Positions 1 to 40,414 of a DNA stretch of 40,414 nucleotides are shown piece by piece. This DNA is from Candidatus Effluviviaceae Genus V sp. (GTDB lineage: Bacteria > Joyebacterota > Joyebacteria > Joyebacterales > Joyebacteraceae), in the NCBI GenBank assembly GCA_014728125.1, contig WJMD01000018.1:1-40414 (forward strand). Direction: 5' to 3'. The translations under genes and the position numbers were made by a program. Within the stretch, counting starts at the first letter, position 1. Each line of letters begins with the position of its first letter. The notes below the pieces were generated by a model, which did not search any database, had not been told where the DNA came from, and saw only the letters and a list, made by a program, of their open reading frames with translations.

Positions 1-3000
1 CCCGTCGTAGAGCGTCCGCACGAGCCGCCCCGCGACGTCACAGACCCGGATGACGACGCGGCGACCGTTCCCCGGCGTGTCGAACGAGAGCTCGGTGGAC
101 GCCGTGAACGGGTTGGGTCTCGGAGGACGAAGCGCCGTGAGCAGCTCTCCGGGGGTCCGCACGGCGACAGGGCCCGTCCCGACGGTCACCTCGGTGGTGT
201 CGCTTCGGACCGCCCGGACCTCGTACCAGAACTCGCCGCCGGGCCAGCAGCTGTCATCGACGTACCCACCCTGAGTCGCAGGCTGGACCAGAAACTCGTT
301 GAGCCGGTCGAAGGTCGTCCCCCCATCCACGGAACGATACACGTTGAACCCGTCGAGACCGAACGTGGTTGGAACCCACCAGCACAGTGTGACGACACCG
401 TACTCGACCGTCGTCTCGACGACGCCGGCCCCCGGCGAGGAGTCCAGGACGTCGACGGCCACGGGGATGATGGTGGTCGAGCCTCGGGGATCGCTGGTCT
501 CCAGCAGGAGCTCCGCAACGTGCTCCCCGACGACCAGCTCCCCGGCATCCACGGTGACCCGGATCTCACGTGACTGCCCCTCGGGGACCGTTCCGGCAAC
601 GGCATCGAACCCGATCCAGTCGATGACGCCGGAGGGGTCTGCGTCTCCGGCACCCGGTTCGTGCGCACGGACGCTCCAGGAGAGCTCGGCGCTTCCGACG
701 TTGTCGATCGAGAGACGGAGCGTCTCGGCGAGGCCCGAGAACACCTCGGTCGAGAGCGACTCCGGCGACACGTCGGCCAGCCCGCTCGGCAGCGCGAGCG
801 CCCCGAGCGGCACACCGATGACGGGCATGTCGGCGTCGTTGCTCTCGATGGAGAGTTCGCCCTCGAACCATCCCGGGGCCTCCGCGAAGAAACTCACAAG
901 TACCGCCGCTTCGCCGCCGACCGGGACCGCGAGGGATGTTGTGTCCGCGCGGAAGCAGGTATGGTCGGTGGACATGGAGTGGACCACAAGCGGAGCCGTG
1001 CCGCTGTTGCTGATGACCAGCGTCTCGCTGGACGTCGCCGCATGGTACGTGTCCGGGAACCGAAGACTGGTCGCCGAGAGCTCGAGCTGGCTGCCCCCGA
1101 CGACGAGCAGCTCGAACGGGACCACGATGTTCGCCACCTCGTTTGCGCTGTCCAGAAGAACGACCGACGCCGAGTGAACGCCGTGTCCGAGCCCCGACGC
1201 GTCGGCCGTGAGCGTGACGTCCGAGCCGCCACCCGGTGGTGCCTCGCCGGACCAGTCGGATGGCTCCAGCCACGCGGCGCCGAAGGCGAGCCAGTCGAAG
1301 GCCGCGCGAGCGAGGACGGCGTTGTCCTCTCTCCAGATCAACCAGTCCTCAAAGAGCTGCTCCGCTACGGCCACGATCCTCCCCTCCCCGTACCGAGACC
1401 CGGCTGCGTTCGGAATCGCCGCCGTGTCGGCGAAGAGCAGGAACGAGTGCGGCGCAACGTCGACCAGTCTCGCTCTGTTCGATGCGAGATGCACGCGGGT
1501 CACATCCCTCGTGATGCAGTGCGGGTGGATGTCGGTGGTCGTTCCCGCAAACCCCGAGAACTCGCTGTATGCGAACGGGTCGCCGAGGTCAGCCAGGACA
1601 TCATTGAAGGCGACAACGTCCTGGTCGAGGTCGGAGGTCAACAGAAGCCCGCCGCCCGACAGCACCCATGCGGAGAGCGCCTCTCTTTCCGACTGCTGCC
1701 AGATCTCCTGAACCGAGCCGCTCCACACGATGTCGCAGGGGGCGAGAACCTGGGGCGTGAAGCTGCTGTGATTCTCAATGACCAGGGCCCCTCGGTCGCG
1801 AAGCTCCTGTACGATGTCACCGACGCAGCCGATGCCGGGCTGTCCGTGTGAGCGATCCCACATGATGACGAGGCCCTCGAGGTCCTGACTGCCGGTCTGA
1901 CCGGGTCCGCTGGAGATGTCGAGGTCCCACGCGAACGGCGCCCATCCCGCGTTCTCGATGGACAGGGCGAACCCGTCGGACTCGCCGTCCTCCAGGAGAA
2001 CCTCGAACCCGACCGGAGATACGGAGACGTCCGGTAACAGGACGCCGGTGCCGGCCAAGTCCACGGTGAGGCTGCCCTCGTCGGGATCGTCCGACAGGAT
2101 GGTCAATGCCCCTTCCAGCGCACCTCCCCCGCGTGGTGCGAAGGTCACCTCGACGTCCCGGGCGGAGCCCGCATCGAGGAAGAAGGAACTCGGCAGAGCG
2201 GAGAACGAGCTGTCGGTCGTGGCGATGTCGGCGACATGAAGCCGGGACGTCCCCTCGTTCAGGACCTCAAGCCGTCGCTCCAGCTCGTAGCCGACGACGA
2301 CGTCGCCGAAGTCGATCGCCGTCTCTGCGACGGCGATGTCGGGCGTGGCCGTCACTGCCATGACGACGGGGACCGCAACCTGACCCTCATCCGGGTCGTT
2401 GCTCACCAGAACGACGACGGCCTCGTAGACGCCTCCCTCCAGATCGATCGCGTCGAACTCAACCTCGATGCTGTCGGCCGCTCCGGGCAGGATCTCACCG
2501 GACGCGGGCCTGATCGAGAGCCACGTCGGGCTCGTCGGCCGGCCTCCGTCTGAAGGAGGCGGACCGCAGGACGCGGTCCAGACCAGACCGCTCGCACCGA
2601 CGTTCCCGACGACCAGCTCGAGTGTGTCCCGGAGATCCGAGAGTATCTCGGTCTCGAGCGAGCTCGGACCAACCTGGATGTCGGGCGGCAGGAGAGCGTC
2701 GCCGCTGAGATGCACGACGGCCTCCGGCTGGTCGGCGTCGTTGCTCCAGACGGAGAGCGTTCCCGTCCTGGTCCCCTCGGAGGCCGGAGCGAATCCGACC
2801 TCGATCGACCGGGACGCTCCCGCCCACAGGGCGAAGGAGGCCTGCGGCGCATGGAACCCGTCACCCCGCACCTCGACCGACGACACAAGCAGCGAGTCGG
2901 TGCCGGCGTTCGTCACCGTCAGCGTCTCGAGCACGGTCGCCGAGACGAAGACCTCCCCGAAGTCGAGGTGCGTGTCCGACAGAGCGATCGAGGGGAAGCC

Positions 3001-6000
3001 GGTCACCGTCGCCGTGACGCCGATGTGAAGCTCGGGGGTGTCGGGATCGCCGGTCAGCATGCGGAGGTCGGTCCGATACAGCCCCCCGAGCATGCCGTCC
3101 CTCCCGACCGAGACCTCGACGGCCACCGACCCTCCCGTCTCGACCGTCCCTCCGGTCGGCTGGAGCGTCAGCCAGTCGACCCCCAGCGCCAGCCAGTCGA
3201 AGGTCTGGTTCGCCAGAGACCTGTTCTCCGCGCGGTTGACGTGACCGTCGTGCAGCACCTCGTCAGAGAAGGCGACGACCCTGCCCCTGCCGGGGATCGA
3301 GACCGCCCCGGCGGCGACACCCGCATTGTCGGCCACGACCGTCCGGGACGGCGGGTTCGTCTCCGGGATCGACGCGCCGTTCGCGCGCAGGTAAACGCTG
3401 TCGACGCCGCACGTCACAGCGTGCGGGACGATGGAGATCGTCGTTCCGGGCTCGCCGTCCGCGGACGAGTAGACGAGGCCGCTCCCCATCTCGCGGAGAA
3501 TGGAGTTGTACGAGACCGTACTGGCCGGCTCGTCGCCCTCCAGCAACAGGCCGCCTCCCGCCTGCACCCACTCACCCAGGGCGGCGATTTCCTGAGACGA
3601 CCACGTTCCCGAGTTGTCCGTGATCCAGAGAACATCGACCGACTCGAGGACGGACGGCGTCAGTGGCTCGTCGATCTCACAGACTGAGGCGCCGCGGTCC
3701 GTGAGGTCGCCGATGATCACCGACCAGAGGCCGCTCGGGTGCTCACCGTGGTAGCGGTCGCGCGCGACGACCACACCCGACAGGTCGCCGTGGCCCCTCC
3801 CCCCGCGGGCGGTGTCGCCCAGCGAGACCTCGCGATCAACGCTCCAGCTCAACGGGCTCCCTCCTTGATTCTCCAGAAGAAGCTCGACCGCGACCAACTC
3901 CCCGCTCATGTACGCGACCGCGACGGACTCGGGCGAGACGGCCGCGACCGGGGGCGGGACGGCGGAACCGGTGAGGGGGATCTCGACGAGCGGCGTGTCC
4001 GGGTCGTTGCTGTCGATCAGGAGCTCCCCGGTGTGGGAACCCTCCGTCTCAGGTGAGAAGGAGACCTCCACGAACCGGCTCGCGCCCGGCTGCAGCGAGA
4101 ACACTCCCGTGAGTGTGGCAAAGGGCCCGCCTTCAACATCGACCGAGGACACATCGAGCGTGCCGGTTCCGCTGTTCCACACGAAGACGGACTCGACGCT
4201 CGTCGACGACACATAGAGCTCTCCGAAGTCGACTGGGTCGGGTCCCGTCTCGATGTCCGGGACCCCGACCACGTCGAGGTGAACGGACACGGGACGGACC
4301 GGTTGCTCCTGGTCGTTCGAGACGATGACGAACGCTGTCTCGTGGGTGCCTGCGGGGATGCCGCCCGTACTGAACGTGATGTCGACGCGGGACGATTCGC
4401 CGGATGCGATGCTCCCCTCGTCGGGCTCAAAGGCGAACCAACTGACAGGCGGATCGACGGTCGCGGTCCAATCGAGCACGCCTTCGCCGATGCTCCACAG
4501 ACGGAGCGACACGTCTGTCGACGCTCCGGAGAGGACCGTGGCCTCAAGCGAGTCCGGGCTCACGGCAAGACCGGGCGCTCCGAGCGTGACGCCTTCTGCG
4601 ACATTCGAGATCTCGGAGGCGTTCCCGTATTCGTCGATCGATGTGAGAGCGAAGTACCAGGTCGTTCCCGGGGAGAGACCGGAGACCCTGAACGACTGGA
4701 GGCTGCCCGGTGGGTCCGGGACGGGTGGCTCGGAGACCTGGTGCGCGTCCTTGAACGTCGTTGCGTCGATCTCGAGGGTGTCGTACCGGACGTCGTACCG
4801 CGATGCGATCCCGTCCATCCCATCGTCTCCGACGGCCGTCCACGCAATGTCGGCACGCGTCGAGCCGACCTCCTCCAGCATCAGGTCGGTCACCGGCGCG
4901 GGCTGAACGGTGTCGGGCCCCACGATGGCCGCGTGTGCGTTCAGGCGCCCCCCGGACGCGACGGCTCCCTGAAGCCCGAGCACCGGCTCGGCCGCCGTCA
5001 GCAGCCGCCACGCGAGCTCGTAAGCTCCCGCATCCGGCGAGTCGGCGAGCATCAGGGCGAGGACACCCGCGACGTGCGGAACGGCTGAGGAGGTCCCGGA
5101 CATGAGTCCGTAGCCGCCGCCGAGCGTCGGGCCAGGGATCCTGGTTCCCGGAGCGACGATGTCAACTGTGGTCGCGCCGTAGTTGGACGCCCAATCCAGC
5201 TCGTCCGCCAGAGCGTCACGCTCGTCGGAAGCGGCCACCGAGATGATGTTCGGTGGTTCGTAGCAGGAAGGGTAGACCGGGTAGGCGTCGTTGTCCTGCC
5301 CCCTGTTCCCCGCTGCAGCGACGAACAGCACGCCGGCCAGGGAAGCTTCCCAGATGGCCTGTTCGAGCGCCAGCGAGTACGGTCCTCCGGACCAGCTAGC
5401 GCTCATGATGTCGGCGTCCATCAGGATCGCGTACTCGATGCAGTCAATCGCGTCGGCGTTGCAGCCGATGCCGCTCTGGTCGAGCAGCTTGACCGGCAGG
5501 ATCGAAACCTCCCAGGCGACACCGGCGGTGCCTGTCGCGTTGTCGCCGACGGCTCCGACGACCCCCGCGCAGTGTGTGCCGTGTCCGTGATCATCGGAGG
5601 GATCGGCATCTCCGTTCCGGAAGTCCCACCCCCGCGCGTCGTCGATGAAGCCGTTGCCGTCGTCGTCCTCCCCGTTCGGCGGCGTCTCCGCCTCGTTCAC
5701 GAAGAGGTTGTCGATGAGGTCGGGATGGTCGAGGTCCACGCCGGTGTCGAGCACGGCCACGAGGATATCGCGCGAACCGGTCGTGATGTCCCACGCGTCC
5801 AGTGCACAGATGTCGGCCCCGACTAAGCCCCCTCCCACGCCGGTGTTGTGAAGCGACCACTGGGAGGGGAAGAGAGAGTCGCTGGGGACGCTCGCGAGTG
5901 CGAGAAGGTAGTTCGGTTCGGCGAAGACCACAGCGTCGCTCTCGCCGCAGCGGGCCAGCGCCGTCTCCACAGTCAGCGACGACAGCTCAACGAGGTCCGC

Positions 6001-6198
6001 GTCGATCAGCCCGATGTGGCGAACGACCGTCCCGCCGAGGTCGAGAAGAAGCCGGGCGCGCTCCCCTGCGGGCGCGCGCTCGCTGAACGACACGATGATC
6101 TCGCCTGGTACGTACGGACGCTCCGGAGCATCACCGGAGAGGGTGGTCACACTGGTGAGAAGAAGGAGTGCTGCAAGGAGCGGAGCGCGCATGGGCAT
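1..6198 (-). CDS. Secreted subtilisin-like (S8) serine protease, very large, C-terminus cut by window edge
   Basis: The reading frame is open from the ATG at 6198 to base 1 (2,066 codons, no stop), so the 3' end lies outside. The start has GGAAGG 5 nt upstream; a second in-frame ATG is at 6192. A signal peptide (about residues 1-22) is followed by an inhibitor-like propeptide (about 28-100) and a peptidase S8 domain with Asp151 (VLDTGVD), His206 (GHGTHCAG), oxyanion Asn298 and Ser370 (GTSSAVPHVAG). After a fibronectin-III-like segment (about 430-540) come alternating ASPM/SPD-2/Hydin-like beta-sandwich repeats. Two copies of a Rossmann-like, glutamine-amidotransferase-like domain (about 808-1010 and 1442-1640) sit between them. 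The last visible residues are the start of a FlgD/Por-type secretion tail (PRPNPF, then VCDVAGRLVRTLYDG). It is probably a cell-surface or secreted protease. The catalytic assignment is firm; substrate is unknown. Confidence 0.93.
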   Translation of the reverse strand, partial: MPMRAPLLAALLLLTSVTTLSGDAPERPYVPGEIIVSFSERAPAGERARLLLDLGGTVVRHIGLIDADLVELSSLTVETALARCGESDAVVFAEPNYLLALASVPSDSLFPSQWSLHNTGVGGGLVGADICALDAWDITTGSRDILVAVLDTGVDLDHPDLIDNLFVNEAETPPNGEDDDGNGFIDDARGWDFRNGDADPSDDHGHGTHCAGVVGAVGDNATGTAGVAWEVSILPVKLLDQSGIGCNADAIDCIEYAILMDADIMSASWSGGPYSLALEQAIWEASLAGVLFVAAAGNRGQDNDAYPVYPSCYEPPNIISVAASDERDALADELDWASNYGATTVDIVAPGTRIPGPTLGGGYGLMSGTSSAVPHVAGVLALMLADSPDAGAYELAWRLLTAAEPVLGLQGAVASGGRLNAHAAIVGPDTVQPAPVTDLMLEEVGSTRADIAWTAVGDDGMDGIASRYDVRYDTLEIDATTFKDAHQVSEPPVPDPPGSLQSFRVSGLSPGTTWYFALTSIDEYGNASEISNVAEGVTLGAPGLAVSPDSLEATVLSGASTDVSLRLWSIGEGVLDWTATVDPPVSWFAFEPDEGSIASGESSRVDITFSTGGIPAGTHETAFVIVSNDQEQPVRPVSVHLDVVGVPDIETGPDPVDFGELYVSSTSVESVFVWNSGTGTLDVSSVDVEGGPFATLTGVFSLQPGASRFVEVSFSPETEGSHTGELLIDSNDPDTPLVEIPLTGSAVPPPVAAVSPESVAVAYMSGELVAVELLLENQGGSPLSWSVDREVSLGDTARGGRGHGDLSGVVVARDRYHGEHPSGLWSVIIGDLTDRGASVCEIDEPLTPSVLESVDVLWITDNSGTWSSQEIAALGEWVQAGGGLLLEGDEPASTVSYNSILREMGSGLVYSSADGEPGTTISIVPHAVTCGVDSVYLRANGASIPETNPPSRTVVADNAGVAAGAVSIPGRGRVVAFSDEVLHDGHVNRAENRSLANQTFDWLALGVDWLTLQPTGGTVETGGSVAVEVSVGRDGMLGGLYRTDLRMLTGDPDTPELHIGVTATVTGFPSIALSDTHLDFGEVFVSATVLETLTVTNAGTDSLLVSSVEVRGDGFHAPQASFALWAGASRSIEVGFAPASEGTRTGTLSVWSNDADQPEAVVHLSGDALLPPDIQVGPSSLETEILSDLRDTLELVVGNVGASGLVWTASCGPPPSDGGRPTSPTWLSIRPASGEILPGAADSIEVEFDAIDLEGGVYEAVVVLVSNDPDEGQVAVPVVMAVTATPDIAVAETAIDFGDVVVGYELERRLEVLNEGTSRLHVADIATTDSSFSALPSSFFLDAGSARDVEVTFAPRGGGALEGALTILSDDPDEGSLTVDLAGTGVLLPDVSVSPVGFEVLLEDGESDGFALSIENAGWAPFAWDLDISSGPGQTGSQDLEGLVIMWDRSHGQPGIGCVGDIVQELRDRGALVIENHSSFTPQVLAPCDIVWSGSVQEIWQQSEREALSAWVLSGGGLLLTSDLDQDVVAFNDVLADLGDPFAYSEFSGFAGTTTDIHPHCITRDVTRVHLASNRARLVDVAPHSFLLFADTAAIPNAAGSRYGEGRIVAVAEQLFEDWLIWREDNAVLARAAFDWLAFGAAWLEPSDWSGEAPPGGGSDVTLTADASGLGHGVHSASVVLLDSANEVANIVVPFELLVVGGSQLELSATSLRFPDTYHAATSSETLVISNSGTAPLVVHSMSTDHTCFRADTTSLAVPVGGEAAVLVSFFAEAPGWFEGELSIESNDADMPVIGVPLGALALPSGLADVSPESLSTEVFSGLAETLRLSIDNVGSAELSWSVRAHEPGAGDADPSGVIDWIGFDAVAGTVPEGQSREIRVTVDAGELVVGEHVAELLLETSDPRGSTTIIPVAVDVLDSSPGAGVVETTVEYGVVTLCWWVPTTFGLDGFNVYRSVDGGTTFDRLNEFLVQPATQGGYVDDSCWPGGEFWYEVRAVRSDTTEVTVGTGPVAVRTPGELLTALRPPRPNPFTASTELSFDTPGNGRRVVIRVCDVAGRLVRTLYDG

Positions 6199-6270
6199 CC
6201 GGCACCTTCCGTCGGTCGGACCGATGGAGGGCGAACACCGGTCCACTGTGAGGCTCGCCCGACCGTGTTC

Positions 6271-6300
6271 AGTATAGCTCCGAAACGAGTCCAACGTCAA
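6271..6300 (-). promoter_or_regulatory. Predicted promoter of the S8 protease gene
   Basis: On the minus strand TTGACG (6300-6295) and TATACT (6276-6271) are separated by 18 nt. The start codon is about 73 nt downstream. This is the closest match to the sigma-70 consensus in the window. Confidence 0.65.
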
Positions 6301-6365
6301 CCCGGTTACACATATAGTGCGCCCCCTCAGTAGGCGACGACCGCACCCCCGGCTGCCGCGGGTCC

Positions 6366-6394
6366 TTGACTCTCATTCGGCGACCGGGTAGCGT
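6366..6394 (+). promoter_or_regulatory. Predicted promoter of the superoxide reductase gene
   Basis: TTGACT (6366-6371), 17-nt spacer, TAGCGT (6389-6394). It lies about 50 nt before the start codon, divergent from the protease promoter about 65 nt away. Confidence 0.5.
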
Positions 6395-6446
6395 GGTTCA
6401 TGCTTGTCACGTCGTGACGGTCAGCGCTCATCACAAGGAGAACGAC

Positions 6447-6914
6447 ATGCAGCGATTCCGCAGGCTTCTTCTGCTCCCGGCCCTCCTGCTCGCGGCTGGG
6501 CTTGCCGCTCCCGCGCACGCCGACGTTGGTGAGATCTACCAGGAGGACGACTGGGCCACGGAGAAGCACGTCCCGGTCATAGAGTGCCCCGACGCTTTCG
6601 TCCCGGGTGAGATGACGGACATCATCGTCTCCGTCGGCAAGGAGATCAACCACCCGAACACGACCGAGCACCACATCCGCTGGACCAGGCTCTACTTCAT
6701 GCCCGAGGGTTCGCCCTTCGCCTACGAGATCGGGAGCGTCGAGTTCGGCGCCCACGGCGAGTCGACGGCCGGGCCGAACACCAGCACGATCTACACCGAC
6801 CACGTCGCCATGTTCCGCATGAGGACCGGGGTGCCCGGCACGCTGTACGCGACCTCGTTCTGCAATATCCACGGGCTCTGGGAGAGCATGAAGGAGATCA
6901 CGATCGCGGAGTAG
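6447..6914 (+). CDS. Exported superoxide reductase (neelaredoxin / class II desulfoferrodoxin family)
   Basis: The 155-residue protein matches the iron centre of superoxide reductases, which reduce superoxide to hydrogen peroxide without making oxygen. The expected Fe ligands are all present: His41 (EKHVP), His69 and His75 (HPNTTEHHI), Cys139 and His142 (CNIHGLWE). There is no N-terminal Cys4 desulforedoxin domain, so it is the single-iron class. Unlike most members it begins with a clear signal peptide (Arg-rich start, Leu/Ala core, AHA cleavage site near residue 25), which predicts a periplasmic location. AAGGAG (6435-6440) precedes the ATG by 6 nt, fixing the start. It stands alone, with its own promoter and a hairpin terminator at 6941-6968. 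The family call is firm; export is inferred from the leader. Confidence 0.9.
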
Positions 6915-6940
6915 CTCCCGGACGAGGTTATCCGTGTAAT

Positions 6941-6968
6941 GCGGGGCGGGCGGGGATGTCCGCCCCGC
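6941..6968 (+). terminator. Hairpin terminator after the superoxide reductase gene
   Basis: A perfect 9-bp GC stem (6941-6949 with 6960-6968) closes a 10-nt loop and is followed by CGTCTCTT. The T-tract is weak, as is usual in GC-rich genomes. Confidence 0.6.
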
Positions 6969-7051
6969 CGTCTCTTGCCGATCCCACGTCGGCCGATATG
7001 GTCGACCGGGCCGTCCGCACGTGCTCCTCACACCATTCGGCCCCGGCCCGC

Positions 7052-7080
7052 TTGACGCGGGCCTCCACGAGGGTTAGCCT
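7052..7080 (+). promoter_or_regulatory. Predicted promoter of the EF-G gene
   Basis: TTGACG (7052-7057), 17-nt spacer, TAGCCT (7075-7080), 40 nt before the ATG at 7121. Its position argues against translation starting further upstream. Confidence 0.6.
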
Positions 7081-7120
7081 GCGCGCGAACCCATTCACAC
7101 GTGAGACAGCGGAGCAGACC

Positions 7121-9211
7121 ATGCCCAGGAACGTCGACATCAGGCGGGTCCGGAACGTCGGACTCATGGCGCACATCGACGCCGGCAAGACGACCGTCAC
7201 CGAGCGGATCCTCTACTTCTCAGGAAGGACCCATCGTCTCGGCGAGGTACATGACGGCCAGGCGACCATGGACTGGATGGTCCAGGAGCAGGAGCGCGGC
7301 ATCACCATCACGTCGGCCGCGACGACCGCCTACTGGAAGGACCACCGGATCAACATCATCGACACGCCGGGTCACGTCGATTTCACGGCGGAGGTCGAGC
7401 GCGCTCTGCGGGTGCTCGACGGCACCGTGGCGCTCTTCTGCGCCGTCGGCGGCGTCCAGCCTCAGTCGGAGACCGTCTGGCGACAGGCGGAGAAGCACGG
7501 CGTGCCGCGCATCGCCTTCGTCAACAAGATGGACCGCATCGGTGCCGACTTCGAGGGTGTGGTGCGTGAGATCCACGAGGAACTCGGCGCGAACGCCGTG
7601 CCTGTCGTCCTGCCGATCGGTGCCGAAGACTCCTTCGAGGGGATCATCGACCTCGTGGACATGAAGGCCGTCTACTTCGATGACGACGGCAAGCGGATCC
7701 ACATCCGGGAGGAACCGATCCCCGACGAGCTCCTGGAGAAGGCGCGGGCGGCCGAGGAGATCATGATCGAGCGCATCAGCGAACAGGACGATCGCCTGAT
7801 GGAGAAGTTCCTCGAGGGTGAGACCCCTGAGCGCGACGAATGCGTCGCCGCCATGAGAAAGGCAACGATCGCCGGAGACGTCATTCCCGTCCTCTGCGGC
7901 GCCGCCTTCAAGAACAAGGGCGTTCGCCGGCTGATGGACGCGATCATCGATTATCTGCCCTCCCCTCTCGACGTGCCTCCCGTCATCGGCGTGAAGCCGG
8001 AGAGCGACGCGGAGATCGTCCGACACCCCGACGACGATGCGCCGCTGGCCGCGCTGGCTTTCAAGATCCAGTCCGACCGCCACATGGGAAAACTGACGTA
8101 CGTGCGGGTCTACTCGGGCACGCTCAACTCCGGCGCGACCGTCTACAACGCCGTCCGCGAGAAGCGCCAGCGGGTGGGTCGCCTGTTCGAGATGCACGCC
8201 GACGACAGGCAGGCCATAGAGATGCTGCACGCCGGCGAGGTCGGTGCCGTCGTAGGACTCGCGGACACCTCGACCGGCGACTCGCTCACGAGCGAGGAGC
8301 ATCCGGTCATCCTCGAGGCCATCGAGTTCCCGGCGCCCGTGATCAGCATGGCGGTCACGCCGCAGAGCAGAACGGACCGCGACAACCTCCAGAAGGCGCT
8401 CATCAGACTCGCCGAAGAGGACCCGACCTTCACGGTGGCGACCAACGAGGAGACGGGGGACACGATCATCTCCGGTATGGGGGAGCTCCACCTCGAGATC
8501 ATCGTCGACCGCCTGAAGCGTGAGTTCAATGTCGCGACCGAGGTCGGCAGGCCGCAGGTCGCCTACCGCGAGACGATCGTCGGAACGGTCGAGCACGAGG
8601 AGAAGCACGTCAAGCAGACCGGCGGTCACGGGCAGTACGCGCACATCAAGTTCAGGCTGGACCCGGGCGGACCGGGCTCGGGCTTCGACTTCCGCGACGA
8701 GGTCAAGGGCGGGCGCATACCGCGGGAGTACATCCCTGCGGTCGAGCGCGGCTTCCTGGATGCCATGGCGAAGGGCCCCTACGCCGAGGCCCCCATGGTG
8801 GATGTCCGGGCGACGCTCCTGGACGGGTCGTACCACGAGGTCGACTCATCTGAGATGGCATTCAGGACCTGCGCGTCCCGGGGCTTCCGGGAGGCGTGCA
8901 GGAAGGCCGGCCTCGAGCTCCTCGAGCCCGTGATGAGCGTCGAGGTCATGGCGCCCGACGAGTACACGGGCGGCGTCACGTCCAGCATCTGCGGCAAGCG
9001 TGGTCACATCGAGCACATGGAGCCGAAGCAGACCGTGACCGTGACGAGCGCCCGAGTGCCGCTGGCCGAGATGTTCGGCTACTCGTCGGAGCTGCGGAAC
9101 ATCACCAGCGGACGCGGTCAGTTCACGATGCACTTCGAGCGATACGAGGCCGTGCCGTACGCCATTGCCGAGGAGATCGTCGAGGAGAAAGGGGAAGGCG
9201 AAGGGAACTGA
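7121..9211 (+). CDS. fusA: Translation elongation factor G
   Basis: The 696-residue protein is a full-length EF-G, the GTPase that translocates tRNA and mRNA on the ribosome. G-motifs are in order: AHIDAGKTT (about 17-25), [19 protein letters not shown], and a G5-like CGAAFKNKG. Domains II to V follow, including the GGHGQYAH segment of domain IV and a C-terminal domain ending near [12 protein letters not shown]. An in-frame extension to 6956 exists, but it would cross the terminator stem and the predicted promoter, so the ATG at 7121 is preferred; a modest GGAG lies 7 nt upstream. The gene is not beside rpsL, rpsG or tuf, so it may be a second EF-G paralogue. That is inference, since the rest of the genome is not visible. 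Confidence 0.95.
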
Positions 9212-9213
9212 TC

Positions 9214-9228
9214 CGGCGCGCCGCGCCG
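9214..9228 (+). other. Short GC hairpin after the EF-G gene
   Basis: A perfect 6-bp stem (CGGCGC/GCGCCG) with loop GCC lies 2 nt after the EF-G stop and before the lipoprotein start. There is no T-tract. It may be a weak terminator or an mRNA-stabilising end. Confidence 0.3.
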
Positions 9229-9249
9229 AAACCTCGAGGGAGGTGGGTC

Positions 9250-10236
9250 ATGAGGAAGCTCTGCCTGCTCATTGCTCTCGCGACCTTCGTCGCCGGCTGC
9301 AGCGACAGCACATCGCCGACCGCCGTCGTCAACCTGTCGCTGTCGGTCGATCCGCCGACCGGAACGGTCATCACGGACTTCACGCTCACCGCCGGGGCCC
9401 GATCGAGCGGCTCGCGCTAGATCGAGTACCGCTGGGACTTCGAGAGCGACGGGACATGGGACACCGACTGGACAGGCGCGCAGACCGTCAACCACAGATA
9501 CGCTGCAGGCGACACGATCACAGCCACGGTCCAGGCCCGGGACGGCGGCGATACCGGTACCGCCACTGCCACGCTCACCCTCCGGACCGATCACGGAACG
9601 GTCGTTGACCAGATAGCGCTCCCACCGATCCTCCAGCGGGCCTACTATGCCGGCTTCACGAACGACGGCCAGGACTTCTGGATCTCCACCTGGACGGGCG
9701 ACATCTACAAGCTGAGCGGGACGACCGGTGCGCGCATCGACTCGATCCCGGGGTTGACGAACTGGACAGGGTCGCTCGCGTGGGACGGTGACAATCTCTG
9801 GGTCTCTGAGAACTCCTATCTGCACGAACGCGACCCGGAGACCGGTGCCCAGCTCTCCTACTTCCCCACCGCCTACTCCGCGCAGACGGGCGGCGTCGCC
9901 TGGGACGGCGAGGTCTTCTACTACGGGAGCGACATGAACAACGCGGGCACCCAGGGCGACGGGCTCATCCACGTCTACATGCCCGACGGGACGGAGACCG
10001 GAACACTGACGACGCCCGGAGGGAGCGACAGCCCGAGCGGGCTCGCGTACGACGGGGAGAACCTCTGGGTGACCATCGACGAGGGAGACACGCTCTACTG
10101 CGTGCACCCCGGGAACGGCTCGGTCAACTGGACGGTGCCCTACAGCGAGACGCACGGCGACCTGACGGTCCGCGACGGCTACCTGTGGATCGTAACGTAC
10201 GGTGCGCCGCCCGAACTCACGAAGATCGTCCCCTAG
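9250..10236 (+). pseudogene. Lipoprotein with PKD domain and propeller-like repeats, interrupted by an in-frame TAG
   Basis: The ATG at 9250 follows GGGAGG and encodes a lipoprotein leader (lipobox FVAGC, Cys17). A PKD beta-sandwich starts near residue 30, but a TAG at 9418-9420 ends translation at codon 57. The same frame then continues without interruption to a second TAG at 10234-10236 (329 codons in all). The residues after the stop (IEYRWDFESDGTWD) are the normal continuation of a PKD domain. The rest shows three propeller-like units with the pattern AWDGDNLWVS, AWDGEVFYYG and AYDGENLWVT. The gene is therefore either a recent nonsense pseudogene or carries a base-call error. TAG ends several other genes here, so general amber recoding is unlikely. 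Intact, it would be an outer-membrane or surface lipoprotein of unknown role. Confidence 0.8.
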
Positions 10237-10242
10237 GTCCCG

Positions 10243-10268
10243 CAGGGCCAGAGGGGCCGTGTTTTCTT
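10243..10268 (+). terminator. Probable terminator after the lipoprotein gene
   Basis: A GGCC/GGCC stem extended by CA/TG past one mismatch (10243-10261) is followed by TTTTCTT. The T-run overlaps the -35 of the next promoter. Confidence 0.4.
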
Positions 10269-10295
10269 GACGCGCTGCTCACTTCCGGGTAGGCT
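10267..10295 (+). promoter_or_regulatory. Predicted promoter of the glutamate dehydrogenase gene
   Basis: TTGACG (10267-10272), 17-nt spacer, TAGGCT (10290-10295). It implies a leader of about 130 nt before the ATG at 10433. No riboswitch fold was recognised in that leader. Confidence 0.55.
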
Positions 10296-10432
10296 TGGAG
10301 GTTGGCCTGCCCGAACGCAAGGGTGGGGCTGCAACGGAATGGTCCTGGATCCGCGCGGCGGTCGACAAGGGTCGGCGATGCCGGGGGGCGGGTTCGGTGA
10401 CCATTCAGCGTCTCTACTGACGGAGGGTTCCA

Positions 10433-11722
10433 ATGGCAGCAAAGGGCGCCTTCAATCCGTACGAGATGGCTCGCGCCCAGTTCGACCGGATCGCAGATAT
10501 GATCGAGCTGGACGAAGGCGCACGCGCATTTCTGCGCACTCCGATGAGAGAATACCACTTCACGATCCCCGTCCATATGGACGACGGCAGTGTCCAGGTC
10601 TTCCAGGGTTTCAGGTGCCAGCACAATGATGCCCGGGGTCCGGGCAAGGGCGGTATCCGGTTCCACCCACAGGAGACGATCGATACGGTTCGCGCTCTGT
10701 CCATGTGGATGACATGGAAGTGCGCGGTCGTCGACATCCCGCTCGGGGGCAGCAAGGGCGGCGTCATCTGCGACCCGCACAACCTGAGCGCCCGCGAGCA
10801 GGAGGCCATCTGCCGCGGGTTCGTTCGTGCTCTCGCGCGGAACGTCGGTCCTGTCGCCGACGTCCCGGCGCCGGACGTCATGACGAGTGCACAGCACATG
10901 CTCTGGATGCTGGACGAGTATGAGCAGATCGAGGGCGGTCACTACCCCGGTCTCATCACCGGGAAGCCGGTCGGGATGGGTGGTTCGCTGGGCAGGACGG
11001 AGGCGACCGGTTACGGTGTCGTCTACACGCTGCGAGAGGCCCTGAAGGAGCTCAACATCCGTCCCAGCGACACGACGGCAAGCGTCCAGGGCTTCGGGAA
11101 CGTCGCCCAGTACGCCATCGAGCTCTACACGCAGATAGGCGGCACGGTCGTCTGCGTCTCCTGCTGGGACCAGAACGACCAGTGCGCTTATGCCTTCAGG
11201 AAGCCCGAGGGCATCGACCTCGAGGAACTCAGGAGCATCACGGACCGGTTCGGCGGCATCAACAGGGCCGAGGCCGAGTCGAAGGGCTACGAGGTCATCG
11301 GCGGCGAAGAGTGGATCGACCAGGATGTCGATGTGCTGATGCCCTGCGCTCTGGAGAACTCGATCACGGGTGAGAACGTCGGCAGGATCAGCGACCGCGT
11401 CAAGATCATCGCCGAGGGCGCCAACGGTCCGACGACGCCAGAGGCCGACAACGCCATCCACGAGCGCGGGATCCATGCGATCCCCGACTTTCTCGCCAAC
11501 GCCGGGGGCGTGACCTGCAGCTACTTCGAGCAGGTCCAGAGCAACATGAACTACTTCTGGGAGAAGGACGAGGTCCTCGGCAAGCTCGACGTCAAAATGA
11601 CCTCGGCCTATCACGCCGTGAGCGATCTCGCGCGGAAGCAGAAGATCTACATGCGCGACGCGGCGTACGTCGTCGCGATCAACAGAGTGGCACAGGCCTG
11701 CCGCGACCGCGGCTGGATCTGA
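10433..11722 (+). CDS. gdhA: Glutamate dehydrogenase (Glu/Leu/Phe/Val dehydrogenase family)
   Basis: The 429-residue cytoplasmic enzyme fits the hexameric glutamate dehydrogenases that interconvert glutamate with 2-oxoglutarate and ammonia. Visible features are the substrate-site lysines Lys72 (GPGKGGIRFH), Lys96 (MTWKCAVVDIP) and Lys108 (GGSKGG), catalytic Asp148 (VPAPDV), the GGSLGRTEATGYG segment (183-195), and the Rossmann dinucleotide loop GFGNVAQ (220-226). CGGAGGG sits 5-6 nt before the ATG. Cofactor preference cannot be read with confidence. A strong hairpin (11731-11757) separates it from the next gene, so the two ATP-grasp genes may be only partly co-transcribed with it. The family call is firm; it could prefer another branched or aromatic amino acid, but the length and motifs favour glutamate. 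Confidence 0.93.
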   Translation: MAAKGAFNPYEMARAQFDRIADMIELDEGARAFLRTPMREYHFTIPVHMDDGSVQVFQGFRCQHNDARGPGKGGIRFHPQETIDTVRALSMWMTWKCAVVDIPLGGSKGGVICDPHNLSAREQEAICRGFVRALARNVGPVADVPAPDVMTSAQHMLWMLDEYEQIEGGHYPGLITGKPVGMGGSLGRTEATGYGVVYTLREALKELNIRPSDTTASVQGFGNVAQYAIELYTQIGGTVVCVSCWDQNDQCAYAFRKPEGIDLEELRSITDRFGGINRAEAESKGYEVIGGEEWIDQDVDVLMPCALENSITGENVGRISDRVKIIAEGANGPTTPEADNAIHERGIHAIPDFLANAGGVTCSYFEQVQSNMNYFWEKDEVLGKLDVKMTSAYHAVSDLARKQKIYMRDAAYVVAINRVAQACRDRGWI

Positions 11723-11730
11723 CGCCTTCC

Positions 11731-11757
11731 GGGAGGGGCGCCCGCGGCGTCCCTCCC
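11731..11757 (+). terminator. Strong hairpin between gdhA and the ATP-grasp gene
   Basis: A 12-bp stem with one G-U pair (11731-11742 with 11746-11757) and loop CGC is followed by a pyrimidine-rich stretch. It may act as a terminator or as an attenuator before the next gene, for which no separate promoter was seen. Confidence 0.6.
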
Positions 11758-11782
11758 CTTCTCCAGCACGAGCGAGGCCTTG

Positions 11783-13531
11783 ATGGTACCGGTTGAGGCG
11801 TCGCAGCTCCCGGAGTTCGGCCGCGAGTTCCTCGACGCGGACAGCACCTTCACACGCATCGGCGATGGACTCATCGGCGGCAAGGCCGCCGGTCTCCTGC
11901 GCGCGCAGAGGGACATTCTCTCGCGACTCGGCGAAGACGAGTCCTCCGGGTTCGACATCGCCGTGCCGACGCTGACGGTCATCGCCACCGGCGTCTTCGA
12001 TAGCTTCATGGAGCGCAACGACCTCTACGACATCGCTCTTTCGGACCGAGACGACGAGGCGATCGCCAGGGCCTTCCAGAGCACCGAGTTCCCCGCCGAG
12101 TTCGTCGGCGATCTCCGTTCGCTCATCTCGGACGTTCACCGGCCGCTGGCCGTCCGCTCGTCCAGCCTCCTCGAGGACGCGCTCGACCATCCGTTCGCCG
12201 GCGTCTACGGCACCAAGATGATCCCCAACAACCAGGCCGACACCGACACCCGGTTCCACCGCTTCGTCGAGGCGATCAAGTTCGTCTATGCCTCGACGTT
12301 CTTCGCTGAACCGAAGAGCTACATGGGCACCATCGACCGTGACATCCGTGAGGAGAAGATGGCGGTCATCGTGCAGGAGATCGTCGGTGAGAGGTGGAAC
12401 AGCCGCTTCTACCCGGCCATAAGCGGCGTGGGGCGCTCCCACAACTTCTACCCCACCGGACGGTCGGAGCCGTCGGATGGCGTCGTCAACCTGGCGCTCG
12501 GTCTCGGCAAGGAGATCGTCGACGGCGGCATCACCTGGACGTACTCGCCCGCCCACCCGAAGGCGCCTCCTCCGTACGCCGGGGTCGGAGATCTCATGAA
12601 GAACACGCAGACCGGGTTCTGGGCTGTCAACATGGGAGCGGCTCCTCCCCACGACCCCATCCGTGAAACGGAGTACCTCGTCCGCGGCACGCTCGACGAC
12701 GCCACGTCCGACGGAAGCCTCACGACGCTCTGCTCAACCTACGATCCGAACTCCGAACGTATGAGGCCCGGGTTTCGCAAGGACGGGGCGAAGGTGCTGG
12801 ACTTCGCGCCGATCCTCACGCTGGACACACTGCCGCTGAACACGCTGGTGCGCAGGCTCATCGAGCTGACCAGGGAGGCGCTCGGAGGCGAGGTCGAGAT
12901 CGAGTTCGCTGTCGCACTCGACCCGCTCGGGCGGAAGCGGCCCAGGTTCGGGTTTCTCCAGGCCCGGCCCATGATGGTCTCGCTCGACGAGGTCTCCGTG
13001 ACTGATGAGGACCTCGTGAACGAGGCGGCGCTCGTCGCCTCGCGGAACGTCCTGGGGAACGGCGAGCGGAACGACATCCAAGACATCATCTACGCGAGGC
13101 CCGACGTCTTCGAGGCGAAGCACACGCCGAGGATCGCGAGGGACATCGACGAGATCAACCGGGCGCTCATCAAGGACGGGAAACGCTCGCTGCTCATCGG
13201 CTTCGGCAGGTGGGGCAGCTCGGATCCGTGGCTCGGCATACCGGTCGACTGGGGCCAGGTAAGCAGCGCTCGTGTCATCGTCGAGGCGACGATGCCGGGC
13301 ATGAACCCGGACCTCAGTCAGGGGTCGCACTTCTTCCACAATCTCCTGAGCTTCCGCGTGCTCTATCTGTCGGTTCCGCGCGCCCACGCCGCGGGCATTC
13401 GTTGGGACGTCCTTGACGGACTGCCCGCGACATCGGAGACTGACCTCGTGCGCCACGTGCGGCTGGAGAAACCGCTCAGGGTCCGCGTCGACGGACACTC
13501 AGGCAGAGGGGTCATCGACCATGTCGGATGA
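11783..13531 (+). CDS. PPDK_N-type (PEP synthase-like) ATP-grasp protein without dikinase domains
   Basis: The 582-residue protein resembles the N-terminal nucleotide-binding half of pyruvate phosphate dikinase/PEP synthase. It has the IGGKAAG loop (31-37), LAVRSSSLLEDA (122-133), a FAGVYGT segment and the late ATP-grasp motif FLQARPMM (391-398). It lacks the phosphohistidine swivel domain and the PEP/pyruvate barrel, so it cannot run the full dikinase reaction. In their place is a C-terminal module with GFGRWGSSDPWLG (473-485) and SQGSHFF (512-518) that recurs in the next gene. ATG 11783 follows GAGG; an in-frame TTG sits just before it. The end overlaps the next start by 11 nt, implying coupled translation. 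The biochemical role is unknown; ATP binding or phosphotransfer is inferred. Automated pipelines may call it PEP synthase, which the missing domains contradict. Confidence 0.8.
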   Translation: MVPVEASQLPEFGREFLDADSTFTRIGDGLIGGKAAGLLRAQRDILSRLGEDESSGFDIAVPTLTVIATGVFDSFMERNDLYDIALSDRDDEAIARAFQSTEFPAEFVGDLRSLISDVHRPLAVRSSSLLEDALDHPFAGVYGTKMIPNNQADTDTRFHRFVEAIKFVYASTFFAEPKSYMGTIDRDIREEKMAVIVQEIVGERWNSRFYPAISGVGRSHNFYPTGRSEPSDGVVNLALGLGKEIVDGGITWTYSPAHPKAPPPYAGVGDLMKNTQTGFWAVNMGAAPPHDPIRETEYLVRGTLDDATSDGSLTTLCSTYDPNSERMRPGFRKDGAKVLDFAPILTLDTLPLNTLVRRLIELTREALGGEVEIEFAVALDPLGRKRPRFGFLQARPMMVSLDEVSVTDEDLVNEAALVASRNVLGNGERNDIQDIIYARPDVFEAKHTPRIARDIDEINRALIKDGKRSLLIGFGRWGSSDPWLGIPVDWGQVSSARVIVEATMPGMNPDLSQGSHFFHNLLSFRVLYLSVPRAHAAGIRWDVLDGLPATSETDLVRHVRLEKPLRVRVDGHSGRGVIDHVG

Positions 13532-16500
13532 GAAACGCAGCGAAGCTCCGGACGTCCTGCTGACCTCGCTCCAGGAGCGCGCGAAGGAACTCAACTGTCT
13601 CTATCACGTCGAGGAGGCGCTCCAGCTCACTGAGAGAGACCTCGATGTGGCCCTGCGGGGTGTCCTCAAGGCGGTTCCCGCCGGGTGGCAGTATCCCGAC
13701 ATCTGTAAGGCCGTCATCACGCTCGAGGGAGCCGTCTACCGTCTCGAGGACTTCGAGACCACACCGTGGGTGCTTCGCGGCGACATCACGGTCCAGGGGA
13801 AAAAGGCCGGACGCATCGAGGTTTTCTACACAGAGCGGCGGCCGCAGGAGAACGTCGGACCTTTCCTCAAGGAAGAGGTCCGGCTGATCAGGACCATCGC
13901 CGATCTGATCGGACATGCGCTTCTCAGGCAGCGTCTCCAGGAGCTTCAGAAGGACTGGGAGGCGATGCGCGGCGGCGCGCCCGGCGAACAACAGGAGGCC
14001 TGGCGCAGTCCGCTGCATCTTCTGAGGGAATCGGACCGCGGCCTCTACCTCCGCATCGCGCACAAGATGCTCAATCACCTCTGCCAGATCGGTGTGGGGG
14101 AAGCTCAGGAGGTGATGGGCTCGGGGAGCCGGGAAGAGGAAGGGACCTCGCCGGGCGAGGTCAACGTCCCCGCCTGCCGTGTCGCCCAGGACCGCGATTA
14201 CCTTCTGTCCGACAAGCCGTTCGAGCTCGCGAGCAAGCACCTGAGCGAGCGCGAGATCCTCACGCGTGTACAGAACTGGATGCTCGAGGACAAGGCCTCG
14301 AGCTTCCTCCGCGTACTCAACAACCCGCGCTCGCCGCTGCCCGAGATCGTCGATGCGCTCCGGCGGTTCCAGTACGGCATCCAGGACAAGTCACTGCTCA
14401 GGTCGTCCACCCTCAAGACTCTCCGCGTGTCCCTGACGCAGCGGCTCCTGACGGAGCAGGTCGACTTCGTCCGGGTCGCCAAGGAACATGTGCAGATCGA
14501 GGACTTCGCGGAACTGGCCGGCCGCATGATCATCCCCGCGGGAAGCCACGGACGACTGGGAGGCAAGAGCGCCGGCATGCTGCTGGCGCACAGGATCCTG
14601 AAGTCGAGCGCCTCACCCGAACAGCCCGTCGGCGAGATCAGCATTCCCCGTACCTGGTATCTGCCGTCCGACGGGCTGCTGGATTTCATCGGACACAACG
14701 ATCTGCAGGACGTGATCGAACAGAAGTTCAAGGAGATCGACGAGGTCCGTCAGCAGTACCCGGACATCATCAGACTGTTCAAGAACTCGACCTTCCCCAC
14801 GCGGATGATGAACGGCCTGTCGGTCGCCCTCGACGACTTCGGGGATGTGCCGCTCATCATCAGGAGCTCGAGCCTTCTGGAGGACCGTCTCGGCACGGCG
14901 TTCTCCGGAAAGTACAAGAGCCTCTTCCTGGCGAACACCGGCACGAAGTCCGAGCGACTGCGTGCGGTCGCCGACGCCATCTCGGAGGTCTATGCGTCGA
15001 CCTTCGGACCCGACCCCATCGAGTACCGAAGGGAGCGCGGTCTGCTCGAGTTCAATGAGGAAATGGGGATTCTGATCCAGGAGGTCGTCGGCCGCCGCGT
15101 AGGGAAGTACTTCTTCCCCTCCTTCGCCGGTGTCGCCTTCTCGAACAGCGAGTTCCGGTGGTCGCCCAGGATCGACCGGGAGGACGGACTCATCCGGATC
15201 GTCCCGGGACTCGGAACGCGGGCGGTCGACAGGCTCGGGGACGACTATCCGGTACTTCTCGTTCCCGGGAAGCCCGATCTGCGGGCCAACGTGGCCGTCG
15301 ACGAGATCGTCCGCTACTCCCCGAGCTGGATCGACGTCATCAACCTCGAGACGGGGACTCTCGAGTCACGCCGCCTCGACGAGATTCTGAAGGAGGTCGG
15401 CTCCGACTACCCGGCGGCCGACCGGGTATTCTCTGTGCTCGACGGCGACATGCTCAGGAAGGCGCCGCCGAAGGTGCTCTTCAACCCGGATGAACAGGAC
15501 TACGTCGCCACGTTCGACGCGCTGGCAAAGGAGACGGAGTTCGTCTCGGAGCTCAGGAACATCCTCGAGCTTCTCGAACGGGAACTGGGCACCCCGGTCG
15601 ACATCGAGTTCGCCCACGACGGAGAGAGGTTCCACCTGCTCCAGTGCCGGCCGCAGAGCATGGGTGAACAGGAGGGACCGGCACCGATACCGAAGGACGT
15701 ATCGAGATCGGACATCGTCTTCACTGCCGATCGCCACGTGTCGAACGGCTGGATCCCCGACATCACGCACATCGTCTACGTCGATCCCGAGGCATACTCT
15801 TCACTCCCGGACGAGGCAGCGATGCGGGAGGTCGCCAAGGCGGTCGGCCGTCTCAATCAGGTGCTTCCTTCGCGCCGCTTCATCCTGCTCGGGCCCGGCA
15901 GATGGGGCAGCCGGGGCGATGTGCGACTCGGTGTGAGCGTGACATACGCCGACATCTCGAACACGGCGATGCTCATCGAGATCGCGAGACGGAAGGGAGA
16001 GTACGTGCCCGACCTTTCCTTCGGCACGCACTTCTTCCAGGACCTCGTCGAGTCGCGCATACGCTATCTGCCTCTCTACCCGGACGAGGAGGGAGTTGTG
16101 TTCAACGAGGTCTTCCTCAGGAAGGCTGAGAACCTCCTCCCCTCCATGCTTCCGAAGTTCGAACACCTCGCTGACACGCTTCACATCATCGACGTGCCGG
16201 CGAACACGGAAGGGCGCATCCTGCGCGTCCTGATGAACGCCGACCTCGATGAGGCGCTCGCGATGATCGACGACCCCTCCGAAGCGCCCGTGCGTCGCCG
16301 GGAGACACACGAGGCGCCGCAGCGGCCACCGGTCCAGTACTGGCAGTGGCGACTGCGCATGGCCCAGCGAATCGCCTCAGACCTCGATCCGGAGCGGTTC
16401 GGCGTCGAAGCGCTGTACGTCTTCGGCAGCACCAAGAACGCGACGGCGGGACCCGCCAGCGATATCGACCTCATCGTTCATCACAGAGGAACCGACGAAC

Positions 16501-16703
16501 AGCGCAAGGAGCTCACGTCCTGGCTCGAGGGGTGGGGACGATGCCTGTCCGAGCTCAACTTCCTCCGTACGGGCTACCGCACCGAGAACCTCCTCGATGT
16601 GCACGTCGTGACAGACGATGATATCGAGAAGAAGACGAGCTACGCGGCGAAGATCGGGGCAGTCACTGACGCGGCCCGGGAGCTCCCCATCGGGGAAGCG
16701 TAG
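13521..16703 (+). CDS. GAF-like / PPDK_N ATP-grasp / nucleotidyltransferase fusion protein
   Basis: The 1,060-residue soluble protein starts at ATG 13521, with AGAGGGG about 9 nt upstream, inside the end of the preceding gene. Residues about 15-150 look like a GAF sensor of the type found in histidine kinases (KELNCLYHVEEA, then GWQYPDICKA, then GPFLKEE). A helical linker (about 160-335) leads to a PPDK_N-like ATP-grasp region with LGGKSAG (346-352), IIRSSSLLEDR (446-456) and HLLQCRP (705-711). Then comes the module shared with the previous gene: LGPGRWGS (790-797) and SFGTHFF (833-839). The C-terminus holds a polymerase-beta-type nucleotidyltransferase motif: Gly969-Ser970, ten residues, then Asp981-Ile-Asp983. 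No phosphohistidine or PEP-barrel domain is present. A sensory enzyme that transfers phosphate or a nucleotide is the natural inference; substrate and partner are unknown. Confidence 0.82.
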   Translation: MSDEKRSEAPDVLLTSLQERAKELNCLYHVEEALQLTERDLDVALRGVLKAVPAGWQYPDICKAVITLEGAVYRLEDFETTPWVLRGDITVQGKKAGRIEVFYTERRPQENVGPFLKEEVRLIRTIADLIGHALLRQRLQELQKDWEAMRGGAPGEQQEAWRSPLHLLRESDRGLYLRIAHKMLNHLCQIGVGEAQEVMGSGSREEEGTSPGEVNVPACRVAQDRDYLLSDKPFELASKHLSEREILTRVQNWMLEDKASSFLRVLNNPRSPLPEIVDALRRFQYGIQDKSLLRSSTLKTLRVSLTQRLLTEQVDFVRVAKEHVQIEDFAELAGRMIIPAGSHGRLGGKSAGMLLAHRILKSSASPEQPVGEISIPRTWYLPSDGLLDFIGHNDLQDVIEQKFKEIDEVRQQYPDIIRLFKNSTFPTRMMNGLSVALDDFGDVPLIIRSSSLLEDRLGTAFSGKYKSLFLANTGTKSERLRAVADAISEVYASTFGPDPIEYRRERGLLEFNEEMGILIQEVVGRRVGKYFFPSFAGVAFSNSEFRWSPRIDREDGLIRIVPGLGTRAVDRLGDDYPVLLVPGKPDLRANVAVDEIVRYSPSWIDVINLETGTLESRRLDEILKEVGSDYPAADRVFSVLDGDMLRKAPPKVLFNPDEQDYVATFDALAKETEFVSELRNILELLERELGTPVDIEFAHDGERFHLLQCRPQSMGEQEGPAPIPKDVSRSDIVFTADRHVSNGWIPDITHIVYVDPEAYSSLPDEAAMREVAKAVGRLNQVLPSRRFILLGPGRWGSRGDVRLGVSVTYADISNTAMLIEIARRKGEYVPDLSFGTHFFQDLVESRIRYLPLYPDEEGVVFNEVFLRKAENLLPSMLPKFEHLADTLHIIDVPANTEGRILRVLMNADLDEALAMIDDPSEAPVRRRETHEAPQRPPVQYWQWRLRMAQRIASDLDPERFGVEALYVFGSTKNATAGPASDIDLIVHHRGTDEQRKELTSWLEGWGRCLSELNFLRTGYRTENLLDVHVVTDDDIEKKTSYAAKIGAVTDAARELPIGEA

Positions 16704-16729
16704 CCCGAGCCGTTCCGGACGCAGTTCCT

Positions 16730-16756
16730 GATGCGGGCGCTCTCTGCGCCTGCGTC
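16730..16756 (+). terminator. Terminator after the fusion gene, between convergent genes
   Basis: An 11-bp stem with two G-U pairs (16730-16740 with 16746-16756), loop TCTCT, is followed by CTGTTT. It lies between the stop at 16703 and the convergent phosphoesterase end at 16786 and may serve both. Confidence 0.6.
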
Positions 16757-16785
16757 CTGTTTGCCGGGTGCGTGGGGTGAGCCGA

Positions 16786-17658
16786 CTACTCCCCCGCGGC
16801 GGGAACGAGCGCGCGGGTTGCGCTTTCCGGCTGCAGCGGGTCGAACCTGACAAGCGCGAGTTCCGGACCGTCGTGCGCCCCTCCGAGAAGATGCGTTCGT
16901 CCGATCACGTCGCGCCAGTGTCCCGTCAGCCGGGCGGACTCATGCACGTGTCCGTGCAGCGTCACGGCGGGCTGTCTCCGCTCTATGAACCGTCTGATCG
17001 CGATGCTGCCGACGTGCACGTCGAGCGGGACATGGTCGACCATCCGACCGTCGAGCGCCGCCCGGTCCAGGCACGTCTCGTAGGGTGGCGAGTGAAAAAG
17101 GAACACGGCGTTGGAGAGTTCGTCTTCTCCCGCGAGTCGGTTGAGATCCTCAATGATCGTGGCGTACCTGACCCTGCGCGCGTCGACCGGAACGGTACGC
17201 CGTCCCTCCTCGGGAGAGACACTGCCGGGGTCGACGAATCGCGAGACGTCATAGCGTTCCCAATCCTTGAGCAGGAACGGCGTCGGCGGGACGTTCGCGT
17301 ACCCGTAGACCGGCACGCCGCGGGACATCACCCTGCGCTCGTGGATGTACCGCCACAGTCCGTCGGCCCCCGCTGAGAGAACGGCCGACTCCTCGAATCT
17401 CGGGTCGTCGTTGCCGAGGATCAGAAGGACATCCGGATATGCGTCGCCCATCTGCTCCCTGAGCCGTCGGAAACCCGGAGCCAGAACACCGTTGACGAAG
17501 TCCGCATGGGAGGGATCGAGCGTCAGGGACGCATACATGTGCGGCAGCAGATCTCCGCCGAGAAGCACGGCATCGGGCGACTCCTGTTCTACGTGGCGCC
17601 AGAGCGACCGGTACCGGCCCAGCTGACCATGAAGATCGGACGTGAAGAACCAGAGCAC
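16786..17658 (-). CDS. Calcineurin-like metallophosphoesterase
   Basis: The 290-residue protein carries the metallophosphoesterase signature blocks in order: Asp and His in FTSDLHGQ (near residue 8), GGDLL, GNDD in place of the usual GNHD, HSPP, and the C-terminal GHVHES. These bind two metal ions and hydrolyse phosphomono- or diesters. GTG at 17658 is chosen as start because AGGAGG lies 5 nt upstream and the motif block begins at once; an ATG at 17709 would add 17 unlike residues. No signal peptide or membrane segment is seen, so it is probably cytoplasmic. It follows the MATE gene by 66 nt and may be read from its own weak promoter at 17699-17728. The substrate cannot be told; the family also includes RNA, nucleotide and cyclic-nucleotide phosphodiesterases. 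Confidence 0.85.
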   Translation of the reverse strand: MLWFFTSDLHGQLGRYRSLWRHVEQESPDAVLLGGDLLPHMYASLTLDPSHADFVNGVLAPGFRRLREQMGDAYPDVLLILGNDDPRFEESAVLSAGADGLWRYIHERRVMSRGVPVYGYANVPPTPFLLKDWERYDVSRFVDPGSVSPEEGRRTVPVDARRVRYATIIEDLNRLAGEDELSNAVFLFHSPPYETCLDRAALDGRMVDHVPLDVHVGSIAIRRFIERRQPAVTLHGHVHESARLTGHWRDVIGRTHLLGGAHDGPELALVRFDPLQPESATRALVPAAGE

Positions 17659-17698
17659 ACCGTCCTCCTGCCGTGGAACGTGTCGGCACCCAACTGAA

Positions 17699-17728
17699 GG
17701 TCTACACACGCTCGACCCGTCCGGTCAA
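17699..17728 (-). promoter_or_regulatory. Possible promoter of the phosphoesterase gene
   Basis: On the minus strand TTGACC (17728-17723), 18-nt spacer, TAGACC (17704-17699). The -35 overlaps the stop of the MATE gene. The phosphoesterase may instead be read through from upstream. Confidence 0.35.
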
Positions 17729-19131
17729 GCGCTCGCGGCCGCGTCGAGCCTCCTGAGACGCGCGAACTCCCTCAGGAGCATCGCCACGGTGACGGCCGTC
17801 GCGGTCGTGTCGGCGGCCGGGAACGCCCAGAAGATGCCGTCGAGGCCCAGAAAGCGCGGGAGGATGAGCACGAGCGGGATGAGCAGGATGATCTGCCGCG
17901 AGAGCGACAGGAAGACCGCCGGGCCGGCCCGCCCGAACGCCTGGAAGGTGACGGTCCCCATCATCTGGATGCCGATGAGGGGAAAGGCCAGCGAGATGAT
18001 CCGGAGGGCGTCCGCCGTGAGCTCGATAAGCTCGCGGTCGTCGGTGAAAAACCCGACCAGGGGCCTTGCGAAGACGTACAGCACGACGAACGCGCTCGCG
18101 ACGAACACCGTCGAGCGGATGGTCGAGATCCTGAGCGCGAGCTTGGCGAGGTCGAACCGCCTCGCGCCGTAGTTGAATCCCGCCACCGGCTGCAGTCCCT
18201 GGCCGAACCCGATGACCGGCATGAACAGGAAGTGCAGGAGACGGTTGACGATGCCGTATCCGGCGATCGCCATATTGCCGCCGTAGTACGCGAGGCTCCG
18301 GTTCAGAACGACCAGTACGACGCTGCCTGCTGCCATCCGCCCGAAAGACGATGCCCCGACGGCCAGCGTCTCCCGCACGATGCTCCACCTCAGTCTGAGG
18401 TCAGCGAACCCCATCGACAGCCCGCTCCTGCCGGTGGCGAAGTAGAGCGCGAGGAACACCGTCGACGCCGCCTGGGCGATGACGGTCGCGAGCGCGGCGC
18501 CGCGGAGCCCCATGTCGAGCCCGAAGATGAAGATCGGGTCGAGGGCGATGTTGAGGAGCGCGCCGATGAGCATCGAGGTCATTGCGACGCGGGCGCGCCC
18601 CTCGGAACGGACGATGTTGTGATGCGACATCACGTAGCAGCGGAAGACCGTTCCCCACAGGATCACCGAGAGGTAACGCCTCGAGTACGGCAGAAGCTCC
18701 TCGGTCGCACCGAAGAGCGTGAGGACCTGCTCGATGGAGGAGAACCCGACGGCCATGATGGCGCCGGAGATAATGAGAACCAGCGTGAGGACGTTGCCCA
18801 GGGTATTGTGGGCCCGGGCCTCGTTCCCGGCGCCGAGAGCCCTCGAGATGATCGAGGCGCCGCCGACCCCGAGGAGCGTTCCGATCGACATGACCAGGAG
18901 CTGGACGGGGAAGCAGATGGCCAGTCCGCCGATGCCCAGCGGACCGACACCCCGGCCGATGAAGATGGCGTCGACCAGGTTGTAGGTCGCCATGACCACC
19001 ATGCCGATGGTGGCCGGGATCGAGAGACGCCAGAGAAGCGCGCCGATGTCGGTGTCGGAGAGCACGTGGTCCCGCGGGGTGCCGCCGCGGCTTCGAGCCT
19101 CCAGGCCGTCAGACTCGACGTTGCGGCTCAC
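17725..19131 (-). CDS. MATE-family multidrug/cation exporter (MepA-like)
   Basis: The 468-residue protein has about twelve hydrophobic segments in two related halves, as expected for MATE Na+- or H+-coupled antiporters of the inner membrane. Recognisable segments are the N-terminal IPATIGMVVMATYNLVDAIF (TM1) and GVGGASIISRALGAGN (after TM2) and the second-half PVIGFGQGLQPVAGFNYGARR. The start is GTG 19131, with AGGAG 5 nt upstream; this GTG lies one base after the stop of the upstream transporter gene, so translation is almost certainly coupled. It is third in the queF cluster. Whether it moves a queuosine-related compound or an unrelated toxin cannot be decided from sequence. Confidence 0.92.
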   Translation of the reverse strand: MSRNVESDGLEARSRGGTPRDHVLSDTDIGALLWRLSIPATIGMVVMATYNLVDAIFIGRGVGPLGIGGLAICFPVQLLVMSIGTLLGVGGASIISRALGAGNEARAHNTLGNVLTLVLIISGAIMAVGFSSIEQVLTLFGATEELLPYSRRYLSVILWGTVFRCYVMSHHNIVRSEGRARVAMTSMLIGALLNIALDPIFIFGLDMGLRGAALATVIAQAASTVFLALYFATGRSGLSMGFADLRLRWSIVRETLAVGASSFGRMAAGSVVLVVLNRSLAYYGGNMAIAGYGIVNRLLHFLFMPVIGFGQGLQPVAGFNYGARRFDLAKLALRISTIRSTVFVASAFVVLYVFARPLVGFFTDDRELIELTADALRIISLAFPLIGIQMMGTVTFQAFGRAGPAVFLSLSRQIILLIPLVLILPRFLGLDGIFWAFPAADTTATAVTVAMLLREFARLRRLDAAASA

Positions 19132-19132
19132 G

Positions 19133-19882
19133 TCAACTCCTCGCGCCCTTCCACCGCAGCGGGCTCAGGCTCACGCCCTCGTCGAAGTGGTCGACGCCGA
19201 CGAGCCGTTTGAGCCGCGCGACGACGAGGTATGTGGCCGGCGTCGCCGCCGCCTCGATGCCGCACTTGATGAGCCACTGTGCGAGGACGATGCCCCCGAG
19301 GACACTCCACGGCACCGTTCCCGCGAACGCGATCGTTATGAAGATGGCGGAGTCGGCGAGCTGCCCGACGAGGGTCGAGCCGATGGTCCTCACCCACAGG
19401 TGACGCCCCGAGGTCGCCACCTTGAGCCGGGCGAGCACGGCGGCGTTCAGGAACTCGCCCACCAGGTAGGCGACCAGCGAAGCCAGCACGATCCTCGGCG
19501 CGAAACCGAGAACCGCACTGTAGGCGGACTGCGCCTCGCCCGCCGTTCCGAACCCGGCGAGCGTCCAGACCGGGGACGGCGGCACGACGATCGTTGCCCA
19601 CGTCACGGCGACCACGACGACGTTGCATGCGAAACCGATCCAGATGGTCTTCCGGGCGACGGCGTACCCGTAGACCTCGGTGAGGACGTCGCCGAGGATG
19701 TAGCTCAACGGGAAGAGCAGCACGGCCGCGGGAACGGTGAACCCGGCCACCGTGATGAGCTTTGCCGCCACGAAGTTCGAGGCAACGAGCGCGGCGACGA
19801 AAAGCCCGACGAGCACCCTGAGGGCGTCCTCGCCCGGAGCTGTCTCCCCCGCGTGTCGCATCCTGCGCGGCGGCCCCGTCAC
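19133..19882 (-). CDS. yhhQ: Queuosine precursor transporter (YhhQ/VUT family)
   Basis: The 249-residue protein has about six membrane segments and the family pattern of COG1738/YhhQ: FVAALVASNFVAAKLITV near the start, FPLSYILGDVLTEVYGY (about 57-73), LVGEFLNA, and GSTLVGQLADSAIF. Members import the queuosine precursors preQ0 or preQ1. The start is GTG 19882, whose first bases overlap the queF stop (GTGA, 4 nt), so expression is coupled to queF. A downstream in-frame ATG would remove only seven residues. Together with queF it makes a compact salvage unit: import of preQ0, then its reduction. Confidence 0.9.
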   Translation of the reverse strand: MTGPPRRMRHAGETAPGEDALRVLVGLFVAALVASNFVAAKLITVAGFTVPAAVLLFPLSYILGDVLTEVYGYAVARKTIWIGFACNVVVVAVTWATIVVPPSPVWTLAGFGTAGEAQSAYSAVLGFAPRIVLASLVAYLVGEFLNAAVLARLKVATSGRHLWVRTIGSTLVGQLADSAIFITIAFAGTVPWSVLGGIVLAQWLIKCGIEAAATPATYLVVARLKRLVGVDHFDEGVSLSPLRWKGARS

Positions 19883-20328
19883 GAGTCGTCCCCTTCAGGC
19901 CCCGCCGCACCATCCCCTACGGGAAACGCGCCGTACTCCGCCTCGACGGAGATGCCGACGCCGCCCCGGGCGGCGAAGGTGCCGGTGACCCTGCACCATC
20001 GCGGCTCGAGCGCCTCCACAAGGTCGTCGAGCATCGCGTTCACGACGTGCTCGTGGAAGGCCCTCTCGTCGCGGAACGACCAGAGGTAGAGCTTCCACGA
20101 CTTCGACTCGAGAACCCGCTCGTTCGGCGTGTACTCCACGCGGATCTCCGCGAAATCGGGCTGCCCGGTCACGGGGCAGAGGCACGTGAACTCGTCTGTC
20201 TCGAGCGTGACGACGTAGTTGCGCTCGGGGTGGTGATTCGGGAACGTCTCGAGACGGCGCTCCGGACCGGCACGCTCGCCGAGGACGGTCAGCTTCTCGA
20301 GATCGGTTCGCTCCGTGAGCTTGCTCAT
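19879..20328 (-). CDS. queF: NADPH-dependent 7-cyano-7-deazaguanine (preQ0) reductase QueF
   Basis: The 149-residue cytoplasmic enzyme is the short (unimodular) QueF type, which reduces the nitrile of preQ0 to the amine of preQ1 for queuosine synthesis. The catalytic Cys51 and Asp58 lie in FTCLCPVTGQPDFAEI, the QueF signature ESKSWKLYLWSFR spans 74-86, and FHE (91-93) follows. ATG 20328 is preferred over an upstream in-frame ATG at 20361 because GGAGGG lies 5 nt before it. It has its own promoter (20373-20401) and heads the queF-yhhQ-MATE cluster. queC, queD and queE are not in the window, which fits scavenging, although they may lie elsewhere. Confidence 0.95.
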   Translation of the reverse strand: MSKLTERTDLEKLTVLGERAGPERRLETFPNHHPERNYVVTLETDEFTCLCPVTGQPDFAEIRVEYTPNERVLESKSWKLYLWSFRDERAFHEHVVNAMLDDLVEALEPRWCRVTGTFAARGGVGISVEAEYGAFPVGDGAAGPEGDDS

Positions 20329-20349
20329 CGGTTCCCTCCGTGAACGGAC

Positions 20350-20361
20350 GTGGGCGCCCAC
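20350..20361. promoter_or_regulatory. 12-bp perfect palindrome in the queF leader
   Basis: GTGGGCGCCCAC lies between the predicted transcription start and the queF ribosome-binding site. It could be an operator or a leader hairpin. No preQ1 riboswitch fold was recognised. Chance occurrence is possible in GC-rich DNA. Confidence 0.3.
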
Positions 20362-20372
20362 TCGCTCACACG

Positions 20373-20401
20373 AGCTTAGCAGGTGACGGCGGTCCTGTCA
20401 G
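20373..20401 (-). promoter_or_regulatory. Predicted promoter of the queF cluster
   Basis: On the minus strand CTGACA (20401-20396), 17-nt spacer, TAAGCT (20378-20373). It lies in the gap after the TPR gene and 45 nt before the queF ATG. Confidence 0.6.
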
Positions 20402-20489
20402 GCGGGTTCGCTCAGATGGGGTTGCGACGGTCGCGGAGCCGCTGAAGCCGGAGCGTCGAGCGGAGGTACGATCGAGAACGGCGGAGGCC

Positions 20490-21797
20490 TCAGTCGACCA
20501 GCGGCTCGTACTCCCGTGAGCGCTGCTCCTCGATGGCGTGCTCCTCCGCCTCCCGGCGGCGGCGCTGCGCCTCCTTCTGCGCCTCGACCGCCTCGATGGC
20601 GGCCATCAGACGGTCGGCCTTGTCGGCCTGGTCGGGGAAGGTCTGCGCGACCCGGAGCGAGGCGAGCGCGTCCTCGGTGCGCTCCAGCTGGATGGCGCAG
20701 TAGCCCATCATCAGATAGGAGCGCGAGTAGGTGCTGTCGGCGGCCGCCGCGCTCTCGTAGGCTTCGTACGCGGGGGCGTAGTCGCTTCGCATGAAATGGA
20801 GGTCGCCCAGCAGCGACCAGAGCCGCGCCGTCGGGTCCTTCTCGATGGCGAGCTCGAGTGCCGCCTCGGCCTCGCGGAACTGATACGACGCCAGATGCGC
20901 CGAGGCGAGGCGCTCGAGCTCGTCGGTCGTCGCGCTGTCACCCATCGCCTCTTCGTACGTGTCTCCGGCCATGGCCGGAACACCGATCGCCAGGAAGATG
21001 TCGCCGAGCTGCATCCGCTGCCGGCTTGTGAGCGGATCGAGGTAGTCGGAGACCATGAGCGCGACCGCCGCGTTCTCGTAGTCCCCGGCGCGCACATGAT
21101 ACTGGAAGGCGACCTCCCAGGGCTCGGGCTCGCTCCCGAAGCCCGCGAGCATCTCGTCGAGCGCGGCCGAGCCCTTCTCGACCTCCTCAAGCTCAAGGTA
21201 GGCCATGACGAGCGCCCGGTGCCACTCGAGCGTCGGCTCGCCGTGTTCCCCGGAGACAAGTTCCTCGAGGATCGGGATCGCCTCCTCGGAGCGCTCACTC
21301 ATGACGAGCGACGCGGCGCGATAGAAGAGCACGCTTGGTTGCCTGAGCTCGCTTCGCGCGTAGCCCTCCTCGAGCGCCGCGGCGGCCAGCTCGTAGCGGC
21401 CGAGGTTGTAGGCCAGCTCCCCGAGGCTGATCCACGCCTGAGCGTAGCGCGGCTCGAGCTCGGTGGTCCGCCGGTAGTCCTCGAGCGCCCGCTCGGTGTC
21501 ACCGGCCAGCGCGTGGCTGACGGCCGAATGGAACCTGACGAGGTAGTGGTCGCGGTCCGGGTTCTCGGCGACGAACTCGCGGAGGAGCGACGCCGCGTCG
21601 TCGACGTTTCCCTCGTCGCGGAGCGTCTGCGCCTCAAAGAGAACGAGCCGCGTGTCCGCCGGGAGATCTGAGAAGTCCTCGATCGGGCGCTCGGCATCGT
21701 CCTGTGCGAAAAGCGGCGACGCTCCGGTGAGCAGCAGCGCGAGCGCGGCACAGAGGAGGACACGGGGTGTCGGCGGGTGGGACGTCTGCATGGTCAC
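20490..21797 (-). CDS. TPR-repeat protein of the TonB operon
   Basis: The 435-residue protein has a signal peptide (hydrophobic core LLCAALALLLTGA, then FAQ) and at least eight tetratricopeptide-like helical pairs, the clearest being about 110-150 (YAQAWISLGELAYNLGRYELAAAALEEGY) and 310-350. The C-terminus is a charged coiled-coil stretch (AQKEAQRRRREAEEHAIEEQ). Periplasmic location is inferred. GTG 21797 lies one base after the tonB stop; ATG 21791 is an in-frame alternative. In Vibrio TonB2 clusters a TPR protein occupies the same last place, so a scaffolding or TonB-partner role is likely but not shown here. Confidence 0.85.
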   Translation of the reverse strand: MTMQTSHPPTPRVLLCAALALLLTGASPLFAQDDAERPIEDFSDLPADTRLVLFEAQTLRDEGNVDDAASLLREFVAENPDRDHYLVRFHSAVSHALAGDTERALEDYRRTTELEPRYAQAWISLGELAYNLGRYELAAAALEEGYARSELRQPSVLFYRAASLVMSERSEEAIPILEELVSGEHGEPTLEWHRALVMAYLELEEVEKGSAALDEMLAGFGSEPEPWEVAFQYHVRAGDYENAAVALMVSDYLDPLTSRQRMQLGDIFLAIGVPAMAGDTYEEAMGDSATTDELERLASAHLASYQFREAEAALELAIEKDPTARLWSLLGDLHFMRSDYAPAYEAYESAAAADSTYSRSYLMMGYCAIQLERTEDALASLRVAQTFPDQADKADRLMAAIEAVEAQKEAQRRRREAEEHAIEEQRSREYEPLVD

Positions 21798-21798
21798 G

Positions 21799-22416
21799 TC
21801 AGTCCAGGTTGAAGCGGATCGTGGTCACGACCCACGCGGTGACGGACTTTCCCTGCACCTCGCCCGGCCGGAAGGTCCACTGCGGCAGCGCGCGGCGCAC
21901 GGCGTCCTCGAAGATGCCCTTCGGCCTGGCGTCGAGGATCTCGACGCGCGCGACGGTGCCCTCGGTGGTCACGAGCATCTTGACCTGCACCGCGCCCTCG
22001 GTGCCGCGCTCTCGGGCCGCGTAGGGGTAGGCCGGGGGCACGCGCACGATCGGCTGCGGGGCCGAGTCGAGCTCGTACGACTCGAAGACGAAGTCATCCG
22101 GCGAACCGGTTCCGCCCATCTGCCCGAGGTTGACCCCGACACCGAGGTCGAACTCGCCGGGCGGACCGAGCTCGGGCTGGATGACGTCCGGCAGGAAGTC
22201 GAGCTTCTCCTGCTGCCGGGGTTTCTCCGGCTCCCGAATCTGCTCCTGCTGCGGCAGCGACGGCGCCTCGAGCTTGACGAGGCTCACGCCGATCGGGTTC
22301 GTGATGTCCTGCGGAACCTCGCGTTCCTGGAGCAGGAACGCGGCGAACGCGAAGATCAGCAGGTTGATACCGACCGCGGCGGGCGCGGCCCACTTGAGCC
22401 GGCGGGCGACCGCCAT
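21799..22416 (-). CDS. tonB: TonB energy-transducer protein (short TonB2-like)
   Basis: The 205-residue protein has one N-terminal membrane anchor (about 10-30), a short Pro/Gln/Glu-rich linker with repeats such as REPEKPRQQEK, and a TonB C-terminal domain (about 130-205) with the familiar pattern YPYAARERGTEGAVQVKM, then RRALPQWTFRPG. It would span the periplasm and pass inner-membrane proton energy to outer-membrane receptors. ATG 22416 shares a base with the exbD stop (TGATG), so translation is coupled. The short linker resembles TonB2 rather than E. coli TonB. A candidate receptor lies across the divergent region at 26352. Confidence 0.92.
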   Translation of the reverse strand: MAVARRLKWAAPAAVGINLLIFAFAAFLLQEREVPQDITNPIGVSLVKLEAPSLPQQEQIREPEKPRQQEKLDFLPDVIQPELGPPGEFDLGVGVNLGQMGGTGSPDDFVFESYELDSAPQPIVRVPPAYPYAARERGTEGAVQVKMLVTTEGTVARVEILDARPKGIFEDAVRRALPQWTFRPGEVQGKSVTAWVVTTIRFNLD

Positions 22417-22835
22417 CAGGACGCTTCTCCCCGCTTGGCAGCGAGGCTGACGGACTTGGCGCCGGCGAGACGGCACTGGTCCATGACCGTGATGACGGCC
22501 CCGGTCTCACTGCGCTTGTCAGCGACGACCACCACGCCGCTCTCCGGATCTTCTGCAAGCGCCCGCTCGATCTGGGCCCGGACGCTCCTGACGTCGATCC
22601 TCTTGCCCTCGAAGTAGACATCGCCCTCCGGCGTCACGCCGATCATGATGTTGGCGTGCTCCTGGAGCTCGGCCGTCGAGGCCGTCGCCTTCTGGACATC
22701 GATGCCGGCTTCCTTCACGAAGCTCGTGGTGACGGCGAAGAAGATGAGGAGCAGAAAGACCATGTCGATGAGAGGACCCATCGAGATGTCGACGCTCTTG
22801 TTGCCGCCCCGGAGGCTGTTCCGCACGTTGATCAT
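22416..22835 (-). CDS. exbD: ExbD/TolR biopolymer transport protein
   Basis: The 139-residue protein has a single membrane segment with the conserved proton-path aspartate (Asp24 in GPLIDMVFLLLIFF), followed by a periplasmic domain with the pattern EGKRIDVRSVRAQIERAL and GVVVVADKRSETGAVITVMD. It forms the motor with ExbB and TonB. ATG 22835 overlaps the exbB stop (ATGA); a longer in-frame extension to 22958 would be an Arg-rich stretch overlapping exbB and is rejected. Confidence 0.93.
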   Translation of the reverse strand: MINVRNSLRGGNKSVDISMGPLIDMVFLLLIFFAVTTSFVKEAGIDVQKATASTAELQEHANIMIGVTPEGDVYFEGKRIDVRSVRAQIERALAEDPESGVVVVADKRSETGAVITVMDQCRLAGAKSVSLAAKRGEAS

Positions 22836-23560
22836 GCGCCTTCCCCGCCCTCCGAGTAGGCGCCGGCGAGCGCGGGCACGGCCGTAAGCTCGGGTCGTCT
22901 CTCCGGCTCGCGGGCCGTGCAGACGTTCCCGAACCTGCGGACGTCGTGGTCGGCGCATCGTCTCCGTCTGATGATGCGCGACAGGATCGTCACGTCCTCC
23001 TCGAGCTGCGTTCTGAGCCGCGCGGCCTGGACGAGCAGCATGCCGGACAGCATCAGGCCCGGCACCGCGATCAGAAGCCCCGTCTCCGTGGTGATGAGCG
23101 CGATCGAGATGCCGTTGGCCATCGCGCCGGCGTTGCCGGTACCGAAGAGGGCGATGACCTGGAACGTCTCGATCATGCCGAGCACCGTACCGAGAAGTCC
23201 CATGAGCGGAGCGATCGAAACCAGCACCGTGATCATCGACAGGAAGCGACCGATTGACGGCTGCTGACGCATCGCCGACTCCTTAAGGACGCTGACGTCG
23301 ATCTTCGCGACGCCGCTTCGGTGCTCGAGGAAGTCCCGTACGAGCCGCGCGCGGAGGCCCTCACCGCCGGTCGGCGTCCCCTGGTTCCGAACGGCATCGA
23401 TCGCCTGGTCGATGGTGATGTCGTTCCGCCTGAGCGCGCGGAGAACGCTGAGACGCTCCAGCATGAACGTCCAGAGGATGATCGATGCGATCGAGAGCGG
23501 GATCATGACCCAGCCGCCCTGCAGGATGTACTCGTATGTCCTTGTGACAAGATGTTCCAT
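22832..23560 (-). CDS. exbB: ExbB/TolQ/MotA proton-channel protein
   Basis: The 242-residue protein has three membrane segments in the MotA/TolQ/ExbB arrangement: one near residues 15-33, and a pair around SMITVLVSIAPLMGLLGTVLGMIETF and TTETGLLIAVPGLMLSGMLL. These build the inner-membrane proton channel with ExbD. The C-terminal 50 residues are Arg/Glu-rich and lie beyond the usual family end. ATG 23560 shares one base with the upstream stop (TGATG), so translation is coupled. This is the second of two MotA/TolQ/ExbB genes in the operon, as in Vibrio TonB2 systems. Confidence 0.92.
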   Translation of the reverse strand: MEHLVTRTYEYILQGGWVMIPLSIASIILWTFMLERLSVLRALRRNDITIDQAIDAVRNQGTPTGGEGLRARLVRDFLEHRSGVAKIDVSVLKESAMRQQPSIGRFLSMITVLVSIAPLMGLLGTVLGMIETFQVIALFGTGNAGAMANGISIALITTETGLLIAVPGLMLSGMLLVQAARLRTQLEEDVTILSRIIRRRRCADHDVRRFGNVCTAREPERRPELTAVPALAGAYSEGGEGA

Positions 23561-25062
23561 CAGTTGGCCGTCCCTTCCTGGAGCCTGCCGACGACCTTCG
23601 CCACGAGCCTGTCCATCAACGTCTCACTGTCGAGCGAGGCATCCCCGGTAGCCTCGCCGCTCCGGACACGCTGCTTGAGAATGACGTTCGAAAGATGGAC
23701 CGCCTTCTCCTCCATCTCCCCGACAATGGCGTTCGCGCGCCTCGACAGGAACGTGTGAAAGAGCATGATCGGAATGGCCACGGCGAGACCGAGCTCGGTC
23801 GTCACCAGCGCCTCACTGATGCCGGCCGACATGAGCCTCGGATCGCCCGTACCGTAGAGCGTGATAACGCGGAACGTCTCGATCATGCCGGTCACCGTGC
23901 CGAGGAGACCGAGGAGCGGTGCGACCGCGCCGAAGACGGCCAGCACGGAGAGCCCGCGCTCGACGCGCGGCATCTCGCGCAGGATCGCTTCCTGCATCAC
24001 GCTCTCGAGCGTCTCGCGGTCCTCATCCCGCGCGGAGAGACCGTCGGCGATCACCTCGACGACGGGCATCTTCCGGTGCTCGTACCGCCTCACCACGGCC
24101 TCGGCGCCCTCCCAGTCGCCCCGCGCCGCGAGGCCCGTCACCTCACCCATGACCTTGTCGGTGTTCCCGTGGACCTTCTGGAGGAACTGGAACTTGTAGA
24201 TGATGAGAGCCACGGCGACGAGGCCGATGGCGAGGATCGGGAAGATGATCGGTCCGCCCTGGGCGATGTGCTCCCAGAACCCGACCTGCTGGGTGATCTG
24301 ACGGAGGGCCGCGCCGCCGGAGATGTCGACCGGCACGGTCGCGGACTCGCCGTTCATGTAGCCGCGGATCAGACGCGCCATACGGTTCGGCGGGAGAGCC
24401 GACAGCGCGAAGAGCTTCTGCTCGGCGGGAGTGTAGGTCAGGAATCCGACCTCCCCTCCCTCCTCCGTGCGGTAGAGGGCGGTGAACGGGCCGATCGTCA
24501 TGATGTCGCCCGTCTGCTCCTCCCCGTCGCGGCCGACGAAGAGCCCCTCACGCATGCCGACCTGTCCGGACATCTCGATCTCGGTGAAGAGCGCGTAGGC
24601 CATGCCCTTGACATCCTCGATGTCCGGGAAGTAGCCCTGGGCCAGCACCTGCTCGGCGACGTCGATCCGCTCGGGCCTGAGCGCGGTCAGCGGGGACTGC
24701 TCGAGGATGGCCTTGAGGTCGCGGGCCGCCAGACGGATGTTGCCGGAGATCTCCTTGTACTGAAGTCGCTCACGCTCCCACTTGTCTGCCAGCCTCTCGT
24801 GCCGCGTCTCGAGCCGGGCGACCGTCGTCTCGAGACCGGAGAGCTCCGCGTCGAGCTCACGCTCCTGCGCCTCGAGTTCCTGGACCTCGGCCAGCAGCGC
24901 TTCGCGGTCGTTAAGAATGGTCTCCTCGGAGGCCCTGGCCCGCTCGAGCGCGGCCTGACGGTCTTCCTCGGCCTTCCTGAACGCCTCCCGCACGTCCTGT
25001 GCGCCGGCCGTTCCGGCCACCAGAATCGCCGCGACCGCTGTCAGGATCATCAGCTTCTTCAT
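23560..25062 (-). CDS. TtpC-like ExbB/TolQ protein with periplasmic coiled-coil N-terminus
   Basis: The 500-residue protein has a signal peptide (MKKLMILTAVAAILVAGTAGA), a long predicted coiled coil (about 25-125, rich in Glu/Arg/Ala heptads), a globular region, and then the three-helix MotA/TolQ/ExbB domain (about 270-470) with VERGLSVLAVFGAVAPLLGL and TELGLAVAIPIMLF. This matches TtpC, the extra ExbB-like component of Vibrio TonB2 systems that is needed for energy transfer to some receptors. GGAGGG lies 7 nt before ATG 25062, and that ATG overlaps the DUF3450 stop (ATGA). The fusion of coiled coil and channel suggests that it bridges periplasm and motor; this is inferred from the known family. 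Confidence 0.9.
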   Translation of the reverse strand: MKKLMILTAVAAILVAGTAGAQDVREAFRKAEEDRQAALERARASEETILNDREALLAEVQELEAQERELDAELSGLETTVARLETRHERLADKWERERLQYKEISGNIRLAARDLKAILEQSPLTALRPERIDVAEQVLAQGYFPDIEDVKGMAYALFTEIEMSGQVGMREGLFVGRDGEEQTGDIMTIGPFTALYRTEEGGEVGFLTYTPAEQKLFALSALPPNRMARLIRGYMNGESATVPVDISGGAALRQITQQVGFWEHIAQGGPIIFPILAIGLVAVALIIYKFQFLQKVHGNTDKVMGEVTGLAARGDWEGAEAVVRRYEHRKMPVVEVIADGLSARDEDRETLESVMQEAILREMPRVERGLSVLAVFGAVAPLLGLLGTVTGMIETFRVITLYGTGDPRLMSAGISEALVTTELGLAVAIPIMLFHTFLSRRANAIVGEMEEKAVHLSNVILKQRVRSGEATGDASLDSETLMDRLVAKVVGRLQEGTAN

Positions 25063-25814
25063 GACTGCACCCTCCCGAGCGGCAGTGCTATCAGCTCGAT
25101 CGGACGCATGTTCGTGGCCATCTCGATCGTCTCCCTGATGGCGGAGTCGTACTTCCTTTCGAGCTCGACCCACTTCCGGGTGGCCGGATCGAACGTTCCC
25201 GAGCGCTCACCGTCGGGTGTCCGCCAGAAGAGCGAGACCCGGCCGACCTTGAGCACATCGGCAAAGACGGGCTCCCCGTCGACCTCCACCTCGGTCCGGT
25301 TGACCTCGACGGTGCTCCCGTACTCGGCCTCGATGCGCAGAGCCTCGAAGAGCAGTCGGACCTTCTCCGCGCCCGTTACGTCCGGCTTGGCAAGCATGTC
25401 CCGGAGATGGGTGATGCGCCGCTCGCGCTCCTGCGGAAGGAAGGGAAGGTCGCGCTCGACGAAGCTCTCGAACCGCGTCATGATGACGTTCATCGTGTCC
25501 TGGAGACTCGACTGGAGAAGGTGCGCCTCGTTCAGACGCTTCGTCAGCTCTCCTATGCTCTCCTCGAGCGCGGCCTGCTTCTTTCTCTCGACGACGATGC
25601 GCTCGCCCAGGTAGCGGACGTTCGCCTTGGCGGTCCTGTACCGCGCCTCGAGCTCCGCCTGCTCCGACGCCCAGGCGTCGCGCTCGCTCTGCGTCTGCTG
25701 CTCGATCCGGACAGTCTCCCCGGCCGTCTCACTGAGATCGCCGGAGTCCGACTGCGCCCACAGAAGCGTCGCCGTCAGCACCACGAGCAGGGCGATGATC
25801 GCGAGCCTGCCCAT
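25059..25814 (-). CDS. DUF3450 family periplasmic protein, first gene of the TonB2-like operon
   Basis: The 251-residue protein has a signal peptide (MGRLAIIALLVVLTATLLWAQ), a coiled-coil region (about 30-110, ETVRIEQQTQSERDAWASEQ onward) and a C-terminal domain ending in DSAIRETIEMATNMRPIELI, typical of DUF3450. Such proteins head TtpC-ExbB-ExbD-TonB-TPR clusters (Vibrio VC1548 position). The molecular role is unknown. ATG 25814 has GGAGGGAGG just upstream and is preferred over an in-frame extension to 25961, which would overlap the promoter. Translation of the next gene is coupled by a 4-nt overlap. Confidence 0.88.
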   Translation of the reverse strand: MGRLAIIALLVVLTATLLWAQSDSGDLSETAGETVRIEQQTQSERDAWASEQAELEARYRTAKANVRYLGERIVVERKKQAALEESIGELTKRLNEAHLLQSSLQDTMNVIMTRFESFVERDLPFLPQERERRITHLRDMLAKPDVTGAEKVRLLFEALRIEAEYGSTVEVNRTEVEVDGEPVFADVLKVGRVSLFWRTPDGERSGTFDPATRKWVELERKYDSAIRETIEMATNMRPIELIALPLGRVQS

Positions 25815-25932
25815 CCGTCCTCCCTCCTGAAGAAGTCTCCCCGACGCCCGCCGTGACCGGCGGCTCCGGTGCGCTTCCAGGTACCGCATGCGCGGCCCGT
25901 CGTTCGAACCCATTCTGTGCAAGGGGTACACA

Positions 25933-25961
25933 AGGCTAAGCGCACCCTCCCGGCCCCTCAA
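25933..25961 (-). promoter_or_regulatory. Predicted promoter of the DUF3450-TonB-TPR operon
   Basis: On the minus strand TTGAGG (25961-25956), 17-nt spacer, TAGCCT (25938-25933). The leader would be about 110 nt. It reads all six genes down to 20490. Confidence 0.6.
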
Positions 25962-26042
25962 GTTAGGTTTCTGTGAGCTTGCCGAACGAGGGCTTCGTGT
26001 GCCCGCCGTCGCTCCGAAACACCGTTCGCCCGTCCGAAGACG

Positions 26043-26090
26043 AATTCCTCACGCCGCCCTAAGAATTCACAAACACATGGGACGTAGACT
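26043..26090 (+). repeat. Direct repeat copy 1 upstream of the TonB-dependent receptor
   Basis: Aligned without gaps, 34 of 48 bases match copy 2, including 21 of 23 in the core 26044-26066 (ATTCCTCACG start, AGAAT end). The 3' end is TAGACT (26085-26090), a -10-like box. Confidence 0.65.
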
Positions 26091-26290
26091 CCGCTCCCGC
26101 TGAGATACGGAGGACTCGTGCAGCGGGGCGGAGACGGAGGGGACCGACGATTCTGCGGTCCCGGAGGTGGAGAGCGACAAGGAGGAACGTCGCGACGGGT
26201 TCCGGGTGTCGCGCGACTCCGGCGGACGATCGACCGGAGACGCCGCTTTGGGGGAAGCAGGCAACACCTGAACCGCACAACAGCGTCACC

Positions 26291-26338
26291 GATTCCTCAC
26301 GTCGCCCTCAGAATCCGTGAACACGGGGAGGCTACACT
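26291..26338 (+). repeat. Direct repeat copy 2, just before the TonB-dependent receptor
   Basis: It lies 248 nt from copy 1 and ends in TACACT (26333-26338), 14 nt before the chosen ATG at 26352. No good -35 is present; the conserved core sits where one would be. It may bind an activator or repressor. Confidence 0.65.
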
Positions 26339-26351
26339 CTTGCGCCAATGG

Positions 26352-29174
26352 ATGCGGAAGACCTCCCGCACGTGCGGGAGGGAAGAACGCGGAGCGGGCC
26401 GGACCACGGAACGTGGTCGCATCATCAGGGCGGCGATTATCTGTCTCATCATCTCATGTGCGGTTCCCGCTCTCGCTCACGGACAGACGGGAACGCTTCG
26501 CGGAACGGTGCGGGACGACGAGTCGGGGGAACGGCTCTCGGGAGCAAACCTGCTTCTCGTCGGGACGACGATCGGGATCTCGACCGACCTCGACGGCGAG
26601 TACCGCATCGAGGACATCCCGGCGGGAACCTACGAGGTGAGGGTCTCGTTCATGGGCTACGAGACGAAGGTCATCTCCGGCGTGCGCGTCGGGACGGACG
26701 AGACGGAGAAGTTCAACGTCGACCTCGTGCCGGCCGAGGGCATGGCGAGCTTCCGTATCGACGACTTCGTGGTATCCGCCGAACGCGTTCTCTCCACGCA
26801 GGTCGCCATCATCACGGAGCGTATGCGGGCCATCACCATCGGAGACGGCATCAGTGCCGAGCAGATAGCGAAGTCGCCCGACGGTACGAGCAGCGACGTC
26901 CTCAAGCGTGTGACGGGGCTCTCGGTCGTCGACAACAAGTTCGTCTTCGTGCGCGGCGTCACCGACCGCTACAACGTCACGTGGCTCGACGGCGTGCCCG
27001 CGACGAGCACGGACACGAGTTCCGACCGCCGGAGCTTCACATTCGACGTCGTTCCCGCTTCGCTTCTCGCGAACACGGTCGTCGTGAAGACCGCGTCGCC
27101 GGACCTTCCCGGTGACTTCACGGGCGGCCTCGTCCAGCTCAACACGCGTGACATTCCTCAGGAAGCGCAGCTCTCCGTGTCGGCGTCGAACGGGTTCGGG
27201 GACGACCTCGCCGCGGGAACGACGATGCGCTCCCAGGGCAGCGACACGGACTGGCTCGGCATGGACGACGGCATCCGCGAGCTGCCCGACAGTCTCGAAG
27301 GACGCGAGCTCGCCAGGGCGCTTCCGAACACGTGGGGACTCGTTGAGGACAACGCGCCCGTCAACGGCTCCTATTCCCTCTCCTACGGCAACAGATTCGA
27401 CATCGGCAGAGACGACGGGAGGAACGTCTTCGGCTTCCTCGTCGGCGGGAAGTACAGCTCGAGCTACAAGGAGTACGGCTACCTGAGACGTGTCGAGGAC
27501 GCCGGGGGCGGCGGTCTACCGAGGGAGGAGGTCGAGGGCACGGCCTACGGGTACAAGGTGCTCTGGTCCGGCATGGCCAACGTGAGCTACCAGCCGAGCA
27601 GGAACCACCGTCTGACGGCGCGCGCCCTCTACGTGCAGACGGCGAAGGAGGACCTGAAGCAGGGCACCGGGCAGGTCAGCCACGACGCCTCGGGCAACGG
27701 AGAGAAGTACCAGATCGAGTGGGACGAACGGTCCCGGTTCGACCTGCAGGTCGGCGGAACACACCGTTTCGGTCGCACTGGAGGCGCCCGTGTCGAATGG
27801 AAGGCCTTCGGTTCGGAGTCGCGCGCCTACGAGCCGGACCGACGCTACGCGACATACGACGAGAACGCCAACGGCTACATGCTGCTCAAGGCCGACGAAC
27901 GAACGTGGATCGACCTCATCGAGGACACGTCGGGCGGACGCGCCGACCTCACGTGGCCGGTGGGCGACGCCTCCATCAAGACGGGGGTCTTCGTCGAGCG
28001 GCGGAACCGCACCTACGAGGTCTCGGCCTTCTCGTCCGACCCCGCGCAGATCGACCTCTGGGACCCGGACAACTGGTGGATCACGGCCACACCGATCGAC
28101 TCCATCTTCGTCGATGACAACTTCCAGGAAGGCAAGCTCGGCTTCATCGAGAGGGACCGGTACTCCGGCGAGTACGAGGGCTGGCACGACATGGACGCGT
28201 GGTACGGGATGCTCGATCTTCCGTTCACGATCGACAAGTACGACTTCCGCGTGTCCGGGGGACTGAGGATCGAGTCGTCGAACCAGACCGTCGATTCATA
28301 TCCGGCGACCGGCGACACTATCCGGTCGGTCATCAACGAGACGGACCTGCTGCCGTCTATCAACTTCACGTACATGCCGACCGAGTGGATGAACCTCCGG
28401 CTTGCGTACTTCCGGTCGGTCAACAGGCCGGAGCTCCGCGAGATGGCGCCCGTCGTCTATCACGACCACAGCGCCGGCCAGAACTACCAGGGCAGCGCGA
28501 ACCTCGACCGCGCGGTCATCCAGAACTACGACGTCCGCCTGGAGGCGTTCCCGCAGGACGACGAGGTACTGGCCGTCAGCTACTTCTACAAGGACATCGA
28601 GAACGCGATCGAGGACAGTCTCCATCCCGACACCTCGTACAGGAACATCCGGCGCCCGTTCAACTCGGACAAAGGCCACAACCAGGGCTTCGAAGTCGAG
28701 GTCAGGAAGGACCTCGGCTTCCTTGCCGAGTTCCTGCGCGGGCTCTCAGTGACGGCCAACTACACGTTCGTCGATTCGGAGATCGAGTACATCCAGTCCA
28801 AGACCGACAGCACGGGCCAGATCATCCGGACGAGGAAGACACGCCCTCTCGTCGGGCAGTCGCCGTGGACCGTCAACGTCGGTCTTCTCTACACGATCGA
28901 GCGGTGGGGCACAACGCTCAACGTGCTCTACAACAAGTTCGGTGAGCGCCTGATGGCGGTCACCCTGAATGAAGGCGCGAACGTCTACGAGGCTGAACGC
29001 GAGGTGCTCGACGTCGCCGTCACACAGGAGCTCTGGGACTTCATGGAGCTCAAGCTCGCAGCCAGGAACCTGACCGGCTCGGACGTCGTCGAGACGCAGG
29101 GCGAGGCCCGGACCGATCATCTGGTCGACGAGCGGAACCCGGAGTACTCGGTCTCGCTCGGCTTGAAGTGGTGA
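26352..29174 (+). CDS. TonB-dependent outer-membrane receptor with CarboxypepD_reg-like N-terminal domain
   Basis: The 940-residue protein has a long signal peptide (hydrophobic IIRAAIICLIISCAVPALA, about 25-43) and a carboxypeptidase-regulatory-like beta domain (about 48-135, LRGTVRDDESGERLSGANLLLVG, GEYRIEDIPAGTYEV). A TonB-box-like IDDFVVSAE leads into a plug domain (about 145-270, with FVRGVTDRYNVTWLDGVP). The rest is a large beta-barrel ending YSVSLGLKW, with the terminal aromatic residue expected for BAM-dependent insertion. It resembles Oar/SusC-type receptors, but no SusD partner is present. The ATG at 26352 lacks a well-placed ribosome-binding site (GGGGAGG is over 20 nt away), so the start is less certain. 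The ligand is unknown. It faces the TonB operon, which probably powers it. Confidence 0.92.
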   Translation: MRKTSRTCGREERGAGRTTERGRIIRAAIICLIISCAVPALAHGQTGTLRGTVRDDESGERLSGANLLLVGTTIGISTDLDGEYRIEDIPAGTYEVRVSFMGYETKVISGVRVGTDETEKFNVDLVPAEGMASFRIDDFVVSAERVLSTQVAIITERMRAITIGDGISAEQIAKSPDGTSSDVLKRVTGLSVVDNKFVFVRGVTDRYNVTWLDGVPATSTDTSSDRRSFTFDVVPASLLANTVVVKTASPDLPGDFTGGLVQLNTRDIPQEAQLSVSASNGFGDDLAAGTTMRSQGSDTDWLGMDDGIRELPDSLEGRELARALPNTWGLVEDNAPVNGSYSLSYGNRFDIGRDDGRNVFGFLVGGKYSSSYKEYGYLRRVEDAGGGGLPREEVEGTAYGYKVLWSGMANVSYQPSRNHRLTARALYVQTAKEDLKQGTGQVSHDASGNGEKYQIEWDERSRFDLQVGGTHRFGRTGGARVEWKAFGSESRAYEPDRRYATYDENANGYMLLKADERTWIDLIEDTSGGRADLTWPVGDASIKTGVFVERRNRTYEVSAFSSDPAQIDLWDPDNWWITATPIDSIFVDDNFQEGKLGFIERDRYSGEYEGWHDMDAWYGMLDLPFTIDKYDFRVSGGLRIESSNQTVDSYPATGDTIRSVINETDLLPSINFTYMPTEWMNLRLAYFRSVNRPELREMAPVVYHDHSAGQNYQGSANLDRAVIQNYDVRLEAFPQDDEVLAVSYFYKDIENAIEDSLHPDTSYRNIRRPFNSDKGHNQGFEVEVRKDLGFLAEFLRGLSVTANYTFVDSEIEYIQSKTDSTGQIIRTRKTRPLVGQSPWTVNVGLLYTIERWGTTLNVLYNKFGERLMAVTLNEGANVYEAEREVLDVAVTQELWDFMELKLAARNLTGSDVVETQGEARTDHLVDERNPEYSVSLGLKW

Positions 29175-29184
29175 ATCCGTGACG

Positions 29185-29217
29185 GCTGCCCCCCCCCTCA
29201 CCGGGGGGCGGGGCAGC
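29185..29217 (+). terminator. Hairpin after the TonB-dependent receptor
   Basis: GCTGCCCC (29185-29192) pairs with GGGGCAGC (29210-29217), with an inner run of C pairing with a run of G. There is no T-tract. It may attenuate rather than end transcription before the dockerin-type gene. Confidence 0.45.
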
Positions 29218-29346
29218 GGGATGAGCAGTCCGTGGGCGGAACGGCACGCGAAGGGAGGTTGCAGCAGACCCACGGGAGCACGGTTCGGGCCCGACAGCGG
29301 GTCCGAGGTTGTGGGAGAAACAGCTGACTACTCAAGGAGGAGCAAC

Positions 29347-29904
29347 ATGTCGAGAGTTCTGGCAAGCATCCTGGCGGGTTGTCTGATCCTCGCCGTCGCG
29401 AGCGCTGCCGGTGCCGGCATTCCGGACCCGGACCAGTCGAGCATCGCCGCCTCGACGGGCGGCCTGACGACCTGCCCGCTCGGCGACGGCCCCGCGTTCC
29501 AGTACGTGACCGTCACCGCGCTGCGGTCGGACTCGACGCCGATCCAGGGGATCGACTCGAGCAATTTCTTCTTCAGTGCGACGGGCGGCAGCGTGACCAT
29601 CACGGCCGTCGACTCGCAGACCGACGTCAACGGCCGGATCCGGTTCGAGGTCGTCAGTGATGAGTCCATCACGTTCGGCAACTCGGTCACCATCGACTGC
29701 AGCATCTACACGATCGCCCTGTCCAGCTCGGTCGACGTCGACTGCAACTCGTTCGACATCGACGGCAGCGGCAGCGTCGGTCTCGCCGATCTCGCCTTCT
29801 TCGCGGGCGACTACGGCACGAGTGCCGGAAGAAGCGACTTCGACTGGAACGGCACGGTGGGTCTCGCCGACCTGGCGTTCTTCGCGACACACTACGGTCA
29901 CTAG
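29347..29904 (+). CDS. Secreted protein with C-terminal dockerin-type EF-hand repeats
   Basis: The 185-residue protein has a signal peptide (MSRVLASILAGCLILAVASA, cleavage near AGA) and an Ig/adhesin-like middle (about 45-130). Two calcium-binding dockerin-type repeats follow at the C-terminus, each with the pattern GSVGLADLAFFAGDYG / GTVGLADLAFFATHYG preceded by an Asp-rich loop (DIDGSG; DFDWNG). Dockerins bind cohesin modules; in FCB-like genomes such repeats also end proteins without a known cellulosome. No cohesin is visible here. AAGGAGG ends 6 nt before the ATG. It sits between the receptor and the surface protein, suggesting a shared cell-surface role. Function beyond that is not known. 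Confidence 0.82.
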   Translation: MSRVLASILAGCLILAVASAAGAGIPDPDQSSIAASTGGLTTCPLGDGPAFQYVTVTALRSDSTPIQGIDSSNFFFSATGGSVTITAVDSQTDVNGRIRFEVVSDESITFGNSVTIDCSIYTIALSSSVDVDCNSFDIDGSGSVGLADLAFFAGDYGTSAGRSDFDWNGTVGLADLAFFATHYGH

Positions 29905-29951
29905 AGAACGGGCGTTTGGTCGACTGCTAGGCAAACAGGGAGGAGCACTCA

Positions 29952-31664
29952 ATGAAGTCGTTCATCAAGACGTCGATCCTGCTTCTGCTGGCTCTGGGCA
30001 TCGCTGTCTCGGCCCAGGCGCAGGACGCCGTGAAGGTCCTGGGACCCGGCTACCCGGGCCACGAGCTCGAGACGTACCTGCAGGAGTGGCACCGCACGCT
30101 CGACGCCGATACCACGTACGTCCTGTCCGGTTTCTACTTCGTCGACTCGACCTACAGCCTGACGATTCCCGCCGGCACGACGGTTCTGTGTGCCCCGGGT
30201 TCGGGTCTCATCGTCGCCCGCGGCGCCCAGATATTCGCTACCGGCACGGCGAGCGACCCGGTCGTCTTTGCGCCGACGGACCCTCCGGGCGAGCGCCAGC
30301 GCGGCGAGTGGGCCGGCGTCATCATCCTCGGTGAGGCGCCCGTGAACCAGCCGAACCCGTTCATCGAGGGTCTCGAGGGCGGCCCCGGCTACTTCGGCGG
30401 CACGGACCCCAACGACGACTCGGGCGATTTCTACTACGTCCGCATCGAGTACCCCGGCTACCGCATCGAGGAGGGCAACGAGGTCAACTCCCTCACCTGC
30501 GGCGGCGTCGGTGACGGCACGGAGATCCATCACGTGCAGGTCAGCTACGGGTTCGACGACGCCTACGAGTTCTTCGGCGGCACGGTCAATCCGCACCACC
30601 TTGTCGCGCTGGCCAACATCGACGACATGTTTGACACGGACTTCGGCTACAGCGGCGAAATCCAGTGGGGCTTCGTCGTCCGCGACCCGCTCGAGTTCGA
30701 TGTCGAGGGCACGTCGAACGGTTGGGAGTCGGACAACGAGGGTTCGGCGCTCGATCCGCCGTCCACTCCGCGTACGGCCCCGGTCTTCTCGAACATCACG
30801 CTGATCGGACCCGAGCGCGACGACACGATCGTCCTGCCGCCGACGCACACGTTCGGCTACAGCGGCGTGCTCCGTCGCTGCTCGCAGAACAAGATCTTCA
30901 ACTCGGTCGTCATGGGCTTCCCCTTCGGCCTGAGCGTCCGCGACGCGTGCACGCACACCGATGCCGTGAACGACGTCGTCGAGTTCGCGCACACGAGTCT
31001 CCAGGCCAGCGTGGTCAAGGACGCCGGCACGGTCCACCAGACCTCGAGGTGGGACGGCACGGTGACCCCTCCGGGCGTCGACAGCTGGATCCTCACTGAG
31101 CCCGGCTACAACGCTGCCTGGAACTCCCCGCGCAACCCGAGCTCGATCGGTCTGACGGACATGAGCGATCTCAACAACCCCAACCCGATCCCGGCCGTCG
31201 GTTCCGAGCTCATCGGCACGGCGAACTTCACTGACCCCGCGCTCGCCGGCTTCGACGTCGTCACCTACCGCGGCGCCTTCGATCCCACCAAGACGATGGC
31301 GACCGAGTGGACGGCGGGCTGGACGAACTTCGATCCGCAGAACACGGTCTACTGGGGCACGACGGACGTCGCCGAGACGATCACCCGTCCCGTCAGCCTC
31401 TCGCAGAACTACCCGAACCCCTTCAACCCGGTCACGAAGATCGCCTACAGCGTTCGCCAGGCCGGTAACGTGACCATCACGGTCCACGACGCGGCCGGTC
31501 GCGTGGTCCGCACCCTCCTCGCTGACGACGTCGCCGCCGGCGACGGCGTGGTGACGTGGGACGGCACCAACGACAGCGGCAGCCCGTGCGCCAGCGGCGT
31601 CTACTTCTACAGCATCGAGACGCCCGAGTACTCTGAGACCCACAAGATGGTCATGCTGAAGTAG
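29952..31664 (+). CDS. Surface protein with beta-helix-like N-terminus and FlgD/Por-type secretion tail
   Basis: The 570-residue protein has a signal peptide ending AQA near residue 23. An early segment (about 50-105, YVLSGFYFVDSTYSLTIPAG, then a GSGLIVARG turn) is a parallel-beta, pectate-lyase-like pattern common beside Oar/SusC-type receptors in Bacteroidota. A middle region carries a GWESDNEGS segment (calcium-binding by guess). The last 85 residues are a FlgD-like Ig/type-A sorting tail with YPNPFNPVTKI, then TVHDAAGRVVRTLL, then GVYFYSIE, ending KMVMLK. Such tails direct export by type IX-like secretion; no T9SS gene is in the window. GGGAGGA precedes the ATG by 6 nt. A strong terminator follows at 31712. 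Confidence 0.85.
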   Translation: MKSFIKTSILLLLALGIAVSAQAQDAVKVLGPGYPGHELETYLQEWHRTLDADTTYVLSGFYFVDSTYSLTIPAGTTVLCAPGSGLIVARGAQIFATGTASDPVVFAPTDPPGERQRGEWAGVIILGEAPVNQPNPFIEGLEGGPGYFGGTDPNDDSGDFYYVRIEYPGYRIEEGNEVNSLTCGGVGDGTEIHHVQVSYGFDDAYEFFGGTVNPHHLVALANIDDMFDTDFGYSGEIQWGFVVRDPLEFDVEGTSNGWESDNEGSALDPPSTPRTAPVFSNITLIGPERDDTIVLPPTHTFGYSGVLRRCSQNKIFNSVVMGFPFGLSVRDACTHTDAVNDVVEFAHTSLQASVVKDAGTVHQTSRWDGTVTPPGVDSWILTEPGYNAAWNSPRNPSSIGLTDMSDLNNPNPIPAVGSELIGTANFTDPALAGFDVVTYRGAFDPTKTMATEWTAGWTNFDPQNTVYWGTTDVAETITRPVSLSQNYPNPFNPVTKIAYSVRQAGNVTITVHDAAGRVVRTLLADDVAAGDGVVTWDGTNDSGSPCASGVYFYSIETPEYSETHKMVMLK

Positions 31665-31677
31665 TTCGGCGTCGGAT

Positions 31678-31694
31678 GTCCCCTCCCGGGGGAC
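31678..31694 (+). other. Short hairpin after the surface-protein gene
   Basis: GTCCCC (31678-31683) pairs with GGGGAC (31689-31694) across a 5-nt loop, just upstream of the main terminator. It is probably part of the same mRNA 3' end. Confidence 0.35.
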
Positions 31695-31711
31695 AACCGC
31701 GCAGCAGCACG

Positions 31712-31742
31712 AAGCGGGGGCCTCCTGAGGAGGCCCCCGCTT
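31712..31742 (+). terminator. Intrinsic terminator after the surface-protein gene
   Basis: A perfect 14-bp stem (31712-31725 with 31729-31742), loop TGA, followed by TCC. This is the strongest terminator-like structure in the window and ends the receptor-dockerin-surface protein block. Confidence 0.85.
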
Positions 31743-31831
31743 TCCTTGGTCATCGCCCGCATCCAACGCTCGACGCAGGGCCGCTCAGACTGCGATCTTC
31801 TTCGGTCTCCTCCCCTGTGCCATCTCCCACC

Positions 31832-31860
31832 TTGACATGTGGTTTCTCATGCCTTCTGAT
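31832..31860 (+). promoter_or_regulatory. Predicted promoter of the outer-membrane barrel gene
   Basis: TTGACA (perfect -35, 31832-31837), 17-nt spacer, TCTGAT (31855-31860), 49 nt before the ATG at 31910. Confidence 0.6.
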
Positions 31861-31909
31861 GTTCCTTACGTACGAACCGAGCCGGAGGACACATCCACGG
31901 AGGCATTCG

Positions 31910-32644
31910 ATGAAGCGGACGCTGCCACTGCTGCTGGCGCTCTTTCTTGTTCCTCTCGGAGCGCACGCCGGGTTCCATGTCGACTACGAACGGGGCGTCG
32001 TATGGTCCGGATACAACGACGTGGGGATACCGGGAGACGTGGGAACCCGGTTCTCGCTCGTCGACGATCTCGACACCGAGTCGGACGGCTACTTCAGGCT
32101 CCGCGTCTCGTACACGTTCTCGGGAAAGCACACTCTCTCGGGGCTCTACGCGCCGCTGTCCCTCAGGGCCAACGGCTCGGTCGAGGACCCGCTGGTCTTT
32201 GAGGAGGTGACGTTCCCGGGCGGAACCGAACTCGATGCGACCTACACATTCAACTCCTACCGGCTGACCTACCGATACGAGTTCGAGCCGCGCGGTCGAC
32301 TCGAGTACGGTCTCGGATTCACGGCCAAGATCCGGGACGCCGTCGTGCGCGTCGAGGGCGGCGGGCTCGAATCCGAGAAGTCGAACGTGGGCTTCGTGCC
32401 GCTCGTGAACTTCCGGGCGCGCTGGGCCTTCTCCGAGAGGGTCGCCCTGCTCCTTCACGGTGACGCGCTGGCCGCCCCGCAGGGAAGGGCCGAGGACGTC
32501 CTGCTGGCGCTCACCTACCGTCCCCGTGAGATGGTCGAGCTGCGGCTGGGCTATCGGGTCGTCGAGGGCGGGGCCGACAACGACGAGGTCTACAACTTCG
32601 CTTGGCTGAACTACGCCCTGCTGGCGCTGTCCGTCTCCTTCTAG
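31910..32644 (+). CDS. Predicted outer-membrane beta-barrel protein
   Basis: The 244-residue protein has a signal peptide (MKRTLPLLLALFLVPLGAHA). The remainder is a run of alternating amphipathic strands (YFRLRVSYTFSG, TFNSYRLTYRYEFEPR, RLEYGLGFTAKIR, VELRLGYRVVEGG), ending ALLALSVSF with C-terminal Phe, the usual signal for outer-membrane barrels. An eight-strand barrel of OmpA/OmpW size is plausible. GGAGG lies 6 nt before ATG 31910. It has its own promoter and converges with the acyl-activating gene at 32683. No specific family was recognised and the substrate is unknown. Confidence 0.8.
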   Translation: MKRTLPLLLALFLVPLGAHAGFHVDYERGVVWSGYNDVGIPGDVGTRFSLVDDLDTESDGYFRLRVSYTFSGKHTLSGLYAPLSLRANGSVEDPLVFEEVTFPGGTELDATYTFNSYRLTYRYEFEPRGRLEYGLGFTAKIRDAVVRVEGGGLESEKSNVGFVPLVNFRARWAFSERVALLLHGDALAAPQGRAEDVLLALTYRPREMVELRLGYRVVEGGADNDEVYNFAWLNYALLALSVSF

Positions 32645-32659
32645 GAAGCCGCCGGGCGA

Positions 32660-32678
32660 CGGCGTCGCGCGCACGCCG
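32660..32678. terminator. Possible bidirectional hairpin between convergent genes
   Basis: CGGCGT (32660-32665) pairs with ACGCCG (32673-32678), 7-nt loop, in the 38-bp gap between the barrel gene stop and the convergent acyltransferase fusion. There is no T-tract. Confidence 0.35.
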
Positions 32679-32682
32679 GGCG

Positions 32683-35337
32683 CTAAGGCGCCTCGCTCTC
32701 TGCCTCCCCAAGCATGGAGCGCATGCGTCTCCGAAGGCCGGACGTGATCCTGTCCCTGGCAGCGTCGCCCTCCCCCTCGCTCTCGAGTTCCTCGGGACGC
32801 ACGATCTTGCCGAAGGTGACCCGCACGGGGTGCGCGCCGGGAAGCGTCTGACCGGGTGGCCAGGCCTCGTACGTCCCCCGGATGATGACCGGCACCACCG
32901 GGACCGGGTGTGTATCGAGGAGCATGCCGATGCCCCGTTTGAACTCCTTGAGGCGGCCGGCCCGCGAGCGGCCTCCCTCGGGGAACCAGACCAGGGCGTG
33001 TCCCCTGCCGAGGACCGCAGCCCCGAGCGCAAGGCTGGAGACGGCGGCCCTGTAGGGGTCTATCGGCACGGTCTTGGCGAGACGGCTTACGTATCGCTTG
33101 ACCGGGTTGCTGAACCCCGCCTGAACCCAGGCGCTCCAGTAGACGTCCCTGAGTCGGTCGGCGCCCATCGCCGCTCCCAGCACGAACGGGTCGAGGAAAC
33201 TCACGTGGTTCGGCGTGATGAGGTACGGCGGCTCGTCGGGCAGGTTCTCGAGTCCCTCGACCTCCAGGCGGTAGACCAGACGACTGACGCCCCGGACGAA
33301 GCCGACGAGCCCGCGGGCCATCGCCGCCTCGAACCGGTCGTGGCGCTCGAGCGAGGCAAGCTGGGCTTCGTTCAGGAGCTCTTCCGGCTCCTCGAATGGG
33401 TCTCTGCCCTCCTCGCCGATCTCGCCCTCCGCCCGTTCTTGGACGGTCTCCAGGAGGTCCCTGATCGTCTCGACCCGGGAGATCGTGTCCTCCCCGATCA
33501 CGACGCCCGCTCGCTGTGAGAGCTCCATCGTCAGACTGAGCCATTCCAGCGAGTCGATGCCCAGGTCGTGCCGGGGACTGGTATCGGGCGTGATCGGGAC
33601 GTCACGGTAGGACTCCGCGAACCAGTCCCACACCTCGCGCGCGGCCTCGTTCTCGAGAAGCCGCCGGTCGTCGTCGCCCATCTCCTCGAGCGGAAGCGGC
33701 CCCGCTGCCGTCTCCTCCCCGGACGCCGCCTCGTCGTAGCGGCCCGGCAGGAGATGCCTGCGGAGCTTCCCCAGCCGCGTGCGCTCGAGCGAGCGCCGGG
33801 TAACGGCGTACTCGTTGATGCGCTTGTAGGAGGGAAGCTCCCGCGAGACCCGGTCGACCGCGCGTCGGACGGCCTCCTCCGGGGTCTCGTCCTCTGCGAT
33901 ACCGGCCAGCGCGGGCACGACGACGCCGAAGAGCCGTCCATCGCGCTCGAAGACGCCCAGTTCACTGACTGCGTCGCTCGCAGCGTACGCGTCCTCGACC
34001 TCCTCGGGCCAGACGTTCTCCCCTCCCTCGGTCACGATGAGGTTTGAGACACGCCCCGAGAGGAAGAGGTACCCTTCGCCGTCGAACCGCCCGAGATCTC
34101 CCGTGCGAAACCAGCCGTCCGAGGTGAACGACGAGTCCGTCTCCTCCTCGTCGTCGAGATATCCGGCGAAGACGTTCGGCCCTCTGGCCAGTACCTCCCC
34201 GAGTCCGTTCCCGGCTCCCTCGGCCTCCTCGTCGAGCTCGAGCTCGACGCGGTCGATGGCGCGGCCGACGCTGCCGATCCGGGCCCGGCCCGGCGGGTTG
34301 AGCGTCAGGATCGGCGAGGTCTCGGTCAGCCCGTACCCGATGGCGACCCGCCACCCCATCGCCTCGAGCCTCCACGCGATCTCCGGCCGGAGCGGCGCCC
34401 CGCCGGACGCCACGACGTCGAGCCCGCGTCCGAACTCCGCGTGGATCGGACCGAGAAGCGTCTTCCCCATTCGAAGCCCGAGCGCACGCCGTGTAGCGTA
34501 CGAGAGCCCGAAGGCGCCTCGGAACCAAGCCGTCGCGAGCATCCCGCGCGACGACACCCGCGCTTCGATGCCGTCGAGAAGCGCTTCGTAGAGCCGCGGC
34601 ACGCCGATGACGACGGTGACCTCGCCGTCACGGAGCGCGCGGACAAGGTCGGGACCCGTCAGGGAGTTCGGCAGCAGTATCGGCATGCCCAACGCCAGAG
34701 GAAGCAGCACCGAGACAACGAAGGGGTAGACGTGGTGGAGCGGAAGCGGCAGGAGCATTCTGTCGTCCGGACCGACGAGCTCGGACGCGACGAGCGTGTC
34801 GATCTGATGCGTGATGTTCGCGTGCGTCAGTGGAACGCCCTTGACCGTACCGGTCGTCCCCGACGTGAAGAAAAGGGCCGCCTCGTCCGACGGCTCGGCC
34901 TTGACGGGTTCGGCGTCCGCCCCGACGATGCCGTCGAGGCCTGGGTCTTCGTCCAGAACCACGAGCTCGAGGCTCGAAACGGCCTCCCTGAGCGTCGAGG
35001 CGCGCTCCGCCGTCGTGAACACGAGTCCGACCCCAGCCGCCTCCAGACCGCGCACGAGAGGTGAACCAGTCAGCTGGACGTCGACCGGGACGATCGAGGC
35101 ACCGCTCCCGATCACGCCGAGTACCGAGACGATGGCCTCGAAGGAGGGCTCCGAGGAGACCGCCACGCGGTCGCCGCGACCCAGTCCTCGTGTTGCGAGG
35201 CCCGCGGCCACCCGTGCGGCAGCTCTGCCGAGCTCCGCGTACGTGAAGGTACGGACCTCGTCGCCACCGAACGCCACGACGGCCTGCGCGTCTCCGCGCC
35301 GCTCCAGGCCGGCGACGAGTTCACGGAGCGTCTCCAT
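32683..35337 (-). CDS. Acyl-activating enzyme - acyl carrier protein - PlsC acyltransferase fusion
   Basis: The 884-residue protein has three parts. An AMP-binding (acyl-CoA/acyl-ACP synthetase) domain (about 1-545) has FFTSGTTGTVKG (156-167), GYGLTETSP and GWFRTGDLG. A carrier domain (about 555-630) has the phosphopantetheine serine near 595 in LGIDSLEW. A PlsC acyltransferase domain (about 660-870) has NHVSFLDP (near 709) and FPEGGRSR. It would activate a fatty acid, hold it on its own carrier and transfer it to a lysophospholipid or glycerol-phosphate acceptor. E. coli Aas has the acyltransferase first and no internal carrier, so the order is different. AAGGAGG ends 6 nt before ATG 35337; an in-frame extension to 35838 would overlap treZ and is rejected. 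It follows treZ by 17 nt, so the three genes are probably one operon. Cytoplasmic or inner-membrane-associated. Confidence 0.9.
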   Translation of the reverse strand: METLRELVAGLERRGDAQAVVAFGGDEVRTFTYAELGRAAARVAAGLATRGLGRGDRVAVSSEPSFEAIVSVLGVIGSGASIVPVDVQLTGSPLVRGLEAAGVGLVFTTAERASTLREAVSSLELVVLDEDPGLDGIVGADAEPVKAEPSDEAALFFTSGTTGTVKGVPLTHANITHQIDTLVASELVGPDDRMLLPLPLHHVYPFVVSVLLPLALGMPILLPNSLTGPDLVRALRDGEVTVVIGVPRLYEALLDGIEARVSSRGMLATAWFRGAFGLSYATRRALGLRMGKTLLGPIHAEFGRGLDVVASGGAPLRPEIAWRLEAMGWRVAIGYGLTETSPILTLNPPGRARIGSVGRAIDRVELELDEEAEGAGNGLGEVLARGPNVFAGYLDDEEETDSSFTSDGWFRTGDLGRFDGEGYLFLSGRVSNLIVTEGGENVWPEEVEDAYAASDAVSELGVFERDGRLFGVVVPALAGIAEDETPEEAVRRAVDRVSRELPSYKRINEYAVTRRSLERTRLGKLRRHLLPGRYDEAASGEETAAGPLPLEEMGDDDRRLLENEAAREVWDWFAESYRDVPITPDTSPRHDLGIDSLEWLSLTMELSQRAGVVIGEDTISRVETIRDLLETVQERAEGEIGEEGRDPFEEPEELLNEAQLASLERHDRFEAAMARGLVGFVRGVSRLVYRLEVEGLENLPDEPPYLITPNHVSFLDPFVLGAAMGADRLRDVYWSAWVQAGFSNPVKRYVSRLAKTVPIDPYRAAVSSLALGAAVLGRGHALVWFPEGGRSRAGRLKEFKRGIGMLLDTHPVPVVPVIIRGTYEAWPPGQTLPGAHPVRVTFGKIVRPEELESEGEGDAARDRITSGLRRRMRSMLGEAESEAP

Positions 35338-35354
35338 CGCAAACCTCCTTCGGA

Positions 35355-37085
35355 CTACGGACCCAGGAACGCGATCGCGACGGGCGGCACCTCGACCCGT
35401 TCGTCGTGGATCTCCACGTCCGGATCGGACGTCAGGAGCAGGCGCCGGGGACGGTCCGCCGCGAGAGGGACCGTCTGCGGTGTCTCTCCGAAGTTCACGA
35501 TGACCGACACCGTCCCCCGCTCCACGACGAACCACTGCTTCGTGTCCACGAAACGCGTCGCGACGTCGCCCATTCTGCCGTCGGACAGGTCGTCGCTGCT
35601 CTTTCTCAACCGGATAAGCTCGCGGTACCACTCGAGCATGGAGCGGTGGGGCTCCTTGTCCACCTCGTCCCACGCGAGCCTCGAGCGGCGGAAGGTCTCC
35701 TCGTCCTGCGGATCGGGCACGTCGTCGGGGTCCCATCCGAACGACGCGAACTCCTCCCGCCGTCCCTTTCTGACGCGCTCTGCCGTCCTCTCGTCCCGGT
35801 AGCTCGTGAAGTACTGGAACGGAGAGCTCGCGGACCACTCCTCCCCCTGGAAGACGAGCGGCACGAACGGAGAGGCGAACAGAAGCCCGGCCCCGACCTT
35901 CTGGCGACGCTCCCCGGCAATGTGCGCTATGCGCTCTCCACGCGCGCGGTTGCCGATCTGGTCGTGGTTCTGAAGGAACGCGACGAACCGGTGTCCGCTG
36001 ATGCCGGCCGGCCTGCGGCCGAAGCTCCGCCTTCTGTACCGGGAGAAGCGGTTGTCGTAGATGAACGACTGACGGAAGGACCTGGCGAGGTCGTCGAGTC
36101 CCTCGTAGTCCACGTAGTAGCCGTCACGCTCTCCTGTCAGGAGGACGTGCAGGATGTGATGGAAATCGCCGCTCCACTGAGCGTCGACTCCGTATCCGCC
36201 GGTCTCTCTCGGCTGAACGAGCCGCGGGTCATTGAGGTCGCTCTCGCCGATGACGAAGTGGTGGCGTCCCTCCCGGGCCGAGAGCGTCTCGACCTCGCTC
36301 GCAAGCTGCTCCATGATGTGCACGGCGGAGGTGTCGACCAGCGCATGCACCCCGTCGACGCGGAGCCCGTCGATGTGATAGTCCCGGAGCCACGCGAGCG
36401 CGCTGTCCACGATGAAACGCCTGACCTCGTCGCTCCACGGCTCGACCAGGTTCACGGCCGGGCCCCACGGTGTGGAGTAATCCCTCGAGAAGTACGGCCC
36501 GAACTCGCCCAGGTAGTTCCCTTCCGGGCCGAAGTGGTTGTAGACGACGTCGAGAATGACGCCGAGACCGCGCTCGTGGCAGGCGTCGACGAGCCGTTTG
36601 AGCGCCTCCGGGCCGCCGTACGCATGGTGCGGCGCGTAGACGTCGACCCCGTCGTAGCCCCACCCTCTCGGTCCGGCGAACTCGTTCACCGGCATTATGT
36701 CGATGTGCGTGACCCCGAGGTCGACGAGGTGGTCGAGCCGGCCGATGGTCGAATCGAAGGTCCCCTCTTCCGTGAACGTCCCGACATGGAGCTCGTAGAT
36801 GATCGCCGACGCGAGAGGCCTCGACTGCCAGTCTCTGTCGGTCCACGGGAAGCCGTCGTGATCGACCACTCTGGACGGACCGTGCACACCATCAGGCTGC
36901 CACGGGGATCGCGGGTCCGGGCGCGGCTCGCCGCCGTCGACCCGGAAGACGTAGTCGGTGCCCGGAGCGGCGTCCGCAGTGGCTCGCCACCACCCGCGTC
37001 CCGACGGCGACATCGGAACCCACCGACCTCCGATCCCGAGCTCCACCTTCCCCGCGAACGGCACCCACACAGTGAACGTCCTCAC
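35355..37085 (-). CDS. treZ: Malto-oligosyltrehalose trehalohydrolase
   Basis: The 576-residue GH13 enzyme releases trehalose from maltooligosyltrehalose. It has an N-terminal early-set/CBM48-like domain (about 1-90) and the barrel motifs DVVYNHFGPEG (179-189), GLRVDGVHAL with nucleophile Asp244, VIGESDLND with acid Glu281, and FLQNHDQIGN with His374-Asp375. The start GTG 37085 overlaps the treY stop (GTGA) and has GGAGG upstream, so the pair is co-translated. Together they turn maltooligosaccharides or glycogen ends into trehalose. The debranching enzyme treX/glgX is not in the window. Confidence 0.95.
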   Translation of the reverse strand: MRTFTVWVPFAGKVELGIGGRWVPMSPSGRGWWRATADAAPGTDYVFRVDGGEPRPDPRSPWQPDGVHGPSRVVDHDGFPWTDRDWQSRPLASAIIYELHVGTFTEEGTFDSTIGRLDHLVDLGVTHIDIMPVNEFAGPRGWGYDGVDVYAPHHAYGGPEALKRLVDACHERGLGVILDVVYNHFGPEGNYLGEFGPYFSRDYSTPWGPAVNLVEPWSDEVRRFIVDSALAWLRDYHIDGLRVDGVHALVDTSAVHIMEQLASEVETLSAREGRHHFVIGESDLNDPRLVQPRETGGYGVDAQWSGDFHHILHVLLTGERDGYYVDYEGLDDLARSFRQSFIYDNRFSRYRRRSFGRRPAGISGHRFVAFLQNHDQIGNRARGERIAHIAGERRQKVGAGLLFASPFVPLVFQGEEWSASSPFQYFTSYRDERTAERVRKGRREEFASFGWDPDDVPDPQDEETFRRSRLAWDEVDKEPHRSMLEWYRELIRLRKSSDDLSDGRMGDVATRFVDTKQWFVVERGTVSVIVNFGETPQTVPLAADRPRRLLLTSDPDVEIHDERVEVPPVAIAFLGP

Positions 37086-39604
37086 TGGTCACACCTCCGT
37101 AACGTGAGCAGAGCGACGGGGAAGTCAGCCAGCAGGTCCTCGACACGAACCGTCCCTTCGAAAGCGGCGCCGGTGAAGACGTCCTCGTAGCGGCCGGGGG
37201 GCAGCGCGACCGTCGTCCCCCGCCAGTCGCCCGAGAACCCCGCGAGATGCCTGGGGACGACCGTCACGACCGAAGCTGCCGGCGCGGCGCCGTCCCCCAT
37301 CCGCGACCGCCTCTCGAAGGCGACAACGTGCCTCGCCTTCGGACCGCCGACCGCGAGGGCGATGTGCTCCGAGCCCGGCCCGAACGCGGACGGACAATCG
37401 CGCCGCGCCGTGAGCGCCGCCCTGACGGCCCGCGCCTTCGAGACGCCGGGGGCGTCGCGGGCGAGAGCGCGCAACCACTCCGATGTACCTCTCTCCGCTC
37501 CCGCGTCGTTCGGCTCTGGATAGCCGGCCCGTTCGACAGCGCGGCGGACGGGGACGAAGTCGACCGGTCGCCGGTTGTCCGGGTCGACCAGCGCCCGGTA
37601 CCAGACCTCGTCGCCGCGGTAGATCTGAGGGGGCCCCGCCGCCGTCATCTGAACAAGCGTCCGCGAGACCGACGCAGCCTTCGAGACGGCGTCGAGCGGG
37701 AGAAGGAAACGCTCCAGCTCCTCGATGAACGCGCCGTCGCCGAGGATGCCCTCGACGAAGCGGTCGAGCGCGCGGTCGTAATCATCGTCCCGCCTCGTCC
37801 AGGCGGTCTTCCGCTTGGCCTCGTGCGCGGCCTTCTGCGCGAACGCCCTGAGCCTCTCGACATCGACGGGCCACGCGCCGACGAGCGTCTGGTAGATGAG
37901 ATACTCGTCGTTCCGGTCCGGCATCCCGTCGGTCCTGTGAGGCTCGTTGCGACGCGACCATCGCCGGACCGACTCGCCCCACGCTGTCGGGACCCCCGCG
38001 AGGAGCGCGATCCTCGCCCTGACGTCGGCGCTCCGCTTCGTATCGTGCGTGGTCACGACGGAGAGGGTGTGCGGCCGCGCTGCTACCAGGTCGCTACACC
38101 ACGCGTGAAATGCATCCGTCGACTCCGAGAAGCGGCCCGGGTCGCCTCCCACCTCGTTGAGACAGGTCAGACGGTTGTAGCAGTAGAAGGCGGTGTCCTC
38201 GACGCCCTTGGCCATCACCGGTCCGGTGAGCTGCTGGAAGCGGGCCACGGCGTCCCGGTCGTTCGGGTCCCGGTAGCGCAGCAGAAAGAGGTCGCGGAGA
38301 AAGACCCAGACGTCTCGAGGCAATCCCGGACGAAGCTGTGCGGCGCGTCCGAGGGCATCATCGAGGACGGCGGCATCCTCTCGCGTGGCCGTGCCCTCGT
38401 CCGGACGGACGTACGCCCGGTAGACGGGAAACGACGCGACGAGCGCCCGAAGCGCCTCCGAGAGGAACGACGCGTTCGCCGGACCGCCGTGAGCATCGGC
38501 CGCCGTGACGACCATGTCCGTCAGCCTGCCGAGCTCCGACGCGAAGAGCCTGTCGAGCACGAGGAGCTTCTTCTCGAGCTCGAGCTCAGGATACGCGCCC
38601 GCTGAGCCCGTGAACTCCTCGTAGAGCCGCGAGAGGTCCGCCTCTCCCTCCTCATCGACGAAGAGGCGCTCGATATGCGTCAGGACGTCGTAGCCGGTGG
38701 TTCCCTCCACCGGCCAGTCGGCGCGGAGTCGTTCGTCTCCGGTGAGCACCTTCTCCACGACGATCCACGCATCCGGAGCGCGTGCCCGAAGGCGCTCGAA
38801 GTACCCGACCGGATCCCTGAGTCCGTCGACGTGGTCGATGCGCAGTCCGTCGATGAGTCCCTCGTCAAGGAGTTCGAACACGAGGCCGTGGAGGGCCTCG
38901 AAGACGTCCGCCTCCTCGACGCGCATGCCGACGAGGCCGGACACGTTCGCGAAGCGGCGGTAGTTGAGGTCGACCACGCCCCTCCGCCAGTCGGCCAGGA
39001 CGTAGTGCTGCCGTGACAGGAGCTCCATCATCGCGCTCCGCTCCCGCGCCCCGGCCCCGGGTTCGATCCCGCCGGGAGCGGTCCCCTCGGCTACCGGAAA
39101 CCGGAACGAGCCCGAGACGACGACGGGGCCGTCACCCGCGTCCTCGAGCAGCACCTCGCCACGCTCGAGGGCTCGGTCGAGGGGCCGCCCGAGGAACGGC
39201 AGAAGCACCTTCCCGTCGAGGTCGGTCTGCGGAGGATGCCAGTCGATGTCGAAGTAGTGCGCGTACGGGCTCTCCTCACCACGTTCGAGGACGCTCCACC
39301 ACCACGGGTTCTCGTGCCATGCCGCCATATGGTTCGGGACGATGTCGAGAAGCACGCGGAGTCCGCTTCCCCGAAGCTCTCTGCAGAGCGCCTCGAAGCC
39401 GCTCCGGCCCCCGAGCTCAGCTCGCACGCGGGTCGGGTCGACGACGTCGTAGCCGTGCGGGCTCCCGCTCCGCGCCTCGAAGATGGGCGAGCAATGGACG
39501 TGGCTCACGCCGAGCCGTGAGATGTGGTCGGCGAGCCCGGCGGCGTCCGAGAAGGTGAAGGACGGCGTGAGCTGAAGACGGTACGTGGCGCGTCGTTCGG
39601 ACAT
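37082..39604 (-). CDS. treY: Malto-oligosyltrehalose synthase
   Basis: The 840-residue GH13 enzyme rearranges the reducing-end alpha-1,4 bond of maltooligosaccharides to the alpha,alpha-1,1 bond of maltooligosyltrehalose. Motifs: the N-terminal ATYRLQLTPSFTF, LLDIVPNHMA (85-94), GLRIDHVDGL with nucleophile Asp257, IVVEKVL with acid Glu284, and SVVTTHDTKRSADVRAR. The C-terminal region (VALPPGRYEDVFTG) is the usual small beta domain. AGGAG lies just before ATG 39604. It is first in the treY-treZ-acyl fusion operon. No clear promoter was identified upstream. Confidence 0.95.
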   Translation of the reverse strand: MSERRATYRLQLTPSFTFSDAAGLADHISRLGVSHVHCSPIFEARSGSPHGYDVVDPTRVRAELGGRSGFEALCRELRGSGLRVLLDIVPNHMAAWHENPWWWSVLERGEESPYAHYFDIDWHPPQTDLDGKVLLPFLGRPLDRALERGEVLLEDAGDGPVVVSGSFRFPVAEGTAPGGIEPGAGARERSAMMELLSRQHYVLADWRRGVVDLNYRRFANVSGLVGMRVEEADVFEALHGLVFELLDEGLIDGLRIDHVDGLRDPVGYFERLRARAPDAWIVVEKVLTGDERLRADWPVEGTTGYDVLTHIERLFVDEEGEADLSRLYEEFTGSAGAYPELELEKKLLVLDRLFASELGRLTDMVVTAADAHGGPANASFLSEALRALVASFPVYRAYVRPDEGTATREDAAVLDDALGRAAQLRPGLPRDVWVFLRDLFLLRYRDPNDRDAVARFQQLTGPVMAKGVEDTAFYCYNRLTCLNEVGGDPGRFSESTDAFHAWCSDLVAARPHTLSVVTTHDTKRSADVRARIALLAGVPTAWGESVRRWSRRNEPHRTDGMPDRNDEYLIYQTLVGAWPVDVERLRAFAQKAAHEAKRKTAWTRRDDDYDRALDRFVEGILGDGAFIEELERFLLPLDAVSKAASVSRTLVQMTAAGPPQIYRGDEVWYRALVDPDNRRPVDFVPVRRAVERAGYPEPNDAGAERGTSEWLRALARDAPGVSKARAVRAALTARRDCPSAFGPGSEHIALAVGGPKARHVVAFERRSRMGDGAAPAASVVTVVPRHLAGFSGDWRGTTVALPPGRYEDVFTGAAFEGTVRVEDLLADFPVALLTLRRCDQ

Positions 39605-39782
39605 GAAGCTCTCCTGCTCGATGCTCTCCGAAGCCCCCGCCCGACCGGAGGAAGCCGCGGCGACGTGAGGAACAGCGTATGGTCGCTGTCAGGGACGGCC
39701 GGCGACTCCTAGATCATCGTCTCAGTAAAGCAGAGCGTCATTCAACTGTCCAGCCGGGGAAGGCGGCGACGCGCGGCTCCCC

Positions 39783-39811
39783 TTCGCCCGACGGCCGCAG
39801 GGTGGTATGCT
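39783..39811 (+). promoter_or_regulatory. Possible promoter of the serpin gene
   Basis: TTCGCC (weak -35, 39783-39788), 17-nt spacer, TATGCT (39806-39811), about 83 nt before ATG 39894. Confidence 0.4.
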
Positions 39812-39893
39812 CTGTCGTAGACCGCGGGGGGCTTCCGGCACCGGTGTTCACCAGCACGAGGGAAGACAAAGGAGCGCACAGGGAGGAACGGCC

Positions 39894-40414
39894 ATGTCAG
39901 TCAAAGGAACGTCCGAACCGACGATGCGAAGAAGGGGTTCAGCGGGCAGAGCCGTCGCCGTGCTCGCGGTCGCGGCTCTGCTCACCGGGTGCGGGGCGAC
40001 CGACGCCGGGGAGCCCGACGTCGACACGGCGGGGCTGGTCGAGGCCAACACCTCGTTCGCGCTCTCGCTCTACGGGCGCGTTGCGGAACAGTCAGACGCG
40101 GCGGCGAACGTGTTCATGTCCCCGCTCAGCGTCTCGACCGCGCTCGCCATGACCTACGCCGGGGCGCGCGGCACGACGGCTGAGGAGATGGCCGGGGTCC
40201 TCGGCTTCCCTGAGGGCAGCCCGCCGGTGATCCTCGCCGGCCTTGGGGAACTCGACCGGCGTCTGAGCGCACAGGCCGAGACGTCGGGGTATCTGCTGAG
40301 CCAGGCCAACAGCCTCTGGGGCCAGGAGGACTACACGTTTCTCCCCGAGTTCCTGTCGCTCGTCTCCGAAGACTTCGGCGCCGGCTTCAACACCGTCGAC
40401 TTCGTGCGCGACAC
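39894..40414 (+). CDS. Lipoprotein serpin (serine protease inhibitor), cut by the right window edge
   Basis: The frame is open from ATG 39894 to the window end (173 codons). GGGAGG lies about 8 nt upstream; an in-frame ATG at 39924 would also keep the leader. A lipoprotein signal (VAVLAVAALLTGC) is followed by a serpin N-terminal fold: ANTSFALSLYGRV, then NVFMSPLSVSTALAMTYAGARGTTAEEM, then SQANSLWGQEDYTFLPEFL. These are the helix A-B and strand regions common to serpins, which trap serine or cysteine proteases by a cleaved reactive loop. That loop lies outside the window, so target specificity and inhibitory status cannot be read. As a lipoprotein it would sit on a membrane surface, perhaps protecting against its own or foreign proteases. 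Confidence 0.9.
   Translation, partial: MSVKGTSEPTMRRRGSAGRAVAVLAVAALLTGCGATDAGEPDVDTAGLVEANTSFALSLYGRVAEQSDAAANVFMSPLSVSTALAMTYAGARGTTAEEMAGVLGFPEGSPPVILAGLGELDRRLSAQAETSGYLLSQANSLWGQEDYTFLPEFLSLVSEDFGAGFNTVDFVRD

Follow-up and report, generated by a model that had tools for sequence, protein, structure and literature searches.

The window analyzed here, a contig of 40,414 nucleotides, encodes all but the last 45 residues of an S8 protease of 2,111 residues whose stalk contains two domains of the GIFT type, each nested within a beta sandwich. We consider it moderately probable that this protease is secreted or surface-bound and that the two stalk-nested GIFT domains are non-catalytic docking modules. 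A signal peptide would serve its export together with a C-terminal domain of the T9SS type. In the stalk, ordinary ASH-type sandwiches alternate with an ASH/BACON-like type, one loop of which can take up large insertions. Two of the five sandwiches of this second type carry a nested GIFT/DUF4350 domain, which should point sideways off the stalk. These domains may dock on a glycan or protein ligand and so hold the protease close to its substrate or matrix.

The window is the complete contig C18 of a 2.52-Mb genome in 190 contigs. The ORF (window bases 1-6198) lies on the minus strand, like all window features described below; it starts with an ATG at base 6198 and runs off the contig start at base 1 after 2,066 residues. 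The first-pass annotation had described a protein of more than 2,066 residues that lacked its C-terminus, and this end could be recovered. The start of contig C11 from the same genome is identical to window bases 1-141, with no second match of such overlap in that search. Since this 141-base overlap adds 45 residues and a stop codon, the full protein has 2,111 residues.

The domain order is signal peptide, propeptide, S8 domain, a weak fibronectin-III region, a run of ASH/HYDIN-type domains and a FlgD-like C-terminal domain. The signal peptide is a probable one, judged by eye upstream of a fervidolysin-type N-terminal propeptide (residues 23-96, bases 5911-6132; PF22148, 47.6 bits, cut-off 21). 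The peptidase S8 catalytic domain (residues 143-403, bases 4990-5772) scores 169.6 bits with PF00082, for which the cut-off is 21.8. Its Asp, His and Ser motifs at 151, 206 and 368-378 (D151, H206, S370) indicate from sequence that it is a subtilase. The fibronectin-III region that follows reaches 20.6 bits, below the cut-off of 25. The first part of the C-terminal domain (residues 2028-2066, bases 1-117) is in the window and the rest is on C11. This domain scores 45.0 bits with PF13860 (cut-off 27). With TIGR04183, the model for T9SS type A sorting, it reaches 29.8 bits, above the cut-off of 23, though it falls under the Pfam Por_Secre_tail cut-off (23.4, cut-off 27). The genome also encodes SprA (SprA_N above cut-off), and the protein therefore has both a sorting domain and a genomic setting expected of T9SS cargo.

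GIFT copy 1 comprises residues 805-1006 (bases 3181-3786) and copy 2 residues 1439-1640 (bases 1279-1884). The claim that the two segments are related to one another is borne out: they align without gaps over 209 residues, 81 of which are identical (39%), with a BLASTP E-value of 4e-47. Chance likeness is ruled out, because the best of 500 shuffled alignments scored 61 and the observed score is 374. Of the sequence features proposed as shared, the GGGLLL segment is present in both copies. The opening motif is also present, but its spacing had been misread and is correctly G-[VL]-V-x(2)-[RW]DR-x-HG. The closing DWLA[LF]G is likewise found in both, but it forms the end of an alpha helix (DSSP, module 2, helix 237-253) and not a strand.

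A whole-protein Pfam search assigns copy 1 to DUF4350 (PF14258), with 38.0 bits against a cut-off of 30.4. Copy 2 alone gives weak scores with ThuA, DUF4350 and IFT52_GIFT; its DUF4350 score, 14.1 bits, is below the same cut-off, but it shares 39% identity with copy 1. When a profile built from 16 relatives is searched against PDB by sequence alone, it retrieves three IFT52 sequences (5fmr, E 3e-8; 8bd7, 1.4e-7; 5fms, 5.5e-7), and for a nine-sequence profile the known GIFT domains in PDB reach only E 0.16. Site-1 protease (S1P) is not reached within E 10 by sequence profiles against PDB, the 16-sequence profile included. A search of the window's genome found no further domain of the GIFT type.

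AlphaFold2 models were obtained for the two modules, each a sandwich with its insert, from an alignment of eight sequences. The module 2 model has a pLDDT of 82.7 and a pTM of 0.72; its other four models have mean pLDDT values of 61.7-72.5. It is laid out as four strands, an alternating strand/helix core at model residues 58-253 and then more strands. Its alpha/beta part most closely matches IFT52 (5fmr_A, Z 22.3 over 194 residues at 2.2 Å; 5fms_A, Z 22.0), followed by the GIFT domain of human S1P (9csd_A and 8uw8_A, residues 619-874; Z 18.9, 20% identity) and the yeast oligosaccharyltransferase (OST) subunit 6ezn_G (Z 18.0), the yeast and human OST subunits together giving Z 16-18. Other glutamine-amidotransferase-like proteins come next, with ThuA-like proteins and true glutaminases at Z 14-16. 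The module 1 model has a mean pLDDT of 65.8, with residues 163-223 below 50, and matches IFT52 5fmr_A at Z 14.5 and S1P at Z 14.3 (22% identity). Both copies are thus predicted, and matched by fold, to contain the proposed Rossmann core typical of the glutamine-amidotransferase-like superfamily, copy 2 better than copy 1. The outcome named in advance as refuting it, a plain beta-sandwich, is ruled out by the module 2 model and the fold matches. Both copies are predicted to be Rossmann-type domains of the DUF4350/GIFT family.

The description of the segments as lying among ASH-type beta repeats agrees with the scores of the stalk domains for ASH/HYDIN-type families, and the word "inserted" is literally right. 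Half-domain profiles identify five sandwiches of the second, ASH/BACON-like type in the protein. Three have an empty loop: residues 542-645 (bases 4264-4575), with a gap of 17 residues, and residues 1170-1283 (bases 2350-2691) and 1810-1917 (bases 448-771), each with a gap of 15. The other two are split by the GIFT copies, which open gaps 217 and 210 residues long; they constitute module 1 (residues 748-1067, bases 2998-3957) and module 2 (residues 1387-1701, bases 1096-2040). An ordinary ASH/HYDIN-type domain (PF22544; residues 1069-1166, bases 2701-2994) lies between the modules. When the inserts are cut out, the filled sandwiches align with their empty paralogues. In both predicted models the two parts that flank the insert come together as a single sandwich: those of module 2 jointly match a single contiguous ASH domain (7n6g_4C, 101 residues, 1.4 Å, Z 13.9), and those of module 1 match one ASH domain of CEP192 (6fvi, 112 residues, 2.3 Å, Z 13.8). 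We regard the nesting of both GIFT copies as shown, by sequence comparison or in predicted models.

The same arrangement occurs in relatives. All 15 full-length GIFT domains found in nine ORFs of four genomes are flanked by an N-half and a C-half of the sandwich; eight of them were used in building the half-domain profiles, and the other seven are independent of that building. In G004 (MAG contig JALGVU010000075.1), seven sandwiches carry a GIFT domain and five carry other inserts. Judged by eye, the latter are one propeller-like insert, two NIDO-like inserts and two of an "FDF" type without a family name. The names were given by eye because Pfam assigned neither the FDF nor the NIDO-like inserts to a family and returned a match at chance level for the propeller-like one. 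In the window's genome, another S8 protein and a peptidase that by eye looks C25-like also have a sandwich of the same kind split by other inserts.

With an E-value limit of 1e-5, the nine-sequence profile matches 24 of 386 genomes; many of the matches are short or lie in proteins of other layout. Phyla are here those of the taxonomy used for the genome set. In the phylum of G356, four of five genomes match at E 1e-10, and all ten distinct full-length copies are nested between the same half-domains as in the window protein; one additional partial match, in a 309-residue ORF, is not nested. The phylum of G022 has 15 matches in 11 of 17 genomes. Inspection of their flanks by eye places ten in a different Ig-like repeat and two more probably so, while two are cut by contig ends and one is not nested. 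In one case from this phylum, a 3,131-residue protein contains both a repeat with a 221-residue insert and an empty paralogue, the flanks being identical at 56 of 101 positions. A scan of viral contigs with query A2 gave no match, nor did a scan of genome contigs with query A1; query A3 gave one locus in genome contigs.

By a narrow motif test, the window protein is the only one of 15 proteins checked that has the S8 His motif. The phylum contains no close orthologue of the S8 domain: at E 1e-20 there are matches in five of 20 genomes, the window's own genome included, and those in the other genomes are 35-43% identical to the window S8. Together these results indicate that the nested module belongs to a group of large surface proteins, with the protease as one carrier among them.

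The first-pass annotation suggested that the inserts may be binding modules and proposed a search for a Cys-His-Glu triad. In the elbow survey, the profile found 24 domain matches in 15 proteins; the 20 with more than 150 profile positions were kept and the four shorter matches were left out. At the nucleophile elbow after GGGLLL the residues vary, and not one of the 20 aligned domains has a Cys there; such Cys residues as the two copies possess stand elsewhere. The triad accordingly fails for want of its Cys. Because the glutaminase Cys is absent, the two copies are probably not amidotransferases, and an active amidotransferase is held unlikely. By analogy with GIFT domains elsewhere, the copies probably bind something instead of catalyzing a reaction.

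It is unlikely, but best placed among the alternatives, that the inserts are structural spacers that thicken or stiffen the stalk without binding any particular ligand. Such a role would fit the retention of the fold together with the low conservation of the loops on the classical active-site side, which average 2.25 bits against 3.02 on the opposite side (15 sequences). It would also fit the acceptance of unrelated inserts in the same sandwich loop in relatives, as if bulk or shape were what counted. The lower conservation of the active-site side argues against a conserved catalytic center and lends no independent support to a ligand pocket there. Against spacers stands the conservation of polar residues off the core: D1448, H1451 and H1560 of copy 2 are kept in 13, 14 and 15 of the 15 closest sequences, and one His is invariant in all 20 divergent copies.

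A still less probable account, which we regard as doubtful, is a cis action of the GIFT domains on their own protease as in S1P: they would pack on the S8 domain, support the oxyanion region and gate the active site. The S1P domain is among the nearest folds to both copies, and according to PMC11231238 its GIFT subdomain lies packed against loops of the protease, has a link to the oxyanion residue and may hold calcium. That subdomain, however, begins at residue 617, straight after a sandwich at 479-616 (same source). In the window protein S8 ends at residue 403 and the copies start at 805 and 1439, with several sandwiches in between, and in relatives the same nested module occurs in proteins that lack the His motif of S8. 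With the two copies some 400 and 1,035 residues past S8, docking along the stalk would be more probable than a direct effect on the protease. It is very unlikely that the inserts are working enzymes of the glutamine-amidotransferase-like superfamily that use a different nucleophile or a metal site, for although the fold is that of true glutaminases and ThuA-like proteins and the Asp and His residues are conserved, the elbow lacks Cys throughout, its residues vary and the active-site edge is no more conserved than the rest.

The preferred reading, a docking role, would be in keeping with what is reported for GIFT domains elsewhere, namely the protein contacts that have been seen and the sugar binding that PMC7226087 presents as a proposal, citing a 2004 paper. 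A bolder scheme has two parts: that the loop of the ASH-like sandwich is a general socket that, on surface proteins of the T9SS type in several bacterial phyla, proteases included, accepts interchangeable functional domains such as GIFT, NIDO-like and propeller-like ones, and that the S8-sandwich-GIFT ectodomain of S1P descends from such a bacterial protease. Taken together, these would be quite improbable. Empty and filled ASH sandwiches side by side in one protein amount to a natural experiment on domain insertion. The nested GIFT proteins offer small constructs for asking what GIFT domains bind, and they provide bacterial comparators for the S8 and GIFT layout of S1P.

The settings in which GIFT and ASH domains are most familiar are the cilia of eukaryotes, the glycosylation machinery of the ER and site-1 protease, the human protease of cholesterol control. 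The inserts share the fold of the DUF4350 (PF14258)/GIFT group, which includes the IFT52 N-terminal domain, GldG and OST48/Wbp1, and copy 1 exceeds the Pfam cut-off. Excerpts of PMC5898192 relate DUF4350 to GldG and describe archaeal DUF4350 proteins that have, besides a signal peptide, a single extracellular domain and a single membrane segment. Unlike the proteins described there, the window protein is a secreted protease and has two copies of the domain, each nested in a sandwich. With Class I glutamine amidotransferases and ThuA-like proteins the copies share the general fold, but the nucleophile Cys of the former is missing in all copies examined. The sandwiches resemble ASH/PapD-like and BACON domains (HYDIN, CEP192, OCRL; PF22544, PF15780, PF19190) in their scores and in alignments at 1.4-2.3 Å; they differ from those known in that two of the five sandwiches of the second type accommodate, in one loop, a domain some 200 residues long. 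A search of the open-licence PMC library listed no paper that names this architecture. The view that such domains are unusual in a subtilisin has to be qualified, since S1P (MBTPS1), as described in PMC11231238, carries both S8 and GIFT and so provides a precedent for the combination. In S1P, as in the window protein, a GIFT domain of the same fold adjoins a beta sandwich in the ectodomain of an S8 protease. S1P has a single GIFT domain near S8 and in contact with it, whereas the window protein has two, both distant from S8 and nested in ASH-type sandwiches, and ends in a T9SS-type C-terminal domain. It is this repeated nesting of GIFT domains in a bacterial surface stalk that appears to be new.

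A GIFT domain is also nested in a protein of a genome from another phylum (G022), where it lies within a different Ig-like repeat, at residues 2391-2712 of a 3,131-residue ORF (locus L063). An empty paralogue of the GIFT-bearing repeat is present in the same protein.

The genome of the window encodes two more peptidases, on contigs C154 (L092) and C171 (L093), that have a sandwich of the protease's kind split by other inserts; one is an S8 peptidase and the other appears by eye to be C25/gingipain-like. A giant protein of the relative G004, encoded on contig C512 (L025) with L027 (contig C456) and L026, alternates ASH domains with split sandwiches, which carry at least four kinds of insert, and no protease motif was detected in it. 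Part of the protein is encoded twice, by the last bases of C512 and again by the first bases of C456. The reading frame of the protein shifts near L025 4,470-4,700, which could be either a sequencing error or real.

The protease gene is divergent from a plus-strand gene (window 6450-6911) for a desulfoferrodoxin-like protein (PF01880, E 1e-28), whose N-terminal start resembles a signal peptide by eye; an EF-G gene follows (6956-9211). Contig C11 carries a plus-strand ORF (L076 310-1167) immediately downstream of the protease; by eye it looks like an ABC-transporter ATPase.

Two other GIFT-bearing proteins (L062 9893-11287 and L061 1318-2661) have stretches, judged dockerin-like by eye, that precede a FlgD-like tail. 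Both also contain a cohesin-like domain, which Pfam supports in L062 only (24.9 bits versus 24.1).

Follow-up and report, generated by a model that had tools for sequence, protein, structure and literature searches.

What does a protein do that joins a sensor-like domain, a PPDK_N ATP-grasp domain and a nucleotidyltransferase domain in one chain? The gene for such a protein, P0001, is located on the plus strand at positions 13521–16703 of the window (the whole 40,414-nucleotide stretch of DNA analysed), which belongs to a 2.5-Mb assembly that is 97.6% complete and whose nearest named relatives are Candidatus Eisenbacteria. It encodes 1,060 amino acids in a single stop-free frame that begins with an ATG at 13521 (preceded by AGAGGGG). 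The initial annotation had placed the three domains in this one frame and guessed at a sensor that controls a phosphotransfer or nucleotidylation reaction. The frame, Pfam matches and motifs agree with the domains and the guess remains a reasonable one, but a further domain within the chain (named GRWG here after its motif) and the genomic context, a cluster with a glutamate dehydrogenase (GDH) gene, had been overlooked.

Domain organization of P0001

P0001 is a member of a widespread bacterial orthologous family and not a single odd protein. Scanning 84,980 species genomes turns up no fewer than 563 relatives. The 80 best match P0001 from end to end, or very nearly so, at 49–72% identity, and almost every carrier is a metagenome-assembled genome. 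Full-length relatives at this level of identity are spread across about 20 phyla (19 named plus unassigned metagenome-assembled genomes), and the frame is therefore not a chance one. Their length is near-constant with few truncated exceptions, and the homologues have the same start site. Residues K349, R448, E696, Q708, H837, G969, S970, D981 and D983 are invariant in 79/79 sequences, and an AlphaFold2 model of the whole chain (79 sequences) has a pLDDT of 85.7 and a pTM of 0.70.

Comparison of P0001 with NCBIfam misses every equivalog cut-off, PHROG gives no match, no relatives were found in viral contigs, and PADLOC returns only weak matches to minimal nucleotidyltransferases. On the last three results a phage or defence origin was rejected. 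Searches by sequence for solved relatives yield none past weak ATP-grasp matches, and no account of the family or of a GDH–PPDK_N cluster was found among open PubMed Central papers; as far as tested the system is undescribed, as had been supposed.

The putative GAF-like sensor domain occupies residues ~9–150 (13545–13970; plus strand, as for all P0001 domains). Pfam gives no match for this region in P0001 itself, but a sensor protein encoded in this genome has a homologous segment, part of which matches Pfam GAF with an E of 1.4e-3, under the curated cut-off. The assignment also derives from a Foldseek match to the GAF domain of PDE5A with a probability of 0.99 but a weak E of 0.26. With a PAS sensor protein from this genome the region shares 39% identity (E 1.6e-20), segments of this type recur among PAS histidine kinases from other genomes, and the sensor-domain motifs KELNCLY, PPGWQYPD and GPFLKEE recur in L003, L028 and L029. 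A helical linker domain (residues ~160–335; 13998–14525), delimited by the AlphaFold2 secondary structure, separates the sensor from the ATP-grasp domain and is kept in homologues without the GAF part.

The ATP-grasp domain (residues ~340–720; 14538–15680) matches Pfam PPDK_N over residues 345–727 (E 6.7e-53), and Foldseek searches of the PDB with this part retrieve rifampin phosphotransferase (E 5e-14). The catalytic residues K349, R448, E696, Q708 and R710 are all present and conserved, and the annotated motifs are situated as claimed (LGGK349SAG, R448SSS and LLQ708CR710P, as well as G969-S970-x10-D981-I-D983 near the C-terminus), such that the predicted use of ATP through a PPDK-type ATP-grasp domain stands. 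The phosphohistidine swivel (PF00391, PEP-utilizer) has no match at the P0001 locus and the PEP/pyruvate TIM barrel no Pfam match in P0001, where only the nucleotidyltransferase lies past the GRWG domain; both parts had already been described as missing. An ordinary PEP synthase or rifampin phosphotransferase was considered and rejected because all NCBIfam scores are far under cut-off (rifampin phosphotransferase/PigC, 31.6 versus 999 bits and 29.5 versus 1300 bits).

The GRWG domain (residues ~728–920; 15702–16280) is positioned between the ATP-grasp and nucleotidyltransferase domains and has the invariant motifs GRWG (R794-W-G) and GTHFF (G835-T-H837-F-F). It is common to P0001, to the neighbouring P0002 and to a receiver-type paralogue, and R794, G796, G835, H837 and F838 are invariant in all of these types and in the other relatives. 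AlphaFold2 models residues 716–922 alone with high confidence (pLDDT 93.8, pTM 0.91), and Foldseek finds no fold match to the model in the PDB (best E 0.09, probability 0.13). Neither profile comparison nor fold matches GRWG to any of the known phosphoryl carriers, and the invariant H837 sits in a domain not recognisable as the PPDK His domain.

A highly diverged PPDK-type phosphohistidine swivel, which would make P0001 and P0002 VadK-like truncated dikinases and is compatible with any other reading of the locus, is a distinctly unlikely identity for GRWG. The strands and helices around H837 follow what we take to be the element order of the PPDK swivel, with the invariant His N-capping a helix after a G-T/S motif, and the domain directly follows the ATP-grasp, the swivel's usual place. 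Against this, hhalign gives a profile–profile probability under 3%, on a par with column-shuffled controls, none of the best 50 Foldseek matches to the pLDDT 94 model is a domain from PPDK, PEP synthase or enzyme I, and PF00391 is not matched; a hidden swivel was accordingly set aside as a minor rival. With the swivel absent and these tests negative, membership of the PPDK family fails on a defining feature.

The C-terminal domain (residues ~940–1060; 16338–16700) is a nucleotidyltransferase, as first annotated. Pfam NTP_transf_2 matches residues 958–1007 (E 1.4e-6, over its cut-off), Foldseek retrieves MNT antitoxin and AadA (probability 0.95–0.98), and the active-site motif G969-S970-x10-D981-x-D983 is accompanied by a third carboxylate, D1026, conserved in 77/77 sequences. 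The P0001 C-terminus thereby has the fold-level features of DNA-pol-beta-like nucleotidyltransferases, and the predicted ATP-grasp and nucleotidyltransferase active sites are both intact and strongly constrained. The domain scores 20.1 bits against a cut-off of 60 bits for the NCBIfam MntA type VII antitoxin, and in place of the HEPN partner of MntA the neighbours of P0001 are GDH, P0002 and a metallophosphoesterase.

The P0001 gene cluster and its link to one GDH clade

The cluster begins with GDH (429 aa; 10433–11722, plus strand; Pfam ELFV_dehydrog, 5.4e-73, and ELFV_dehydrog_N), followed by P0002, P0001 and a convergent metallophosphoesterase gene. P0002 (583 aa; 11780–13531, plus strand) starts with either the TTG at 11780 or the ATG at 11783, overlaps P0001 by 11 bp and consists only of a PPDK_N ATP-grasp (Pfam 3e-32), in which the catalytic residues are kept, and a GRWG domain. 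The metallophosphoesterase (307 aa; 16786–17709, minus strand; Pfam Metallophos, 4.4e-10) has the motifs DxH, GGD, GND, H and GHxH, and solved relatives were not found by sequence. Neighbourhoods were counted in 80 loci, which are the best matches and not a random sample; clustering of neighbours on raw open frames is noisy in GC-rich DNA and was therefore redone with specific queries. A P0002 homologue adjoins the P0001 homologue in 63/76 evaluable loci, and the metallophosphoesterase is the convergent neighbour in 46/66 and missing from 20/66.

Three loci have a second P0001-like gene directly convergent downstream of P0001 (L074:11161-13530, G101:C99:14158-16203 and G140:C6:24206-26308), and in G101 and G140 the match stops before the nucleotidyltransferase. 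Elsewhere in the window, positions 20490–29174 contain minus-strand genes for a TPR protein and two MotA/TolQ/ExbB proteins, one of which includes DUF3450, followed by a plus-strand TonB-dependent receptor gene, probably a TonB-type energised uptake cluster.

The link between P0001 and GDH is strong. A same-strand GDH gene is immediately upstream in 65/69 evaluable loci from 18 named phyla, and two further loci have GDH about 5 kb away; where P0002 is missing, most loci have GDH directly against P0001, with a spacing of −4 to about −190 bp. All of the linked GDHs fall in one clade (66/66, SH-aLRT 98), within which those of different phyla are intermixed. Linked-clade GDHs have the private conserved residues Met150 (beside the PAPD motif), Trp245 and Tyr286 (both in insertions), which few or none of the unlinked GDHs compared possess; Tyr286 is invariant in this clade alone and is a candidate modification site. 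The window GDH is close to Pyrococcus-type GDH structures and keeps the substrate and catalytic Lys/Asp/Ser motifs, and the linked GDHs as a group retain such motifs of solved GDHs.

Inheritance follows the same pattern. An independent sample of 57 genomes from another phylum (that of G044, picked because G044 carries P0001) has 41 genomes with both P0001 and the linked-type GDH, two with P0001 only, none with this GDH only and 14 with neither (Fisher 1.6e-11), and 41 of the 54 P0001-type matches in the sample are within 4 kb of a linked-type GDH, many of the others being at contig ends. Genomes of the window's taxonomic family without P0001 are also without the linked GDH type. Four genomes (G129, G134, G136 and G143) have two full P0001–GDH pairs each, and G132 is a further two-pair case in which the second GDH is cut. 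Distances among P0001 and GDH sequences are correlated beyond permutation (r 0.45), and those of GDH and P0002 are not. The linked genes share single contigs in many independent assemblies, so that binning errors are no explanation. P0001 shares both its locus and its inheritance with one GDH clade, together with P0002 and often a convergent phosphoesterase.

Paralogues of the ATP-grasp/GRWG core

The PPDK_N/GRWG core is also present in a receiver-domain paralogue of 1,050 aa (G000:C14:6027-9072) that is convergent with a second GDH of about 456 aa, which is 34% identical to the window GDH and on a separate branch. This receiver-type paralogue is within 5 kb of a different-type GDH in most of the window's family, and the pairing also occurs in G073 and G085. 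In a receiver-type paralogue (L004:466-3618), residues 390–460, a helical segment before PPDK_N, match DUF5752, a possible lead on what that family is.

Among core relatives other than P0001 and P0002, GDH is within 5 kb in 16/26; those in L021 and L022, headed by a domain that we take to be KaiC-like (RecA-type), have no GDH beside them. As GDH accompanies both the P0001 type and these 16 relatives, it is the common denominator of the core. The sensor domains vary among homologues (GAF-like, receivers) and the core is constant. The architecture is one of exchangeable sensors in front of a core, with the nucleotidyltransferase an addition in the P0001 branch; P0002, the receiver type and some of the GDH-linked homologues do without the nucleotidyltransferase, which is thus not required for the common function.

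Possible functions and relation to known systems

Since P0001 lies nearly always directly beside one kind of GDH, it is probably a dedicated control device for that GDH. We propose with moderate confidence that a control module dedicated to GDH has P0001 as its sensor-gated enzyme, which switches GDH covalently through a chemistry that we infer as follows. The GAF-like domain would bind a metabolite signalling carbon or nitrogen state and gate the use of ATP; both P0001 and P0002 would bind ATP through their ATP-grasp domains. A phosphoryl group may pass to or through the GRWG domain, with the invariant H837 as candidate acceptor, and the nucleotidyltransferase may add AMP or another NMP to GDH or P0002; either this domain or the ATP-grasp–GRWG unit, or both, would place the nucleotidyl or phosphoryl group on GDH or P0002. 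The mark would switch GDH activity and the metallophosphoesterase may remove it, P0001 thereby having for GDH the role that GlnE has for glutamine synthetase.

GDH is a meeting point of carbon and nitrogen metabolism, and to our knowledge covalent control of ammonia assimilation in bacteria is described mainly for glutamine synthetase. If the proposal is true, a missing layer of control would connect one clade of GDH, in about 20 phyla, with a sensor that has two nucleotide-using active sites, a large family unnamed by any curated model would gain a testable role, and GRWG may represent a novel type of domain for handling phosphoryl or nucleotidyl groups. More tentatively, the locus may represent an unrecognised and widespread post-translational control of GDH composed of a sensor protein with an ATP-grasp, a new GRWG domain and an AMPylase, a second ATP-grasp/GRWG subunit, a phosphoesterase eraser, and a receiver paralogue controlling a second GDH within these cells.

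Three published systems make covalent control of GDH a reasonable model, short of proof. AMPylation by SelO lowers the activity of mammalian GDH (PMC12375108); VadK, a truncated PPDK, is a regulatory kinase that phosphorylates itself on a histidine and associates with enzymes of the methylcitrate cycle (PMC13400623); and HpeHI is a dikinase split across two proteins (PMC12167813). Several results count against the model. Gene linkage would also fit GDH as a co-regulated pathway partner, the nucleotidyltransferase is dispensable for the common function, GRWG resembles no known phosphoryl carrier, and the GDH–P0002 distance correlation does not exceed permutation; the phosphoesterase, the putative eraser, is transcribed from the opposite strand and lacking in nearly a third of evaluable loci (20/66).

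In a somewhat unlikely alternative, P0001 and P0002 are metabolic enzymes (kinase, ligase or nucleotidyltransferase) that use ATP on a small molecule near glutamate, 2-oxoglutarate or ammonia, and GDH catalyses a neighbouring step. Characterised PPDK_N enzymes act on small molecules, by phosphorylation or ligation (PEP synthase, rifampin phosphotransferase and HpeHI, PMC12167813), P0001 has PigC-like similarity, the antibiotic-modifying AadA is among the closest nucleotidyltransferase folds, and a constant length with a strongly conserved core suits an enzyme. The exchangeable N-terminal sensors indicate regulation instead, neither the swivel nor a substrate-binding domain known from dikinases is present, and no other conserved pathway genes stood out nearby in the noisy neighbour clustering. 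Regulation need not be covalent, and P0001 and P0002 might bind ATP and act as allosteric partners in an assembly with GDH, sensing energy charge and the GAF ligand. The link to GDH itself, the private residues of the linked clade as a possible interface, and the proposal that VadK acts by binding enzyme partners (PMC13400623) agree with this, but full conservation of both catalytic sites, including the chemistry-only D981, D983, D1026, E696 and R710, makes it improbable. It is highly improbable that the cluster is conserved through co-transfer of a selfish or defence-like set, with a nucleotidyltransferase that is an MntA-like antitoxin or defence related: the domain resembles MNT antitoxin and the PADLOC candidate PDC-S09, and the intermixing of phyla in the GDH tree is as horizontal transfer predicts, but no neighbouring HEPN toxin was recognised, viral contigs hold no relatives, and the constant partner is a housekeeping GDH in a single conserved locus order.

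Among the known systems closest to P0001, GlnE and GlnD are sensor-controlled nucleotidyltransferase regulators in nitrogen control, and against this general background P0001 would likewise be a nucleotidyltransferase-fold regulator devoted to an ammonia-assimilation enzyme, an analogy drawn, for P0001, from gene linkage. P0001 differs in having one MNT-like nucleotidyltransferase together with ATP-grasp, GRWG and GAF-like domains, in having GDH as its partner rather than glutamine synthetase or PII, and in giving no match to Pfam GlnE/GlnD. VadK (Rv1127c, PMC13400623) shares with P0001 a PPDK_N without a PEP barrel and a proposed control of metabolic enzymes by contact, but it keeps a recognisable His domain with His422 where P0001 and P0002 carry GRWG, and P0001 adds the GAF-like and nucleotidyltransferase domains. 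By analogy P0001 probably works like GlnE or VadK while being assigned to neither family. Rifampin phosphotransferase, PEP synthase and HpeHI (PMC12167813) have the same ATP-grasp fold and catalytic residues, whereas P0001 is without their swivel, rifampin-binding and PEP domains. The minimal nucleotidyltransferase fold with its GS-x(n)-DxD site is that of the MntA/MNT antitoxin adenylyltransferases and AadA, but in P0001 it shares a chain with an ATP-grasp domain, and the gene is linked to GDH, with neither HEPN toxin nor resistance cassette as partner.
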